Assembly (NCBI GenBank): GCA_944322545.1
Contig: CALUPF010000013.1
Span: 1-64,000 of the forward strand
DNA from: Candidatus Gastranaerophilales bacterium
GTDB lineage: Bacteria; Cyanobacteriota; Vampirovibrionia; Gastranaerophilales; Gastranaerophilaceae
Direction of reading: 5' to 3'
DNA length: 64,000 bases
Both the position numbers and the translations under genes were made by a program. Positions 1 to 64,000 of the stretch are shown in pieces; position 1 is the first letter of the stretch; every line of letters begins with the position of its first letter. The notes under the pieces are model-generated. The model was not told the DNA's origin and made no database searches. It saw only the letters and a program-made list of their open reading frames with translations.

Positions 1-1
1 T

Positions 2-411
2 GGGGACGTTTTGGATTTGACGGGGTGATCGTTTGTATCAAACTGCGGGTCCGAGCGCTGTTCTCGGTTATCAACGAGCAACTTAAATTAAACGCTAACA
101 ACGTTATCGAAGGCAATTTCGGCAGAAGAGCAGCTTTAGCTGCCTAGTAACCGATAGTTCGACAGACTGAACTATGCCCACTTTGTACGGCCAGCTTGCC
201 GCTGTGCAGGGTCCATTATGCAAGACGCAGTACGGGGATGAGAATTAACCGTATCAAGACTTTTCTCAAGGAGCGTATCTCTTGAAACTGCTTTGTTTTA
301 GCTTAGGTTATGGTAGCTTTCCTTGCTAAAATAAGATAAAAGACTCCTACGCTCGTAGATGTTTGCTGCATTCCATTTCGGACAGGGGTTCGATTCCCCT
401 CGTCTCCACCA
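2..411 (+). ncRNA. ssrA: transfer-messenger RNA (tmRNA)
   Basis: This RNA rescues ribosomes stalled on broken mRNAs and tags the nascent peptide for proteolysis. The 5' GGGGACG at 2-8 pairs with CGTCTCC at 401-407. The third pair is G-U, the alanine identity element. A T-arm with loop TTCGATT lies at 384-400 and CCA is encoded at 409-411, so the gene is complete and one-piece, not permuted. The body between contains the tag frame and pseudoknot-like GC-rich blocks. Its promoter lies before the window. The 3' end is partly duplicated downstream. Confidence 0.96.
94..147 (+). CDS. tmRNA proteolysis tag reading frame
   Basis: From the probable resume codon GCT at 94 the frame reads ANNVIEGNFGRRAALAA and ends at TAG (145-147), followed directly by a second stop TAA. 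ANN at the start is typical of cyanobacterial tags and a C-terminal ALAA-type end is what ClpXP-type proteases recognise. The choice of resume codon is by analogy with known tags. Confidence 0.85.
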   Translation, partial: ANNVIEGNFGRRAALAA

Positions 412-419
412 TTTTATAT
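403..419 (+). repeat. tmRNA 3'-end direct repeat, copy 1
   Basis: TCTCCACCATTTTATAT includes the last acceptor-stem bases and CCA end of ssrA. An identical 17-base copy lies at 686-702. Element insertion into the 3' end of ssrA, which restores the gene and leaves a second copy at the far end, is a well-known pattern. Confidence 0.7.
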
Positions 420-775
420 TTCTGTTATTTTTTAGGAATCGAACCCAAGGGGTTCTTACCTCTCGATTAATATGACGTTTACTCATATTAATCTCGGCAG
501 AGTCCTCGTCTCCATTCTTTTGAAGTTTGAGCCGTACTCCGATGGAGTAGGCGAAAACGAAAAAGCATACGGATGTGAGTCCGTGACGGCGAAACGTTGA
601 GTTTCGGCGGACAGGACAAAACTGGACGATGGCGACGTAGAAATCTTTGATTTCACAGGAGCATAGTTCGATTTTACAGATATTATCTCCACCATTTTAT
701 ATCCCTTTTATTTTTGCTAGCAAAAAAAAATTTGTAGGAGTTTTTCTACAATCACACAGAAAAAACGGAACAGAA
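412..775. other. gene-poor region after ssrA, probable integration scar
   Basis: No credible gene is seen here. The stretch contains a hairpin with 6-base arms (441-446 with 450-455), a perfect 11-base inverted repeat (465-475 with 483-493, loop of 7), a partial copy of the tmRNA end (CCTCGTCTCCA at 504-514, matching 398-408), a locally GC-richer patch at about 535-640, and the second perfect 17-base copy of the ssrA end at 686-702. The preceding GTTCGATT of the T-arm is also repeated at 666-673, with 20 rather than 15 bases to the next block. Stacked remnants of elements that used ssrA as attachment site would explain this. Confidence 0.55.
686..702 (+). repeat. tmRNA 3'-end direct repeat, copy 2
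   Basis: Identical to 403-419 but not part of a functional tmRNA. Candidate distal attachment site of a lost or decayed element. Confidence 0.65.
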
Positions 776-1096
776 ATGATTAATAACAATTACACAACAA
801 ATAATGTAACACCATCTTTTGGAAAATTCATAAAAATAAAAGGGCCTAATCACAAACTTGATTCATTAAGACAAAAAATTATACAAAAAAAGCCCAAATA
901 TTTTACAATCATGCCACAAAAAGGTAAAAAAGAGTCAGTTTTATACCTTTTAAGTGGAAAACATTATGACAAATTTATCGAAATTATTAGAAAAAACTAC
1001 GATTTCTTAAATGTACGATTAAATTTCGAAAAATTTATGAAAACAAAGCCAACTAATATAAAAATTGAAAAAGCAGAAAAGAAATTATTAGGCTAA
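776..1096 (+). CDS. small basic protein of unknown function
   Basis: A 106-residue lysine-rich protein that I do not recognise. The frame is open upstream to 647, but the ATG at 776 is preferred because the upstream part crosses the repeat scar and has no good ribosome binding site; ACGGAA precedes the chosen ATG. No signal peptide or membrane segment is visible. The protein is predicted mostly helical in its second half (KHYDKFIEIIRKNYDF). It lies between the ssrA scar and the convergent AlkD-like gene, ending 4 bases before that gene's stop. Whether it belongs to an inserted element is unknown. Confidence 0.6.
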   Translation: MINNNYTTNNVTPSFGKFIKIKGPNHKLDSLRQKIIQKKPKYFTIMPQKGKKESVLYLLSGKHYDKFIEIIRKNYDFLNVRLNFEKFMKTKPTNIKIEKAEKKLLG

Positions 1097-1100
1097 AAAT

Positions 1101-1778
1101 CTACTTTTTCATTGCGCGCAAAATATTTTTCAGCTCATCAGAAATGCGGTAAGATTCTATCGCCTTTTGAATAGACTTGTTATAAGTCCAATTATCCAGA
1201 TTAGATTTTTTTAAATAATCTAGTGTTTTTTGTTGTTGCTTTACAAGACAAATTGAAACAGCCCACGCAACAGCCATTTTTGCATAATATCCTTCATGTT
1301 TTATCTTGTCTAAAATTTTTAAAACATCGTCAATGTGCTGTTCATCAATAAAATAGCTCAACAACATCACAACCCCAAAACGAATCTCAAATTCTTTAGA
1401 GGATTTTAAATATTGTTGTATGAAATTCCAAACCAGATTTTTATGTTTCAAAGTAAATTTCAAACTGGAACAAAATGTGTCACATACAGCCCAATTGTCT
1501 ATTTTAGGGACAAAGTCTTTGACATACAACAATATATTTTCAGGTTCATCTTTGATTAAGCCTATAACAAAGCCCTGAAGCATAGTCAATTCCATATACT
1601 CATTATCATTAGAGCTGACAAAACTCTTCCAATCACAAGAAGAATAAACCTGTTTTGCTATTTTTCGCAAAACAGGAATTCTAACCCCAAGCACATTGTC
1701 TATGTTTGGGATTAGAGTGGAATTGAATTTTTTGTAACCTTCTTGTGCTTCTTCAAGCAATCTAGCTTTTATATCCAT
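1101..1778 (-). CDS. AlkD-like DNA alkylation repair protein
   Basis: A 225-residue protein of the AlkD family of HEAT-like repeat DNA glycosylases, which remove alkylated purines such as 3- and 7-methyl adducts without base flipping. Supporting features are the family length, the N-terminal LGVRIPVLRKIAK block, the conserved DNWAVCDTFCSSL segment at about residues 133-145 with its aspartate and tryptophan, and successive helical repeats to the end. The start ATG at 1776-1778 is the first in frame. It stands alone, with the glycan operon ending 64 bases upstream. The family call is good; the exact substrate is not. Confidence 0.8.
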   Translation of the reverse strand: MDIKARLLEEAQEGYKKFNSTLIPNIDNVLGVRIPVLRKIAKQVYSSCDWKSFVSSNDNEYMELTMLQGFVIGLIKDEPENILLYVKDFVPKIDNWAVCDTFCSSLKFTLKHKNLVWNFIQQYLKSSKEFEIRFGVVMLLSYFIDEQHIDDVLKILDKIKHEGYYAKMAVAWAVSICLVKQQQKTLDYLKKSNLDNWTYNKSIQKAIESYRISDELKNILRAMKK

Positions 1779-1842
1779 TACTTAAATATAGCATAGCAAG
1801 GAAATTTTAAATTAAAAAAATTGATATAACCTTCTTTTCTAA

Positions 1843-3744
1843 TTATTGATATACAATTTCGTTATAATTATATTTAGAAGCCCATTTTGTCGGGATATTT
1901 TTTGATACAACATAACCTTTTGTACAAAGTTTTAACATTGGTAAATCACTAATTGAGTCAGTGTAGCCAATAACTTCATATTGGTCTAGTGGTTCATCCT
2001 TAAAGTATGCTTTTATTATTTTGGGTTTATTATCAAACATGCAATCAAGTCCATCAAATGTTGCTTTGCATTTATTATTTTTAAACTTTATTTTTGTACA
2101 AAACAAGCCATCCAGTTTAAATTCGTCAACAAAGTATTTAAGATATATGTCATATCCACCGCTAACAACATAAATTCTATAATTTTCTTTTTTTAATCTT
2201 TTTATCTCTTTAAGAATCTGTGGAATAAAATAAGGACGGATTTCTTCTACATAAAAATTAAGTGCACACCTATCCATTTCTGCATAAGATAGATCTTTCA
2301 CTTGATTTAGTATGTAGGTTTTATCATAAAATCGTTTATTCATTTTTTTTCCAAGTTTTATTAAAATTTTATTTTTTAACTCTCTTAACCTAACAATAAA
2401 AGAATAATTGTGTTTTTTTACATAATCTATATATGCATTACCTGTTTGATAGTTTACTACTGTCCCACAAAAATCTAAAAATACCAATTTATTACTGTTC
2501 TGATTTGCTTTTGGTGCATTAAAGTCTTCAAAGAATTTGTCTATAAAATTTACAACTTTTTGCATTTGAGATGTAGTTCCAATCGTTATTCTTATACAAG
2601 GGTATAGTTTTTGACATTGTGACAAATCACGTACAAATATATTATGTTGTTTGAGATATTCAAATAAATTTGCTTTAATTGAATAAGAGGAACACTTGAT
2701 AAGCACAAAATTTGCACAACTAGGATGTATCTTTATATATTTGTTATATTTTTGCATGGCATTTATAAAATACTCCCTAGCATCTTTTACTTGTTTAACA
2801 AATTGTTTCATATAATCAATATCAGAAAGTGCCGCAAGAACGGCCTCTTGTGAAAATGTTGTAATGTTTTTAGGGTTACGTATTGAATTAATGCTTGCTA
2901 TATTTGTTTTTGACGCTAATAAATATCCAAATCTAAAATTTGCTAGAGCAAAAGCTTTAGACATTGTACGCGTTATTAATATATTATCGTAACTCAATAT
3001 CAAATCTTTGGCTGTGGTTTCTGAAAACTCATAATATGCTTCATCAACCAAAAACATAATTTCTGGATATTTAGTCAAAAGTTTTTCTATATATTCTGTT
3101 GAATGTTGGAATCCACACGGATTATTGGGAGAACACAAGTATATAAATGATGGTCTAATCTTCTTTATATCTTTTTCAAAAATTTTATTATCAAATTGAA
3201 AGTTTTCGTCCACTTCGCTATAAAATACACGACCACCATTTGCTTGTACCGTTAATCTAAAGTTGTCATATGACGGTGCTTGTATCAACACTTTGTCATT
3301 TTCGGCAATATACATTTTTGCAATATATTCATGTATAGCATCCGAACTTGCAAAATATTGTACATTTTCTATAGGCACTTCCGCATATTTTGCTAGTTTT
3401 TGCGTTAATTCCTCATTTATTGTTCGCGGATATAAGTTAAAAAAATTATCTTTATTCAACAATTTTTCCAATCTTAATAGTACAGCTGGCGAAGGAGGTA
3501 TTGTTGCTTCATTCCAATCAAGCTTAAGCACATTGTTTCTTTTGTCCGGATCGATATCCCATATTTTATGAGGAACGACTTTATATGGTTTGATGTTTTG
3601 CAAATATTTATTTACATGTAAAGAGTTATCTATCCCAATGCATATCTTGATTCGTATACCCAAAATAGTAAATATTTTATATATTTTTCCAGATTTGACA
3701 TTTTTTTGTTTATTATAAATTTTACTCAGTATTTTGTTAAACAT
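1843..3744 (-). CDS. PLP aminotransferase fused to HAD phosphatase
   Basis: A 633-residue two-domain enzyme, last gene of the glycan operon. Residues 1-37 carry the shared ITILG-type peptide. Residues about 60-405 are a HisC/CobD-like class I/II aminotransferase: CSPNNPCG near 204, DEAYYEF at 234 and a PLP lysine K263 in TRTMSKAFALANFRFGY. Residues 419-633 are a HAD-IB-like phosphatase: nucleophile D424, S528 in VVSGGYD, and GYTDSISD ending at 600. The usual second Asp of the DxDGT motif is Cys426. In Campylobacter jejuni capsule loci a separate HisC-like aminotransferase and a phosphatase make serinol from dihydroxyacetone phosphate; a fused version of such chemistry is my inference. Amine decoration of a surface glycan is the likely role. 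Confidence 0.82.
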   Translation of the reverse strand: MFNKILSKIYNKQKNVKSGKIYKIFTILGIRIKICIGIDNSLHVNKYLQNIKPYKVVPHKIWDIDPDKRNNVLKLDWNEATIPPSPAVLLRLEKLLNKDNFFNLYPRTINEELTQKLAKYAEVPIENVQYFASSDAIHEYIAKMYIAENDKVLIQAPSYDNFRLTVQANGGRVFYSEVDENFQFDNKIFEKDIKKIRPSFIYLCSPNNPCGFQHSTEYIEKLLTKYPEIMFLVDEAYYEFSETTAKDLILSYDNILITRTMSKAFALANFRFGYLLASKTNIASINSIRNPKNITTFSQEAVLAALSDIDYMKQFVKQVKDAREYFINAMQKYNKYIKIHPSCANFVLIKCSSYSIKANLFEYLKQHNIFVRDLSQCQKLYPCIRITIGTTSQMQKVVNFIDKFFEDFNAPKANQNSNKLVFLDFCGTVVNYQTGNAYIDYVKKHNYSFIVRLRELKNKILIKLGKKMNKRFYDKTYILNQVKDLSYAEMDRCALNFYVEEIRPYFIPQILKEIKRLKKENYRIYVVSGGYDIYLKYFVDEFKLDGLFCTKIKFKNNKCKATFDGLDCMFDNKPKIIKAYFKDEPLDQYEVIGYTDSISDLPMLKLCTKGYVVSKNIPTKWASKYNYNEIVYQ

Positions 3745-3756
3745 TTTTACTCCAGA

Positions 3757-4737
3757 TCAATTTTTGATTTTAGTCAAATCAATTAAACTACCAAGTTTAA
3801 TATCAATTTCATTACTAGACCATTTGCTAGCACCTGATGCACTGCTAAAAGTCATTTCTCCAAACTTGAGAGTGCCATCATTTAATTTGTATATATCAAC
3901 ACGCACCTGCACAAACCCCTGAGAAAGCTTACGTGCTATATTAATCATTTCGTCAAGATTATTTGGTTTTTCAACTGGAATTTTGGCTTGCTCTTTCCCT
4001 TTTTCAATTAGTTGTATATCTTTCATTTCCCAGTTCATATTATAAAAACTTCTTTCTTGAATATCGCCAAACTTGTTACTAACCCAACAAAGTTCAGGCT
4101 TTCCATTAAAACATAAAAACTTGTAATCAATTGCTGATTTATCTACAGACTCTATATATTCTTCTGCAATGATTAAAGGTTTTATATTCTTGTAATGTAG
4201 TTCTAGACCTGAAATAAAAGCAAAATTTGTGTGCATCCATTCATCGAATTTTTGTTTTGCAACTACTTTGTCTAACTTGTTTTTATCTTTGACTATAATA
4301 TTCCACCCACAGCCATGATTAGCTTTTAGAACAAATTTTTCAGGTAATTTATCAAAATCAATGTCATCAAATTTTTCCCAAACTCCAAGTAAGGGAATTA
4401 AATACTCTTCACCAATTTTTTCTTTAACCCACTCTCTTACCAAGTATTTATCAGCAAGACGAGTTTTTAATGGAGTTGAATCGTACAATTTTAGCCATTG
4501 CATCTTTTCATTAAAAGTTTTAGGATTTTCAAGATTTAATTCTTCGCCTGTACAGTTATAAAACCAATCTTTTAAATATTCAGGATATTTATCCTCAGAC
4601 ATATATTTACATAATTTATACTCAAAGTTTTGACACAAATTTGATGAATTTTTTAACTTACATTTTATTTTCACACCTAAAATTGTTATTATTTTATAAT
4701 AATTATTTTTGGTCACAGAAAATATTTTTTTTAACAT
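3757..4737 (-). CDS. TupA-like ATP-grasp enzyme of glycan synthesis
   Basis: A 326-residue protein matching the TupA-like ATP-grasp family, named after the teichuronopeptide gene and common in capsule and LPS loci. Family landmarks are NPKTFNEKMQWLKLYD near 72, ADKYLVREWV, FVLKANHGCGWNIIV near 138, AEEYIES near 190, and QVRVDIY...GEMTFSSASG near 275-300. Residues 1-27 carry the shared LFS-type/ITILGVKIK peptide in front of the family domain. It probably forms an amide or similar bond on a surface polymer, using ATP; substrate unknown. It sits 12 bases before the aminotransferase fusion and 59 bases after the radical SAM gene, so co-transcription is likely. Confidence 0.8.
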   Translation of the reverse strand: MLKKIFSVTKNNYYKIITILGVKIKCKLKNSSNLCQNFEYKLCKYMSEDKYPEYLKDWFYNCTGEELNLENPKTFNEKMQWLKLYDSTPLKTRLADKYLVREWVKEKIGEEYLIPLLGVWEKFDDIDFDKLPEKFVLKANHGCGWNIIVKDKNKLDKVVAKQKFDEWMHTNFAFISGLELHYKNIKPLIIAEEYIESVDKSAIDYKFLCFNGKPELCWVSNKFGDIQERSFYNMNWEMKDIQLIEKGKEQAKIPVEKPNNLDEMINIARKLSQGFVQVRVDIYKLNDGTLKFGEMTFSSASGASKWSSNEIDIKLGSLIDLTKIKN

Positions 4738-4796
4738 TGCTAAAACAAACCTTTCTTTTTATATCGTCTTATTTTTTTGTTAAAGTAGTAATTACT

Positions 4797-5729
4797 TTAC
4801 GACCATTCTTCAATTTGCTTTTTAGAAATACCCCATTGGTGATTATAAGATCTACCTTTTACATTGCAATATCTGCAAAATGGAATTGGTTTTGCAAGAA
4901 AATCCAATATTTCTTGTATGGAAGAAGCTTGATGAATATCAATATAATCATTTTCATCTAATTTCATATCAACATTGAAAAATTTCTTAAAATGATGAGC
5001 ATTGGCTGCTGGGGTACAAGTATAGAGCTTGCCATCATGAATTCCTATACAATCATTTGCATGAAAACAATTGATAAAATTTTCTCGTGGCTCTTGTGAG
5101 CCATTAATATCAAAAGGGATATGATATGATGTTTTTAAAACCTTTTCATCATTATAAAAAAGAAAATCAACATTATATTTTTCTGCTTGTTGTTTTATAT
5201 ATTCATAATCTACATTTATAGGATATTTAGTACATACAATTGTTATTTTATTATTTTCTATAGCTTGCCAAAAATTTTCGTCTCTATTCATTAACAAAAT
5301 ACCATTGGAATGCAACCTTAATATAGTATTTGGGAAATTAATTCTTGCAATACTGAACATTTCAATAATATCGGGATTAAGTAATGCCTCTCCTCCAGTT
5401 AGTATAATTAAAGAAACATTTCCTTTTGTTAATTCAGCTAGTCTTTTTATATCTTTTTCAAATGATTCTAAACTAACAAAACGTTCCTCTGCGATTGGTG
5501 AACAAACATCACAATTTTTACAATTTAAATTGCAGTGATCAACTAGATGAAATAAAACGTGATCTAGCGATGGTCTAGGTATAATACGCGTTATTTTTTT
5601 ATAATATTCATCTAACTCCAAATTTTTGACAAGATTATCATTTCTAATTTTTATTTTAACCCCTAAAATTGTTATTATTTTATGATATTCGCGTTTTTCT
5701 ATTGAAAACAAACGTTTTAAAATACTCAT
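4797..5729 (-). CDS. radical SAM protein in glycan operon
   Basis: A 310-residue radical SAM enzyme. The iron-sulfur motif CNLNCKNC gives C66, C70 and C73, followed by a further Cys at 76, then the ILTGGEALLNPD segment near 112-124 that contacts SAM. The C-terminal part has cysteines in CFHANDCIG, LYTCTP and FCRYCNV, suggesting an auxiliary cluster as in SPASM-like proteins. Residues 1-29 are the shared LFS/ITILGVKIK peptide. Lying between a GT2 gene and the TupA-like gene, it probably modifies a sugar or an amino-acid substituent of a surface glycan, but the reaction cannot be read from the sequence. Confidence 0.82.
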   Translation of the reverse strand: MSILKRLFSIEKREYHKIITILGVKIKIRNDNLVKNLELDEYYKKITRIIPRPSLDHVLFHLVDHCNLNCKNCDVCSPIAEERFVSLESFEKDIKRLAELTKGNVSLIILTGGEALLNPDIIEMFSIARINFPNTILRLHSNGILLMNRDENFWQAIENNKITIVCTKYPINVDYEYIKQQAEKYNVDFLFYNDEKVLKTSYHIPFDINGSQEPRENFINCFHANDCIGIHDGKLYTCTPAANAHHFKKFFNVDMKLDENDYIDIHQASSIQEILDFLAKPIPFCRYCNVKGRSYNHQWGISKKQIEEWS

Positions 5730-5768
5730 TAATTAACTCCTTTCACACCTGTTAACTTTTAAAGATTG

Positions 5769-6785
5769 TCATATTTTAAATTTAAGTTTTATTCCCAAAA
5801 TAGTTATAATTAGTTTTTTCTTTCTATACATTTTTTTTACTGAAAAAAGTTTTTCTATAAAAGAAACATAAATATACTGATTGTGATAAAATAATTCATC
5901 TCTAAACTTTTTATAAAGTTGAATTGGAAATTTTTTTTTAATTTCCTTTTGAAGATGTATTTTTTGAGCTTTGTCACAATGAACTAATTCATACAAAAAA
6001 TTATCTATCGCTTTTTTATAAACAGTTTCTTTTACTTCTTCCCAAATATTTTTTGACTTTATGTATTTTATAACTTCTTCATATGCAAGTATCACACAAG
6101 TTGAAGATTTTCCACGATTAGCCGATAAACAAGTACTACTATTTTGACGATAAGTTATCAAATCTTCATCTACATATGTAATTTTGTCCGCTAAAAGAAG
6201 TGAAATATTGTTGAAATAAACATCATTACACGTCTTTATTTCTTGAAATCTTAAACAATTTTTCCTAATGAACTCAGTTTTATACAACTTAATGAAAAGA
6301 TTTGGCACACAAATCTGTAATATATCATTTGGAATATCTTTTCTAGAAAATGTTTCTAAGTTAGGTATAACTTCCTTGTTAGTGGAATAATCAATATTTT
6401 CTATGCAATTACTATTTTCATTAAATATGTTGTTCTTACAAAAACATATATCAGAATCTGTTTTTGAGATTTGAGAATACATCTTTTCTAAATTATGTAG
6501 ATCTATAAAATCATCACTATCTAAAAAATACAAATAATCACCGCTTGCAGAATCTAAACCTCTATTTCTTGCAACACCTGCTCCTTGATTTTTTTGTTTT
6601 AACACTTTTATTCTTGAATCTATTTGTTCATATTCCTGACAAATTGACAAACTAGAATCTGTTGACCCATCATCAACTAAAATGATTTCAAGATCCTTTA
6701 ATGTCTGATTAACCACACTATCTAGACATTCTCTTAAATATTTTTCTACATTATAGACAGGGATTATCACTGAAACTTTAGGCAT
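5769..6785 (-). CDS. family 2 glycosyltransferase
   Basis: A 338-residue GT2 (GT-A fold) transferase. The N-terminus has VSVIIPVYNVEKYL, then ILVDDGSTD at about 36-44 and FLDSDDF at about 92, the nucleotide-sugar and metal site. Residues 100-300 are the acceptor half. The last 30 residues end in LFSVKK followed by IITILGIKLKFKI, the same peptide other enzymes of this operon carry at their N-terminus. Its start overlaps the end of the upstream GT2 gene by 8 bases, a sign of translational coupling. It transfers a sugar to a surface glycan; donor and acceptor are unknown. Confidence 0.88.
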   Translation of the reverse strand: MPKVSVIIPVYNVEKYLRECLDSVVNQTLKDLEIILVDDGSTDSSLSICQEYEQIDSRIKVLKQKNQGAGVARNRGLDSASGDYLYFLDSDDFIDLHNLEKMYSQISKTDSDICFCKNNIFNENSNCIENIDYSTNKEVIPNLETFSRKDIPNDILQICVPNLFIKLYKTEFIRKNCLRFQEIKTCNDVYFNNISLLLADKITYVDEDLITYRQNSSTCLSANRGKSSTCVILAYEEVIKYIKSKNIWEEVKETVYKKAIDNFLYELVHCDKAQKIHLQKEIKKKFPIQLYKKFRDELFYHNQYIYVSFIEKLFSVKKMYRKKKLIITILGIKLKFKI

Positions 6786-7869
6786 TTTTAACCTTTCTTT
6801 TTATTTTGAACGAAACCCCTAAAATCGTAATTAATTTTTCCTTTTTACCAAATGTATTTTTTATTGAAAAAAGTTTTTGCCAAAAAGACAAGTACAAAGG
6901 ACCCGAACCTTTTTTATGCAACAAGTCATACACTTTTTTAAAATTATTTTTCTGAGCGTAGTATATCAACAAATGAGACTTTTTATTTGCTATAGGCACT
7001 TTATTTCTTTGCAAAATTTCAATAAATTCCATAGCATATTTTTCTTTATAATCAATCGAAACAAATTGATACCAAAAAAATGCATCATCTTGCACAGAAT
7101 CATATACATAATTCAATTTACTGTTACCAATATTTTTAATCTTAGACAAGAAAAATAACAAGTTATCAAAACAATATAATGTATCAAGACAGTCTTTAGC
7201 GCCTTTGTCAAAAGCCTTAGACATTACACTGCCAGTTCTATAAACATAATTGTACAATTTTTCATTCAAACCATAAGCATTTTTTGCTACAAGCACATAT
7301 TGACGTATAAATGTACAATCCTCTTGCTTATGACCATCAGGAAATCGTATATTATATTTATCTACTAAAGACTTTCTAAATATTTTCTTCCAAAGTAAAA
7401 CCTTTACTTTATCTTTTATTTTAATGTTACTGTTAAAATCAACCTTTCCAATAAAACCCAATCTAGGGTAAACAGTATCATCTTTTCTATCGTTTGTTTC
7501 ATCTATAACAATATTCACATCACAAACAACTAAATCAACATTTTCTTTCTCTATTGCTGAAAACATTTTTTCTACCATCTGAGACTCATACCAATCATCT
7601 GAATCACAAAACATTAGATACTCGCCATTAGCATTATCTAAACCAACATTCCTTGCTGTAGCAGAACCTTTATTTTCTTGAGAAAACAGTTTTATTCTAG
7701 AATCTTTTTGGGCGTATTCTTCTATAATTTTTAAAGAATTATCTGTTGATCCATCATTAATACAAATAATTTCGATATCATTGAAAGTCTGATTAACAAG
7801 ACTATCTAGACATCTTTTCAAATATTTTTCCACATTATAAACAGGTATTATCACTGAAACTTTAGGCAT
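6778..7869 (-). CDS. family 2 glycosyltransferase
   Basis: A 363-residue GT2 transferase paralogous to its downstream neighbour; the first 17 residues are nearly identical. ICINDGSTD (about 35-43) and FCDSDDW (about 91-97) form the catalytic site. The C-terminus, about residues 325-363, carries LFSIKN...LITILGVSFKIK, the shared operon peptide with a basic tail. The start overlaps the XRE regulator gene by 8 bases and its stop overlaps the next GT2, so regulator and enzymes form one transcript. Specificity cannot be inferred. Confidence 0.88.
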   Translation of the reverse strand: MPKVSVIIPVYNVEKYLKRCLDSLVNQTFNDIEIICINDGSTDNSLKIIEEYAQKDSRIKLFSQENKGSATARNVGLDNANGEYLMFCDSDDWYESQMVEKMFSAIEKENVDLVVCDVNIVIDETNDRKDDTVYPRLGFIGKVDFNSNIKIKDKVKVLLWKKIFRKSLVDKYNIRFPDGHKQEDCTFIRQYVLVAKNAYGLNEKLYNYVYRTGSVMSKAFDKGAKDCLDTLYCFDNLLFFLSKIKNIGNSKLNYVYDSVQDDAFFWYQFVSIDYKEKYAMEFIEILQRNKVPIANKKSHLLIYYAQKNNFKKVYDLLHKKGSGPLYLSFWQKLFSIKNTFGKKEKLITILGVSFKIKRKVKNA

Positions 7870-8221
7870 TTTTCACTCCCGCTAAAACACTTTTATTCTT
7901 TTTAATTGACAAAATAATATCCAAACACAATTTCAACTCAGACTCGTTGTAACCTTTTAAAACATTCAAAATGTCTGCTTCTAGTCTTCTTGGCGTATAT
8001 TTTTGAGTTGTTTTCACATCCTCAATGCTAAAATCAAGAACATTAGAAATTTTCAAATAAGTGCTTAATTTAGGGATATATGTTCCATCCTCTAGCTTAC
8101 CAACATGGCGTGTGCTGATTCCGACCAATCCCCCTAGCTCAGCTTGTGTAAAGCCTTTTGACTTTCTTTTCTCTTTTATTAAAACACCTAATGACTTGCA
8201 TAAGCTGATATCAGAAGACAT
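7862..8221 (-). CDS. XRE-family regulator, first gene of glycan operon
   Basis: A 119-residue protein with one helix-turn-helix domain at about residues 10-66: KGFTQAELGGLVGISTRHVGKLEDG is a typical XRE HTH. The tail (about 75-119) is helical and probably dimerises. The gene is the first of the glycan operon and overlaps the first GT2 gene by 8 bases. It is divergent from another XRE gene at 8390 across a 168-base intergenic region with inverted and direct repeats. It probably regulates its own operon; sign of control unknown. Confidence 0.85.
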   Translation of the reverse strand: MSSDISLCKSLGVLIKEKRKSKGFTQAELGGLVGISTRHVGKLEDGTYIPKLSTYLKISNVLDFSIEDVKTTQKYTPRRLEADILNVLKGYNESELKLCLDIILSIKKNKSVLAGVKNA

Positions 8222-8389
8222 AAAAGCACCTTTTTAGTTAAAACTACGTAAATAGAATATATTTTTCTCCAAAAGTATACATTAAACAAAAATATATATA
8301 CATAAATTACGTACTTTTTTACAAAAGTATAAACTATTTACGCTTATTTGTTTCTCTTGAATGAAATAACATAAGAAAAAGGATATGTT
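8222..8389. promoter_or_regulatory. divergent control region between two XRE genes
   Basis: Two kinds of repeat are visible. A perfect 9-base inverted repeat has CGTAAATAG at 8247-8255 and CTATTTACG at 8334-8342, each near one of the two divergent genes. A 10-base direct repeat CAAAAGTATA lies at 8270-8279 and 8322-8331. A TTACGTA core occurs near 8308 as well. These are candidate operators for one or both XRE proteins. The -10/-35 elements are not clear by eye in this very AT-rich stretch. Confidence 0.5.
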
Positions 8390-8704
8390 ATGAACAATAA
8401 AAAACTTCTTGGAAAAAGAATTAAAGAATTGAGAAAAATCAAAGGTTTAACACAAGAGGAACTGGCCGAAAAAATTGACATAGAAACAAACTCATTAAGT
8501 GGAATAGAAAGCGGGCGCCATTTTCCATCTCTTCCAACCCTTGAGAAAATAGCAAGTCATCTAAATGTAGAACTAAAATCACTTTTTGAATTTAAACACC
8601 TAATTGATATAAACAAAATGAAAGAACGCATAATAAAAAACATAGACAAAATACCAGAAGAACAGATAAAATTCATATACAAATTTTTTGAAGATTTTGA
8701 ATAG
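8390..8704 (+). CDS. XRE-family transcriptional regulator
   Basis: A 104-residue protein with an N-terminal XRE helix-turn-helix at about residues 5-62 (KGLTQEELAEKIDIETNSLSGIESG) and a short helical tail ending IPEEQIKFIYKFFEDFE. AAGGATATGTT precedes the ATG. It is transcribed away from the XRE gene that heads the glycan operon; the two tails have similar length and pattern, suggesting related but distinct regulators. Together they look like a two-regulator switch, which is an inference from layout. Confidence 0.85.
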   Translation: MNNKKLLGKRIKELRKIKGLTQEELAEKIDIETNSLSGIESGRHFPSLPTLEKIASHLNVELKSLFEFKHLIDINKMKERIIKNIDKIPEEQIKFIYKFFEDFE

Positions 8705-8771
8705 CACAATAGCAAAAATTTTCCATTTTATGTTTTATAATGAATAAGTGAAGGTAACTGAGGTCTGTGAA

Positions 8772-9314
8772 ATGTCTGACAATATGAATATTGATGCATA
8801 TATTACATCGCCCTTTTCTTCTGACATAAAAAAGCAAAGAGATGCTGCTTTTGAAAGTGCAAAAAATATTAGAAAAGTTACAGAAACACCTGAAGAATAC
8901 AGACTTCGTCTTGCTCAAGAAGAAATCGAACGCCAAGAAAGACTTAGAAACGAAAATACTGGCATTTTACAAGAAAGACTCGCTAATATAGACATCAGAA
9001 ACATTGCCACTAAAAACAGAGCGGCAATTGAAGACATGATTCGTCAAGCTGAATCAATAAAATACTTTGCTTTGTACAACAACTATGATATGAACGCAAT
9101 CGACTTTAGAAACTTAGACAAAGCAATAAAAGTTGCACAAATGCGTTTAAAAAGTTTAAGAAATGGAAAAGACGAAGATTTAGGCACTGGAATATATACA
9201 GACAATTACAAACCCGCATCTAAAGACACCTCGATTTTAGACAAATTAGCAGGTGGTTCTAGTGCTGTAAACACAAATTATGGCGCAAATATTAGACCAA
9301 CATTCAGAAAATAA
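8772..9314 (+). CDS. charged helical protein of unknown function
   Basis: A 180-residue hydrophilic protein, not recognised. The frame is open from a GTG at 8748, but the ATG at 8772 is preferred because GAGG lies 8 bases before it. Residues about 18-115 are rich in Glu, Arg and Lys and probably helical (EYRLRLAQEEIERQERLRNE). The last 50 residues are Gly, Ser and Asn rich and probably disordered. No signal peptide or membrane segment is visible. A TATAAT-like element at 8736-8741 is a possible -10. Convergent with the LOG gene, ending 7 bases from it. Confidence 0.65.
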   Translation: MSDNMNIDAYITSPFSSDIKKQRDAAFESAKNIRKVTETPEEYRLRLAQEEIERQERLRNENTGILQERLANIDIRNIATKNRAAIEDMIRQAESIKYFALYNNYDMNAIDFRNLDKAIKVAQMRLKSLRNGKDEDLGTGIYTDNYKPASKDTSILDKLAGGSSAVNTNYGANIRPTFRK

Positions 9315-9321
9315 CATCTCA

Positions 9322-9909
9322 TTATCTTGCATAAATATCATCTTTTGTTATTGCTAAATTTTCTGGCTCGTAATTCTTCAAATAATTTATTGCATCTTTT
9401 GGTGTATTTGCAACATAATACAAATTTTGTGCTTTTTTACCGGCAAATTTTTGTTCAATTATGTCATCAAAAAATCTCAATAAATTGTCGTAAAAACCAT
9501 TTGTGTTCAAAATAACAATTGCCTTTGTATTATATCCAAGCTGTTTTTGGACAATCATTTCACTCAACTCTTCTAACGTCCCAAACCCACCGGGTAAAGC
9601 AATCAAAGCATCAGACATTTCATCCATTTTAGCTTTTCTGCTTCTCATACAAGGTGTTTCAAAAAACTCGTCGCAATAATCTGAGTACACATCTAACTCT
9701 TTTAATTTTGTTGGCATAACACCAATCAAACGCCCACCTTGTTTTTTCACTTCACCGGCACAAGCCCACATTAGCCCCAAGCAACTTCCGCCATAGACAA
9801 CATCCATATCAGACTCAACTATTAGCAATCCTAATTCTTTCGCCGCTTCATAATATGAAGCATCTAAATAGTTACAAGATGAAGCAAAAATACAAACCTT
9901 ATTAATCAT
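9322..9909 (-). CDS. LOG-family protein (TIGR00730 type)
   Basis: A 195-residue Rossmann-fold protein of the LOG family, which cleaves ribose 5-phosphate from nucleoside monophosphates (cytokinin activation in plants, nucleotide salvage or unknown roles in bacteria). The phosphate-binding motif PGGFGTLEELSE is at about residues 107-118, with the preceding SRKAKMDEMSDA arginine/lysine block. VYGGSCLGLMWACAGEV near 39-55 is the first glycine loop. Length is normal. It stands alone; the Hsp20 terminator lies upstream of its start. Confidence 0.88.
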   Translation of the reverse strand: MINKVCIFASSCNYLDASYYEAAKELGLLIVESDMDVVYGGSCLGLMWACAGEVKKQGGRLIGVMPTKLKELDVYSDYCDEFFETPCMRSRKAKMDEMSDALIALPGGFGTLEELSEMIVQKQLGYNTKAIVILNTNGFYDNLLRFFDDIIEQKFAGKKAQNLYYVANTPKDAINYLKNYEPENLAITKDDIYAR

Positions 9910-9966
9910 TTACAAAACCTTTTTCTAGAAATAATCTCTAAAAAAATAATACCATGCAAACAATAA

Positions 9967-9998
9967 AAATCGGGTATTTGATAACAAATACCCGATTT
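9967..9998 (-). terminator. terminator after the Hsp20 gene
   Basis: A perfect 14-base inverted repeat (9967-9980 with 9985-9998) around an ATAA loop, followed on the minus strand by ATTTTTATTG-type sequence. It lies 20 bases after the Hsp20 stop and before the LOG gene. Confidence 0.8.
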
Positions 9999-10018
9999 CT
10001 AAATTCAGTCCTTATAAA

Positions 10019-10471
10019 TTAGTCAACTGATAGTTTTTTTACATTTTCTTTTTCAGCGATTCTTTTTGGCGCTTCTATTTTTAAAACGCCATGTTCTAAT
10101 TTAGCTTTTGTCTTTTCTACATCTATTTCTTGAGGGAAATATACAGTTCTTGAAAATTCGCCATAACTAAATTCTGATTTTTTATAGCCTTTTTCATTTT
10201 CTTCTTTTTCTTCTTCTTTTTTAGCATTGATAGTTATATAGTTTTTATCAATATCTATGTCTAAATCTTCTTTTTTTACGCCTGGCAATTCTGCTTTGAC
10301 TGTATATTCTTTTTCTTTTTCATGTAACTCAACAGGCATAGCTAGCTTGTCTTCTTCTGGAAAACTATAATCTGGGAACAAGCCATCTAAGTTTCTACTA
10401 AGAATTGAACTGATTTCATCATTTACTGATTTTAAAAATCTATCTGGTGTTTTTTTTATTAAGAATCTCAT
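10019..10471 (-). CDS. Hsp20/alpha-crystallin small heat shock protein
   Basis: A 150-residue ATP-independent holdase chaperone. The alpha-crystallin domain covers about residues 48-140: ELPGVKKEDLDIDIDKNYITI, then a Lys/Glu-rich loop, FSRTVYFPQEID and the diagnostic LEHGVLKIEAPK near the end. The N-terminal arm of about 47 residues starts MRFLIKKTPDRFL. GGAGAATATT precedes the ATG. No CIRCE element is visible in the 254 bases upstream, so heat control by HrcA at this site is not supported. Single-gene unit with its own terminator. Confidence 0.92.
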   Translation of the reverse strand: MRFLIKKTPDRFLKSVNDEISSILSRNLDGLFPDYSFPEEDKLAMPVELHEKEKEYTVKAELPGVKKEDLDIDIDKNYITINAKKEEEKEENEKGYKKSEFSYGEFSRTVYFPQEIDVEKTKAKLEHGVLKIEAPKRIAEKENVKKLSVD

Positions 10472-10725
10472 AATATTCTCCTTTCAAATTGCTCACTACT
10501 TTCAACACTGTTATTATGACTCTGAATGCAACAAAAACTTAGATAATTAACCAATTTTTAACAATCTTCAAAGATAACCATAAACACAGAATTTCCAAGG
10601 TTATAGAACAACAAAACGGCTTTATTTCAATAGTTTCAAGAAAAAAAAATAGTTTATATCGACGTATCAATAAATTAACTAAATAAGTATAATAATCAGC
10701 GGAAACAAAATAGGAGTCAAAAGAG

Positions 10726-11889
10726 ATGAACAATTTTGAATTTTATGGACCAACAAGAGTCCTCTTCGGTAAAGGAATGATATCAAAACTTTCTGATTAT
10801 ATCGATAAAAATCAAAAAATTCTTATGATATATGGTGGTGGTTCAATCAAAAAAAATGGAGTATATGACCAAGTCAAAAAAGCTTTAGAAGGCTATAACC
10901 TTCTTGAGTTTGGTGGCATTGAGCCTAACCCCAAATATGAAACTTGTATGAAAGCTGTTGAACTAATAAAAAAAGAAAATATAGATTTTCTTCTTTCTGT
11001 CGGCGGTGGATCTACTTTAGATGGAACAAAATTCATTGCAGCTGCAGCAAAATACACAGGTAATGAAGACCCATATGATGCAATAGTTAGAACTGATGGA
11101 AAAAATGTCGTAGATGCATTACCTATTGCTGATGTAATAACATTGCCAGCAACAGGCTCTGAAATGAACAATGGTGCAGTAATTTCAAAACTTGAAACAA
11201 ATGAAAAGCTTCCATTTCACAGTGAAAAAGTTTTTCCAAAAGTTTCAATTATTGATCCTAGTGTTACATTTAGTCTTCCTGAAAAACAAACAATCAACGG
11301 CATTGTTGATACATTCGTTCACACTATGGAACAATACTGTACATACGATGTAAACACTCCATTACAAGATTTATGGTCACTTGGTCTTTTAAGAACACTT
11401 ATTCAAGAAGCACCAAAAGTTTTAAAAAATCCGCAAGACTACGATGCAAGAGCAAACGTATTTTGGTGTGCAACATGTGGTTTGAACTGCTGGATAGCTC
11501 AAGGTGTAGTAGAAGACTGGTCAACTCACTTAATTGGACATGAATTAACCGCTTTTTATGGAATCGACCACGGTCAAAGTCTAGCAATTGTACTACCAAG
11601 ACTACTTAAAAATCAACTTGAAACAAAGAAACAAAAGCTCGCTAAATTAGCAAAAGAAGTTTTCAACATACAAGAATCTGATGAAGAAAAAGCTGCTATT
11701 TTAGCTATTGAAAAAATTGAAGAATTTTTCAATTCTATAGGAATGAAAACAAAACTATCTGATTATAATGTAGAATCGTTAGATGCTGCAGAAAAAGTCA
11801 AAGATCGCTTTTTAAAAAGAGGTACAAAAATTGGAGAAAAAGGTATTATTGATGGTAATGTAGCATATGATATATTAAAAAATTGCTAA
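10726..11889 (+). CDS. iron-containing alcohol dehydrogenase (BdhA/YqhD type)
   Basis: A 387-residue group III NAD(P)-dependent alcohol dehydrogenase, reducing aldehydes to alcohols during fermentation. GGGST at 94-98 binds the dinucleotide phosphate and PATGSEMNN is at 141-149. The metal ligands are all present: D195 and H199 in DTFVH, H268 and H282 in HLIGHELTAFYGIDHGQ. Length and motifs match butanol dehydrogenase-like enzymes. AGGAGTCAAAAG gives a strong ribosome binding site. A TATAAT at 10688-10693 may be its -10, but no matching -35 is clear. A bidirectional terminator follows. Fits an anaerobic fermenting host. Confidence 0.92.
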   Translation: MNNFEFYGPTRVLFGKGMISKLSDYIDKNQKILMIYGGGSIKKNGVYDQVKKALEGYNLLEFGGIEPNPKYETCMKAVELIKKENIDFLLSVGGGSTLDGTKFIAAAAKYTGNEDPYDAIVRTDGKNVVDALPIADVITLPATGSEMNNGAVISKLETNEKLPFHSEKVFPKVSIIDPSVTFSLPEKQTINGIVDTFVHTMEQYCTYDVNTPLQDLWSLGLLRTLIQEAPKVLKNPQDYDARANVFWCATCGLNCWIAQGVVEDWSTHLIGHELTAFYGIDHGQSLAIVLPRLLKNQLETKKQKLAKLAKEVFNIQESDEEKAAILAIEKIEEFFNSIGMKTKLSDYNVESLDAAEKVKDRFLKRGTKIGEKGIIDGNVAYDILKNC

Positions 11890-11918
11890 TAATAACTACT
11901 TAGGCAATGAAAAAACTA

Positions 11919-11957
11919 AAAAACTTAATCATAATTTTTTATTATGATTAAGTTTTT
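11919..11957. terminator. bidirectional terminator
   Basis: A perfect 17-base stem (11919-11935 with 11941-11957) with a five-T loop, A-rich on one side and T-rich on the other, between the convergent alcohol dehydrogenase and uracil-DNA glycosylase genes. Confidence 0.85.
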
Positions 11958-11989
11958 ATTATTGCTGTTTTTAATGAAAATTTTTGGCA

Positions 11990-12604
11990 TTACGAATCTT
12001 TAAAAAGCTCATCATAAACTCTTCTTATTTCTTGAATATCTTGCCACATTAGCCATTTAGGAGAACCCTTTTCCCTAGAATCGTTTCTCAATAAATAAGA
12101 AGGATGAAAAATCGGCATCATTTTAGCACCATATGGACCATCAAACCATTGTCCCCTAACTTTTGTAATTCCTCTAGCACCTTCTATGAAAGACTGAACA
12201 GCAATGTTCCCACATAATAATATAATTCGAGGTTTTAAAGTTCCTACTTGAATATCAAGAAATTCACGACAAGCATCTTTTTCTTCAGGTAAGGGGTTTC
12301 TGTTATCAGGAGGCCGACATTTTAAAGTATTACAAATATAAACATCATTTTGTCTTGAAAAGCCGACTGATGCAAAAATTTTGTCTAAAAGTTGACCCGC
12401 CTTACCAACAAAGGGCTCCCCTTTTTGATCCTCCCAATAACCTGGGGCTTCACCTACAAGCATCAATTTTTTATTTGGCACACCACCTGAAAAAACAGAT
12501 TTTGTACGTAACAAACCGAGAGGACATTTTTGACAGTTATTACACCTGTCTTTTGTCCTCTCTAACAAATCCAAATCCTCTTGTTTCACAAGATAATCAG
12601 TCAT
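11990..12604 (-). CDS. family 4 uracil-DNA glycosylase (iron-sulfur)
   Basis: A 204-residue family 4 UDG that removes uracil from DNA. The active-site block GEAPGYWEDQKGEPFVGKAGQLLD is at about 51-74 and HPSYLLRN at about 165-172. Cysteines for the 4Fe-4S cluster are visible at 21, 24 and 27 (CNNCQKC) and in the CRPPDNRNPLPEEKDAC segment near 97-113. Length is normal. It may be co-transcribed with the two small genes upstream at 12617-13168, although a functional link is not obvious. No ung-type UDG is seen in the window. Confidence 0.92.
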   Translation of the reverse strand: MTDYLVKQEDLDLLERTKDRCNNCQKCPLGLLRTKSVFSGGVPNKKLMLVGEAPGYWEDQKGEPFVGKAGQLLDKIFASVGFSRQNDVYICNTLKCRPPDNRNPLPEEKDACREFLDIQVGTLKPRIILLCGNIAVQSFIEGARGITKVRGQWFDGPYGAKMMPIFHPSYLLRNDSREKGSPKWLMWQDIQEIRRVYDELFKDS

Positions 12605-12616
12605 AATGTAAAATGT

Positions 12617-12919
12617 CTAAGCTTTGATCTCAACCGAAGATGTTTCTAAAGTCTCTGGTAAATCAGAAGCAACTTTTATGTCCATTGATGATACATCAAC
12701 AGCAACAGCTTCTTCATCTTTTTGTTCAGATTTTCTCTCTTCAGCTGCTTTTTCTATTGCCTTATCTTGAATTTCTTTTATTAACTGAGTAGCACCTTTT
12801 AATAAATCAATTTGTACCTGTTGTGAAGTTTTTTTACCTTCCTGTAACTTACCAACCCAAGCATCTATAATTGAAGTATTAGATTGAGCTTGTTCATTTG
12901 TAGAAAAACCAAGTATCAT
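12617..12919 (-). CDS. small unknown protein beside YjfB-like gene
   Basis: A 100-residue hydrophilic protein that I do not recognise. AGGAAGTG precedes the ATG with good spacing. The centre (about residues 30-72) is probably one long helix rich in Lys, Glu and Gln (KTSQQVQIDLLKGATQLIKEI); the tail is acidic and likely disordered. No signal peptide. It lies 54 bases after a YjfB-like motility gene, so a role tied to motility is possible but unsupported beyond proximity. Confidence 0.6.
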   Translation of the reverse strand: MILGFSTNEQAQSNTSIIDAWVGKLQEGKKTSQQVQIDLLKGATQLIKEIQDKAIEKAAEERKSEQKDEEAVAVDVSSMDIKVASDLPETLETSSVEIKA

Positions 12920-12973
12920 AAAATCACTTCCTATCTATTTTTAATACTTAATTATTAATATGCTAAATAAAAA

Positions 12974-13168
12974 CTAAACCTTAATATCAATCGGCGATTT
13001 TAATTGAGCAGCTGTAATTGTAGAAGGGTCTTGTGGCACTGCATTAATAGCACCTTGCAACAGGGATAATGCAATAGCACCTTGTTGTTTTTGCATAGTC
13101 ATCATTTGAACCTGCATTTGCAAACTAGCCGTTTGAGACGCCATTGATGAACTTATTGAACTTACCAT
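12974..13168 (-). CDS. YjfB-like putative motility protein
   Basis: A 64-residue protein resembling the YjfB family, short proteins often under flagellar control. Like YjfB it begins with a Ser-rich stretch (SSISSSMASQTASLQMQVQMM), then a helix with MQKQQGAIALSLLQGAI, and no signal peptide. AAGGAAATTTCTCC precedes the ATG. The function of the family is not known. The window carries flagellar genes, which fits. The call rests on composition and length, so it is moderate. Confidence 0.55.
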   Translation of the reverse strand: MVSSISSSMASQTASLQMQVQMMTMQKQQGAIALSLLQGAINAVPQDPSTITAAQLKSPIDIKV

Positions 13169-13290
13169 GGAGAAATTTCCTTTTTATTCTACTTTGTATA
13201 CTATATCACTTAAAGATAACAAAAATAACTATACAAAAGCTGTATTTTTTTAACTTTTGTAAAGTTATTTCCAAAACAACAAAGAATGAT

Positions 13291-13318
13291 TAAAGTTTTT
13301 CAAAAAAAATATCGACAT
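13291..13318 (+). promoter_or_regulatory. possible sigma-28-like promoter
   Basis: TAAAGTTT at 13291-13298 is a perfect match to the -35 of flagellar sigma-28 promoters. About 12 bases further on, ATCGACA is a weak match to the GCCGATAA -10. It lies 150 bases before the ATG at 13449. The partial -10 and the distance make this tentative. Confidence 0.25.
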
Positions 13319-13448
13319 GAGACATGAAACCATAGTGTATATAATATTCAGGGAAAGTGAAGAAATGTAACAATATATACTTTTTATGGTTTTTGTATAT
13401 AAACATCGTTTTTATATATATAGGTCAACAAAAAACAGGAGTCGAAAA

Positions 13449-15146
13449 ATGGTACAAGGTGTAGGCGGTACAGGTTCTTCAGGTTCAATCTCGAATTTAA
13501 CAGAATATCAAGTATATTACCCAATGTACCAAAAATACATTAAGGCTAATAACTCAAACTTGTCTTTTGAATCTTGGCTTATAAAAGAAGGTTATCTTGT
13601 AAACTTTAACCAAAAAGTTGAAAACTACATTGAAACAGGAAATTCCAATGTCGGTGATGGTTCACAAGGAAACACAATTAACGCATATAAGCATCTATCA
13701 AATGCTTCAGGGGCTATATTCCAAACAGAAGATGAAGATTGCTATTATGAATTTGATTATGATAGCGGAACATACAGAAAAATTGAAGGAAATGAAGCTG
13801 TAGCAAAAGCCCTTGGCATACCCGACGGAAATAATATAGACACAATTAAATTTGGCTACAACTCTGCAGTCATAACTGATTACACATTTGGAAATCTTGA
13901 TGATGGACAAGATTCAAAAACGTATGCACTTGCCGGTAAATACGGTGGTGTAACATATGTTAACCAAGAATTTGATATTCACTATATATTAAATGCTTTA
14001 TTAATGGATCCAAGTGACCCACAATATCAAATTGCAAAAGCCGCATTTGATGATTTATGTGCAAACACAAGTCAATGGCTTCCACAATCAGATCTAGATG
14101 AGCTTGATGCAATAGCTTTGCAATATGGAACCAATTCATTAGAATACAAATCAAAACTACAAGAAGTTCTATTGAAAAATCTAGATCAAGCTAATGAATG
14201 GGTCGAAGAACACTCTCACGTCAAAAACCCTAATACAGGTTCTTTAACTGAAACAGGTCAAACAGAAGGTTCTACTTCAACTGATGGAACAAATAATTCC
14301 ACAACAGAGGAAGAAGGCTCAATCCCTAGCTATGACAAAAACTCTGCAATGAATAGTGCAGGAGTATTAGATGATTACACTCAAGGTACATGGACAAGCC
14401 GAAAAATATCTTGGAAAAATGATGCAGGTAAAGATACAGACAAATGCCGAGAAATGGCAAAATCTGAAGCTGTTGCTTATGCAACAAGTGTTTTAGATCA
14501 ACTAGAAAGTTCTTTAGCTTCTCAAATGGGCGAAGAATATACAGAAGAAATCCAACAATATCTCGCAAAAGCAAAAACAACAGCACTAGGAAATACAGAT
14601 GCTTGGCTGTCAACTGATTGGCATAAAGCAATGCTTGGTAAAAACAGAGGCTATACAGCAACATGTAATACAAAAGCATTAATAGATAATTTCTTCACAG
14701 AATTTGATTCATTATGTCAAAACAAAGGAAAAACAACAGAAGAAGTTGAAGCAGAAAAAAAAGCAGCTGAAGAAAAAGCTGCTAAAGAAGAAGCTGCGTA
14801 CAAAGACTTATATAATACAAACATGGTTTCAGTAGGAACAGAAGCTGGTGTAAATAAAGACATACAAGTTGTAAACGTAAACAGTGCAGCAGAAATTAAA
14901 GCAAAAGCTGAATCTGATATTTTAGATCCTATTAAAAATAAAATAATATCAAAATATTCAGGACAAATTCCAGCATCTGATTTACAAACAATGTTAGATA
15001 ATGCAGCAAATGCAGCATTAACAGATTGTACAGAATGGGCAACAACTTCTAATAATTACGTATATACAATTGATGCAGATAAACTGATAAGCGCTTTTGA
15101 TGAAAATATAAAAACACTAATAAAAAATAAAGGTTATAATTTCTAA
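13449..15146 (+). CDS. large unknown protein with duplicated C-terminal domain
   Basis: A 565-residue acidic protein without recognisable family, signal peptide or membrane segment. The ATG at 13449 is chosen over an upstream frame from 13386 because AGGAGTCGAAAA precedes it. A Gly/Ser start is followed by a globular part (about 17-255), a Ser/Thr-rich linker (258-295), domain copy 1 (about 335-428), a Glu/Ala/Lys coiled coil (428-455), and domain copy 2 (about 482-563). Both copies share an Ala-Lys helix, a Leu-rich helix, a D(A/C)TxW-like turn and a DNF/DENI...NKG ending. It faces the YjfB-like gene divergently and is followed by a terminator. A cell-surface or export substrate role would be a guess. 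Confidence 0.75.
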   Translation: MVQGVGGTGSSGSISNLTEYQVYYPMYQKYIKANNSNLSFESWLIKEGYLVNFNQKVENYIETGNSNVGDGSQGNTINAYKHLSNASGAIFQTEDEDCYYEFDYDSGTYRKIEGNEAVAKALGIPDGNNIDTIKFGYNSAVITDYTFGNLDDGQDSKTYALAGKYGGVTYVNQEFDIHYILNALLMDPSDPQYQIAKAAFDDLCANTSQWLPQSDLDELDAIALQYGTNSLEYKSKLQEVLLKNLDQANEWVEEHSHVKNPNTGSLTETGQTEGSTSTDGTNNSTTEEEGSIPSYDKNSAMNSAGVLDDYTQGTWTSRKISWKNDAGKDTDKCREMAKSEAVAYATSVLDQLESSLASQMGEEYTEEIQQYLAKAKTTALGNTDAWLSTDWHKAMLGKNRGYTATCNTKALIDNFFTEFDSLCQNKGKTTEEVEAEKKAAEEKAAKEEAAYKDLYNTNMVSVGTEAGVNKDIQVVNVNSAAEIKAKAESDILDPIKNKIISKYSGQIPASDLQTMLDNAANAALTDCTEWATTSNNYVYTIDADKLISAFDENIKTLIKNKGYNF

Positions 15147-15150
15147 AATC

Positions 15151-15180
15151 AAAAGACCTTACATAATGTAAGGTCTTTTT
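15151..15180. terminator. bidirectional terminator
   Basis: A 13-base perfect stem (15151-15163 with 15167-15179) with a three-base loop, A-tract before and T-tract after, between two convergent genes. It touches the stop codon of the minus-strand gene. Confidence 0.85.
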
Positions 15181-16889
15181 TATTTTTTCTGAATATTTTC
15201 CGTACCAGGGAATGAATTTTTTCCAGTTCTTAAATATGTAATATAATATTGAACCTTTGGAATAATAGTTGACAAGAACAAAGATGATACACCCATTGCT
15301 AATATCATAAACAACCCATTTTTATTCAAGTTGCGTTTGTTCATTTTTTTCATAGAGTCCCAAGATACATTTGTTTTATTCTTTTCTGCGTCTTGAACAA
15401 TAGCTTTTACATAATCTATGATTTGTGTTCTATATTCTTCTATTTTTGAAGTCGAAATATATCTATACTTATTAGACAAAGGTGAAACATCATGTTTATC
15501 TTTTAAAATTTCGTTCAACGCCTCTTTCATAAATTCGGGCTTACGAACAATACCACCTCTTAAAACATCTTCTAATTGCGATTCAGTGATAATCTTCATA
15601 CCACCTTTTTCTGGCTGCAATCCAGACATTTTTCTAGCGGCTTCTTTAATCTTCGATGCCTTAGATATATCTTTATAATGAGAATCAACAATATTTTCAA
15701 AATCTGCCAAACTGATAATTCTATATTCTTTACTTGGTTTTTTCTTAATCAATCCAAACAAATATGACTTAGCTGGTTTTTCTTCAATATCAGGGAAAAC
15801 CTTTTTATATAAGTCTATATCATATGAATCGTTACCAAGCGCAAATTCTTTAAATCGTTTTGCACTCATATTATCTATGCCTTTTTTAGCCATTTCTTCA
15901 ACTAAATAGTTGTGAACTTGAGCAGCAGACATTGGATTTAATTTGGTATTCAATCCACCAAACACATCTTTTTTATTCATAAATGCAACAATTGCAGGCA
16001 TTGAGAAGCAATAGAAATAAATTGAAGAAATATCTCTAAACATAATTTCAACACGTTCATCTTTATTTCTTGCATTTAAGGTTCTTCCTGAAACAGTACC
16101 TACATCTGTTCCCATCAATTTCCACACATCATTTTCTTCAAAATTTTGAACTATTCTTAACAAAGAATCAGCTCCTGCCTTGAACGATGGAACAGAACCA
16201 GATTGTTTATTATCCTTATTTTCTATAGCTTTTTGAGCCTTGAAGTTTTCTACTGCATTAATGGAAACATCTTTAGCAAAAAGAATCGACCTTGCATCTT
16301 TCAATGTAAGTTTTGACTGATTATTATCAGAAGCATTATCATTTTTGGCATTGTTTTGCATCTTTCCAAATAAATGTTTTGTGATCGCCTGATTTAATTT
16401 AGGTACAACATAGCCAATAAAAAGACAAGCTGTAATAATACTAGCAGCTGTTTTACCAACAGAATATCTAGCAAGATTTTTCTTAATAGCTTCTGCTTTT
16501 TGGGGAGACATATTAAATATTTTTGCCAATGACTGAATATAGTTATCAAAAGGTGTTCTCACAATATCTCTTCCAACATCAGGCATTGTTTTAGGAATTT
16601 TTAAGAACTTTTGACCTATTTTATCAAACAGCCTGCCAAACATGCTTGCACCAAATAGCCAAAATACAGCACCCAAAGATTCTTCTGTAACCCTTTCTCT
16701 TGCTTCCACAAAACCGTCTCTTTGATAAGCTTGGTAGGTTCTGCCGCCGGTAACCGTAGCTTCAAGAAGAACCACAGGCAAAATTGCACCTGATTTATTC
16801 AATTTAGTGACAAAATTTCTACCTGTCCACTTTTGGGCTCTATCAATTATATATTTCGATTTATCTAAATTTAGGGATGGAACTTTCAT
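15180..16889 (-). CDS. unknown membrane protein, 569 residues
   Basis: I do not recognise this protein. It begins with a soluble stretch, then hydrophobic helices near residues 35-50 (SGAILPVVLLEATV), 90-105 (LGAVFWLFGASMFG), about 155-180 (ASIITACLFIGYVVPKL) and close to the C-terminus (GLFMILAMGVSSLFLSTIIP). The middle (about 200-520) is hydrophilic and Lys/Asp rich. Start ATG at 16889; AT-rich leader with no strong binding site. It stands as a single unit between two terminator-like or AT-rich gaps. Probably a lineage-specific inner-membrane protein; orientation and role unknown. Confidence 0.75.
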   Translation of the reverse strand: MKVPSLNLDKSKYIIDRAQKWTGRNFVTKLNKSGAILPVVLLEATVTGGRTYQAYQRDGFVEARERVTEESLGAVFWLFGASMFGRLFDKIGQKFLKIPKTMPDVGRDIVRTPFDNYIQSLAKIFNMSPQKAEAIKKNLARYSVGKTAASIITACLFIGYVVPKLNQAITKHLFGKMQNNAKNDNASDNNQSKLTLKDARSILFAKDVSINAVENFKAQKAIENKDNKQSGSVPSFKAGADSLLRIVQNFEENDVWKLMGTDVGTVSGRTLNARNKDERVEIMFRDISSIYFYCFSMPAIVAFMNKKDVFGGLNTKLNPMSAAQVHNYLVEEMAKKGIDNMSAKRFKEFALGNDSYDIDLYKKVFPDIEEKPAKSYLFGLIKKKPSKEYRIISLADFENIVDSHYKDISKASKIKEAARKMSGLQPEKGGMKIITESQLEDVLRGGIVRKPEFMKEALNEILKDKHDVSPLSNKYRYISTSKIEEYRTQIIDYVKAIVQDAEKNKTNVSWDSMKKMNKRNLNKNGLFMILAMGVSSLFLSTIIPKVQYYITYLRTGKNSFPGTENIQKK

Positions 16890-16992
16890 TTTATTTTTTT
16901 ATTAACTATCCGGTAATATAAGTAACCTCAAGAATTATTTTTGCATGAAAATAATCATATAAGTATTAATATTGTTACACTATTTTACATAA

Positions 16993-18036
16993 CTACACGA
17001 TTATTTCGTACGCTTTCAAAGGTTGATCAGACAACCCAGTTAATCCATGGGCTGCGGCTTTTTTGCCAGTTGGTGGGTGATTATAAGAAGTTTCAGGAAT
17101 ACCTGGATCTCTTAATTTATAAATTTCTTCCACTCTTTTATCTAGAGTCTCAGCTGATTGTCTATACAAATCTGCCACATAATCCATTTCTGGATCATAT
17201 ACATCATGAACATTTTCCACCCAATATTTTGCCTGAACTCTATATGCATCTTGTTCTTCTCTTATTGAAGTGTATGGATCGTTATCTTTTCCATGCGTAA
17301 ATTCATGAATTAAATATGCACCAACTAATTTAGGGCTTGCGTATGTATACTCGTCAGTGACAGAAATTTTTCTTTTATTGTGCTCATATTGCGCAATATT
17401 AGATCTTCCTCCCATTTGTGACGTTTTATCAAATGAGACAGTTAAATCCTTCATATCATTCATATAACCCTTAGGTAAAAAATCTTTTGCTATTTTCACT
17501 GCTTCAGTTAAGTTATTAATAGCAGCTTCATATCTTTCTTTTCTAGCTTGTGTCGGATTTAGACATTCTTTATAAAGATTTTGAGTATCTAAAAGATTTC
17601 TTTTCGCATAATCATAATTAGGTTCAACTAAAAGCGCTTTATTAAACTTTTCAATCGCCTTTGAAAATTTACCAGATTTTTTATAACATTCCCCTAAAAG
17701 TGTTATGTTTTCAATATCATCAGGCTTCGAATCTACATATTTTTCAAGATGAGGAATTGCTAGTTGATACTGCTTATTATAGTTATAAGTTTTAGCTAAA
17801 CTCAAATGAGTCTCAATGTCTTCTGGATTTATATCAAGTGCTTTTTTATAAAGTTCTATAGCTTTATCAAACAGCCCTTGTTTTGTTGCATTATCAGCCT
17901 GTGACTTCAGAATTCTGTCTTCTAAAACAGAACGAGCTTTTAAAGGTGTATAGTTATGCTGATTTAAAACTTGCAATCTACCTTGAAAAGAGGGTCTTTG
18001 AGTATTTTTATGATTAATGGGTAATATAGATATCAA
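16993..18036 (-). CDS. TPR protein with HEXXH zinc-peptidase-like motif
   Basis: A 347-residue protein. Residues about 45-160 contain at least three tetratricopeptide repeats (ATKQGLFDKAIELYKKALDINPED is a clear unit). Near residue 240, YLIHEFTHGKDND supplies an HEXXH motif as in zincin peptidases, followed by a Glu-rich EEQDAYRVQAKYW helix that could give the third ligand. Start is read as TTG at 18036, since no in-frame ATG occurs before mid-protein and the N-terminus NTQRPSFQG looks like a genuine start region. Peptidase activity and substrate are inferred from the motif only. No signal peptide. Confidence 0.75.
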   Translation of the reverse strand: MISILPINHKNTQRPSFQGRLQVLNQHNYTPLKARSVLEDRILKSQADNATKQGLFDKAIELYKKALDINPEDIETHLSLAKTYNYNKQYQLAIPHLEKYVDSKPDDIENITLLGECYKKSGKFSKAIEKFNKALLVEPNYDYAKRNLLDTQNLYKECLNPTQARKERYEAAINNLTEAVKIAKDFLPKGYMNDMKDLTVSFDKTSQMGGRSNIAQYEHNKRKISVTDEYTYASPKLVGAYLIHEFTHGKDNDPYTSIREEQDAYRVQAKYWVENVHDVYDPEMDYVADLYRQSAETLDKRVEEIYKLRDPGIPETSYNHPPTGKKAAAHGLTGLSDQPLKAYEIIV

Positions 18037-18175
18037 TTGTTCTATTCCAAATAAAACTTACAAAATCTTTTTAATTCTAAAACAAAACTTACAAAAAATT
18101 TGCTACAAGAAAAAAAACATTTCATAAATTGATACAATAGAACAACACTTGTAATTTTTTGTTCTAGTTTATTTT

Positions 18176-18571
18176 TTAATTCTTGCACTTATCATCCAAT
18201 TTTTTTTGGATTGAAGATTTATCCACATACCCTAAAAAATTTTTACTCCAAGGATTTTCTATTACAGGAATAGATGTTACTTTCAATGTATTCATTATAT
18301 TTAAAACTTCTTGTATGTCTGATTCAGGATAAGCAACAACAGTAAATTCTGCCTTTTTATTACAACTAGACAATTTTACTTTAGAACTTTCTACGTTTTT
18401 ATGGATACATAAAAAATTATTTTTCAAAAATGAATCAATTTTAACTATTTGCTCAAATGCTTTTCTAATCTTTTGTTTAAAACTACTTTCCATAACAGGT
18501 ACGCAATCAATAAAAGTTGGAGGATAAATAACGTATTCTGTTACCACTGATTGATAGTTTTCTTTTAACAT
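18176..18571 (-). CDS. unknown protein with a partial CBS-like segment
   Basis: A 131-residue protein. The last 50 residues (EVLNIMNTLKVTSIPVIENPWSKNFLGYVDKSSI) follow the pattern of half a CBS motif: helix, hydrophobic SIPVI strand, then an LGYV strand. A full pair of CBS motifs is not present, so nucleotide sensing is doubtful. The first 80 residues are unknown and contain several cysteines. Start ATG at 18571. It is isolated, and its reading frame begins directly after a stretch of about 330 bases without genes. Confidence 0.55.
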   Translation of the reverse strand: MLKENYQSVVTEYVIYPPTFIDCVPVMESSFKQKIRKAFEQIVKIDSFLKNNFLCIHKNVESSKVKLSSCNKKAEFTVVAYPESDIQEVLNIMNTLKVTSIPVIENPWSKNFLGYVDKSSIQKKLDDKCKN

Positions 18572-18900
18572 TTTTAATGCTCCTAAATTGTAAATTGAAG
18601 TAAATTAGCGTAAATATGTTTTAAATGAGGAATATGTTTTTTGTATGCAGTAATACTAATTCAATAAAAAAAAGTCGGTTTGTCTATTACAGTTCCAATT
18701 CTATATAACTTACAACAATAGTCCATTACCCAGTCGGGTTATTTAGTGTAAAAAATACAATTTATAACAAACCAATATTTGAAAATACAAAATTAAATTT
18801 TGTAAATACAGTAAACACACGATACAAATCTACATTTTTGTTTGTATGATATAAACCCCAAAGCAAGGGAGTTGTTATATATTTCATTCTAGAGGTTTTT
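18572..18900. other. intergenic region with short dyad
   Basis: No gene is seen in these 329 AT-rich bases. TTACCCAGTCGGGTTA at 18726-18741 is an imperfect dyad. Its first ten bases recur exactly at 33690-33699 upstream of a sensor kinase gene. A TATAAA at 18850-18855, 50 bases before the ATG at 18901, may be a -10 element, but no -35 at proper spacing was found. Confidence 0.4.
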
Positions 18901-19551
18901 ATGATTAGACTGCTCATTTGTGCTGCAATTTTTTTGACATTTTTTAACCAACTATATGTCTGCGCAGAAGAAGTAACTGCGGTTAAATTAAAAAAAGGCA
19001 GAACATTTTTAGTAAAATCAGATTTGAGATTAAGTAACGATGTTAATACAGGCACACCAGTACAATTTGATTCACTAAGCAAGGAAAGCATATTTTATCC
19101 TAAATCTCCTTCAAAAGTAAGCTTTAAAGGGAAAGTTGTAAAAACAAAATCTCCAGGATATGCAGGAAGAAGTGGACGAATAAAAATAGCCCTTGAAAAA
19201 ATAACAGTAGACAACATAACATATCCCGTTAAAGCATTAATTACAAAAAAAGAAAATGAGCGAGTATTTTTAAATAGCTTAGGTGGTAACTCTGTATATT
19301 TAGCTAATCTTGGTGACACCATTTCTAATGGAACGATCAACACTATTTATAAAGATCCTTGCACAAATAACATATGTGCATCATCAACTACAAAACCTTT
19401 TGTATATTTAGGGGCCGCTGCTATACAACTAGCTGATTTATTAGTCGCCCCGATAGCATCACTTTTCAAAACTGGTAACAATTTAGATATTCCTGCTAAT
19501 ACATATTTTGAAATTAAACTCGATGAAGACTTATGTGTTATAAGTCTTTAA
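18901..19551 (+). CDS. secreted or periplasmic protein of unknown function
   Basis: A 216-residue protein with a clear signal peptide (MIRLLICAAIFLTFFNQLYVCAEE, probable cleavage near residue 22). The mature part is beta-rich: a KGKVVKTKSPGYAGRSGRIKIALEKITVD segment near 80-108 recalls the GRSG-type beta-barrel segment of TrbI/VirB10-like and related envelope proteins, although the similarity is only suggestive. Cys pairs occur in DPCTNNICAS. TAGAGGTTTTT precedes the ATG. No neighbour suggests a secretion system here. Function unknown. Confidence 0.7.
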   Translation: MIRLLICAAIFLTFFNQLYVCAEEVTAVKLKKGRTFLVKSDLRLSNDVNTGTPVQFDSLSKESIFYPKSPSKVSFKGKVVKTKSPGYAGRSGRIKIALEKITVDNITYPVKALITKKENERVFLNSLGGNSVYLANLGDTISNGTINTIYKDPCTNNICASSTTKPFVYLGAAAIQLADLLVAPIASLFKTGNNLDIPANTYFEIKLDEDLCVISL

Positions 19552-19647
19552 AAAATATTATCGAACTGTTTATATAAACAGGAGTGTACACAAAATCAAC
19601 AGCTTCTCTTATTTTAAAAGAACAAAATTTAAGATAAGAGGGTAAAG

Positions 19648-20253
19648 TTGAATCTTTTTAGTAAAAAAAAATATAAAAATATTCCAATAGAAAATTTAGT
19701 CATTTTAGCTCAACAAGACAAATTGGATGCAATGGAAGAGCTTATTAAAAGAGTACAAAATAACATTTATGCATCTTTTTATTATCTAAGCAAAGACTGT
19801 GGCGATGTTTTAGATTTAACACAAGAAGCGCTTTTAAAAATGGCAAAAAACATAAAAAAGCTAAAAGATCCAACAAAATTTAAGCCTTGGTTAAATCAAA
19901 TAACAACAAGATTATTTTATGACTATCTAAGAAGCAAAGAAAGAAAACCGCAAACAATACCAATCGATAAAAAAGATGATGACACCAAAGACAGATTTAT
20001 CATCAATGATATTCCATGCAAAACTTGCACTCCTGAACAATCAAGCATTAACAGCGAATTAAGTTGCTTTATAGAAAAATCAATTCAAAAATTACCCGAT
20101 TCTTTTAAATTAGCAATAGTTCTTAGGGAATTCCAAGGACTTAGTTACGAAGAAATTGCAGAAATTACAAACACAAATGTTGGCACAGTAAAATCAAGAA
20201 TTGCAAGAGCAAGAAATAAACTACAAGAAGATTTAAAACAGTACATAGCCTAA
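19648..20253 (+). CDS. ECF-type RNA polymerase sigma factor
   Basis: A 201-residue sigma-70 family protein with only regions 2 and 4. Region 2 includes DVLDLTQEALLKMAKNIKKLKDPTKFKPWLNQITTRLFYDYLRSKERK (about 51-98). Region 4 has ALVLREFQGLSYEEIAEITNTNVGTVKSRIARARNKLQ-like helix-turn-helix (about 155-193). Start is TTG at 19648 with AGAGGG 6 bases upstream; no ATG is available before region 2. It is followed 12 bases later by a zinc-finger anti-sigma factor, the usual pairing, so activity is probably set by an envelope or stress signal. Confidence 0.9.
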   Translation: MNLFSKKKYKNIPIENLVILAQQDKLDAMEELIKRVQNNIYASFYYLSKDCGDVLDLTQEALLKMAKNIKKLKDPTKFKPWLNQITTRLFYDYLRSKERKPQTIPIDKKDDDTKDRFIINDIPCKTCTPEQSSINSELSCFIEKSIQKLPDSFKLAIVLREFQGLSYEEIAEITNTNVGTVKSRIARARNKLQEDLKQYIA

Positions 20254-20265
20254 AAAGAGAATAAA

Positions 20266-20973
20266 ATGACAAATACTATATGCAAAAAAGTTTCATCAAT
20301 GCTTTCCTTATACATAGATAATAAAGTTACATATCAAGAACGTTCCTTTATTGAAGATCATTTAAGTAACTGTCAGGAGTGTTACAAAAAATACCTTTAC
20401 TTAAAATCTCTGATAAAAAATTTAAAAGATTCTTATAAACAAGTTTTAGAAATAGCAAAAAAGAAACAAAAAAAAGAACATTTTAGCATACGAGAATATG
20501 AAAAATTCAAAGAAAATCTATCTCCATACATAGATAACGAACTAGACGCACAGTCTTGTTTTGAATTTAGAAAATATCTTATAAAATCAAAAGTCGCGCA
20601 AAAAGAACTAAAAAACATATATATCATTCAAAAAGAAATGAGAAACAGTTATGAACGTTCAAAAAGAAAAATGAATTTTGACGCAAGCAAATACGTAATA
20701 AGCAAAATAAAACAACCCAATAATATAAAACTTCCAGAATCAAAAATTATTGATTTTATAACCAAAGCAAACCCCAAAACGCTAAAAATAGCAATTTTAT
20801 CAGGATTAATAATTTTTACAGCCGCAGAACTTAGAAACACGAGCATCCCTGTAAAGATAAAAAAAGAAACAAAAGTTTTTAAGGAATTAAACAAAAAACA
20901 CCTACAAAATCCCCTAAAATCTATTTATAAACACGATAATTCAAACTTAAACATTGATAAAATTAATCCATAA
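20266..20973 (+). CDS. zinc-finger anti-sigma factor, membrane-anchored
   Basis: A 235-residue partner of the preceding ECF sigma factor. The N-terminus has a ZAS-type zinc finger: C6 and H32-x3-C36-x2-C39 in EDHLSNCQECYKKY. A second similar segment (LSPYIDNELDAQSCFEFRKYL, about 85-105) lacks the full cysteine set. One transmembrane helix is at about 177-190 (TLKIAILSGLIIFTAAEL), followed by a short extracytoplasmic tail. It should hold the sigma factor at the membrane until a signal releases it. The end overlaps the convergent GT2 gene by 11 bases. Confidence 0.85.
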   Translation: MTNTICKKVSSMLSLYIDNKVTYQERSFIEDHLSNCQECYKKYLYLKSLIKNLKDSYKQVLEIAKKKQKKEHFSIREYEKFKENLSPYIDNELDAQSCFEFRKYLIKSKVAQKELKNIYIIQKEMRNSYERSKRKMNFDASKYVISKIKQPNNIKLPESKIIDFITKANPKTLKIAILSGLIIFTAAELRNTSIPVKIKKETKVFKELNKKHLQNPLKSIYKHDNSNLNIDKINP

Positions 20974-21655
20974 AACGAAATCTTAGCAATGCTAAAATAG
21001 CATGAATACCGTCTTTCCAAGTTATTTTTTTGCCTTCAGCATATTCTCTTCCATAATAAGAGATGGGCAATTCAAACAATCTTGCTTTCTTTTTGAGCAT
21101 TTTTGCAGTAATTTCGGGTTCAAAATCAAATCTGTCTGATTTTATCTCAACACCTTCCAAAAAACTTGCACGAAATGCCTTATAGCAAGTTTCCATATCT
21201 GTCAAAGTTGCGCCATATAGCAAATTCGTAGTAAAAGTCAAAAGCTTGTTACCCAAAAGATGCGTAAACATAAAAGATCGAGATGGTTTTGCACCAGTTA
21301 ATCTTGAACCATATACAACATCAGCTTTATTTTCGACAATCAACTTAATTAAGTCTTCATAATCATTTGGATCATATTCTAAATCAGCATCTTGAATGAC
21401 CATTATATCCCCAGTGATATTAGACATTGCAGTTCTTATTGCAGCACCTTTGCCTTGATTTTTTTCATGATAGAAAACCTTATATTTGTTTTCTAATTCC
21501 TTTAATTTTTCCCTTGTTCCGTCTGTAGACATATCGTCTACTAATATCACTTCTTTTTCTAAACCGTAAAAAGACGCATTTTCAATCTTTTTTAGGATTT
21601 CATCAATTGTGTTTATTTCATTATAAACAGGTACTACTATACTTACTTTATTCAT
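20963..21655 (-). CDS. polyprenol-phosphate-type GT2 glycosyltransferase
   Basis: A 230-residue soluble GT2 enzyme of the DPM1-like group, which loads a sugar onto polyprenyl phosphate. SIVVPVYNEINTIDEIL starts the fold, VILVDDMSTDGT is at about 38-48, QDADLEYDP at 92-100 carries the metal site, and the late FDFEPEITAKMLKKK block is typical of this subgroup. No membrane segments, so it resembles the catalytic-only forms. GAGGGG precedes the ATG. It is separate from the glycan operon at 1.8-8.2 kb but may feed the same or another envelope polymer. Confidence 0.88.
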   Translation of the reverse strand: MNKVSIVVPVYNEINTIDEILKKIENASFYGLEKEVILVDDMSTDGTREKLKELENKYKVFYHEKNQGKGAAIRTAMSNITGDIMVIQDADLEYDPNDYEDLIKLIVENKADVVYGSRLTGAKPSRSFMFTHLLGNKLLTFTTNLLYGATLTDMETCYKAFRASFLEGVEIKSDRFDFEPEITAKMLKKKARLFELPISYYGREYAEGKKITWKDGIHAILALLRFRFMD

Positions 21656-21749
21656 AACCCCTCACTAGGAATTTCCACTCGTTTATTTATAATTTATAAA
21701 AAATATTGTATAATTAAATAAAGAATATGTTAAGGGTTATAAATATATT

Positions 21750-23498
21750 ATGGAAGAGTTTATAAAGTCAGTTTGTGTTGAAGATATTAAAAAAGCAGAA
21801 AACACAATGTTTTCTTTATTTAAAACATTAGAGACAGCTAGTTTAGGTAGCTTGACAGCAAAAGCAGAAATGATTCACAACACATTTTTGCTTAATAAAT
21901 CTTATGAATTCATCGCCCAAAACCTATCGCTTTTAGCAGTTTTGAAATACAAAGCAGATCAAACTAACTATAAAATATGTTTAAATATGCTAGATGATGC
22001 AAAATTTTTAGCAGAAAATTCTCAAAACAAAAATGCAATAAAAACTAATTATTTTTGTTGGGGATATATTTATTTCTCTGAAAAAAATTATTCTCAAGCA
22101 TTAGCAATCTTAAAAAGAGCTAGAAACATCAATTCAGAAAACAGTGTAATCAATATAAAAGTGATGGATTTAATTAGCAGAATTGAAGCTTTAGATATTG
22201 AAAAAAACGAATTAAACCAAGATGGGGATGTTGAAAAACCATTAGTTGCTCTTTTGAATGTAGCTAGAACATTGGCAGCAGAAACCAGCCTCGAGCATTT
22301 ATTAAAAACAGTTGCAGAAGAAATCAAAAAGGTGATAAATGCTGACAGATGTACAGTCTTTTTGCTAGACAAAGAAAGAAACGAATTGTTTTCTAAAATT
22401 GCTCTTGGAATGGGAACTCAAGAACTCAGATTTCCAGCAAACGCAGGTTTAGCAGGATATGTCGCCCAATCAGGAGAAATTATAAACATCAAAGACGCTT
22501 ATAGTGATTCTAGATTCAACAAAGAAATTGACAACGAAACAGGCTATACAACAAAAACTATACTTTGTATGCCTATATGGAATATGAAACATGAAATTGT
22601 TGGTGTCTTTCAAGTTTTAAACAAAATAAATGGAACTTTCTCCAAAGAAGATGAAGAAGTTCTTATTGCAATTGGATCTAGTGCTGGAATTGCAATTGAA
22701 AATGCTAGACTTTTTGAATCGCAACAAACAATGATCAACCAGCAAAAAGAACTTTTCAAAAGCTTTATAGACACACTTGCTGCATCTATTGATGCAAGAG
22801 ATAAAATCACAGCAGGTCATTCAAACCGTGTAAAAATGTATTCAGAATTAATCTGTGACGTAATGAAAACAGATGAAAAAACCAAGGCAAATGTTATTCA
22901 CGCTGCAGTTTTACATGACATTGGTAAAATCGGCATAAAAGATGCTGTTTTACAAAAAAATGGAAAATTAACTGACGATGAATACAAACACATCCAAGAA
23001 CACGTGAAAATAACATATGATATATTAAATAGAGTCTATATATCTGATGAATTTAAAGAAGTTGCAGAAATTGCATCTAGCCACCATGAAAAATATGATG
23101 GAACAGGGTATTTTAGAAAGTTAAAAGGAGAAGAAATTCACATTGGAGGTAGAATCCTAGCCGTTAGTGATGTATTTGATGCAATAACATCTAAAAGACA
23201 TTACAGGGATAAAATGCCTATTAAAAATGCCCTTGAAATAATAAAATCTGGAGCTTGGAAACATTTTGACGGCAATATAGTTGATTCATTCTTTTTAATA
23301 AAACTCGACAAGCTCGTTGATGTTTTTGTATCGGAAGTGGAAGCAACTTTATTAGAAAAAGATAGAGAAATACTTTCTAAATATGATGTAAATTATTTGT
23401 ATTACCTGCTTAATAAAGATGACTCAGAATATACAAAAGAAGATTCCGATCTGATAGAATTATTTAATAGATACTATAATTGTAAAGCAGGAAATTAA
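21750..23498 (+). CDS. GAF-HD-GYP domain protein (c-di-GMP phosphodiesterase type)
   Basis: A 582-residue signalling protein. Residues 1-155 form a helical, TPR-like segment. A GAF sensor domain spans about 165-320 (DRCTVFLLD, AGLAGYVAQSGEIINI). The HD-GYP domain spans about 335-510: H389-D390 in AAVLHDIGKIGI, HHEKYDGTGYF at 445-455 and RILAVSDVFDAITSKRHYR. HD-GYP enzymes hydrolyse c-di-GMP. The usual Pro after GYP is Phe here (GYF); other catalytic residues are kept. It starts an operon with a TPR lipoprotein-like gene 3 bases downstream and a response regulator, just before the flagellar export genes, suggesting motility control. Confidence 0.9.
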   Translation: MEEFIKSVCVEDIKKAENTMFSLFKTLETASLGSLTAKAEMIHNTFLLNKSYEFIAQNLSLLAVLKYKADQTNYKICLNMLDDAKFLAENSQNKNAIKTNYFCWGYIYFSEKNYSQALAILKRARNINSENSVINIKVMDLISRIEALDIEKNELNQDGDVEKPLVALLNVARTLAAETSLEHLLKTVAEEIKKVINADRCTVFLLDKERNELFSKIALGMGTQELRFPANAGLAGYVAQSGEIINIKDAYSDSRFNKEIDNETGYTTKTILCMPIWNMKHEIVGVFQVLNKINGTFSKEDEEVLIAIGSSAGIAIENARLFESQQTMINQQKELFKSFIDTLAASIDARDKITAGHSNRVKMYSELICDVMKTDEKTKANVIHAAVLHDIGKIGIKDAVLQKNGKLTDDEYKHIQEHVKITYDILNRVYISDEFKEVAEIASSHHEKYDGTGYFRKLKGEEIHIGGRILAVSDVFDAITSKRHYRDKMPIKNALEIIKSGAWKHFDGNIVDSFFLIKLDKLVDVFVSEVEATLLEKDREILSKYDVNYLYYLLNKDDSEYTKEDSDLIELFNRYYNCKAGN

Positions 23499-23501
23499 AA
23501 T

Positions 23502-25106
23502 ATGATAAAAAAAGTATTATTAGCAGCTGCAATATTGACATTACCAATCGCTAGTCAAAGCTATTGTTCTGCACAAAATACAAACAGAAACATAATAAAA
23601 ACACCTATATCAACATTTAATAAAGAAAATCTTAAGTTAATAAAAAACAATGAATTAACAAATGATTTTGTGAAAATCATTACATTTTCACAAAATAGTG
23701 CAAGTGCAAAATCAATCGATCCAACCAAAATTGATTACGCTAAAAAATATGCAGAAGCTAATGAAAAATTCACACAAGGTAATATAACAGCTGCATATAA
23801 AGACTACAAAACATTACTACTTGCAATGAGCAACGATGATTTTGTCAACTTGGGATTTGCATACAAATTTGCAAACATCGGTCTATTTTCACTTGCACAA
23901 GAAGCAATAAACAACATTCAAGACAGAGAGTTATATGGATATCAAATCCAACTCATAAAATCAAAATTGTTCCCTCAAATAGTTTTATCTTATGACGATG
24001 AAATTCAATTAGCTCAAAGCTATACTGAAATTTATTATAATAATCTTGCATTTGAAGTAGCAAGAGATATGAACAAAATGCCAGAAAGATTAAAACGTTC
24101 TGATTATGCGCATTTTATACTATCTCAAGCCTATTACAATATTAAAGAGTACAATAAAGCAATAAATGAAATAAATAAAGCATTATCGATAAATCCTGAC
24201 AATGCAAATTACCTAAAATATAAAGCTCAGATTTTTTGTGAAACAAACAAATTGTCGGACGCAGTGAAAACTCTAGATTCAATGCTAGAACAAGATATTA
24301 ATATTCTTGACTATAAAAATGATTTAGAAGGTCTAAGATATTACACTTTAGCTAAAGCAACAAAAGACAGAGAAAAATCAAGATTTTATCTTGCTAACTA
24401 TTTTATCAAAACAGGTGATTACAAAAGAGCAATAAAAGAGTTAAATCAAAATATTTCTCAAAACAAAAAAGATTATCAATCAATGACTCTTTTAGCAGAA
24501 ATATACTTTAGACAAAGTAAATTGTCTGAATCGATGGATTTGTATGAAAAAGCATACAAAATCAAGAAAAACAACCCTGAAACACTGATGGGTATAGCTA
24601 ATATGTATCTATTCAAAAAAGATTATAAGAATGCTTTAGATTTTTACATAAAAGCTGCTAAAAAAGATAAAAACAACAAAGAAGCACTGATAAAAGCATC
24701 TTTATGCTATAAAATGCTTGATATGACAGACAAATCAACTGAATTAGCAAATAAAGTTTTTGAAAAAGGAAAAGTAAACGCAAAAGTATATTATACAGCC
24801 TCACAAATTGATGAAATAAAAAATATACAATATTTGAAAAAAGCTGTATCACAAAACCCGATGTTGTTAGATGCTTGGTTAGATTTAGCAGATATTTCAA
24901 TAAAAAATAACAGAATGGATTTAGCTAAAACATATATAAAACCAGTTAAATACGTAAATAGCAAAAACTATCGTTATTACTACTATTCAGGTCTTATTAA
25001 CAAAAAGCTTGGAAACAAAGATGCTGCAGCTGCGGATTTCAAAAAATCTCTTGAAATAAACCCATTTTTTGATGAAGCAGAAAAAGAGTTGAATACACAA
25101 TTATAA
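23502..25106 (+). CDS. exported TPR-repeat protein
   Basis: A 534-residue protein with a signal peptide (about residues 1-24, ending SQSYCSAQ; the Cys is not in a good lipobox) and many tetratricopeptide repeats between about 75 and 530. Clear units are AYYNIKEYNKAINEINKALSINPDN and LMGIANMYLFKKDYKNALDFYIKAAKKDKNN. TPR arrays usually hold protein complexes together. It starts 3 bases after the HD-GYP gene and ends 16 bases before a response regulator gene, so it is in the same transcript. A periplasmic scaffold role is the simplest reading. Confidence 0.85.
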   Translation: MIKKVLLAAAILTLPIASQSYCSAQNTNRNIIKTPISTFNKENLKLIKNNELTNDFVKIITFSQNSASAKSIDPTKIDYAKKYAEANEKFTQGNITAAYKDYKTLLLAMSNDDFVNLGFAYKFANIGLFSLAQEAINNIQDRELYGYQIQLIKSKLFPQIVLSYDDEIQLAQSYTEIYYNNLAFEVARDMNKMPERLKRSDYAHFILSQAYYNIKEYNKAINEINKALSINPDNANYLKYKAQIFCETNKLSDAVKTLDSMLEQDINILDYKNDLEGLRYYTLAKATKDREKSRFYLANYFIKTGDYKRAIKELNQNISQNKKDYQSMTLLAEIYFRQSKLSESMDLYEKAYKIKKNNPETLMGIANMYLFKKDYKNALDFYIKAAKKDKNNKEALIKASLCYKMLDMTDKSTELANKVFEKGKVNAKVYYTASQIDEIKNIQYLKKAVSQNPMLLDAWLDLADISIKNNRMDLAKTYIKPVKYVNSKNYRYYYYSGLINKKLGNKDAAAADFKKSLEINPFFDEAEKELNTQL

Positions 25107-25122
25107 ACAAATTCAGGAAATT

Positions 25123-25773
25123 ATGAGCAATTTAAAAATTCTCATTGTCGAAGATCACGCTTTAACAAGATTCGCATTAAAAACAGCTTTTGAAGATGAT
25201 ACCCCAAATACTATTATCTTTGAGGCAGAAAATGCCCAAAAAGGTTTTGATATTTTAGAAAAAGAAAATATCGACATTATCATAATGGATCTCGGACTCC
25301 CTGATATAGATGGAGTTGAAGCAACAAGACAGATAAAAGCAAAATTTCCTTCTAAAAAAGTTATAATTCTTTCGTCACATGAAAAAGAAGAGGACGTTAT
25401 AAAGTCAATTAAAGCTGGAGCTAATGCATATTGCACTAAAGATATATCGCCAGAAAAACTTATAGACATTGTCAATTCCGTCTCAAGTGGCGCAGCTTGG
25501 TTTGACCCTAAAATTGCACAGTATGTATTAAATGCAGCTGCGCAAAAAGGCAGTAATGAAAGTGAAATAAAACAAGAATCAATTGATTTAACAGCAAGAG
25601 AAAAACAAGTTTTAAAATTAATTACAGAAGGCTATACAAACAATGAAATTGCTCAAAAACTCGACATTAGCATAAATACAACAAAAGTTCATGTATGTAG
25701 CCTATTACAAAAACTAGGGGTTCAAGATCGTACTCAAGCAGCAATAAAAGCTATTAAAGATGAATTAATCTAA
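25123..25773 (+). CDS. NarL/FixJ-type response regulator
   Basis: A 216-residue regulator. The receiver domain (about 1-125) has acidic D10-type residues in VEDHAL, phospho-acceptor Asp in IIIMDLGLPDIDG near 56, and the conserved Lys in CTKDIS near 106. The LuxR-type helix-turn-helix (about 148-210) contains LTAREKQVLKLITEGYTNNEIAQKLDISINTTKVHV. It binds DNA when phosphorylated by a partner kinase, which is not adjacent. Third gene of the HD-GYP/TPR unit. Confidence 0.92.
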   Translation: MSNLKILIVEDHALTRFALKTAFEDDTPNTIIFEAENAQKGFDILEKENIDIIIMDLGLPDIDGVEATRQIKAKFPSKKVIILSSHEKEEDVIKSIKAGANAYCTKDISPEKLIDIVNSVSSGAAWFDPKIAQYVLNAAAQKGSNESEIKQESIDLTAREKQVLKLITEGYTNNEIAQKLDISINTTKVHVCSLLQKLGVQDRTQAAIKAIKDELI

Positions 25774-25796
25774 ATAGATGAAATTCAACTGATTTC

Positions 25797-25822
25797 AATT
25801 GATAATTATTAATTTATCAATT
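25797..25822 (+). other. intergenic hairpin between response regulator genes
   Basis: AATTGATAA at 25797-25805 pairs with TTATCAATT at 25814-25822 around an 8-base loop. No T-tract follows, so it is an AT-only hairpin that may slow or partly stop transcription, or an operator dyad. Evidence is weak. Confidence 0.3.
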
Positions 25823-25860
25823 AAAATTACAACTAAAGTATGAGAAGAAAGAGTTAAAAT

Positions 25861-26490
25861 ATGGTAGCTATTGCTAAAATTTTAATTATTGATGACAGTC
25901 CAAAGTATCTTGCTGATGCATTGCCTTTGTACGGTTATGAAGTAGAAACAGCAACTGACGGACTACAAAGAATAAAAAAACTTACTGCAGAAGGCAGTGA
26001 TTTTGATATGGTGCTTTTAGATGTAATGATGCCAAATATGGATGGTTGGGAAACATTAAAAGCAATAAGATTAAATAAAAAGTTTGGAAATATTCCAATA
26101 ATAATGATTACAGCATTAAATGAAGAACAAAAAGAAATTTCCGGATTAAAATTCGGAGCTGACGACTATGTTGTAAAACCATTTATTTTACCAAACCTAC
26201 TCGCAAGAATTGAAGCACTATTAAGACGCTCAACTTGGCAAAAAGAAAAAGTCAATAATGTCGATTTAAAATTCGTCCAAGAAGGCGAGATAGAGCCTCT
26301 TACAGCAAGAGAAAAAGAAATTCTCAAAATGGTTTCACAGGGTGCTAGCAATAACGATATTGCCGAAAAACTTTTCGTTAGAGAAGTTACAGTAAAAACT
26401 CACCTTAACAGCATATTCAAAAAATTAAAAGTTAAAAATAGAACCCAGGCAGTATTGCTCGCTATGCAGATGAGAATTATAGAAGATTAG
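25861..26490 (+). CDS. response regulator with LuxR-type output
   Basis: A 209-residue regulator combining an OmpR-like receiver (DDSPKYL; phospho-Asp in VLLDVMMPNMDG near 53; Lys in DDYVVKPF near 104) with a C-terminal LuxR helix-turn-helix (LTAREKEILKMVSQGASNNDIAEKLFVREVTVKTHLNSI, about 142-180). This domain mix is common in Cyanobacteria. ATG at 25861 follows GAAGAAAGAGTTAAAAT. No kinase gene is adjacent. Separated from the preceding regulator by 87 bases with a hairpin. Confidence 0.92.
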   Translation: MVAIAKILIIDDSPKYLADALPLYGYEVETATDGLQRIKKLTAEGSDFDMVLLDVMMPNMDGWETLKAIRLNKKFGNIPIIMITALNEEQKEISGLKFGADDYVVKPFILPNLLARIEALLRRSTWQKEKVNNVDLKFVQEGEIEPLTAREKEILKMVSQGASNNDIAEKLFVREVTVKTHLNSIFKKLKVKNRTQAVLLAMQMRIIED

Positions 26491-26550
26491 AATATAAAAA
26501 AAATGGTATTATAAATATATCAAAGTGATAGTCAGCTAAGGAGAATTTCT

Positions 26551-27081
26551 ATGGCAAATTACTCAAAAGAAGAATTGTTTGATTTAATCATCAAAAATCC
26601 AAAAGAATATGAAGATTATAAAAAATCTCAAGAAGAATTGGATTTAAGTGAATTAGACTTTTCAAATCTAACATTAGAAGGTGTTGATTTGTCAGATGCT
26701 GACTTAAGTGGATGTTCATTTACAGAAACCAATTTTACAGAAGTTGATTTTTCCAACGTTGATTTAACATCGGCTGACTTTTCAAGAGCAAACCTTGTAG
26801 AATGCAATTTTTCAGGAGCATTATTAAATGGAACAGATTATAGCTATGCTACATTAAGCTATTGCAATTTCAATGATGCAGATATGGCTGGCGCTGTTTT
26901 TAATGAAAGCAATCTCGAAAACTCAGATTTTTCTGCAGCTGAAAACATGACAGCAGTAAGATTTGATGAGTCAACAATCTGGCCAGATACAGATATGTTA
27001 CCTGAAGACTTTGACACAACATACACAAGAGACTTATCTTCATTAGAAGATGAAGACGATTCAGTAAGTCACGATTACTAA
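26551..27081 (+). CDS. pentapeptide-repeat protein
   Basis: A 176-residue protein. Residues about 30-145 are tandem A(D/N)LXX-type pentapeptides (LSELDFSNLTLEGVDLSDADLSGCSF and following), which form a right-handed quadrilateral beta helix. The N-terminus (about 1-28) is a charged helix and the tail is acidic (SLEDEDDSVSHDY). AAGGAGAATTTCT is a strong binding site before the ATG. Such proteins are abundant in Cyanobacteria, mostly of unknown role; gyrase protection is known for a few but is not indicated here. A terminator follows. Confidence 0.9.
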   Translation: MANYSKEELFDLIIKNPKEYEDYKKSQEELDLSELDFSNLTLEGVDLSDADLSGCSFTETNFTEVDFSNVDLTSADFSRANLVECNFSGALLNGTDYSYATLSYCNFNDADMAGAVFNESNLENSDFSAAENMTAVRFDESTIWPDTDMLPEDFDTTYTRDLSSLEDEDDSVSHDY

Positions 27082-27101
27082 AAAGAAATTTAATAAGTTA
27101 T

Positions 27102-27137
27102 AAAACCCTAAATTCATAAAATTGAGTTTAGGGTTTT
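27102..27137 (+). terminator. terminator after the pentapeptide gene
   Basis: A 15-base stem (27102-27116 with 27123-27137, one G-T pair) with a 6-base loop and a short T run ending the second arm. It separates the signalling genes from the flagellar export operon. Confidence 0.7.
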
Positions 27138-27244
27138 ATGTTATTAAAATACAACGAATATATGATGTGACTTTTAACCTTAATTCTTAAGATTGTTATA
27201 GGGAAAAATGTAGAAAATTAGATTTTCTAGATTAGGGGAAGAAG

Positions 27245-28471
27245 TTGCAAATTAGGGAAGCGAGTGAAAAAAACACAACTGAATTTTCTAGCCAACTAAA
27301 TCTTACATATAGTTGGTTTGATGAAAATTTTGTAAAAATATTAAATGAAACTTTTTCTGATTTCTGGGGAAAACAATCTGAAATAAAACTTGTTTCAATA
27401 AGTGAAAATACAAATCTTCTGACATCAAACGAAGAATTTTTTGTTACACAAATTCGTTTAAACAAAGAATTATCAGTTTTTATAAGATTATCTAAACAAA
27501 TTGTCAAAATACTCTTAGAAAACGTTTTAGGAACAAATAATAAAAATTTCAATATTGAAAAAATAACAGAACTCGAAGCCAAAATACTTACCGGTTTTGA
27601 CAATTTCTTATTTAAAAATTTCTCCCACCTAATCAAACCCAAAGAAGAATTACCAAAAAACAACACTAACTATAACGAATGCAACCTAACATTTTTCCTA
27701 AAAGAAGGTTTCAATACACTAGGTAAAATAGTAATAAAAATCCCAGTGGTAGCAATAAATCCTGAAAAAATAACACAACAAGAAGAGACCTTCAATATAA
27801 CAAACTTTTTAAACAGCACAGCGGAAGTAAACCTGTGTGTAGGAACTACAAAGCTAAGACTTAATGACATAAAAAGTCTTGAAAATGATGACATTGTACT
27901 ATTAGAAAACAGCAATGCAGCAAAAATGCAGCTAAAATACAACGATTATAGTTGTGAATTTAGAGTCACACCAAACCCAGCAATTATGGTTGATTACGAC
28001 AATTTTGACGACAACGGAGGAAAATCTATGCCAAACTCTGATATATATAACATGTGGGATACAATTCAGGTAGAAATTGGAGCTGAATTTGAAAAAGTAA
28101 AACTCACATTAGGCGAACTAAAACAAATATCTGAAGGACTTGTTGTTGACATTGGTTCAGTTTATAACAACAAAATTGACTTAAAAGTTGAAGATAAAAT
28201 TGTTGCCTCTGGTGAATTGGTCATTATAAATGATAGATACGGAGTCAAAATTAATGAAATTTTCACCGATGAAAAGCAAGAAGAAAATGATTTTCCAGAA
28301 CCCCATCAAGAATTAGAAGAAGATAATTCAATTGAAGACTTAGACAACTTCGATGAAGAAAATAATGAAGTTGATGAAGATTTGGAAGAATCAGAAAAAG
28401 ATAATGATGAAGAGTTTCAAGAAGAAAATTTTGACTATTCAGACTTTGACGTAGATGAAGAAGATATTTAA
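27245..28471 (+). CDS. flagellar C-ring protein with two SpoA domains (FliM/FliN-like)
   Basis: A 408-residue first gene of the flagellar export operon. Residues 1-180 resemble the middle part of FliM/SctQ proteins. A first SpoA domain lies at about 190-245 (LRLNDIKSLENDDIVLLEN) and a second at about 272-342 (VKLTLGELKQISEGLVVDIG...KIDLKVEDKIVASGELVIINDRYGVKI). A tail of about 65 residues is almost wholly acidic. The N-terminal CheY-binding motif of FliM is not seen. Two SpoA domains in one chain are the arrangement of type III secretion SctQ. Start is TTG at 27245 with AGGGGAAG before it. Confidence 0.8.
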   Translation: MQIREASEKNTTEFSSQLNLTYSWFDENFVKILNETFSDFWGKQSEIKLVSISENTNLLTSNEEFFVTQIRLNKELSVFIRLSKQIVKILLENVLGTNNKNFNIEKITELEAKILTGFDNFLFKNFSHLIKPKEELPKNNTNYNECNLTFFLKEGFNTLGKIVIKIPVVAINPEKITQQEETFNITNFLNSTAEVNLCVGTTKLRLNDIKSLENDDIVLLENSNAAKMQLKYNDYSCEFRVTPNPAIMVDYDNFDDNGGKSMPNSDIYNMWDTIQVEIGAEFEKVKLTLGELKQISEGLVVDIGSVYNNKIDLKVEDKIVASGELVIINDRYGVKINEIFTDEKQEENDFPEPHQELEEDNSIEDLDNFDEENNEVDEDLEESEKDNDEEFQEENFDYSDFDVDEEDI

Positions 28472-28487
28472 AAGGTAGGAAATAACT

Positions 28488-28931
28488 ATGGGCGTATATC
28501 TGATTAACTTTCTTGTATATTCAATGGCAATGGTTGGTCTTTTATTCATTTGCCTTATGATTTATAAAAAAACAATGATACAAAACCGTTTTTCAAAAGA
28601 TAATAATGACTTAACAATAGAAAATGCATTAAATCTTTCACAAAGAAAAACTCTTTATGTTGTAAAAGCAGGTCATGAAAAATTCCTAATCGCAGCAGAT
28701 TTAGAACGCACTTCTTTTTTAGCTAAGTTAAACAGCAATGAAGAAAGTCCAGCATATAAAAATATAATTGATGAAAAAAGAGAAATTCCTTATATACCAC
28801 CTCAAAAAAAATCACAAACTGTTGATTATTCTGAGGTAATGAACGCAATAAAAGGAACCAAAAAATTTCAAAAGCAGCCAGTAATGAAGTCTATGCTGCA
28901 AAAACTTTCTGAACCTATACAGAAAGACTAA
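28488..28931 (+). CDS. fliO: FliO-like flagellar assembly protein
   Basis: A 147-residue protein with one N-terminal membrane helix (about residues 5-26, LINFLVYSMAMVGLLFICLMIY), then a cytoplasmic part with ALNLSQRKTLYVVKAGHEKFLIAADLERTSFLAKL, the small FliO beta domain. FliO helps assemble the FliP ring of the export gate. Its position before fliP, 30 bases apart, supports the call because FliO sequences diverge strongly. AAGGTAGGAAATAACT precedes the ATG. Confidence 0.8.
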   Translation: MGVYLINFLVYSMAMVGLLFICLMIYKKTMIQNRFSKDNNDLTIENALNLSQRKTLYVVKAGHEKFLIAADLERTSFLAKLNSNEESPAYKNIIDEKREIPYIPPQKKSQTVDYSEVMNAIKGTKKFQKQPVMKSMLQKLSEPIQKD

Positions 28932-28961
28932 ACAAAAAAACAAAGAGGGATATAAAATAAA

Positions 28962-29603
28962 ATGGACATGATATTAAAGGATATGAATCCGGTTTTACAA
29001 ATGCTAATGGTAATGACTATTTTTTCAATGTTACCATTCTTTTTCACTTGTATGACCTGTTTTTTAAGATATGCAATTGTGTTTTCAATGTTGAAACAAG
29101 CACTAGGTACACAACAGGTTCCACCAGCAATCGTTCTTTTGGGACTATCTATAATTTTAACGATTTACACAATGAACCCTGTTTTTTCAAAAATGTGGGA
29201 AATGGGGTCAGTTCCATATCAGCAAAACGGTGACATTGTAGGTGCCGTAGTCGAAGGATCAAAGCCTTTAAAAGAATTTATGATGAAACAAACCCGTCAG
29301 GAAGATATGACATTTTTCATACAACTATCTGGCGCGCCAAAACCTAAAACACCTGAAGATATAACAATTTGGCAAGTTGCACCTGCCTACATTATAAGTG
29401 AATTAAAAACAGCTTTTGAAATAGGTTTTGTAATTTATGTACCATTTATTGTTCTTGACTTGGTTGTAGCAAACGTACTGTTAGCTTTAGGTATGTTTAT
29501 GTTATCACCAACAATCATTTCACTACCCTTTAAACTGCTTATATTCATTGCGGTAGATGGATGGAGTATGATTGTACATGGACTTGTCACAAGTTTTAAT
29601 TAG
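28962..29603 (+). CDS. fliP: flagellar export gate protein FliP
   Basis: A 213-residue protein of the FliP/SctR family forming the core of the export gate. The signature LRYAIVFSMLKQALGTQQVPPAIVLLGLSIILTIYTMNPV lies at about 34-72, and PAYIISELKTAFEIGFVIYVPFIVLDLVVANVLLALGMFMLSP at about 147-190. Four membrane segments are visible. No cleavable signal peptide is obvious, and the first ATG at 28962 is used with AGAGGG upstream. Inner membrane. Neighbours FliO and FliQ confirm it. Confidence 0.95.
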   Translation: MDMILKDMNPVLQMLMVMTIFSMLPFFFTCMTCFLRYAIVFSMLKQALGTQQVPPAIVLLGLSIILTIYTMNPVFSKMWEMGSVPYQQNGDIVGAVVEGSKPLKEFMMKQTRQEDMTFFIQLSGAPKPKTPEDITIWQVAPAYIISELKTAFEIGFVIYVPFIVLDLVVANVLLALGMFMLSPTIISLPFKLLIFIAVDGWSMIVHGLVTSFN

Positions 29604-29625
29604 AAATTAATAAGGAAATATATCA

Positions 29626-30120
29626 ATGGAAATATTACTTGAATATATGGGAAAAGGCCTTATCACAATGCTTTTAATATCTATGCCTTGCGTGCTTGTA
29701 GCAGCAGGGGTAGGTCTTGTTGTTGGTATTTTACAAGCTGTAACCCAAGTTCAAGAACAAACAATCGCAGCTGCGCCAAAGATTTTAGCTGTATTTTTAG
29801 TCCTTATGATTATGGGAGTCGGATATATAAGACTTTTAACAAACCTATTACAAGAAGGCTTTCAGCTTGCTTTCAATCAAATTCCTGCAGCAGACAGCTA
29901 CGTTCTTTCATCAAATTATCACAAATATACAAAACCATTTGACGCAGAATTTAAACAAGGATCAGGAAGATTTGATAAGCAAGAAATTGGTGATATCATG
30001 AGAAACCCAGGAAAAATCCCATTTATTGATTACAACTCAAAAATCAAACACTATCCTTCTGATAGAATGCCAAATCCAAGGCCTAACTTAATAGAAACAA
30101 ATGCAATAATGAACAGATAG
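29626..30120 (+). CDS. fliQ: flagellar export gate protein FliQ with long C-terminal tail
   Basis: A 164-residue protein. Residues 1-90 match FliQ/SctS: two membrane helices (LITMLLISMPCVLVAAGVGLVVGILQAVTQVQEQTIAAAPKILAVFLVLMIMG). Usual FliQ ends near 90 residues; here about 74 hydrophilic residues follow, rich in Asn, Pro, Lys and Tyr, with no recognisable domain. The frame is continuous and ends 24 bases before the next gene, so this is a genuine extension rather than a frameshift product. FliQ packs on FliP and FliR in the gate. Confidence 0.9.
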   Translation: MEILLEYMGKGLITMLLISMPCVLVAAGVGLVVGILQAVTQVQEQTIAAAPKILAVFLVLMIMGVGYIRLLTNLLQEGFQLAFNQIPAADSYVLSSNYHKYTKPFDAEFKQGSGRFDKQEIGDIMRNPGKIPFIDYNSKIKHYPSDRMPNPRPNLIETNAIMNR

Positions 30121-30144
30121 TCCTAAAATCCAAAAGAGGTTTTT

Positions 30145-30504
30145 ATGAAAAAAATATTACTATTTATATCTTTACTAATTATTCCACAACTAACAACTAG
30201 CGCTTTCGCAATTGAATCAGGAGCTGTCTTAAATCTGCATACAGGAGAAAGCTATGTCATAGATCTTGATGCAAGACCAAAAGATATACAAAACAGCAAT
30301 CCGAGAATTGTTAAAGCAGAAAGTGTAACAGAGATATCTTCACCAAAATCAAATCTTGTAGTCACTACATATGAAGAAGGTATTGCATATATTACATTTA
30401 AAATTAATGAAAAAGTAATAACATTCAAAGTTTTAATTGACGATAAAGCTGATGAAGATGAAAATCTTATAAAACTTGATAAACCTGAAGAAGAGATTAA
30501 ATAA
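30145..30504 (+). CDS. exported pilus/secretin N-domain-like protein
   Basis: A 119-residue protein with a signal peptide (residues 1-22, ending SAFA) and a mature part resembling the pilus-assembly/secretin N-terminal domain (T2SS-T3SS_pil_N): LNLHTGESYVIDLDARPKDIQNSNPRIVKAESV, then NLVVTTYEEGIAYITFKI. In other systems this domain precedes a secretin ring or interacts with it. Here it stands alone between fliQ (24 bases) and fliR (2 bases), so it is in the flagellar export operon. A charged tail (DDKADEDENLIKLDKPEEEIK) closes it. A periplasmic role next to the gate or rod is inferred. Confidence 0.75.
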   Translation: MKKILLFISLLIIPQLTTSAFAIESGAVLNLHTGESYVIDLDARPKDIQNSNPRIVKAESVTEISSPKSNLVVTTYEEGIAYITFKINEKVITFKVLIDDKADEDENLIKLDKPEEEIK

Positions 30505-30506
30505 TA

Positions 30507-31289
30507 ATGATAGATACAATACTAGAAGCCTTTCCCAAATACTTTCCAGAAATAAATAGCGGCCTTAGTGCAGGCATATTTATCTTTGCTAGAGTATTAG
30601 GTTTTGTAAGATTTGCTCCAGTATTGAACAGAAAAGAAATCCCGGGATTTGTCAAAGTATCTTTTGCAATGATTTTAACTATCATTCTTATGATGACAGT
30701 AAAAACACATGCTGCACCGCAAGGAACATCTCTTGTTTTAGGGATAATACTCAACCTAGTAGGTGGTATGATTATAGGTTTTATTGCAAATTGTATAGTT
30801 TTAGCAATTGCGGCAGCAGGGGATATGATTAACATGCAAATGGGTCTTTCTTCTGCTATGGTACTAGACCCAACTGCAGGTTCTCAAGTCTCAATTTTAG
30901 GTAATTTTTTCGGAATACTTGCTGTTATATTATTTATAAACATAGGTGGTGTATACTGGCTCATTAATGCACTACACAGAAGCTTTGACGTCTTTCCTAT
31001 GTATGCTTCCGCCATTCCATTAGACCAAATCATAAATAAAGATTACTTAGTCACAATCACATCTAACGTTTTATATGTTGGATTACAAATCGCGTCACCT
31101 GTTTTACTAGCAACTTTAGGACAAGATTTGATATTAGGCATCATTTCAAAAACAGCACCACAGGTAAACGTCTTTCAGTTAAGCTTCCTTTTTAAACCAG
31201 TATTGGGTGCGGCCATCTTACTATGGATTATGCCTATTATATTTAATGTTATTGATGATTACTTCTTATCATTTGCAAAAATATTTTAG
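30507..31289 (+). CDS. fliR: flagellar export gate protein FliR
   Basis: A 260-residue integral membrane protein of the FliR/SctT family. FIFARVLGFVRFAPVLNRKEIPGFVKVSFAMILTIILMM (about 25-62) is the family signature, with LVGGMIIGFIANCIVLAIAAAGDMINMQMGLSSAMVLDP at about 80-120 and VLGAAILLWIMPII near the end. About six membrane segments. One FliR joins five FliP and four FliQ in the gate. It starts 2 bases after the preceding stop and is the last gene of the operon; flhB and flhA are not in the window. Confidence 0.93.
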   Translation: MIDTILEAFPKYFPEINSGLSAGIFIFARVLGFVRFAPVLNRKEIPGFVKVSFAMILTIILMMTVKTHAAPQGTSLVLGIILNLVGGMIIGFIANCIVLAIAAAGDMINMQMGLSSAMVLDPTAGSQVSILGNFFGILAVILFINIGGVYWLINALHRSFDVFPMYASAIPLDQIINKDYLVTITSNVLYVGLQIASPVLLATLGQDLILGIISKTAPQVNVFQLSFLFKPVLGAAILLWIMPIIFNVIDDYFLSFAKIF

Positions 31290-32165
31290 TTATTTTAAAT
31301 CCTCGTTAAAATAACCGACAAAATATTTAAGTTTACTTATTGCTTCATCAAAACTATACACAGTTGGAATATTAGTTCTTTTATTTATCAGTGTAATTTT
31401 CTTGTTTTCACTATCCACATTTAAAACAGAATAACAATGCCATCTTCTACCGTCAGACATTTTTTTCATTCCACTTCCTGCAATAAAGCTATATCCTTCT
31501 TTTTGTGAAGCTGCCATTTTTTCAAACAATGCATATGCTTGTTTTTTATATGGCTTCAAGTTAAGATTTAAAGCTGTTTCAGCCAAAACATATGGTTTTT
31601 TGCCAGTAAACATCTCAAGAAAATTTGAAGCTCTATTATATTCAAAATTTTGTTTTTTAGGTGAAAAAATTCTACTTATAAAAGGCTTTTTGTTGGGATA
31701 TTTATCAACCAAATAAGACATGGCTGATTCTATTGCGCCAATAATTTTGCTTTTCTGCTTTTGAGTAATATACAAATACTTTTTATCATTAGGAAAAATT
31801 AAAAATTTTTCTTCTTTGCCATTAACTTTAGAAAACCTAATTTGAAAAGAATCCCCACCAAAACCAGAAAAATCTAAAGATGGAGTATTTTTATAAAATA
31901 CATCATTGAAAACACTTGATTTAGAAGTATCATAAAAAGAGACTCTTTTTATATTTTCACTTAATATTCTACGTCCTTGTTCTGATTTCGTTAATGCATC
32001 CAAAGAAGATAACATATAACAATCAGAAAAAATCTGCTTTGAGTTTCTTATCAAAGAAAAATCTGTTTGTGACAAAGGTGTAGAGACTATCATATTTGAT
32101 AGAAGTCCAAAAATATTTTTTTTTGCTAAGTTATGAAGCCCAATTTTTCCAATACATTTGCTCAT
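31290..32165 (-). CDS. putative calpain-like (C2) cysteine protease
   Basis: A 291-residue protein whose landmarks fit the papain-fold calpain catalytic core. Q44 and C49 lie in SKQIFSDCYMLSSLDALT, similar to the GDCWLLAAIASL block of calpains. H243 is in RRWHCYSVLNVDSENKKITLIN, followed by N261, as in the calpain HAYSVLD...NPWG region. The usual Trp after Cys is Tyr, and the spacing of Gln to Cys is one shorter. No signal peptide or calcium-binding domain is seen. Its stop abuts fliR (convergent) and its start overlaps the HNH gene by 35 bases. Activity and substrate are unproven. Confidence 0.55.
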   Translation of the reverse strand: MSKCIGKIGLHNLAKKNIFGLLSNMIVSTPLSQTDFSLIRNSKQIFSDCYMLSSLDALTKSEQGRRILSENIKRVSFYDTSKSSVFNDVFYKNTPSLDFSGFGGDSFQIRFSKVNGKEEKFLIFPNDKKYLYITQKQKSKIIGAIESAMSYLVDKYPNKKPFISRIFSPKKQNFEYNRASNFLEMFTGKKPYVLAETALNLNLKPYKKQAYALFEKMAASQKEGYSFIAGSGMKKMSDGRRWHCYSVLNVDSENKKITLINKRTNIPTVYSFDEAISKLKYFVGYFNEDLK

Positions 32166-32637
32166 AATAAGAATATTTTTTCATTTCAAATTCAAAATAC
32201 TCTTTAGGACGAAAAGGTCTTCTAAGCAACTTCATGCCTGCTTCTTTTGGTGTTTTATCAGCTTTGTATTGATTACATTCTTTACAACAAGTAACTATAT
32301 TCTCCCATATATCTGGCCCTAATCTAGATTTAGGATAAACATGGTCTAATGTAAGCTCAGAAGCGCTAAACTTTTTGCCACAATACTGACAGGTATATTC
32401 ATCTCTAACAAAAACATTCTCTCGACTAAAAGGCAGTTCCTTATAAGGAACTGCCATGTCATAGTTAAGCTTTATAACTTTAGGTATATAAGTATTATCA
32501 ATACTAATATAATCCTCAATATTTTTTATTCGTTCATCGCATTCAGCTTTGCCTTTTAGCAATAACACCAAAGCTCGCTTCCAGCTACATATACGAAGCG
32601 GCTCATTATCAGAATTCAATAAAAGCACCCGACTCAT
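32131..32637 (-). CDS. HNH endonuclease family protein
   Basis: A 168-residue HNH protein of the type common in Cyanobacteria and other bacteria, starting MSRVLLLNSDNEPLRICSWKRA. The zinc and catalytic part has YTCQYCGKKFSASELTLDHVYPKSRLGP (H of LDH), then WENIVTCCKECNQYKADKTP, giving two CxxC pairs around the His-Asn core. The ATG at 32637 is preferred to a longer frame from 32772, because upstream residues are unlike the family. Its end overlaps the calpain-like gene by 35 bases. DNA cleavage or repair is possible; the biological role of this group is unclear. Confidence 0.85.
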   Translation of the reverse strand: MSRVLLLNSDNEPLRICSWKRALVLLLKGKAECDERIKNIEDYISIDNTYIPKVIKLNYDMAVPYKELPFSRENVFVRDEYTCQYCGKKFSASELTLDHVYPKSRLGPDIWENIVTCCKECNQYKADKTPKEAGMKLLRRPFRPKEYFEFEMKKYSYYEQMYWKNWAS

Positions 32638-32795
32638 ATTTTCATCTTTCTTGTTATTACAATTGTAGTATAACATATTTTTATAAAAAAAATAAGTGTA
32701 AAAACCAGATTTATGAAGAAATATTTCTAACCTATTAATCCTGTAAATCATTGAAAAACTTGTATTTATCACCTAAAGATTTTAAAATATGATTT

Positions 32796-33620
32796 ATGAA
32801 AAAGATGTTAATTTTGATTGGATACAGCTTAATTATTTTGGGAGCAATATGTATGATAGCTCCATTTATATGGATGATTATCGTCTCATTTATGACGGAT
32901 TCTCAGATATTTTCATTTCCACCTAAAATAATTCCTGATCCATTCATTGTTGATAATTACAAAAGTGTTTTCACAAAACTCCCAATTACTCGTTTTTTTA
33001 TAAACAGCCTTTTCGTCGCTGTTTTAACAACAATATTTCAAGTTCCTTTTTCATCAATGGCCGGGTATGCTTTCGCAAGAAGTACTTTTAAATATAAAGA
33101 TTTTTTGTTTTTTATATTTTTAGTAACTATGATGATTCCGCCTCAAGTAAATATTATTCCATTGTTTTTCCTAATGAGAGAATTACACTGGATAGATACA
33201 TATCAAGCATTAATTTTGCCTGGAATCTTTGGAGGCTTTGGAGTATTCCTTATGCGTCAGTGGTTCAAAAATATGTCCTCAGAAATAGAAGATGCAGCTA
33301 GAATTGATGGATGTAATTTTTTTGAAATTTTCTTTAAAATTGCATTACCACTTTCTACTCCAGCAGTTGTAACGTTAGCGCTTTTCACTTTCATCACAAC
33401 ATGGAATAGTTTTATGTGGCCATTAATAGTCACAAACTCAGAATCTATTACAACATTACCTGTTGCAATATCACAGTTTAAAGGTAGTTTTAGAGAAATA
33501 ATAATGTGGGGGGATTTAACAGCTTGCTCTGTAATTTTGTCAATTCCTGTTATTTTAATATTCTTAGCTGGTAAAAAATATTTTATAAATGACATGTTAG
33601 CTGGTGGAATTAAAGAATAA
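32796..33620 (+). CDS. ABC sugar transporter permease (MalG/UgpE type)
   Basis: A 274-residue inner-membrane permease. Six membrane helices, with the first at about 8-33. The EAA loop EDAARIDGCNFFEIFFKIALPLSTPAVV lies at about 165-192 and docks the ATPase. The PLFFLMRELHWIDTYQALILPGIFGGFGVFLMRQWF segment is typical of carbohydrate uptake (CUT1) permeases. The partner permease, ATPase and binding protein are not adjacent, so it is an orphan here. ATG at 32796 follows a weak AT-rich leader. Confidence 0.9.
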   Translation: MKKMLILIGYSLIILGAICMIAPFIWMIIVSFMTDSQIFSFPPKIIPDPFIVDNYKSVFTKLPITRFFINSLFVAVLTTIFQVPFSSMAGYAFARSTFKYKDFLFFIFLVTMMIPPQVNIIPLFFLMRELHWIDTYQALILPGIFGGFGVFLMRQWFKNMSSEIEDAARIDGCNFFEIFFKIALPLSTPAVVTLALFTFITTWNSFMWPLIVTNSESITTLPVAISQFKGSFREIIMWGDLTACSVILSIPVILIFLAGKKYFINDMLAGGIKE

Positions 33621-33648
33621 GTCTATGAATCATTTAAATAATCCTCCA

Positions 33649-33699
33649 GTTGGGTAATTCTTATTTTAAGACAAACGATTTAATATAAGTTACCCAGTC
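33649..33699. promoter_or_regulatory. dyad upstream of sensor kinase gene
   Basis: GTTGGGTAA at 33649-33657 and TTACCCAGTC at 33690-33699 form imperfect inverted arms 32 bases apart, just upstream of the gene at 33716. The ten-base arm recurs at 18726-18735. Could be regulator half-sites or an RNA stem. Confidence 0.3.
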
Positions 33700-33715
33700 A
33701 AAAGGAAGAATTAAA

Positions 33716-35152
33716 ATGGAAAAGAAAGAAGGAAAACTATTAATAGTTGATGACAATTTAATGAATATTGAACTATTAGAAGCCACACTTGAACCATTAG
33801 GATATGAAATTTTATCTTACTTAAATCCATTAAAAGCATTAGAAGAATTAAGCAAAACTAAAATAGAACTTGCAATGATTGATATTGTTATGCCAGAAAT
33901 GGATGGTTTTGAATTCACAGAAAAGTTTATTAAAAATCATAAAAACACACCTATCATTTATGTTAGTGCTCACGGTGCAAATGAAAATAAAATCAGAGGC
34001 TACAATCTTGGATCATTTGCATATATAGAAAAGCCTTTTGATGTCAATACAACAAGAGCGCAAGTAAAAAGTGTTTTAAAACTAAAAAAAATGCAAGATG
34101 AACTATTAAAAGAGAAGAAAAAACTTGATATAATTTACCAGTTCACAAAAGATGAAATAATCCTTACAGACATAGACTTTAATATTATTTCTCAAAACCA
34201 CAAACTTTTAAAAGAAAAAAAATATTTAAGCAAAAGTTTTTTAGAAATACTAAAAGAAAATAACCAAATAGAAAATATAGAAAATTTATTGAATTTTGCA
34301 AAATCAAATGAAGAAAATTGCTCATTTAGATTAATTATTGAAAAATCAAAATACACAAAAACTAATATATCTAAAATACATGAAGACGGTCAAGACGGAT
34401 ATTTGATTGTAATCACAGACTTAACAGAAGAAATCAAAGCAGAAAAAGAACGTGAACGTTTTGTTGAAATGTTGACCCATGATTTAAAAACACCTGTTAG
34501 AGCCGAAAAAAGGGCACTAGAACTTTTGCTAGATGGAAGTTTTGGGGAGTTAAATCTTGAGCAAAGCGAGATGATAAAAGAAATATTAAATTCATCAAAG
34601 TATATGATGAGAATGACTGACAATGTACTTACAAGATACAAAATTGATAATGGACAATGTAAAATAAATAAGAAACTAAACTCAATAAAACAAACTCTGC
34701 AAAATTGTATTGATGGTCTAAAATATCTTATCGATGGACAAAATCAAACCATAAAAGTATACACAGAAGTTGAATCAGATGTTTTTTATTTTGATGAGAT
34801 AGAAATCAAACGCGTTATAACAAACATAATCGCAAATGCGTCAGAGTATTCACCAGAAGGCACAACCATTTTTGTATCATTAAAAGAAAATAAAGAAAAT
34901 ATAGAACTTACAATTGAAGATCAAGGACTAGGAATACCTGAAGATAAGCTAGACAAAATTTTTGATGAATATATATCTGGCGCAGAACGTTTCAAAAAAG
35001 TAGGTTCAGGCTTGGGGTTATTTATTTCTAAAAAAATAATTGAAGCGCATAATGGAAAAATATATGTAACTTCAAAAGAAAATAAAGGCTCTAAATTTAC
35101 TATTTCATTACCTATTGAACAGAATTGTAATTTACAGTTAGCGAAAAATTAG
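33716..35152 (+). CDS. response regulator-histidine kinase hybrid
   Basis: A 478-residue protein with an N-terminal receiver (about 8-122, phospho-Asp D56 in AMIDIVMPEMDG, Lys in YIEKPFD), a PAS-like middle (about 140-240), HisKA around H255 (EMLTHDLKTPVRAEKRALELLL) and an HATPase domain with NIIANASEYSP, DQGLGIPED and GSGLGLFISKKI up to about 465. The receiver comes first, the reverse of classic hybrid kinases, so it probably integrates an upstream phosphorelay. No membrane segment: soluble. AAAGGAAGAATTAAA precedes the ATG. Partners are unknown; two LuxR-type regulators lie at 25-26 kb. Confidence 0.92.
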   Translation: MEKKEGKLLIVDDNLMNIELLEATLEPLGYEILSYLNPLKALEELSKTKIELAMIDIVMPEMDGFEFTEKFIKNHKNTPIIYVSAHGANENKIRGYNLGSFAYIEKPFDVNTTRAQVKSVLKLKKMQDELLKEKKKLDIIYQFTKDEIILTDIDFNIISQNHKLLKEKKYLSKSFLEILKENNQIENIENLLNFAKSNEENCSFRLIIEKSKYTKTNISKIHEDGQDGYLIVITDLTEEIKAEKERERFVEMLTHDLKTPVRAEKRALELLLDGSFGELNLEQSEMIKEILNSSKYMMRMTDNVLTRYKIDNGQCKINKKLNSIKQTLQNCIDGLKYLIDGQNQTIKVYTEVESDVFYFDEIEIKRVITNIIANASEYSPEGTTIFVSLKENKENIELTIEDQGLGIPEDKLDKIFDEYISGAERFKKVGSGLGLFISKKIIEAHNGKIYVTSKENKGSKFTISLPIEQNCNLQLAKN

Positions 35153-35301
35153 TTTATTTTTACCGGCTCACAATAATAGACATAGTTTTTAAAAACAGAA
35201 GATTTTTTTTTGAATTCAAAGCTATTTAAATTCTTCATATAATTTTTTTCAATAAACATTTTTTGTTTTTTACTATAAATCTCATTAGAATATATGTGCA
35301 T
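35149..35301 (-). CDS. possible small protein, 50 residues
   Basis: An ATG at 35299-35301 opens a 50-residue frame rich in Lys, Tyr and Asn, ending at TAA (35149-35151) and overlapping the end of the convergent kinase gene by 4 bases. AAGGTGG lies just upstream, though only 3 bases from the ATG. No domain, signal peptide or membrane helix is seen. It fills a gap that otherwise has no gene. Confidence 0.4.
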   Translation of the reverse strand: MHIYSNEIYSKKQKMFIEKNYMKNLNSFEFKKKSSVFKNYVYYCEPVKIN

Positions 35302-35467
35302 ATTCCACCTTTTAATAAAACTCTCTACTTTATGGATTTTTCAAAATATAATATGCTATATATATTGATAAAAAGCCTTGCTCTTTTGCCTGTTTTTAAG
35401 GATACTTAAGAAAGATTTAATAAAAAGAACTCTAATTTTAATAATATTATTAATCTGGATAGTAATT

Positions 35468-37468
35468 ATGCTCGATTGGAAAAAGAAATTAAAATTCATA
35501 GCTATTACATCAGCTTTTGCAGTATTGATTTTAATAGTCCTAACTAATGTTGTAAAAATGACACAAGTATCAGAAAAAGACTTTAGAACATACGAACAAG
35601 GTCTTTATTTTTTAAACAAAAATGACTATCAAAATGCATTTTATAATTTTTCAAACGTGTCAAAAAATTCAGCAATATATGAAATCGCACTATTGCGTCA
35701 AGCTATTTGCGCAGATGAAATAAAAGATTCAGAAACAGCCTCTAAAAGATATCGTCTATTCATCGAAAAATATCCAGATTCAATGTTTATACAAAAAGTC
35801 TACTATGCTTTAGCCCAAAATTATTTTAGAGCAAATGATTACCCAAAAGCAGAAAAAATTTTCAACGAAATAAAAAGAAATTTCAAAGACACAGAATATA
35901 GTACAGCAGCCAACTATTATCTGGGGTTAATACACAAAGATAAAGACAAAACAAAAGCAAAAAATTCTTTCATAGAATATCTAAAAGAAGCACCTGATGG
36001 AAGATATGCAATTTCTTCAGTTAATGAAATACTAAATCTAAAAGAAGAATTAAACCAAAACGACTATTATCTAATTGGTCGAGCATACACAAAAAATGGA
36101 AACTATAAAACTGCACTTGATTACCTAAATAAATCCTATATGTCATCTAGCTGGGGTTATATTGCATTAGATGATATAAAAACAGGAGAATATCAGAAAA
36201 GTCGAGAAATATTTGAAAATGGTTATGCAAAATACTCATATAGTGTTGCAGAAAAAGATATAAGAACATTTATAGACACGTATGTTTTCAATTACCCAGA
36301 TGGCATCAAAAAAGGTTTATATAAAGCTCTAGAGATTGCTAATAACAATAATTCAAAAGGTGCAGATTATATATTATACTTACTTACAAAATACGAATCT
36401 AATGAAAACAAACTAAAAATATACAATGAAATTTTTCAAAAATACCCCAAAGGAGATTATGCAGCAGATGCCTTGTCAAATCTTTTTTGGAATGCATACA
36501 AATCAAGAAACTATACCCAAGCAATGCAACTTGGTCAAATACATTTGAGAGATTATCAAAACACAATTTCTTCACCTAAAGTGATGTTTTGGATGGGAAG
36601 AATTGCAGAAAAACAAGGCTTAAGAAATGAAGCTAAAGGTTTTTATCAACGTTTGCTAGAAAAATATCCTGATGATTATTATGCATACAGAGCAGCTAAA
36701 AAACTTAGTTTCACAACGGGATCTGGATGGAAAACAAAAACATCACACAGGCTTCCAGAGAATGACAAAGTTATATTATTCCCTATAAAACACACAAAAA
36801 TTTCAGATGACAATATGACTTTGGTCAACACAATTATTAAACTCAAAGATTTCTCACTACTAGGAGAAATTGAAAAAGATAACAAATCTATCCAAAGCTG
36901 GCTTATGTACAAAAATGGCAAATACGCAACATCAGCAACATTAGCTAGAGATGCAATTTCAGAAATGGAAACTAAACCATCTTTTTCTGATGCATTATAT
37001 AAACTTGCATACCAATTACACTACCAAGAAAATATTAATAACTACTCAAAATATTATAGCCTCGATCCTTACCTAGTCGCAGCCCTAATTAGAGAAGAAA
37101 GCTACTACAATCCTAAAGCAGGTAGCTCTGTCGGGGCAATGGGATTAATGCAGCTAATGCCTGCTACTGCATCATATATAGCATCAAAAAAAGGAATTCA
37201 ATACACAGGATCAGCTTCATTATTCAACCCAGAAACAAATATAGAACTTGGTTGCGCTTATTTAAATTATGCAAAACAAAAACTACATAACAATGATTTG
37301 CTTGCTGTTGCATCTTATAATGGAGGTCCTAACGCTGTAAGAAACTGGCACGAAAACCTTAATTATGACAATTTTGATGAGTTTATAGAAAATATCCCAT
37401 ACCCTGAAACTAAAGAATATGTAAAAAAAGTTTATAGAAGTTATTGGGTATACCTAAATGTATACTAG
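35468..37468 (+). CDS. membrane-anchored soluble lytic transglycosylase (SLT) with TPR repeats
   Basis: A 666-residue murein lytic transglycosylase. The start is set at the ATG 35468, giving an N-terminal anchor (about 8-30, LKFIAITSAFAVLILIVL); a TTG 90 bases upstream would add an unlikely hydrophobic extension. Residues about 40-450 are helical TPR/Slt70-like repeats. The C-terminal SLT domain (from about 530) has catalytic E544 in LIREESYYNPKAGSSVGAMGLMQLMPATA, then LAVASYNGGPNAVRNW. It cleaves the MurNAc-GlcNAc bond with 1,6-anhydro product formation, for wall turnover or to open a path for envelope machines. An ABC ATPase gene follows 33 bases later. Confidence 0.9.
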   Translation: MLDWKKKLKFIAITSAFAVLILIVLTNVVKMTQVSEKDFRTYEQGLYFLNKNDYQNAFYNFSNVSKNSAIYEIALLRQAICADEIKDSETASKRYRLFIEKYPDSMFIQKVYYALAQNYFRANDYPKAEKIFNEIKRNFKDTEYSTAANYYLGLIHKDKDKTKAKNSFIEYLKEAPDGRYAISSVNEILNLKEELNQNDYYLIGRAYTKNGNYKTALDYLNKSYMSSSWGYIALDDIKTGEYQKSREIFENGYAKYSYSVAEKDIRTFIDTYVFNYPDGIKKGLYKALEIANNNNSKGADYILYLLTKYESNENKLKIYNEIFQKYPKGDYAADALSNLFWNAYKSRNYTQAMQLGQIHLRDYQNTISSPKVMFWMGRIAEKQGLRNEAKGFYQRLLEKYPDDYYAYRAAKKLSFTTGSGWKTKTSHRLPENDKVILFPIKHTKISDDNMTLVNTIIKLKDFSLLGEIEKDNKSIQSWLMYKNGKYATSATLARDAISEMETKPSFSDALYKLAYQLHYQENINNYSKYYSLDPYLVAALIREESYYNPKAGSSVGAMGLMQLMPATASYIASKKGIQYTGSASLFNPETNIELGCAYLNYAKQKLHNNDLLAVASYNGGPNAVRNWHENLNYDNFDEFIENIPYPETKEYVKKVYRSYWVYLNVY

Positions 37469-37501
37469 ATAAAAATTTAAAATAGAAGATATAATAAACT
37501 T

Positions 37502-38479
37502 ATGCAAAAACTTTTAGAAATTAAAAACCTAAATATGTATTATCCGATTCAAAGTACAATTAATTTTTCGGGTAAAACTAAAGAATATCTAAAAGCATTA
37601 TCTAACATAAATCTTGATATTTATAAGGGAGAAATTCTTGGACTAGTTGGGGAATCAGGTTGTGGAAAATCAACACTTGGAAAATCAATTTTAAAACTAA
37701 TTTCTCCAGAAGGTTCTGTTTTGTATGAAAACCAAAATATTTTAGATTTTAACTCAGCACAACTAAAAGAATTTAGAAAAAAAGCACAGCTTATTTTTCA
37801 AAACCCATATTCTAGTCTTGATCCAAGAATGACAATTTTTAAGATTTTACGAGAACCTCTTGTCGTCCATAATATAAAAAATAAAGAAGAAATAAAAAAA
37901 AGAATATATGAAGTAATAAAACTTGTAGGTTTGGATGAAAGTGCTCTTCAAAGATATCCACATGAATTTTCAGGCGGTCAACGACAAAGAATAGCAATAG
38001 CACGAGCTTTAATACTCAAACCGAAATTTCTAGTTGCAGATGAGCCTGTATCGGCCCTAGATGTAAGCATACAAGCTCAGATTATTACACTATTAAAGGA
38101 ACTAAAAGAAAAACTCAATTTAACAATTTTATTTATTTCTCACGACCTAGGTGTTGTAAAATATCTATCTGACAGGATTGCTGTAATGTATCTTGGAGAC
38201 ATTGTTGAATTATCAGAAACTAATGAACTTTTTGCAAATCCAAAACATCCATACACTAAAGCTCTCATATCGGCAGTTCCTTCAATCCATAAAAAAGAAC
38301 AGGAACAAATTAAATTAGATGGTGACTTACCATCACCTAAAAATCCACCTAAAGCTTGCAAATTTCATACAAGATGTCCAAATGTTATTGAAATATGTTC
38401 TAAAATCACACCAGATTACGTAAAAATAGAGAAAAATCATTGTGTAAAATGTCATTTATATAATGAAAAAAGCTCCTAG
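37502..38479 (+). CDS. oligopeptide/dipeptide ABC transporter ATPase (OppF type)
   Basis: A 325-residue ABC ATPase. Walker A GLVGESGCGKST is at about 46-57, the Q-loop in IFQNPYSSLDPRM, the signature FSGGQRQRIAIARAL at about 158-172, Walker B FLVADEPVSALD and the switch His in FISHDLG. The C-terminal oligo_HPY region (ELFANPKHPYTKALISAVPSIHK, then CKFHTRCP and cysteine-rich tail) identifies the peptide or nickel transporter subgroup. OppF-like by the N-terminal NMYYPI segment. Permeases and binding protein are not adjacent. The stop lies inside the following terminator. Confidence 0.92.
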   Translation: MQKLLEIKNLNMYYPIQSTINFSGKTKEYLKALSNINLDIYKGEILGLVGESGCGKSTLGKSILKLISPEGSVLYENQNILDFNSAQLKEFRKKAQLIFQNPYSSLDPRMTIFKILREPLVVHNIKNKEEIKKRIYEVIKLVGLDESALQRYPHEFSGGQRQRIAIARALILKPKFLVADEPVSALDVSIQAQIITLLKELKEKLNLTILFISHDLGVVKYLSDRIAVMYLGDIVELSETNELFANPKHPYTKALISAVPSIHKKEQEQIKLDGDLPSPKNPPKACKFHTRCPNVIEICSKITPDYVKIEKNHCVKCHLYNEKSS

Positions 38480-38494
38480 ATTTTGGAGCTTTTT
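38467..38494. terminator. terminator after the OppF-like gene
   Basis: AAAAAGCTCC (38467-38476) pairs with GGAGCTTTTT (38485-38494) around an 8-base loop. It overlaps the stop codon of the plus-strand gene and could also serve the convergent gene at 38504. Confidence 0.85.
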
Positions 38495-38503
38495 ATTTAA
38501 AAC

Positions 38504-38980
38504 TTATTTTGCATATTTAAGAAATCTTTGAACCTTAGTGTACATCATTTCTTCTTTTATTTTTAACTTTCCACTAGCATCAGGTCCAATAACAAAATGA
38601 GCAGGAATTTTATAATCACTTGTAGATGGTTGTCTTAAACATGTAATTTTATAATCATTTCCCTGTTTTGTAATTTTTCTGTTTGTATAATAGTTCTTAT
38701 ACTTTGTAATTTTTGCTCCATTAACACCGATTCTCATCTGATTAAAATATTGTTTAGTATCAGCTGTAACAGTAGCAGTTGTTCCATCTGGTTTCATAAC
38801 TACTCTTATAATTTTAGCATTTGGCGCATAAAAACTAGGAACTGTATCACTATATGTGTTAGCAGCATTAACATAATTATTAAAAAAGGCTAAAACTTCT
38901 TCAGGTGTCGCAGCATTAGCAGCAAAAAAACATCCTGTAAAAATCAATAAGCTTAAAACTGTCATTATTTTTTTTGTCAT
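38504..38980 (-). CDS. exported NTF2/SnoaL-like protein
   Basis: A 158-residue protein with a signal peptide (MTKKIMTVLSLLIFTGCFFAANA, cleavage near residue 23). Cys17 sits in FTGC, a poor lipobox, so a lipoprotein is possible but less likely. The mature part, starting TPEEVLAFFNNYVNAANTYSDTVPSFYAPNAKIIRV, has the pattern of small NTF2-like cone domains: helix pair, then curved strands including YFNQMR and KITKYKNYYTNRKI. No catalytic residues stand out. AAGGAGACATTTTT precedes the ATG. Function unknown; envelope location likely. Confidence 0.65.
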   Translation of the reverse strand: MTKKIMTVLSLLIFTGCFFAANAATPEEVLAFFNNYVNAANTYSDTVPSFYAPNAKIIRVVMKPDGTTATVTADTKQYFNQMRIGVNGAKITKYKNYYTNRKITKQGNDYKITCLRQPSTSDYKIPAHFVIGPDASGKLKIKEEMMYTKVQRFLKYAK

Positions 38981-39074
38981 ATAAAAATGTCTCCTTCTCT
39001 CACATTAGTACACATATTATACAACGAAAAAATCCCCAGAAAGTTCAAATAAAAATGAATATTTTACAAAACAA

Positions 39075-39125
39075 AATCAAAGTTCAGATTATAATTCATT
39101 TGATTTTCTAACCTGAACTCTGATT
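39075..39125 (-). terminator. stem-loop after the 372-residue unknown gene
   Basis: AATCAAAGTTCAG at 39075-39087 pairs with CTGAACTCTGATT at 39113-39125, twelve of thirteen positions, around a 25-base loop. On the minus strand it is followed by TTGTTTTG. The long loop makes it a less certain terminator. Confidence 0.5.
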
Positions 39126-39140
39126 TTTCTTATACTTATA

Positions 39141-40259
39141 TTAATAAACGCAGGGCAAGTTTCCCCCAGCAACTTCTGAAATCACAGGTTTTTTACCAGA
39201 ATCTTTCGGATACGTTGTTTTGGCTCTATATGTACCTTTGTAAAAACCAAATTCATCTTTTAGTGCTGTAAAAACTGTTTTTTCATCACCCATTTGTTTT
39301 TTAGCTTTAACTACTACATAGCTGCCAGATTGTTTATCATAAATATCTTCTACTTCATGTATATATTTTTGTCCATTAAAAACACCTGATTCTTTAGAAA
39401 TTTTTCTACCCTCTTTATATATATGCTCACGAACAGTATTTCCTTCAGACCATACAGTTTTATCATAGACTAACTTTCCATCTTTATCATATCTTTCTAA
39501 AACTGTACGAGTTCTGCTATTTCCACAAGAATCTACAAATTTGGTAATTTTCTCTTTAGAACCGTCAGAATATATTCTTTCAAAACCTGTGCCAGATTCT
39601 CCCATCCAGGCAGATTTTACATACTGGGGTTGTGTTTGAGAAACAAGAGTTGGTTTTTGAGGTTTAACTTTTTTGTTATTTACTCTTATCATTTTAGTCT
39701 TTCCAGCATCTTGATATTCTATTAACATATCCTCGCCTGATGTATTAGTAAAAGTCTTTACGGGTTTTCCTGTAATAGGATTGTATGAAGTCCTTCTGAT
39801 AGAGCCATCCAAAGTAGTTACATTTGATTTGAGCAATTGACCGGCTGCATTATATTCTTTTACCATTACAGCGCCGTTTTTATTTACTTTACGGATTTCT
39901 TTATTGCCGTTAGGAAGAATTTTTTCTGCTGTCTTTGTTGCTTTTGCTTTTTTTATAGCTTCAGCAGCTTCATCTTTTGCCTTTTTAATTGCTTCAGCAG
40001 CTTCTTGTTTTGCACTAAAAACTGCAATATCTTTTTGAGAAGTAATATCTGCTATTTCTTTTGCTGTTTTGCCCTTCAAAGCTTGCATTTCTTGCTGAAC
40101 TTTGCCAACAGCTTCTTCGCCAAGTCTAACAGCTTTATTTACAGCTTCAGAAATTGCGCTTTGAGCACTTTCTTTTGAAACGCCACCTAAAGCTTTGCTT
40201 TTCAATGCAGAATATGCTTCTTTAGTAATAACAGTAATTTGATCAGGATTAATAGCCAT
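39141..40259 (-). CDS. unknown protein: coiled coil plus repeated beta segments
   Basis: A 372-residue protein. The start is ATG at 40259, preceded by GAAAGGAAATAAA; a longer frame from 40274 is less likely. Residues about 15-95 form an Ala/Lys/Glu-rich coiled coil (AKQEAAEAIKKAKDEAAEAIKKAKAT contains a perfect 11-residue duplication). The remainder is a run of short strands with G, Y and D turns (NGAVMVKEYNAAGQLLKS, DGSIRRTSYNPITGKP), recalling YD-like or toxB/MORN-like repeats. No signal peptide. Function unknown; a structural or surface role is possible. Confidence 0.7.
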   Translation of the reverse strand: MAINPDQITVITKEAYSALKSKALGGVSKESAQSAISEAVNKAVRLGEEAVGKVQQEMQALKGKTAKEIADITSQKDIAVFSAKQEAAEAIKKAKDEAAEAIKKAKATKTAEKILPNGNKEIRKVNKNGAVMVKEYNAAGQLLKSNVTTLDGSIRRTSYNPITGKPVKTFTNTSGEDMLIEYQDAGKTKMIRVNNKKVKPQKPTLVSQTQPQYVKSAWMGESGTGFERIYSDGSKEKITKFVDSCGNSRTRTVLERYDKDGKLVYDKTVWSEGNTVREHIYKEGRKISKESGVFNGQKYIHEVEDIYDKQSGSYVVVKAKKQMGDEKTVFTALKDEFGFYKGTYRAKTTYPKDSGKKPVISEVAGGNLPCVY

Positions 40260-40417
40260 TTTATTTCCTTTCAATAATAAATCTGATATAAAAAATAAAA
40301 ACTCAAAAAAAATAAAAATTGCTACTTTTGTAATTTTTTACATTGATCTTTTAACTATTATAAAATTTCAGACAGTAAGCACGATCTTTTACTTCTATTG
40401 ACAAATAAATTCACACA

Positions 40418-40460
40418 AAAAATGTGGGTGTCTTAAAAAAATAAAGACACCCACATTTTT
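40418..40460 (-). terminator. strong terminator after the M48-like gene
   Basis: A perfect 17-base stem (40418-40434 with 40444-40460) with a 9-base loop and flanking A and T tracts, 8 bases after the minus-strand stop at 40469. Confidence 0.9.
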
Positions 40461-40468
40461 TATAAATT

Positions 40469-41314
40469 CTAATTTCCTGAAACCTGAATCAAACTATATG
40501 CCGCACTCCAAGGGTTTGTTGATTTAGCCATGTTTCTAGCTCTTTTCAATTTATCAGCTTTCAACTTTTCTTGCTCTTTTTTAGCTTTTTCTAATTTTTT
40601 AGGATCAGCATTTCTGATTTTTAAATTAGCATATATCAAATTCAAAGCTTTTTGATAAGAATCTGTTTTGTAATTTGCTTTGACAGTAGCAGGATAATTA
40701 TAGTTCGCATAGTCATATATATTCATGATTCTGTCTTCACAAGAAAGATTATCATCTAAAAGACCACCAGTATTTGCTATATCAGACTTATAAACAACAG
40801 AAATTAAAGCTAATGGATTATATTTAGCAGTTGCCAATAAATCAACAGCAGTTATGTCAGCTTCTTTTTGATTGTCCTTACTAACCTTACTTGCAGAAAT
40901 AGTTTTCAACAAACTAACAGTAGTATTACCTTTTTCAGAAGTTGTGGTTGGAGAAATAGAAGAAAGAACATTATTAAATAAAGAAGCTTTAGCATAATGA
41001 CCATTAACCAAATGTCCAATTTCTGAAGCAACAACTGCCGCTAATTCATTGTCATTTTCAACGTATTTCAAATCACCACTATAAATATATACAGTTTGAG
41101 TGTATGTAGATTCAGAATTCATATTCTGATTATCAGTTACCTTAAAAGATACAGTATTTGGCATCTTATTTGCTTTTATAATATTCTGACCAATAACATT
41201 CAAATGACTAACATTTTTTGAATCAAACCAGTTAGTCGAAGTATTGTAAGAAGCAGCAAAAGCAGCAGATGTTAAAAGAAACAAACTTAAAACTAATCCT
41301 AAAAATTTTTTCAT
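40469..41314 (-). CDS. exported degenerate M48-family peptidase
   Basis: A 281-residue exported protein with signal peptide (MKKFLGLVLSLFLLTSAAFA). The start ATG at 41314 follows GGAAGGGAG; a longer frame from 41332 is less likely. The M48 core is visible: NELAAVVASEIGHLVNGH, and QKEADITAVDLLATAKYNP with the third-ligand Glu-Ala-Asp. However the first His of HEXXH is Ser97 (SEIGH), so the zinc site is incomplete and the protein is probably inactive or an altered chaperone-like relative of BepA/LoiP. The C-terminus is Lys-rich. Monocistronic, with its own terminator. Confidence 0.8.
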   Translation of the reverse strand: MKKFLGLVLSLFLLTSAAFAASYNTSTNWFDSKNVSHLNVIGQNIIKANKMPNTVSFKVTDNQNMNSESTYTQTVYIYSGDLKYVENDNELAAVVASEIGHLVNGHYAKASLFNNVLSSISPTTTSEKGNTTVSLLKTISASKVSKDNQKEADITAVDLLATAKYNPLALISVVYKSDIANTGGLLDDNLSCEDRIMNIYDYANYNYPATVKANYKTDSYQKALNLIYANLKIRNADPKKLEKAKKEQEKLKADKLKRARNMAKSTNPWSAAYSLIQVSGN

Positions 41315-41358
41315 ATTACAACTCCCTTCCATTCAGTAAAAACATTATAACAGATAAC

Positions 41359-41390
41359 AAAAAAGCCGTCCTATAAAGAACGGCTTTTTT
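41359..41390 (-). terminator. terminator after rpoC2
   Basis: An 11-base stem (41359-41369 with 41380-41390) of AAAAAAGCCGT and its complement, ten-base loop; on the minus strand it ends in a T tract. It closes the rpoB-rpoC1-rpoC2 operon. Confidence 0.85.
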
Positions 41391-41408
41391 AATTTATTTT
41401 AATAATAA

Positions 41409-44400
41409 TTATTCACCAATAGTGAAGTCAGGAGCACCGAACATACCTTCTATTTCTTCAAGAATAGCAGAAGGTTTTCTTGCATTGTTCTTTTGTGCTG
41501 CACGTCTTTGTGCTTCTTTATCCTTTTCTTCAGAAGCGTGAGTCAAGTGGTAGTAACCAGTACCAGCAGGAATCAATCTACCGATAATTACGTTTTCTTT
41601 AAGACCTCTTAACAAGTCTTTTTTACCATCTACTGCTGCTTCAGTAAGAATTCTTGTTGTTTCTTGGAAAGAAGCTGCTGAAATAAAGCTTTCAGTATTT
41701 AATGAAGCTTTTGTGATACCTAACAACACAGGTTCATAAGTAGCAGGAGTTCCACCAGCTTCTTCAACTGCTTGGTTTTCAATTTCTAACAATTGAATTT
41801 CTACTAATTCACCAGGTAATAATTTTGTATCACCAGATTCAACAACTTTAACCTTCTTAGTCATCTGACGTACAATGATTTCAACGTGTTTATCAGCAAT
41901 TTCTACACCTTGTGAACGATATACTCTTTGTACTTCATCAACAAGATATTGTTGAGCTGCTTCAATACCGTTTAATCTGATAACGTCATGTGGGTTCAAA
42001 GGACCACTAGTCAATGGCTGACCAACATGGATTTTTTGTTTATCTTGAACAATGATATTTGAATCGATAGGATACTTAATTTCTGTTCTACCATTTTCAT
42101 TAACCAAGTATAATCTTGGAACATCATCTTCAATTTCAATTTCAGCAACAGCATCAAACTCTGCAAGAATAGCTGAATCTTTAGGTTTTCTACCCTCTAA
42201 CAATTCTTCTACCCTTGGAAGACCTTGAACGATGTCACCTGTTTTTTGTCTTTCAAATACTAAGTTAGCCAACATATCGCCTCTTAATACAAGAGAACCA
42301 GAATCGACTTGTAACATAGTACCAGGGCTAATCAAGTATGGACGACCAATTCTAACAGTAACTGAGTCTTTTCCAACAGCGATGATTCTACCAGAAGTTG
42401 GAGTTGTTTCTCCACTTTCTGAAATAACACCATCACGTCTTACAAAATCACCTTCTTTAACAACAGGTTTAGTTTTAAGTTTTACAACTTGTTCAACGTT
42501 ATCTGAAATAAGAAGTAATCTTCTCAATTCTTCTTTATCAGATTTGTTTACAGCAACACCATCGTTAATTGCAAGAACTTGAGTTTTTGCAACAGGTTCT
42601 TTTGGAGCGATAGTTTGACCATCTTCAACTAAAAGTTCAGTTTGTAAAGAAGCTTTGTTTGTACCTTCTACTTCACGTCTTACAATCAAAGTTTCTAATA
42701 CAACAACCTTCAATGCATTGTCTTTAGTCATTTCAACCATACCTTTTAAATGGCTTAAATAACCTTGCATTTGAAGAACTAAGCTTGTTCTTGTTAAAGT
42801 AGCACCATCTAAGTTTCTAACTCTAGCACCATCTTTATATTGTAACTGAGTAACAGGAACAATACTGATAGATTCATCTGTACTTTCAAATTCGATACTT
42901 ACAGATTTAGGTTTAATATCAAATTGTTGTACAGGTCTTACTAAAATTTGAATTGGTTTATTAGTAATTGACTCTTCGTCTAAAGAAGTTACATCAATTT
43001 CTTCATCCAAATCATCAATTTCTAAGTTTTCATCTTCAGACTCTAAAATAGTAACAATTGAAGTTTGTTTAGCTTTAATTTTAGGAGCAATTGTTGTTCC
43101 AGCTTCAACAACTTCACCTTCTTCTACTTTCAAGTCGCCAATATTATCTAATGTATAAATTTCACCAGGTCTTACAACTACTTCGTGAATAATATCGTTA
43201 AACTCTTTGATTTCAACAATACCATCAATGTGAGTATATAAGTCTTTAACAACCTCTGTACCAGCTGTAACGAAAGTATTGTTTTCAACCATTTTCAAAG
43301 TAACATCTTTGCTAATTTGATGAACTTCTTCAGGGATGAATATTACAGAACCTGGTTTTGTAATAATTTGATTTTCATCAACTTCTATACCTTGATATCT
43401 AATTTCACCTGAAGATTGAACAGCATATTCATCATCAATCAACTCAGCAATAATCATTCCGTTTTCAACAGATGTATCAGCAGGTGATTTAACAATGTAT
43501 TTTTCGCCAGTTGAATCAACTGTCCAGAATTGTTCTTTTTTAGTTGTTTCGAAAGTAGCATTTGAAGGAGCAATAGAAGCAATAACAATTGTCAATTCTT
43601 TACCTTGAACAATTTTCTTGATTTTTTTGCCTTCAAATTTAACTTCTTCTACAACTAAATTTTCACCAACTCTAACTTCACCGCCGTGTTCAGATGAAAT
43701 ATGAGTTTCTGCTAGTTTTTCACCAGCTTTAATTTTTTGTCCATCTTTTACAAGGATTTTAGAACCACCAGGAAGGTTGTAAACGTCACCGCCTAAAACC
43801 CAAACGATACCGTTTTTGTTAGCAGTTCTTGAAATGTTACCTTGTCTGTCTTTCTTTTCATCAGCAACAAAATCTTCAAAAATAACTTCACCAGAAAGAT
43901 CTGAGTTAATATCTTTTGTTGCTTTTTCTGTTAAACGGCTACCGTCACCAGATGAAGCAGGTTCAAACTCAGCAATCTGATCGCCTTTTTTAACAGTCAT
44001 ACCATTAACAACAAACATTTTAGCGCCTGTTGGAATATGATATTTTCTTGTCATTTTAGCGCCTTTTAGTTCAAGATCGCCTTCTTGAATGTTAACTTGA
44101 ACAATATCACCATGACGAGTTCTCATTTCTTTTGTTTTTAATTTAGAAATGATTTCACCATCCATATCAGCATCGATATGTTTCATAGCACCAGAACCTT
44201 TAAATACACCACCAGTGTGGAAAGTTCTCATCGTAAGCTGTGTACCAGGTTCACCGATTGATTGAGCAGCAATAATACCGATAGCTTCACCAACATCAAC
44301 CATTTTTTGAGTTGTCATTGCCCAACCATAACATTTACGACATACACCATATTCTAATGCACATGTCAACGCTGAACGAACTTTCAATTCGTGTAAATCG

Positions 44401-45248
44401 ATACCTTCGATCTTTTTGATATCTTCTCTGTCCATTGTTGTTCCGGCAGAAACTAGAACATTACCTTCAGCATCTTTAATATCCTCAGCAATTGTTCTAC
44501 CTAATAGTCTTTCTTTTAATGGAGCAACAACTTTATCACCATCTTTGATGTCTGTCATAGTGATAAATTTAGTTGTATGACAGTCATCTTCTCTAATAAT
44601 TACATCTTGAGCTACGTCAACCAAACGTCTTGTCAAATATCCAGAGTCAGCAGTTTTCAACGCTGTATCTACAAGACCTTTACGAGCACCATAAGAAGAA
44701 ATGATGTATTCAGTAACTGACAAACCTTCTTTAAAGTTAGATTTAATAGGCAAGTCAATGATTTGTCCTTGTGCGTCTGCCATCAAACCACGCATACCAA
44801 CTAATTGTGATACCTGTGATAAGTTACCTCTCGCACCAGAGAATGCCATCATATATACTGGGTTTAATCTATCAAAGTTTTCAACTACTTGTTCAGTCAA
44901 TTTTGCTGTTGTTTCTGACCAAGTGTCGATTACCTTTGTATATCTTTCTACCTCAGTAATTTCACCTTTCAAATAACGATTTGTTGACTTATCAATTTCA
45001 GCTTCAGCTTCAGCCAATAATTGTTTTTTAATTGGTGGTACACTTAAGTCACTAATTGAAATAGTTGTACCTGATTTTGTTGCATATTTATAACCTAGGT
45101 TTTTCAAGCTGTTAGCTAAATTAGCAGCTTTAGATCCACCGTACTCAAGATAGACTTGAGCTAGAAGGTTATTCAATGCTTTCTTGTTCATTACTTGGTT
45201 AATGAACTCCATTGTTTTTTTATTATGTTTTTGAAGTAATGTATCCAT
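41409..45248 (-). CDS. rpoC2: RNA polymerase beta-prime subunit, C-terminal part (RpoC2)
   Basis: A 1279-residue C-terminal portion of the split beta-prime subunit. The bridge-helix and trigger-loop region is in order: [19 protein letters not shown] (138-156), CRKCYGW zinc cysteines (about 303-308), [22 protein letters not shown] (326-347). The trigger loop is then interrupted by about 650 residues of beta-sandwich repeats (SI3, about 350-1000), resuming [20 protein letters not shown] at 1003-1023. Length and order match cyanobacterial rpoC2. It follows rpoC1 by 56 bases. Cytoplasmic, part of core RNA polymerase. Confidence 0.97.
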   Translation of the reverse strand: [1279 protein letters not shown]

Positions 45249-45304
45249 TTTTTCTTTTCTTCCCTCTAGTTTGTAATCTAGTGTCCCTTAATGGTCAGGA
45301 TTCA

Positions 45305-47059
<1,755 letters not shown>

Positions 47060-50000
47060 TTATTCCTTGAATGATGTAGGTGTTTCAAAGAAATTGATAT
47101 TCAACAATTCTGAATCAATATCAGAAAGCGTTCTTTTTGCTGCTGATTTTCTCAAATCATCAGTATCAGACATTAAGTCAACTTCTTCTCCGCCTTTTTT
47201 CGCAACAGTGATATCCAAACCAATAGATTGAAGTTCTCTAACGAGTACTTTGAATGATTCTGGAATACCAGGTCTTGGAATATTGTCACCTTTAACGATT
47301 GCTTCATATGCTCTTGAACGTCCATTAACATCATCTGATTTGATAGTTAACATTTCTTGAAGAGTATAAGCAGCACCATAAGCCTCAAGTGCCCAAACTT
47401 CCATCTCACCAAATCTTTGACCACCGAATTGAGCTTTACCACCCAATGGTTGTTGAGTAACAAGTGAGTATGGACCTGTACTTCTTGCGTGAATTTTATC
47501 ATCTACAAGGTGAACAAGTTTCAATACATATGTCAAACCAACTGCAACAGGTCTGTCGAATGGTTCACCAGTTCTACCGTCAATAAGTCTAACTTTACCA
47601 TCTTCGCCAACCCAATCAATGCCTCTGGCTTTAATACCTTTTATTAATTCTTCTTTTGTTACTTTTTCTGACATTCCATCGCCATACATTTCATCAAAAG
47701 AAGGTGCTTCATAATATTCCTTATTTAAGTATGCAGCCATACCTAATAAGTTTTCATAAGTTTGACCTACGTTCATACGAGAAGGTACACCTAGTGGGTT
47801 CAATACAACGTCAACTGGTGTTCCATCAGGCAAGAACGGCATATCTTCTTTAGGAAGAATTCTTGAAACAATACCTTTGTTTCCGTGACGACCTGAAAGT
47901 TTGTCACCAACAGAAACTTTACGTTTTTGAGCAATGTAAACTCTGATAACAGTATTTGCTCCAGGTGGCAATTCGTCACCTTTTTCACGGTCAAACACTT
48001 TAACGTCGACTACACGACCACCTTCACCGTGAGGAACTCTTAATGAGTTATCTTTAACGTCTCTAGCTTTTTCAGCAAAGATAGCTCTTAATAATTTTTC
48101 TTCAGGTGGGTGCTCAGATTCACCTTTTGGTGTAACTTTACCTACCAAAATATCATCGGCATAGACTCTCGCACCAATTCTTACGATACCTCTTTCGTCT
48201 AAGTGACGTAAAGATTCTTCAGAAACGTTAGGAACTTCTCTTGTGATTTCTTCAGGTCCTAATTTAGTTTGACGAGCATCTATTTCTAATTTTTCAATGT
48301 GAACTGAAGTGAAAATATCATCGTGAACACATCTTTCAGAAAGCAAAATAGCATCCTCGTAGTTATAGCCTTCCCAAGGCATATAAGCTAGAAGTACGTT
48401 TTTACCTAATGAAAGCTCACCCATATGAGTAGAAGCACCATCAGCAATTACATCACCTGCTTTAACTTCATCCCCATCTCTTACGATTGGTTTTTGGTTA
48501 ATACAAGTGTCTTGGTTACTTCTTACATATTTCATAAGTTGTATTCTATGAAGTTTATTTTCTTTATCTCTAATGTAAATTTCTTCACCAACAACTTTTT
48601 CAACTGTACCGTCACAAGGAGCAACTGCAACCATTCCTGAGTCTTTTGCTGCTCTTTTTTCAAGACCTGTACCAACTACAGGACGGTCTGTGATAAGAAG
48701 AGGTACTGATTGACGTTGCATGTTAGATCCCATCAAAGCACGGTTAGCATCATCGTGCTCAATGAATGGAATCAATGAAGTAGCAACTGAGAAGATCTGA
48801 ATTGGAGATACCCCAATATAGTCTACTCTGTTAGCTTCAGACATTGTAAACTCTGATCTGTAACGGCAAGGTACATAAGGATATTTAATGCTTCTGTCTT
48901 CGTTAAGTTCCAAGTCAGCAGGAGCAATACGAAGATTATCCTCTTCATCAGCTGTTAAATAATGAACTTCGTCAGTTACAACGCCATCTTTAACAGCAAA
49001 GAATGGAGATTCTATAAAGCCATAATCATTAACCTTAGCGTGAGTAGCCAATGAACCAATAAGACCAGCGTTTGGACCTTCAGGTGTTTCAACAGGACAA
49101 ATACGTCCGTAGTGAGAAGGGTGAATATCACGAACCGCGAATCCAGCTCTTTCTCTAACCAAACCGCCAGGTCCTAATGCAGAAATACGTCTTTTGTGAG
49201 TCAACTCTGCAAGAGGGTTAATTTGGTCCATGAACTGAGATAACTGTGATGAACCAAAGAACTCTTTTAAAGAAGCAACTAAAGGTTTAGTGTTCAATAA
49301 GTTCAAAGGTGTTAGCGTATCAGAATCTTGAAGAGTCATTCTTTCTTTAACGATTCTTTCGATTCTTGAAAGACCAACTCTGAATTGGTTTTGAAGCAAT
49401 TCGCCAACTGAGCGGATTCTTCTGTTACCCAAATGGTCGATATCATCAACAGAACCTTCGTCATATGTTAAGTTGATTAAATACTCAATTGAAGCTACCA
49501 AATCCTGAACAGTAATTGTTCTTTGTGTTTCTGGAAGGTTCAATCCAAGTTTTTTGTTTAATTTATAACGACCTACACGACCTATATCGTATTTCTTTTC
49601 ATCAAAGAAACGAGCTTCTAGAATAGAACGTCCGCCTGCAGCAGAAGCAGGGTCACCAGGTCTTAGTTTTTTGTAGATTTCAATTAATGCATCATCTGTA
49701 GTTTCAGTTGTATCTTTATCCAAAGTCTTTTTCAAGAACTCAGCATGAGTGAATAAAGTTTCCATTTCTGAAACTGTGATACCCAATGCTTTCAACAATG
49801 TCGTAGCTAAGATTTTTCTGTTCTTATCAATCTTAACGTAAATGTTGTCGTTAGCATCAGTTTCGATTTTCAACCAAGCACCTCTGTTAGGAATCAAGGT
49901 TGCATTGTACAAACGTTTACCAGTTGGAGAAATTTCTCTTTTAAAATAAACCCCTGGAGAACGAACGATTTTAGAAACGATTACACGTTCTGCACCGTTT

Positions 50001-50374
50001 ACAATGAAAGTACCTTTGTCAGTCATAGTCGGAATATCACCGATATAAACTTCCTGTTCTTTTATTTCACCTGTATCACGGTTTACCAACCTAACCATTA
50101 CACGAAGCTGTTTTGCATATGTAGCATCATGAATTCTAGCTTCTTCAATAGTGTACTTAGGATTGTCGAAGGTGTAGTTAGGAAGGAAGTGCAACTCCAA
50201 ACGACCTGTATAGTCTTTGATAGGAGAAAAAGAAAGCAATTCTTCCTTTAAACCCTCTTTTAAAAACCATTCAAAAGAATTCTTTTGAACTTCAATGAGA
50301 TCAGGTAAATCATCCAATCTGGTATTTGGGATACCCATTGGTGTTACTCTGGTTGCTTGATTTGTTGTCGACAT
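47060..50374 (-). CDS. rpoB: RNA polymerase beta subunit
   Basis: A 1104-residue beta subunit. The rifampicin-pocket region [30 protein letters not shown] is at about 372-401, [21 protein letters not shown] follows, and [20 protein letters not shown] and [33 protein letters not shown] appear late. In the resistance pocket the residues read as wild type by eye (DQ, H, R and S positions kept). Length matches cyanobacterial beta. First gene of rpoB-rpoC1-rpoC2; 36 bases to rpoC1. The usual rplJ-rplL neighbours are absent upstream. Confidence 0.98.
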
Positions 50375-50753
50375 TTATTTACCTCGCTAAATGTGGCGTA
50401 CTACATTATTTTTGTAAACTGTTATTAAATTTTCGGGCATAGACTCCGCCTGCCAAACGCCCTTGGATTCTACTATTTATAAGCTTTTTTGTAATTACAA
50501 TACATTTTTACTCATATCTAACCATTCTATAATCTTATTCGCTAAAACATGACCGTCAAGAAAAATAACGGTTTTTTAGGCCTGGCACGAAATATTTTTT
50601 AACATACCTACACAAAATTGTTACATTTGGTTTCAAAGTCTCATTATTATTGAAAAAAACTGTCAAGTGTTCTTGCTCAAAAATATAAACTTTATGGCAA
50701 TGAAAATACTTCTTTAATCCTTCATAATTTAAACAAAAAGAAAGGAAATAAAG
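50375..50753. other. divergent leader region of rpoB and a small gene
   Basis: No gene is seen in these 379 bases. On the rpoB side, a GC-richer patch near 50436-50470 contains GGGC and GCCC segments that could form a leader hairpin. CCGT and ACGG at about 50551-50569 flank a short loop followed by TTTTTT. The rpoB promoter is not obvious. The plus-strand promoter candidate is listed separately. Confidence 0.4.
50660..50689 (+). promoter_or_regulatory. sigma-70-type promoter candidate
   Basis: CTGTCA at 50660-50665 (4 of 6 to TTGACA) and TATAAA at 50684-50689 (5 of 6 to TATAAT) with an 18-base spacer, upstream of the small gene at 50754. Confidence 0.5.
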
Positions 50754-51035
50754 ATGGGTACTGATGTATTAAACAGAATATACAAAGCCGTAGAACTATC
50801 TGGCGGAGTCAAAGAGATTGTTGTATTCACCCAAAGCTTTAAAGCTTATGGAACCATAGTAAAAGATCACAAAGACAATTTTAAAGATATTTTGACGCTT
50901 AAAAACGCAACAATTTGCCATCACTTTGATGAATGCAGTTGTAACATAGAAAGTCCTAAATACGAATGGCTTAACATCAATGAGGAAAAAATAATTGCAT
51001 TTAGCATAATTGGCTATATGGCTTGTGAAAACTAA
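50754..51035 (+). CDS. small conserved-looking protein of unknown function
   Basis: A 93-residue protein, not recognised. It begins MGTDVLNRIYKAVELSGGVKEIVVF and holds three cysteines in ATICHHFDECSCNI near residues 64-75, plus one near the end (GYMACEN), so metal binding is possible. GAAAGGAAATAAAG is a strong binding site. It has its own promoter candidate and terminator, hence is a single-gene unit between rpoB (divergent) and the sigma factor gene (convergent). Role unknown. Confidence 0.75.
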   Translation: MGTDVLNRIYKAVELSGGVKEIVVFTQSFKAYGTIVKDHKDNFKDILTLKNATICHHFDECSCNIESPKYEWLNINEEKIIAFSIIGYMACEN

Positions 51036-51060
51036 AAAACGGGCAAATGCCCGTTTTTTA
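51035..51060. terminator. bidirectional terminator
   Basis: AAAAAACGGGCA (51035-51046) and TGCCCGTTTTTT (51049-51060) form a GC-rich stem with A and T tracts on either side, between two convergent genes. Confidence 0.9.
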
Positions 51061-51062
51061 GT

Positions 51063-52064
51063 TTAATTAAAATAATTCTTAAGACCTTTAGTTAAATTAT
51101 TATTTTTACAGAGTTTTTTCAATTTACTTATTGCTCTATTTTCTATCTGTCTTATACGTTCTCTTGAAACACCATATCTTGAACCAATTTCTTCAAGGGT
51201 TTTTCTATTTCCATCATCATCTAAGCCATATCTCATGATAAGAACATCACGTTCTTTTGGACTTAACTGGTTTAGCATTTTTTGAATGTCCTCAAAAAGA
51301 TTTTCTTGAGACACCTTCGTATCTGGGGAAACTGTTGACTCATCAACAATAAAATCCCCAAGCTTTGAAGAATCATCTTTTGCTGTGGCCGGAGTCTCAA
51401 TACTAATCGTTGATTGAGCAGCTTTAATTAAAGATGTAAGTTTTGACACAGGTATACCAACTTTATAAGCTATTTCTTCTTTAGATGGAATTTTACCGGT
51501 TTCAGTTGTTAAATCCAACGTAACTTTTTTTATCTTACTCAAGGTTTCTATCATATGCACAGGCAATCTGATAATTCTAGATTTATCCGCAATTGCCCTT
51601 GTAATTGACTGCTGAATCCACCAAGTTGCATATGTTGAAAATTTATAACCTTTTGCATAATCAAACTTTTCAGCAGCCTTCATCAACCCCAAGTTGCCTT
51701 CTTGGATCAAATCGAGAAAAGAAAGCCCTCTACCAATATATTTTTTGGCAATACTAACAACAAGCCTCAAATTTGCATTCACTAAAGCTTCTTTAGCTTG
51801 CTCATCATTTTTTTCTTTTATTTTTTTTGCAACTTCTAACTCTTGCTCCGCGGTTAACAAAGGAATTTTACCGATTTGTTGCAAATATATTTTTACAGAA
51901 TCATCTGCATTAACAGATGAGACATTTTCAGAAGTTTTTGGTTCTTCAACAGAAAGGATTAAATCCTCGTCCTCAGGCTCTTCTGTAATATCATCCAAAT
52001 TAACTTCTGAATCCAAGGATTCTTCCATATCTTCAGTTGTGTATTTATCAATTTTACTAGACAT
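51063..52064 (-). CDS. rpoD: RpoD/SigA-type sigma-70 factor
   Basis: A 333-residue sigma-70 family factor. An acidic N-terminus of about 55 residues lacks a full region 1.1. Region 1.2 is [28 protein letters not shown]; region 2 is [61 protein letters not shown]; region 3 and region 4 ([45 protein letters not shown]) are complete. Such completeness indicates a vegetative or close group 2 factor. It may be the primary sigma; whether others exist elsewhere is unknown. RlmB gene lies upstream by 29 bases. Confidence 0.9.
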
Positions 52065-52093
52065 TTATTCTCCAATGCTAAAGGTAATATATA

Positions 52094-52852
52094 TTATACA
52101 CGATGTTTTGATTTAGTAATCATCTGACGTACCGATTCGTATATTATTGCAGTTGCGGCATTTGAAACATTAAGAGAGTTAAATTTTCTTAACATAGGTA
52201 TTTTAACAACAAAATCCGACTTTTTAATATTGTTTTTAGAAACACCTGTTTCTTCACCCCCCATAATTATGGCAAAATTCATATCGGTATAATCAACATC
52301 ATAGTAATTATCTTTTCCTTCTGCATCTGTTGCAATTATCCAATAGTTGTTATCTTTAAGTTTATCAATTGCAGTCGAAAGACTATTAACCTGAATCAAT
52401 GGTATATGGTTAATCGCACCAGCTGAAGTTTTTTCAACAACTGCATTAACCTGAGCATTTCTACGACTTGGGATTAAAACAGCATCAAAACCAGCGCATG
52501 CAGACGTTCTTATAATAGCCCCTACATTATGTGGATCGACAACACCATCTAATATAATAATTTTCGAAAAACCATCTTTTTTATGTGCCAAAAAATCAGA
52601 AAGCTCAACGTATTCAACCGGTGACACTAAAGCAACAACTCCTTGATGAGGGCAATCGCTATAATCCTTAAACTTTTCTTTAGGCACAAATTGGAATATA
52701 ACGTGATTCTTTTTAGCCAGGTTTACGATTTCTGTAATCTTAGAATCATTAGAAGAGTTTTTAGAAATTAACACTTTGTTAATTCTATTTGGTGCGGTAA
52801 ACAAAGCTTCTATTACACTATTTTTCCCATAGATATAGCTATTTTTATTCAT
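52094..52852 (-). CDS. rlmB: 23S rRNA 2'-O-methyltransferase (TrmH/SpoU family, RlmB-like)
   Basis: A 252-residue SPOUT methyltransferase that methylates a ribose in rRNA (position G2251 for RlmB). An N-terminal substrate-binding domain (YGKNSVIEAL) of about 75 residues precedes the knotted domain: VVDPHNVGAIIRTSACAGFDAV (motif 1), MGGEETGVS (motif 2) and FNSLNVSNAATAIIYESVRQ (motif 3). The ATG at 52852 is preferred over GTG at 52861 because AGGTG lies 6 bases upstream of it. Exact rRNA target is assigned by family likeness. Confidence 0.88.
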   Translation of the reverse strand: MNKNSYIYGKNSVIEALFTAPNRINKVLISKNSSNDSKITEIVNLAKKNHVIFQFVPKEKFKDYSDCPHQGVVALVSPVEYVELSDFLAHKKDGFSKIIILDGVVDPHNVGAIIRTSACAGFDAVLIPSRRNAQVNAVVEKTSAGAINHIPLIQVNSLSTAIDKLKDNNYWIIATDAEGKDNYYDVDYTDMNFAIIMGGEETGVSKNNIKKSDFVVKIPMLRKFNSLNVSNAATAIIYESVRQMITKSKHRV

Positions 52853-52960
52853 TAATATCACCTAAATTTAGTATTTTTTTTAACATTCTTGCCATTATAA
52901 TTATACTATAATATAATTATATAAGTTTTAAAGTAACATTTATAAATTTGGAATTAGTGA

Positions 52961-54652
52961 ATGAATAATTTTTTAGCGAAGTTAAAACCTGACACAAAGG
53001 TAAATGTAGGGGTATCTGTATCTCCAAACGTGGGCTTGGAGATGATAATGGTTGATCCAATACAACACAAAGTTATGAAGTATGCTCACAGACCATTGGC
53101 ATATAACCAATCTAGTCGTGAGATAGAGGATTATGGTGAATTCAAGGCCGCATTAAATGAGTTGTTTAATGAGTTGAAAATAACACCTCAAAATGCAAAC
53201 GTAGTTATCAACTTACCAAGTGTATATTTTGGTCACACATTTTTACCAACAACACTTGATGATGAATCTGTTACTGGTGCTTTAATATCAAAAGCAGAAG
53301 AGCAGTATTTATTTAAGAAAAACGCACCTGCAGTCAGCTGGGTAGAAGTAAAAGAAAACAATTCAACAGAAAAAAGATATATATTGTTCTCTGCAATACA
53401 AGAAGGTGTTGTTGAGGTTATAAAACAAATCTTTAATGAACTTGGTGCAACACTTGTTGCAATCGAAAACACATACTCTTCTTTAATGAAGACATTAGAA
53501 TACACAGAACTTACAAAAGAGTTTGCAAAAACACCGGGTTCTTGGAATATACTATTAGTATCTCAAAATAGTTATGCTGTATTCTCATTAATTGATTACA
53601 ATATCATTGAATATTATGAAGACCCTCTTGCAATTAAATCATTTAGCAATGATGAGGTTTATGTCGCTATTTCTCAAGCAGCGACTGCCGTTTTAGACAA
53701 ATATCCTTCAGATAAACTTCTTATCATTAGCGAATCTAATGATGTAAGTGCTGAAATCCTTGCTATTCAAATGAAGCAACCTGGTTCAGTAATGTTCTTA
53801 GAATGCAACCAATATGCAAAAACACCTTTAATGGACGTAGACTTAAATGTACTACCTAACTACATAAAAGCTATATCGCCAGAAGCTATTGGTGCTGCTA
53901 TATACAGGGCAAAAGACTTCAGTTTAAAATTAAATTTCTTATCAAAAAATGACTACAAAGCGCCTGATACTGTTACAGTTATGGGCTTTGATTTAACTAA
54001 AGAGCAGCTAACAATCTATACACTAATAATTGGATTAGCAATTGTTGGTATTTGTTTCTTAGCATCTGTTGTTGCAGGATCGTATAACACAACATTGGAA
54101 AATCAAAAAGCAACACTGGATCAAGAAGCAACACAACAACAAACTGAACTTGCTGAATTACAAAAGGATAAAGGTAAAATCGATATTTATTCAGCTGCAA
54201 AAACAATTGATAAAAGTATGGTGCAAAAAATACTATACTACAACGCAATTGGAGCAGATATACCTGCTAAAGTTTGGTTAACGTCATTCTATGCTGATTC
54301 TAACAATGCATATGGAATTATAGGCGAAACTACATCAGTTGATGATGTATATCTATTTTACAGAAATATCAAATCTCAAGTTGCTGAATCAGATCTGATT
54401 CTTTCTAAATTGGGAGTTGATGATCAAAACGGTATGATAGACATTGAAAAAACACCAACTGCAAACTATACATTTGAATTAACAAATAGTGGATATGCTT
54501 CAGCTCAGACAGTTGCTCCTGCTCCAGCAGACCCAAATGCACCTGCTGATCCTAACGCATCAGCTCCGGCAGAAGCAACAGTTCCAGCACCAGATGCTTC
54601 ACCATCTAGTGGTATTAATTTACCAAAACTTCCATCATTGCCTGGAATGTAA
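52961..54652 (+). CDS. PilM-PilN fusion, type IV pilus assembly protein
   Basis: A 563-residue chain. Residues 1-320 resemble PilM, the actin-like cytoplasmic ring protein: VNVGVSVSPNVGLEMIMV at the start, NVVINLPSVYFGHTFLPTTLDD and GATLVAIENTYSSLMKTLEYT. A membrane helix follows at about 346-372 (YTLIIGLAIVGICFLASVV), then a coiled coil (QKATLDQEATQQQTELAELQKDKG) and a PilN-like periplasmic part with the KVWLTSFYADSNNAYGIIGETTSVDDVYLFYRNI fold. A Pro/Ala tail ends it. PilM and PilN are usually separate, adjacent genes and bind each other. pilO follows by 40 bases. Confidence 0.8.
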   Translation: MNNFLAKLKPDTKVNVGVSVSPNVGLEMIMVDPIQHKVMKYAHRPLAYNQSSREIEDYGEFKAALNELFNELKITPQNANVVINLPSVYFGHTFLPTTLDDESVTGALISKAEEQYLFKKNAPAVSWVEVKENNSTEKRYILFSAIQEGVVEVIKQIFNELGATLVAIENTYSSLMKTLEYTELTKEFAKTPGSWNILLVSQNSYAVFSLIDYNIIEYYEDPLAIKSFSNDEVYVAISQAATAVLDKYPSDKLLIISESNDVSAEILAIQMKQPGSVMFLECNQYAKTPLMDVDLNVLPNYIKAISPEAIGAAIYRAKDFSLKLNFLSKNDYKAPDTVTVMGFDLTKEQLTIYTLIIGLAIVGICFLASVVAGSYNTTLENQKATLDQEATQQQTELAELQKDKGKIDIYSAAKTIDKSMVQKILYYNAIGADIPAKVWLTSFYADSNNAYGIIGETTSVDDVYLFYRNIKSQVAESDLILSKLGVDDQNGMIDIEKTPTANYTFELTNSGYASAQTVAPAPADPNAPADPNASAPAEATVPAPDASPSSGINLPKLPSLPGM

Positions 54653-54692
54653 AATAAATAACATATAAACCTCGATATTGAAAGGGAAAGAA

Positions 54693-55358
54693 GTGAATAA
54701 TCAACAAACATTACCATATATAATCGGTTTAGTACTAAGTTTAGTTTTAGGTATTTATTTGCTATATCCTAAAGTTATGTCTGTGTACACAAATTACAAT
54801 GAGGTAAAAACAAAAACACAAACAGTTGAACAAACTAAACAACAAATTGCTGACTTAAAAGCACAAAAAGAAAATTATGAAAAAGAAGAAAAAGTATCAA
54901 CTAAACCTGTTTACAAAAACGACATTGCAACAATTGATCCAATGTCATCTTTTGGAGTAATGTTTGAGGATGTAATACAATCAGCAAAATATAATGGATT
55001 AAAATTAAGAACAATATCTTACAATACATCACCAGCAGAAGATATTGTTCAAAAAAATATATCTACAGACTACAATGTTTGCGCAATATCAATGCAATTA
55101 ATCGGAACATATATGCAGTTTCGCTCATATTTCCAAGATATTTACAATTATCCATACTTAATCAACTTGGATAAAATTAGCATAAAACCATATGAAAATA
55201 ATAAAAGAATACTAATTGCGGATGTAACAGTAACTTTATATTCAGCAAAAAATGAAGCACAAAAAGCTGCAGTAGCTGCAGCAGCTGCATTAGCGCCACA
55301 AGGAGATCAAGCAACTGGCCCTGCAGCTACTCCAGAAGCACCAATGCCAGGAATGTAA
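54693..55358 (+). CDS. pilO: PilO-like type IV pilus assembly protein
   Basis: A 221-residue inner-membrane protein. The start is GTG at 54693 with AAAGGGAAAGAA upstream; a TTG at 54678 is less likely. One membrane helix (about 8-28, IIGLVLSLVLGIYLLYP) is followed by a coiled coil (VKTKTQTVEQTKQQIADLKAQKENYEKEEK) and a ferredoxin-like periplasmic domain containing FGVMFEDVIQSAKYNGLKLRTISYNTSP and YMQFRSYFQDIYNYPYLINLDKISI, the PilO pattern. An Ala/Pro tail follows. It partners PilN in aligning the pilus machine. Confidence 0.82.
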   Translation: MNNQQTLPYIIGLVLSLVLGIYLLYPKVMSVYTNYNEVKTKTQTVEQTKQQIADLKAQKENYEKEEKVSTKPVYKNDIATIDPMSSFGVMFEDVIQSAKYNGLKLRTISYNTSPAEDIVQKNISTDYNVCAISMQLIGTYMQFRSYFQDIYNYPYLINLDKISIKPYENNKRILIADVTVTLYSAKNEAQKAAVAAAAALAPQGDQATGPAATPEAPMPGM

Positions 55359-55361
55359 AAA

Positions 55362-56198
55362 ATGTTAGGCCCATTTTTAAATCGCAACTGGATAGGTTCT
55401 GTTGATTCGTACAATGATGCAAATATCATTATGATAGGCTTGCCTTTTGATGGCACTTGTTCTTATCGTCCAGGTAGTAGGTTTGCACCTGAAAGACTAA
55501 GATTAGCAAGTTGGGGTATGGAAGATTACTCTCCAGACTTTGATATGCATCTTGATGACGTTAATTTCTATGATGCAGGTGAATTGGAATTCCCTTTGGG
55601 TAACACTCAAAAGACATTAGATATCATTGAACAAAATGCAAGACATATTTTTAATGACGATAAAAAGTATTTAGGAATTGGAGGGGAACATCTTGTTACT
55701 TATCCAGCACTAAAAGCTTGTTACGAAAAATACAAAGAAAATCTTGCAGTAATCCACTTTGATGCACACACTGATTTAAGAGAAGATTATCTTGGAGAAA
55801 AACTCTCTCACGCATCTGTTTTAAGAAGAATTGGTGAAACAATAGGATTCGAGAACATCAAACAAATAGGAATTCGTTCTGGCTTAAAAGAAGAATTCGA
55901 TATAATGAAAAAATACAACACTCTAGTTAAAAATAAAGAACAGTTAGAATCAGTAAAAAATAAAAAAATATTTTTAACTATTGATGTTGATGTTCTAGAT
56001 CCATCTGTGATGCCAGGAACAGGAACACCGGAAGCAAATGGTATGACATATCAGGAATTTGCACAATGGATAAAATATTTAAAAGACTTTGATATAGTTG
56101 GAGCAGATGTTGTTGAATTAGCACCAGATTATGATAAAAGTGAAGTTTCAACAGCAATCACAACAAAAATAATAAGAGACGTACTAATGATAATGTAA
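55362..56198 (+). CDS. speB: agmatinase-type ureohydrolase
   Basis: A 278-residue enzyme of the arginase/agmatinase family, probably cleaving agmatine to putrescine and urea. All metal-binding segments are present: GGEHLVTYPAL (about 106-116), HFDAHTDLREDY (about 128-139) and TIDVDVLDPSVMPGTGTPEANG (about 206-228). AMGMED-like GMEDYSPDF near the start matches agmatinases more than arginases. It starts 3 bases after pilO, so it is in the pilus transcript or read through. Substrate is inferred; other guanidino-acid hydrolases look alike. Confidence 0.85.
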   Translation: MLGPFLNRNWIGSVDSYNDANIIMIGLPFDGTCSYRPGSRFAPERLRLASWGMEDYSPDFDMHLDDVNFYDAGELEFPLGNTQKTLDIIEQNARHIFNDDKKYLGIGGEHLVTYPALKACYEKYKENLAVIHFDAHTDLREDYLGEKLSHASVLRRIGETIGFENIKQIGIRSGLKEEFDIMKKYNTLVKNKEQLESVKNKKIFLTIDVDVLDPSVMPGTGTPEANGMTYQEFAQWIKYLKDFDIVGADVVELAPDYDKSEVSTAITTKIIRDVLMIM

Positions 56199-56228
56199 AA
56201 AATAAGAGCCATAAGGCTCTTATTTTTT
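56197..56228. terminator. terminator after speB
   Basis: A perfect 14-base stem (56197-56210 with 56215-56228) with an ATAA loop and A/T tracts. It lies between the convergent speB and the small gene at 56227. Confidence 0.9.
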
Positions 56229-56403
56229 AAAACATCTCTAGACCTGCATATTTAGTTCTTGCAACATTTGCAGTGTTTTCCATCGCCATTGAAAGCACCT
56301 TTTCTATCACAGTTTTAACTTTTTTCAAATCTTTTTGAAGTTCTTCATATTTTTGTTCTTCAGCTTTTTTTAATGCCATTTTAAATTTTTCAAAACCTGC
56401 CAT
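56227..56403 (-). CDS. small helical protein, 58 residues
   Basis: A 58-residue frame from ATG (56401-56403) to TAA (56227-56229), with GGGAG 9 bases upstream. The sequence is strongly helical and charged (KKAEEQKYEELQKDLKKVK), a likely coiled coil, ending ARTKYAGLEMF. No signal peptide. Strong binding site, good coding pattern and a shared terminator argue that it is real. Function unknown. Confidence 0.7.
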   Translation of the reverse strand: MAGFEKFKMALKKAEEQKYEELQKDLKKVKTVIEKVLSMAMENTANVARTKYAGLEMF

Positions 56404-56573
56404 GATTTTATACTCCCTTTTGTTTAATTCATTTACATTATACTTATCGGTTTAAATAAATCATTACTTTATATTTATAAGTGATTTATTAACAAATAGT
56501 TACAAATATAAAATAGTTTAAGTTATGTTCACTAATTTGCACATAGCATAAATAATGATTTATAATAGCTAAC

Positions 56574-57260
56574 ATGGATATAATTTCACAGATAAAAAAT
56601 AAAGTTATAGTATCAGTTCAGGCAATGCCATCTGAGCCTTTATATAAAGAAGATTGTATGATTGCAATGATGCAATCAGTTGTAAAAGGTGGTGCAGCAG
56701 CATTAAGAGTAGCTGGCGTCAGAGACGTCATTAATGCTAAAAAACTTTTCAAAATCCCAGTAATAGGTATAACAAAACCTGAAGTAATTCCAGCAAATTG
56801 GAGAGAAATTGTTTACATAACTCCTACAATAAAAGACGCAAAAGATCTTATTCAAGCTGGAGCTGATATTATCGCCTTTGATGGAACATCGCGCCCAAGG
56901 GGTGAAAACAATCTTAAACAAATAATAAAATTCATAAAAATAAATAAAAAAATAGCAATGGCTGACGTTTCAACTCTATCAGAAGGAATAAATGCAAGAT
57001 TGTTGGGAGCAGACATTATATCAACAACTCTTTCTGGTTATACAACAGAATCTCCAGAAACTTCAAATGAACCAGATTTTGATTTATTAGAAAAACTTGT
57101 AAATGCTGTGGATTGTCCTGTTATATTAGAAGGTAGAATTTGGCAGCCTGAACAAGTTGATAAAGCTTTCAATCTTGGAGCTCATGCAGTTGTAATTGGG
57201 TCAGCAATAACTAGACCTCACTTGATAACAAAAAAATTTGTAAACAGAAATGAAAAATAA
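56574..57260 (+). CDS. nanE: N-acetylmannosamine-6-phosphate 2-epimerase
   Basis: A 228-residue TIM-barrel enzyme converting ManNAc-6-phosphate to GlcNAc-6-phosphate in sialic acid or ManNAc use. Family features are VSVQAMPSEPLY near 14-25, GGAAALRVAGVRD near 36-48, GITKP, TPTIKDAKDLIQAGADIIAFDGTSRPRG near 86-113, MADVST and EGRIWQPEQVDKAFNLGAHAVVIGSAITRP at the end. It precedes a ROK kinase gene by 15 bases, the classic nanE-nanK pair. No sialate lyase (nanA) is in the window. Confidence 0.92.
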   Translation: MDIISQIKNKVIVSVQAMPSEPLYKEDCMIAMMQSVVKGGAAALRVAGVRDVINAKKLFKIPVIGITKPEVIPANWREIVYITPTIKDAKDLIQAGADIIAFDGTSRPRGENNLKQIIKFIKINKKIAMADVSTLSEGINARLLGADIISTTLSGYTTESPETSNEPDFDLLEKLVNAVDCPVILEGRIWQPEQVDKAFNLGAHAVVIGSAITRPHLITKKFVNRNEK

Positions 57261-57275
57261 AGAGATATTCAATCA

Positions 57276-58187
57276 ATGAAAAAAGCATTAGGTATTGATA
57301 TTGGTGGCACAAAAATTTGTTATGGAATAGTAAACGAAGAAGGTAAAAAACTTTCAGAGATCAAAAAAACATCTACTCCAAAAACGATTCAAGAAATAAT
57401 AAACACACTAAAAACAATAATATTAGATAATTATGACAACATTGATGTTATTGGGGTCTCTTCTGCTGGGGCTGTAAATATCGAAAATACAAAAGTTGTT
57501 AGTTCCACTCCAAACCTACCTTTGGGTTATAATTCAATTGATTTTTCAACATTATCGAATAAAAAAGTTTTTGTTGAAAATGATGCCAATTGTGCAGTTG
57601 TCGCAGAAGCAATAATTGGTGCTGGTAAAGGTTATGATACTGTTTTAATGGTAACAATTGGCACAGGAATTGGCGGTGGAGTATATTCTAAAGGTCAATT
57701 GTTTAGAGGCTCAACAGGAAATGCTCTTGAAGTTGGAAGCATGAAGATTTTTGCTGATAAAAGACAAAAATGCACTTGTGGAAGGTATGACTGTTGGGAA
57801 TCATACGCGTCAGGCACAGGTCTCAAAAATTGTGCAATAAATGGAGCATTAAATTATTCAGAATTTAAAACAAGTATTTTAAAAAACAAAAAACCTAACG
57901 AAATTACAACATATGACATAACTGATGGTGTAGAAAAAAAAGATGCATTTTCTATGAAAGTTTTTGACCAATGGATAGAATATATGTTTGTTGGTCTTGT
58001 TAATTTAACTGACATCTTTAATCCTGATTGTATTGTAATATCAGGCGGTATGTGTAATTTTATAGATGTAAAACAACTTGAAGAAAAAATTAATAATGAA
58101 TCTGTTGTATCAAATGTAAGCGTTAAAATAGCAGAAACGCAAAATGAAGCTGGTATGATTGGTGCAGCGTTAATGGCTTTAAAATAA
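57276..58187 (+). CDS. nanK: ROK-family sugar kinase (NanK-like)
   Basis: A 303-residue ROK kinase, probably phosphorylating N-acetylmannosamine to feed the preceding epimerase. The ATP site IDIGGTKICYGIV is at about 6-18, FVENDANCAVVAEA near 97-110 has the catalytic Asp, MVTIGTGIGGG follows, and KCTCGRYDCWE near 168-178 is the zinc-binding CXCGX(4)CXE. The His that usually precedes it in the EXGH motif is Ser (EVGSMKI), which leaves one zinc ligand missing. Otherwise normal length. Glucokinase activity cannot be excluded. Confidence 0.85.
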   Translation: MKKALGIDIGGTKICYGIVNEEGKKLSEIKKTSTPKTIQEIINTLKTIILDNYDNIDVIGVSSAGAVNIENTKVVSSTPNLPLGYNSIDFSTLSNKKVFVENDANCAVVAEAIIGAGKGYDTVLMVTIGTGIGGGVYSKGQLFRGSTGNALEVGSMKIFADKRQKCTCGRYDCWESYASGTGLKNCAINGALNYSEFKTSILKNKKPNEITTYDITDGVEKKDAFSMKVFDQWIEYMFVGLVNLTDIFNPDCIVISGGMCNFIDVKQLEEKINNESVVSNVSVKIAETQNEAGMIGAALMALK

Positions 58188-58199
58188 AACAAGTTGCCA

Positions 58200-58328
58200 C
58201 TTTTTACTTCAACTCCGTTTTCGTAGACAGGCTCACGAGCTTCGCTCTAGCTCAGCTGTTCGCTTTTTACTACACTTTCGTTTCGTAGACAGGCTCACGA
58301 GCTTCGCTCTAGCTCAGCTGTTCGCTTT
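58200..58328. repeat. GC-rich tandem repeat array A
   Basis: Two full 47-base cores at 58220-58266 and 58282-58328 (period 62), preceded by a partial unit from about 58200. Each core begins TTCGTAGACAGGCTCACGAG and ends CAGCTGTTCGCTTT; GAGC-TTC-GCTC inside makes a hairpin. Far richer in G+C than the surroundings. It lies beyond the terminator of the flagellin gene at 58397. CAAGTTGCCA flanks it at 58190-58199 and 58360-58369. Confidence 0.9.
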
Positions 58329-58330
58329 GT

Positions 58331-58360
58331 CAAAAAAAAGCCCGGAAAAACATCCCGGGC
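58331..58360 (-). terminator. terminator of the first flagellin gene
   Basis: On the minus strand GCCCGG...CCGGGC (58355-58360 with 58340-58345) is followed by eight T residues (58332-58339). It starts 37 bases after the flagellin stop. Confidence 0.92.
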
Positions 58361-58396
58361 AAGTTGCCATCACCTATTATTGTAAATTATCTATTG

Positions 58397-59344
58397 TTAT
58401 TGAATTAAGTTCAATGCTAATGAAGGTAGTTGGTTAGCTTGAACCAACAATGTAGCTGATGTTTGTTGAAGAATTTGTTGTTTTGTATATTCAGCAGACT
58501 CTTCTGCGATATCAGCATCCATAATTGTTGATTTTGCTGCTGTTGCGTTTTCTATTGTTGTTACCAATGAATCTGCAGCTGAATCAAGTCTGTTCATTAC
58601 AGCACCAATTGTAGCTTTGTTTGCTGATATTGTGTTTATTGCGTTATCAACTACTGTGATATAACTTGCTGCTGCAGATGCTGCTGCAAAAGCATTATCC
58701 AAGTTCGCTTTCAAACTACCATCTGTAACTGTAGTACCTGGGTTTACTGCACCAGGGTCTACACCAACTGCACCTGCTGTATCTGCGACATCTTTTGTAC
58801 CTAAATTATCAGAATTAACTGCTTTAAAAATATCAGCAGAAACGGTAATTGAGTTTGTCCCAGCTTCAGCATTCGCACCAACCTGTAGTCTCAAACCATC
58901 TTTACTTAATCCGCTAGTACCATCTCCACTTAACAGTTTCAATCCATTAAAGTTTGAAGCACCTGAAATACGGTCAATTTCAGCCAAACGCGCAGAAACC
59001 TCATCTTTCATTGCCTTCATTGCGCTTGAATCATATACACTGTTAGCTGCTTGTGTTGCCAAGTCTCTGATACGATTCAAGTTGTCCAAAATTACATCCA
59101 AATCACCTTCTAATGTAGAAAGTACGTTGTTACCAGTTTGAATGTTATTTTGTGCTACTTCTGAACCCCTCAATTGTGTGTTTAAGCCTGTTGCAACATA
59201 TAAACCAGCTGCATCATCTTTTGCACTGTTAATCTTTAAACCCGTTGACATTCTTTCTAGTGCTGTGTTCAAAGATGTTGTTGCTTTGTTCAAATTACCT
59301 TGTGTTTTCAAAGCAGATAAATTTGTGTTAACGATAATTGCCAT
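58397..59344 (-). CDS. flagellin (315 residues)
   Basis: A filament subunit. The N-terminal D0/D1 helices include ALERMSTGLKINSAKDDAAGLYVATGLNTQLRG (about 29-61) and IRDLATQAANSVYDSSAMKAMKDEV; the C-terminal helix has IENATAAKSTIMDADIAEESAEYTKQQILQQTSATLLVQANQLPSLALNLIQ. The middle (about 170-225) is a short variable part, slightly longer than in the neighbouring flagellins. No signal peptide, as expected for export by the flagellar gate. AAAGGAGAATCGT precedes the ATG. Its leader has a GGA-loop hairpin at 59369-59385. Confidence 0.96.
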   Translation of the reverse strand: MAIIVNTNLSALKTQGNLNKATTSLNTALERMSTGLKINSAKDDAAGLYVATGLNTQLRGSEVAQNNIQTGNNVLSTLEGDLDVILDNLNRIRDLATQAANSVYDSSAMKAMKDEVSARLAEIDRISGASNFNGLKLLSGDGTSGLSKDGLRLQVGANAEAGTNSITVSADIFKAVNSDNLGTKDVADTAGAVGVDPGAVNPGTTVTDGSLKANLDNAFAAASAAASYITVVDNAINTISANKATIGAVMNRLDSAADSLVTTIENATAAKSTIMDADIAEESAEYTKQQILQQTSATLLVQANQLPSLALNLIQ

Positions 59345-59368
59345 ACGATTCTCCTTTCGGCATACCCT

Positions 59369-59385
59369 ATTTACATCCTGTAAAT
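59369..59385 (-). promoter_or_regulatory. CsrA-like leader hairpin of flagellin gene
   Basis: The minus strand reads ATTTACAGGATGTAAAT: perfect 7-base arms with GGA as the loop. CsrA/RsmA prefers GGA in a hairpin loop and a consensus close to ACARGGAUGU. It lies 25 bases before the ATG. Confidence 0.5.
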
Positions 59386-59390
59386 TTAAA

Positions 59391-59420
59391 TAGACTGTAC
59401 TATCATCTATTTAGACTGTA
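59391..59420. promoter_or_regulatory. paired 9-base direct repeats upstream of flagellin
   Basis: TAGACTGTA at 59391-59399 and 59412-59420 have start points 21 bases apart, two helical turns, the layout of an activator or repressor site. Regulator unknown. Confidence 0.35.
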
Positions 59421-59574
59421 TTTTACCTGTTCTTTACGTATTAATAATAACGTTTTGAAGATATAAGCTTAATTATTTGAAAGTTAGAAATTTCTAATAC
59501 TAAAGTTTATTTTTTCGGAAAACTCAAATAGTAAACATCTAATTAATATTTTTCATCAAAGTACAAACAAACTC

Positions 59575-59790
59575 GCAAGTTTCGCATTAGCTCAACTGTT
59601 CGCTTTTTACTCCACTTTGTTTCGTAGACAGGCTCACGAGCTTCGCTCTAGCTCAGCTGTTCGCTTTTTACTCTACTTTGTTTCGTAGACAGGCTCACGA
59701 GCTTCGCTCTTGCTCAGCTGTTCGCTTTTTACTACACTTCCGTTTCGTAGACAGGCTCACGAGCTTCGCTCTAGCTCAGCTGTTCGCTTT
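59575..59790. repeat. GC-rich tandem repeat array B
   Basis: Three near-identical 47-base cores at 59621-59667, 59682-59728 and 59744-59790 (periods 61 and 62), plus a diverged unit at about 59575-59606. Same unit, orientation and spacers as array A (TTTTTACT then ACACTTT-like). Array B ends with the same GTC plus A-tract followed by the flagellin terminator. Only single-base changes separate the three cores. Confidence 0.92.
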
Positions 59791-59793
59791 GTC

Positions 59794-59821
59794 AAAAAAA
59801 GCCGGAGAAATATTCTCCGGC
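59794..59821 (-). terminator. terminator of the flagellin gene pair
   Basis: GCCGGAGAA (59801-59809) and TTCTCCGGC (59813-59821) form a nine-base stem, three-base loop, followed on the minus strand by seven T residues. It lies 40 bases after the stop of the gene at 59861. Confidence 0.92.
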
Positions 59822-59860
59822 GGTAATTATCGTTAACTATCTATTGTTTTTAATTAAAAT

Positions 59861-60703
59861 TTATTGTCTTACTAATGTTAATGCCATTGAGGGTAAAGAA
59901 TTAGCCTGAACTAATAATGTAGCTGACGTCTGTTGCAAAATCTGAGCTTTGGTATAATTTGCTGACTCTTCTGCTATATCAGCATCCATTATTGTTGATT
60001 TCGCTGCCGTTGCATTTTCTATTGTTGTTACCAAAGAATCCTGCGCTGACGTTAATCTATTTTGTATTGCTCCTATTGTTGCTTTCCTTGTTGCCACATC
60101 TTCTAAAGCATCATCTACTTTACCTAACAATGTAGTCGCATTTGCGGCAGAAGCAAATGTTGCAGTTGCACTGCCTACTAGTGCAGTTGCATCAGCATCA
60201 GCAAAGACATCTTGACTTACGCTAATTTGATTATTTGTTCCAGAATTAGCTCCAACTTGAAGAACCAATGCAGTTGCAATTGAACCATCTAACAATTTTT
60301 TACCGTTGAAGTCAGCTGAGGATGAAATCCTTGTTATTTCAGCTAATCGAGCGTCTATCTCATTTTTCATCGCTGTATAAGAGGCTGCATCATACACGCC
60401 GTTTGCCCCTTGTACACATAAATCTCTTATTCTGAGTAAATTATCGTTAATTACATCCAAATTTCCTTCTACTGATTGCAAAACATTAATACCTGTTGCA
60501 ACATTTGATTGAGCAACCTTAGAACCTCTAATTTGAGTCTCTAAATTATTCGCTACAAACATCCCTGCTGCATCATCAGCAGCTTTATTAATTTTTAAAC
60601 CTGTCGACATTCTTTCTAGCGCTACGTCCAAAGCATTTGTTGAACTTGACAAGTTCCTTTGTGTCTTTAAAGAAGACATATTTGTATTTACTATAATAGC
60701 CAT
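59861..60703 (-). CDS. flagellin (280 residues)
   Basis: A short flagellin close to its upstream neighbour. It has ALERMSTGLKINKAADDAAGMFVANNLETQIRGSKVAQSN near the start, a short Ala-rich middle (about 165-205), and IENATAAKSTIMDADIAEESANYTKAQILQQTSATLLVQANSLPSMALTLVRQ at the end. A Cys in RDLCVQGANG is unusual for a flagellin. Domains D2/D3 are absent. AAAGGAATATAAATT precedes the ATG. It begins 25 bases after the upstream flagellin stop without a terminator, so the two are co-transcribed. Confidence 0.95.
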   Translation of the reverse strand: MAIIVNTNMSSLKTQRNLSSSTNALDVALERMSTGLKINKAADDAAGMFVANNLETQIRGSKVAQSNVATGINVLQSVEGNLDVINDNLLRIRDLCVQGANGVYDAASYTAMKNEIDARLAEITRISSSADFNGKKLLDGSIATALVLQVGANSGTNNQISVSQDVFADADATALVGSATATFASAANATTLLGKVDDALEDVATRKATIGAIQNRLTSAQDSLVTTIENATAAKSTIMDADIAEESANYTKAQILQQTSATLLVQANSLPSMALTLVRQ

Positions 60704-60728
60704 AATTTATATTCCTTTACATTAAAAC

Positions 60729-61568
60729 TTACTGAATTAAACTCAATGCTAAAGCTGGTAATTGGTTAGCCTGCACGAGTAATGTAGCTGATGTTTGCTG
60801 TAGTATTTGAGCTTTTGTATAATTCGCCGATTCTTCTGCAATGTCTGCATCCATTATTGTTGATTTTGCTGCTGTTGCATTCTCTATCGTCGTAACCAGT
60901 GAATCCTGCGCTGAGGTTAATCTATTTTGTATTGCCCCTATTGTTGCTTTCCTTGTTGCTACTGTAGCCAAATTGGTATCCATTGTGGCAATTAACGCCT
61001 GTGCAGCAGCCTGAGTAAAATCACCAGCACCCGGCTTAGCAACTGTTATATTTTGAAAAACTGTTTTTTCGACTGTTATTCTGTCATTAGCCGTACCGTT
61101 TGCTCCAACTTGAAGTGTCATACCGGTATTTCCTAAGCCTGATGTACTTGCAGTAAATAAAGCCATACCATTAAAATTTGCAGCTGCTTGAATTCTAGTA
61201 ATTTCATCTACTCGAGCATTAATTTCATCCCTCATTGCATTTAAAGACTTCGTATCATAAACACCATTTGCACCCTGAACAGTTAAATCCCTAATACGTA
61301 GAAGATTTTCATTTATCAAATCCAAAGTACCTTCTACTGTTTGTAAAACATTAATACCAGTAGCAACATTTGACTGAGCAATCTTAGAACCTCTAATTTG
61401 AGTTTCTAAATTGTTCGCAACAAACATCCCTGCTGCATCATCTGCAGCACTATTAATTTTCAAACCCGTTGACATTCTTTCCAGTGCTTGGTTCAAAGAA
61501 TTTGTAGCACTAGTGAGGTTTCTCTGCGTTTTTAACGCCGAGAGATTTGTGTTAACGATAATTGCCAT
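60729..61568 (-). CDS. flagellin (279 residues)
   Basis: First gene of a two-flagellin unit. N-terminal SLNQALERMSTGLKINSAADDAAGMFVANNLETQIRGSKIAQSN and C-terminal IENATAAKSTIMDADIAEESANYTKAQILQQTSATLLVQANQLPALALSLIQ are almost identical to the next gene. The middle (about 140-200) varies most. The length leaves only D0/D1. GAAAGGAGAGATAATTC gives a strong binding site. The leader contains ACAAGGATGT (minus strand, 61601-61610), a match to the CsrA consensus. High amino-acid identity of the ends suggests recent duplication or gene conversion. Confidence 0.96.
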   Translation of the reverse strand: MAIIVNTNLSALKTQRNLTSATNSLNQALERMSTGLKINSAADDAAGMFVANNLETQIRGSKIAQSNVATGINVLQTVEGTLDLINENLLRIRDLTVQGANGVYDTKSLNAMRDEINARVDEITRIQAAANFNGMALFTASTSGLGNTGMTLQVGANGTANDRITVEKTVFQNITVAKPGAGDFTQAAAQALIATMDTNLATVATRKATIGAIQNRLTSAQDSLVTTIENATAAKSTIMDADIAEESANYTKAQILQQTSATLLVQANQLPALALSLIQ

Positions 61569-61600
61569 GAATTATCTCTCCTTTCGCATATCCTTTAATT

Positions 61601-61610
61601 ACATCCTTGT
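61601..61610 (-). promoter_or_regulatory. CsrA-consensus-like site in flagellin leader
   Basis: The minus strand reads ACAAGGATGT, identical to the core ACARGGAUGU selected for CsrA. ACA and TGT can pair around it, with flanking TTA and TAA. It lies 32 bases before the ATG; the strong AAGGAGA ribosome binding site could be a second GGA site. Confidence 0.5.
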
Positions 61611-61658
61611 TAAGATACCATCATATTAAAGTATTAGCGAAAGGTAATTAATTCACAT

Positions 61659-61680
61659 AAAGTTGTATATTCCTACAACT
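61659..61680. promoter_or_regulatory. inverted repeat upstream of flagellin pair
   Basis: AAGTTGTA and TACAACTT (8-base arms, 6 bases apart) lie about 90-110 bases upstream of the ATG. On the minus strand TTAAGTTGTAGGAAT resembles TAAAGTTGTAGGGAT found at 62744-62758 upstream of the next flagellin gene. Confidence 0.4.
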
Positions 61681-61755
61681 TAAGTATAAAAAGTAGGAGT
61701 ATTTTTTATATTTTTTCAAACTCTGGTATTAAAAGATATACTTTTTTACTAACTT

Positions 61756-62640
61756 TTATCCAACTGCAGCATTAATTAATTTCAAAGCTAAAACTCCAGA
61801 GATTTGGTTAGCCTGTGATACCATAGCCGATGCAGTTTGCTGCAACAGCTGATTTTTAGTATAATTTGCTGTTTCTTCTGCAATATCTGCATCCATTACA
61901 GTACTATATGCAGACGACATATTTTCATTTTGAGTCAATAATAAATCACTTATTGAAGATAATCTGCTTTGCCAAATTCCAGCATTAGAAATACGTTCAG
62001 TTACCAAATCAGCCGATGCTTGAACTATATCAATGAATTCTGCAGCAGTGTCTGCATCTTTAAAAGCAGCATCAACATCAGCAAATTGATCAGCACCTGA
62101 GCCGAACAATTTTATACCATCCTGACCAGTTGACGCTTTTAAAAACACATCATCTACTGTTAAAGAGTTTGTCGAAGCATCTGAATCCGAACCAATCTGC
62201 AATCTTACAGATGTTCTTGAACCGTCTAAAAGCTTTACATCATTAAAGTTGGATTCTTTCGCAATCCTTTCTATTTCATCAACTCTTTGCTGTACTTCTT
62301 TTTTGATGGCATTTTGTTCCTCACTCGTAAGAGTTTCATTTGAATATTGTGTAGCTAAATCTTTAATTCTTTCTAGCTGCGTGTTAATAGAGCTAAGATC
62401 GTCAGATGCTATCGCTATCATATTATTTCCCGCTTGCACATTTTGATATGCAATTTTTGAACCTCTAATTTTAGTATTTAACCTTGATGCATAATAAGAT
62501 CCTGCAGGGTCATCAGCTGCTGAATTTATTCTGTTACCAGTTGATAATCTTTCTAAACTTTTTTGCATATTCCATGTAGCTCTTGTGAGTGCATTTTGAG
62601 CAACTAACGACGATACACTTGTATTAATGATAATAGGCAT
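61756..62640 (-). CDS. divergent flagellin (294 residues)
   Basis: The most different of four flagellins. NMQKSLERLSTGNRINSAADDPAGSYYASRLNTKIRGSKIAYQNVQAGNNMI at the start and VMDADIAEETANYTKNQLLQQTASAMVSQANQISGVLALKLINAAVG at the end are diagnostic. The variable centre (about 165-215) is Asp-rich. It may form a special filament segment. GGAAAAGGGATCATT precedes the ATG. No convincing terminator follows before the next flagellin leader, so partial read-through is possible. Confidence 0.94.
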   Translation of the reverse strand: MPIIINTSVSSLVAQNALTRATWNMQKSLERLSTGNRINSAADDPAGSYYASRLNTKIRGSKIAYQNVQAGNNMIAIASDDLSSINTQLERIKDLATQYSNETLTSEEQNAIKKEVQQRVDEIERIAKESNFNDVKLLDGSRTSVRLQIGSDSDASTNSLTVDDVFLKASTGQDGIKLFGSGADQFADVDAAFKDADTAAEFIDIVQASADLVTERISNAGIWQSRLSSISDLLLTQNENMSSAYSTVMDADIAEETANYTKNQLLQQTASAMVSQANQISGVLALKLINAAVG

Positions 62641-62666
62641 AATGATCCCTTTTCCAATAAATAGGC

Positions 62667-62687
62667 GCGGCTACATCCCAAAACCGC
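62667..62687 (-). promoter_or_regulatory. GGATGT-loop hairpin in flagellin leader
   Basis: Minus-strand GCGG and CCGC arms (62684-62687 with 62667-62670) enclose a 13-base loop containing GGGATGT. It corresponds in position to the GGATGT sites of two other flagellin leaders, 27-47 bases before the ATG. Confidence 0.4.
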
Positions 62688-62855
62688 TGACGATACTTTA
62701 GTTGTATATTTAAACAATAGATAAATACAGGAATAAACGACAATCCCTACAACTTTAGTATAGTTTTTTTTTATTAATACATGAAGTGTAATTTGAATAA
62801 CTTTTACAAAACTAAATATATTATTTATATACTTGTGTTATACACGTAGTGTTTC

Positions 62856-62884
62856 TTGTAACTCAATTTTTGACGTGATAAAAT
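62856..62884 (+). promoter_or_regulatory. sigma-70 promoter of adk-map
   Basis: TTGTAA (62856-62861), exactly 17 bases, then TAAAAT (62879-62884) preceded by TGA as an extended -10. It lies 59 bases before the adk ATG. Confidence 0.65.
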
Positions 62885-62942
62885 AATTACGTTCTTGTTT
62901 GAAAACACAAGATAGTACATCAATATATAAGGGTATAGGTTT

Positions 62943-63596
62943 ATGAAAAAAGAATTGATTTTTATGGGACCACCAGCTAGTGGTAAAGGTACACAAACTA
63001 AAAAACTAGCAGCTGAAACAGGATTTGTTCATGTAGATACAGGTTCTTTACTAAGAGCAGCTATGGCAGAAGGTACAGAAGCAGGTAAAATAGCAAAAGA
63101 CTACGTTGAAAAAGGCGCTTTAGTACCTGTTGAAGTTGTAGCTCAAATTATTAAAGACAGATTGTCCCAAGATGATGTACAAAAAGGTTTCATTCTTGAT
63201 GGTTTTCCAAGAAGCATTGAACAAGCAAATATGCTTGATGATATGTTGAAAGAAATTGATAAAGACAAAGACGTATCTACAAAAGTAATTTATTTCGATG
63301 TACCTATCGAAAACCTTATGGAAAGAATTATTTATAGACGTTCTTGTCCAAAATGCGGTGCTATATACAATTTAAAAACTATGCCTATTAAAACAGAAGG
63401 CATCTGTGACGAATGTGGAACAGAACTAGTTCAAAGAAAAGATGATACAGAAGAAATTGCAAAAAACAGATTTGATACATATTTCAAACAAACTGCTCCA
63501 TTAATTGATTTTTACGAAAAAAGAGGAATATTAGTAAAAATCAACGCAACTGGTTCTGTTGATGAAATTTATGCAAAATTAAAAGAAGTTATCTAA
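62943..63596 (+). CDS. adk: adenylate kinase
   Basis: A 217-residue essential enzyme interconverting ATP, AMP and ADP. P-loop GPPASGKGTQTKK at about 9-21, AMP site DTGSLLRAAM, DGFPRSIEQA near 85-94, and a long LID with a four-cysteine zinc site CPKC...CDEC at about 132-158. AKNRFDTYFKQTAPLIDFY closes it. A clear promoter lies upstream. In many bacteria adk sits between secY and map in the ribosomal protein operon; here only map follows, by 16 bases. Confidence 0.97.
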   Translation: MKKELIFMGPPASGKGTQTKKLAAETGFVHVDTGSLLRAAMAEGTEAGKIAKDYVEKGALVPVEVVAQIIKDRLSQDDVQKGFILDGFPRSIEQANMLDDMLKEIDKDKDVSTKVIYFDVPIENLMERIIYRRSCPKCGAIYNLKTMPIKTEGICDECGTELVQRKDDTEEIAKNRFDTYFKQTAPLIDFYEKRGILVKINATGSVDEIYAKLKEVI

Positions 63597-63612
63597 GAAA
63601 GCAGTGATAAAT

Positions 63613-64000
63613 ATGTCAGTACATAAAAAATCAAGAGAAGAAATAAAACTGATGAAAGAAGCAGGTAATGTTGTTGCTTTAGTTCATCAGGAAATGAAAA
63701 GAATAATCGAGCCTGGCATTTCAACAAAATATCTAGATGATGTAGCTCGCAAAATCATCAAAGAAAACAAATGTATACCAACATTTCTTGGATATAACGG
63801 TTTTCCTGCTGCAATATGCGCATCTGTTAACGGCGAGGTTGTCCACGGGATACCAAGAGAAAGCTGTATATTAAAAGAAGGCGATATCGTAAGCATAGAT
63901 GTAGGAGCGACTTACAGAGGTCTTGTAGGCGATGGAGCTTGGACATATCCAGTTGGAAACATCTCAGATGAATGTAAAATGCTTCTTGAAACAACTGAAC
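63613..64000 (+). CDS. map: methionine aminopeptidase, type I (5' part)
   Basis: The first 129 residues of MetAP, cut by the window end. KSREEIKLMKEAGNVVALVHQEM starts the family, FLGYNGFPAAICASVNGEVVHGIP contains the active-site His, and GDIVSIDVGATYRGLVGDGAWTYPVG contains the first two metal-binding Asp residues. It removes N-terminal Met co-translationally. The ATG at 63613 is 16 bases after adk, hence the same operon. No N-terminal zinc finger, as usual for bacterial type I. Confidence 0.95.
   Translation, partial: MSVHKKSREEIKLMKEAGNVVALVHQEMKRIIEPGISTKYLDDVARKIIKENKCIPTFLGYNGFPAAICASVNGEVVHGIPRESCILKEGDIVSIDVGATYRGLVGDGAWTYPVGNISDECKMLLETTE

Follow-up and report, generated by a model that had tools for sequence, protein, structure and literature searches.

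A shared terminal tag on surface-glycan enzymes of different folds in Gastranaerophilales: a candidate docking minidomain

Results

Gene content of the tagged locus

The window, a stretch of 64,000 nucleotides, contains five consecutive minus-strand genes at positions 1843–7869 whose products bear one homologous peptide, hereafter the tag (Table 1). As described in an earlier note on this DNA, the tag is N-terminal in three of the products (aminotransferase-HAD, TupA ATP-grasp and radical SAM proteins) and C-terminal in the two GT2 glycosyltransferases. The note counted five unrelated enzymes; the folds are unrelated, but the two GT2s are homologous to each other (about 36% identity), and the hosts are therefore of four unrelated kinds rather than five. 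In the aminotransferase-HAD protein, the tag precedes both Pfam domains.

According to the ORF coordinates, the 3′ end of an XRE/Cro-type HTH regulator gene extends into the beginning of the first GT2 gene (6778..7869), and this regulator is likely the head of the operon. The radical SAM and aminotransferase starts are closely preceded by AAGGAG/GGAG-like ribosome sites, and TupA has a weaker AAAGG ahead of its start. Because of these sites, the N-terminal starts look genuine.

Table 1. Tagged genes, tag copies and the adjacent regulator gene in the window.
Feature	Position	Strand	Details
HisC/CobD-like aminotransferase fused to HAD-IB phosphatase, N-terminal tag	1843..3744	-	Pfam PF00155, E 3e-52, aa 71-401; PF12710, E 2e-20, aa 421-605
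Tag copy 1, KILSKIYNKQKNVKSGKIYKIFTILGIRIKIC	core 3640..3735	-	aa 4-35 of aminotransferase-HAD; alignment; broad profile E 3e-5
TupA-like ATP-grasp protein, N-terminal tag	3757..4737	-	PF14305, E 5e-48, aa 77-319
Tag copy 2, MLKKIFSVTKNNYYKIITILGVKIKCK	4657..4737	-	aa 1-27 of TupA-like protein; leave-one-out E 1e-10
Radical SAM protein, N-terminal tag	4797..5729	-	PF04055, E 4e-10, aa 64-156
Tag copy 3, SILKRLFSIEKREYHKIITILGVKIKIR	5643..5726	-	aa 2-29 of radical SAM protein; leave-one-out E 5e-11
GT2 glycosyltransferase, C-terminal tag	5769..6785	-	PF00535, E 2e-39, aa 5-126
Tag copy 4, SFIEKLFSVKKMYRKKKLIITILGIKLKFK	5775..5864	-	aa 308-337 of GT2 5769..6785; leave-one-out E 2e-8
GT2 glycosyltransferase, C-terminal tag	6778..7869	-	PF00535, E 1e-42, aa 5-165; AlphaFold model
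Tag copy 5, SFWQKLFSIKNTFGKKEKLITILGVSFKIK	6799..6888	-	aa 328-357 of GT2 6778..7869; leave-one-out E 1e-7; AlphaFold
XRE/Cro-type HTH regulator, untagged	7862..8221	-	PF01381, E 5e-11

Sequence conservation of the tag

The tag is about 28 residues long, with the consensus (F/I)L(Q/E)(K/N)IFS(V/I)KN-x(2-9)-(H/Y)K(V/I)(I/L)T(I/L)LG(I/V)K(I/F)K(I/F)(K/R). Its homology was assessed by a leave-one-out test, in which a profile built from four window peptides was used to search for the fifth. The aminotransferase-HAD copy was the most diverged (leave-one-out E = 0.24) and was matched by the broad profile with E = 3e-5. Among 970 ORFs from 63 loci, the profiles matched 141–149 real proteins, compared to zero matches in reversed or shuffled versions of the same ORFs. 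The shared peptide is not a chance resemblance, since left-out copies are recovered by the profile and reversed or shuffled proteins give no matches.

Conservation was strict at several residues: F 93%, S 97%, N 88%, K 94% and G 94%. In alignments of unrelated hosts, nearly invariant columns were confined to the tag, the start methionine excepted, and an alignment of 129 untagged neighbours had no such columns. Mean identity between tags was 48%. Every tag was positively charged, with a mean net charge of +5.2 versus +0.25 per 28 residues in the host bodies.

Distribution and earlier descriptions

Profile searches of genomes recovered the tag at both termini in surface-glycan loci of many genomes, in agreement with the prediction of the earlier note. 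The tag was present in 107 of 146 genomes of the host's order, Gastranaerophilales, and in 36 of 125 genomes of a second, alphaproteobacterial order; the samples outside these two orders contained almost none. A search of a phage collection gave no match. One DNA-pattern match, on contig C36, was rejected: it lies antisense within a different gene and is due to chance. Matches on Brachyspira plasmids were weak (tblastn E 3–7; profile 15 bits) and covered strands 2–3 only; on this sequence basis they are suggestive.

Among the Pfam and NCBIfam families listed as matches to the five window proteins, none covered the tag region. A profile search of the PDB retrieved nothing beyond GCN4-type fusion segments and chance hits. 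Literature searches found no paper with the tag strings and no description of the tag.

Host families, placement and fusions

The 63 loci encode 149 tagged proteins with 162 tag copies, comprising 63 C-terminal, 40 N-terminal and 59 internal ones. Besides the two ends, where the earlier note described it, the tag also lies between domains, sometimes as tandem pairs. The hosts are glycan-modifying transferases, including glycosyltransferases, methyltransferases, LicD and other phosphotransferases, pyruvyltransferases and ATP-grasp enzymes, and rarely nucleotide-sugar enzymes. Among their untagged neighbours, epimerases, RmlD-like and UDP-sugar dehydrogenases and ABC transporters are abundant. 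A TM-like segment was found in 2 of 149 tagged proteins versus 27 of 188 untagged neighbours.

The hosts span many Pfam families of different folds, and all catalytic matches in the window lie outside the tag. For 50 of 102 tagged bodies there is an untagged homologue that spans 80% or more of the body. These data refute the reading that the tag is an integral part of each catalytic domain or that its hosts share a common ancestry, even though the GT2 model places the tag after the catalytic body with fair confidence; we regard that reading as practically excluded. The tag was likewise not spread across unrelated cytosolic proteins. Carried by several Pfam families and at different chain positions, the module is independent of the host fold, and its proposed character as a modular tag on unrelated enzymes, outside their catalytic domains, was borne out.

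The supposed movement of the tag between ends held in part: either end is used, but the side is fixed by enzyme family and the tag is not freely mobile. GT2s account for 31/61 C-tagged and 0/40 N-tagged enzymes; in methyltransferases, LicD and TupA proteins the tag is mostly N-terminal.

Some homologous enzymes in similar loci lack the tag or have a different tail instead. On GT2s of the same loci we observed a tail designated Type B (ISIRWNxxEKxIxLFGKxI) and other LFG/LLG tails. These resemble the tag in occupying the same terminal slot, in being basic and in a similar strand-G-strand pattern, but differ in core sequence and occur mostly on one type of GT2 of about 360 residues; any kinship to the main tag is tentative.

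Fused proteins have the layout [C-tag enzyme]-tag-[N-tag enzyme]. Left halves of the fusions had their best match in C-tagged rather than N-tagged enzymes (38 vs 2), and right halves in N-tagged rather than C-tagged ones (23 vs 4). The tag is thus the seam in fused enzymes. Most fused enzymes retain a single tag there; eight proteins carry two in tandem.

Its position exactly at fusion seams and gene ends would also suit an inert linker or recombination seam, whose DNA helps to shuffle and fuse glycan genes without a function in the protein. Between loci, shared residues use the same codon a little more often than expected (0.568 vs 0.511), as such a seam would predict. However, conservation is at the protein level, and about 43% of shared residues are encoded by different codons; copies within a locus are not more alike in protein and barely so in codons (0.582 vs 0.516 expected). 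The strict residue pattern and predicted fold are also retained where the enzymes stand alone, and in both orders. An inert seam is accordingly very unlikely.

Predicted structure of the tag

In two AlphaFold models the tag was predicted as a short helix followed by a three-stranded beta-meander. In the model of GT2 6778..7869 (mean pLDDT 90.7), the helix spans residues 329–333 and the strands residues 334–338, 344–349 and 352–357. By AlphaFold/DSSP this helix has 5 residues; in the second model it has 11 and reaches into the tag. Confidence within the tag is moderate (pLDDT about 77–85), and the strands and basic face rest on the model. The last strand has a beta hydrophobic moment of 0.91. 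PDB neighbours of the GT2 model were CgT, TarS, TarP and RmlT. In a model of a tandem-tag fusion, the second tag was not predicted with confidence.

Discussion

Proposed docking function

We propose that the tag is a docking minidomain that takes soluble enzymes to the membrane site of surface-glycan assembly, with a probability of about 0.5. At similarly even odds, it would be a universal, position-independent minidomain that gives enzymes of many folds one inner-membrane hub in at least two distant orders of gut bacteria and that doubles as a fusion seam. Such a minidomain would be self-contained, about 28 residues long, with the predicted short helix and three-stranded basic beta-meander, and would be borne by otherwise soluble enzymes transferring groups onto growing, presumably lipid-linked, surface glycans. 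Its lysine-rich face, perhaps with exposed hydrophobic residues, may bind one common target, most probably the inner membrane on its anionic cytoplasmic side or the pyrophosphate-lipid carrier of the glycan. Docking would concentrate glycosyltransferases, methyltransferases, LicD and other phosphotransferases, pyruvyltransferases and ATP-grasp enzymes at the acceptor; the family-fixed placement would orient the catalytic face. The tag is also the joint that links C-tagged to N-tagged enzymes in fusions.

The earlier note had inferred docking to a membrane or scaffold, so that the enzymes of one polymer work as a complex. While docking of either kind may apply, the polymer-specific complex is weakened by the data. 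Tags of the same locus were no more alike than those of different loci (identity 0.482 vs 0.484), and the same-locus similarity score was 2.557 against a permutation mean of 2.583; a locus-specific code of orthogonal docking pairs was rejected on these grounds, and one universal target is favoured. A linked scaffold gene was sought in the 63 loci and none was found. The commonest untagged families were epimerases, GT2s and an ABC transporter (11 loci), and no linked gene family occurs in more than 20 of the 63 loci, which supports a universal target as well. The retention of one tag in most fusions also weakens the polymer-specific complex.

Tags might instead associate with each other, the beta-meanders of different enzymes pairing into a soluble multi-enzyme cluster that needs neither membrane nor receptor. 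Homotypic interaction would need tags that are alike across host, side and locus, as they are, and would dispense with a separate scaffold gene; tandem C-tag/N-tag pairs at fusion seams fit it, and microcompartment encapsulation peptides self-assemble likewise (PMC12339742). However, the uniformly positive charge is unfavourable for pairing of like faces, most fusions keep a tag although they no longer need pairing, and locus-blind pairing would bring together, within a cell, enzymes that belong to different polymers. We consider self-association unlikely.

Conservation of the tag is stricter than lipid binding by itself would demand; this counts against the preferred membrane-docking model and suggests a specific site for a protein or ligand. 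One conserved membrane protein encoded elsewhere in the genome (a flippase, polymerase, ABC exporter or initiating transferase) could be the receptor: a specific binding pocket would explain the strict F, S, N, K and G over three placements, and soluble hosts with a universal tag are compatible with it. Yet no candidate emerged, no untagged family being that widespread in the loci, and two distant orders would have to share the receptor. A protein receptor is therefore also improbable. Also against the preferred model, the aminotransferase-HAD and radical SAM hosts are not obvious acceptor-acting transferases, and the tag is missing, or a different tail is present, in some homologues from similar loci.

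Research on capsules and O-antigens has long asked how soluble glycan enzymes reach one another and their lipid-linked acceptor. With a portable tag on glycosyltransferases, methyltransferases, LicD, TupA and pyruvyltransferases, this question becomes directly testable on one 28-residue module. The tag also provides a sequence handle for glycan-modifying enzymes among unannotated genes of uncultured gut bacteria and could become a tool with which engineered glycan enzymes are co-localised.

Comparison with known systems

Encapsulation peptides of bacterial microcompartments are short conserved peptides that bring functionally unrelated pathway enzymes to one place (PMC12339742; PMC11157265). 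The tag resembles them as a short conserved terminal peptide on unrelated enzymes of one process. Encapsulation peptides, however, are amphipathic helices of about 18 residues, attached by a disordered linker and dependent on shell proteins, whereas the tag is predicted to form a short helix and three strands. The BMC shell gene (PF00936) was found in none of 21 genomes, namely the window's own and 20 relatives, and was detected in two control genomes.

In O-polysaccharide complexes of the WbdD/WbdA type, membrane-associated glycan enzymes are assembled via non-catalytic C-terminal regions (PMC11231755). In those complexes one polymerase is recruited by a dedicated coiled-coil scaffold protein, whereas no linked scaffold gene accompanies the 63 loci and every tagged enzyme brings a copy of the common tag itself.

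The single glycosyltransferases LgtC, WaaG and PimA have basic amphipathic elements that bind the membrane or LLO. Likewise, the ruler helix of PglH, a basic amphipathic element, binds both the membrane and the LLO pyrophosphate (PMC5792488). By its charge, its hydrophobic moment and the scarcity of TM segments in its hosts, the tag is similarly a positive, amphipathic element on an otherwise soluble enzyme. PglH-type elements attach the glycosyltransferase to the membrane and contact its lipid-linked substrate, and the tag would bind the membrane in a comparable way. Those elements are enzyme-specific helices, whereas the tag is one portable module common to transferases of many folds.

Tagged genes of the window

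The minus strand at 1843-7869 carries five ORFs encoding an aminotransferase-HAD fusion, a TupA-like ATP-grasp protein, a radical SAM protein and two GT2 enzymes. The earlier note had ascribed a shared terminal peptide to all five products, and this was confirmed: the tag, a basic peptide of about 28 residues, lies outside the catalytic matches, N-terminally in the first three and C-terminally in both GT2s. Plausible ribosome sites precede the starts of the N-tagged genes, and about 45 bases separate the tag of the second GT2 from that of the radical SAM gene. The tagged genes lie downstream of an XRE-type regulator gene (7862-8221), and neighbouring genes overlap slightly or are separated by short gaps; all therefore probably belong to one operon, with the regulator gene probably at its head. 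The aminotransferase-HAD-IB fusion in this glycan operon perhaps yields an amino-alcohol decoration. Short HTH genes resembling the second XRE-type gene constitute one family, and 7 of the 63 tag-bearing loci contain a member.

Coordinates of features in the window and in individual loci or records (L handles)
Feature	Record	Position	Strand	Remark
HisC/CobD-like aminotransferase fused to HAD-IB phosphatase	Window	1843-3744	-	Best NCBIfam match HisC, also CobD-like
XRE-type HTH gene	Window	7862-8221	-	Overlaps first GT2
Second XRE-type HTH gene	Window	8390-8704	+	Just upstream of the 7862-8221 gene, opposite strand
Large protein, two well separated tags	L082	9541-12372
Large protein, two well separated tags	L092	2382-5129
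Large protein, two well separated tags	L096	12411-15416
Type B tail	L017	2134-2262, 3924-4061		Also in L082, L083, L084, L089, L095, L096, L113, L127
TupA-like genes, three in a row	L081	503-4189		Brachyspira plasmid; third gene incomplete
Segment similar to L098	L035	5460-7210		Alphaproteobacterial record
Segment similar to L035	L098	11375-13139		Genome of the window's order

Detection of the tag

Leave-one-out profiles regained four of the five window peptides (E 5e-11 to 1e-7); the weakest copy, on the aminotransferase-HAD protein, gave E 0.24 in this way and 3e-5 with a broad profile. Across the 970 ORFs of the 63 loci, profiles matched 141 to 149 proteins and no reversed or shuffled sequences, which demonstrates specificity rather than frequency, since the loci were selected for holding hits. 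Four further copies lie elsewhere in the same genome, outside the window. A DUF4422 protein and a GT32-type protein each bear one at the C-terminus, an FkbM methyltransferase has one at its N-terminus, and the fourth separates the GT8 and TupA domains of a fusion protein. No Pfam or NCBIfam model of the tag was found among the families listed for the five window proteins, no relative was found in the PDB, and no tag strings were found in open-licence papers, a description in a subscription journal being possible.

Host enzymes and fusions

In total, 149 proteins carry 162 copies (63 C-terminal, 40 N-terminal and 59 internal). N-tagged families comprise methyltransferases, radical SAM, LicD, TupA, WbsX and CDP-glycerol-type phosphotransferases; GT2 is absent from these 40 hosts. 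C-tagged families include GT2 (31/61), GT8, pyruvyltransferases, Stealth, RgpF and others. Untagged neighbours are enriched in epimerases, RmlD-like and UDP-sugar dehydrogenases and ABC transporters, and TM-like segments occur in 27 of 188 of them versus 2 of 149 tagged proteins. Together, these host and neighbour families and segment counts indicate that the tag tends, with exceptions, to mark soluble enzymes acting, by family, on glycan and not on free nucleotide sugars.

For internally tagged proteins, the best-matching stand-alone enzymes were C-tagged for the segment preceding the tag (38 vs 2 N-tagged) and N-tagged for the segment following it (23 vs 4 C-tagged). Eight proteins have tandem tags at the seam, e.g., GT2-tag-tag-methyltransferase and GT4-tag-tag-TupA, the arrangement expected if a C-tagged gene fused with an N-tagged gene lying downstream of it. 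Since most fusions keep one tag, selection seems to act on where the chain is placed rather than on bringing two enzymes into a pair. The large proteins with two separated tags (L082, L092, L096) are apparently three enzymes joined as domain-tag-domain-tag-domain.

Modularity and predicted structure

For 50 of 102 tagged bodies, an untagged homologue spanning at least 80% of the body exists, and some such homologues have another basic LFG/LLG tail in the tag's slot. Same-locus tags are no more alike than those from different loci, and C-terminal and N-terminal tags are alike to an equal degree. Tag copies use different codons at about 43% of the residues they share; the tag is thus conserved mainly as protein. 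Every untagged gene family is confined to 20 or fewer of the 63 loci, so no linked scaffold gene was found. A second basic tail, type B (about KKxISIRWNxxEKxIxLFGKxI) ends GT2s of about 360 residues and also lies between the domains of a DUF4422-GT8 protein; locus L083 carries an intermediate form (FSVKINKSRVSVKIFGKQI).

AlphaFold modelling of a window GT2 from 39 tagged GT2 rows (mean pLDDT 90.7) predicted the tag as a short helix and strands 334-338, 344-349 and 352-357 (pLDDT about 77-85). The first tag of a fusion-borne homologous GT2 showed the same three strands. Judging from the residue pattern, the strands would place conserved hydrophobics on one side and lysines on the other. Mean net charge was +5.2 per tag versus +0.25 per 28 residues of bodies. 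The GT body of the window model resembles CgT, TarS, TarP and RmlT.

Distribution

Sampling covered the phyla of the window and of the alphaproteobacterial genome, and plasmids. Scanning named genomes for the tag pattern gave 21 loci, roughly half labelled Candidatus Gastranaerophilales and one labelled Alphaproteobacteria. Within the window's order, 107 of 146 genomes carry the tag. A sample of 244 genomes from the phylum gave just two matches outside the order, both borderline (E about 9e-4). Around the alphaproteobacterial genome, it was found in 1/299 (phylum), 3/289 (class) and 36/125 (order) genomes, with N-terminal, C-terminal and internal placements all present. The L035 and L098 segments share 73% DNA identity over 1.8 kb, suggesting movement of glycan loci by gene transfer.

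The best plasmid matches, which were weak, are TupA-like proteins of a Brachyspira hyodysenteriae glycan plasmid, whose genes have a proposed role in rhamnose biosynthesis and glycosylation (PMC4267127). The three TupA-like genes in a row on the Brachyspira plasmid record L081 have nearly identical C-terminal tails, and the first two end in PDQTR repeats.

Proposed role and comparison with known systems

Taken together, the findings on hosts, fusions, structure, charge and modularity speak for a portable minidomain that docks to a single, universal target. Alternatively, the tags could self-associate or share one protein receptor. For the docking minidomain, we favour an anionic membrane surface or a pyrophosphate-lipid carrier as the target, since the hosts are soluble and by family act on lipid-linked glycans, and since the module combines basic charge with amphipathic character.

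The tag would work like known targeting tags, among which microcompartment encapsulation peptides are closest in logic; however, they are defined by a helix and a shell, whereas the tag is predicted as a short helix with three strands, and no shell gene was found in the window's genome or 20 relatives. A precedent for the proposed binding is PglH, whose basic amphipathic element binds the membrane and the LLO pyrophosphate (PMC5792488).
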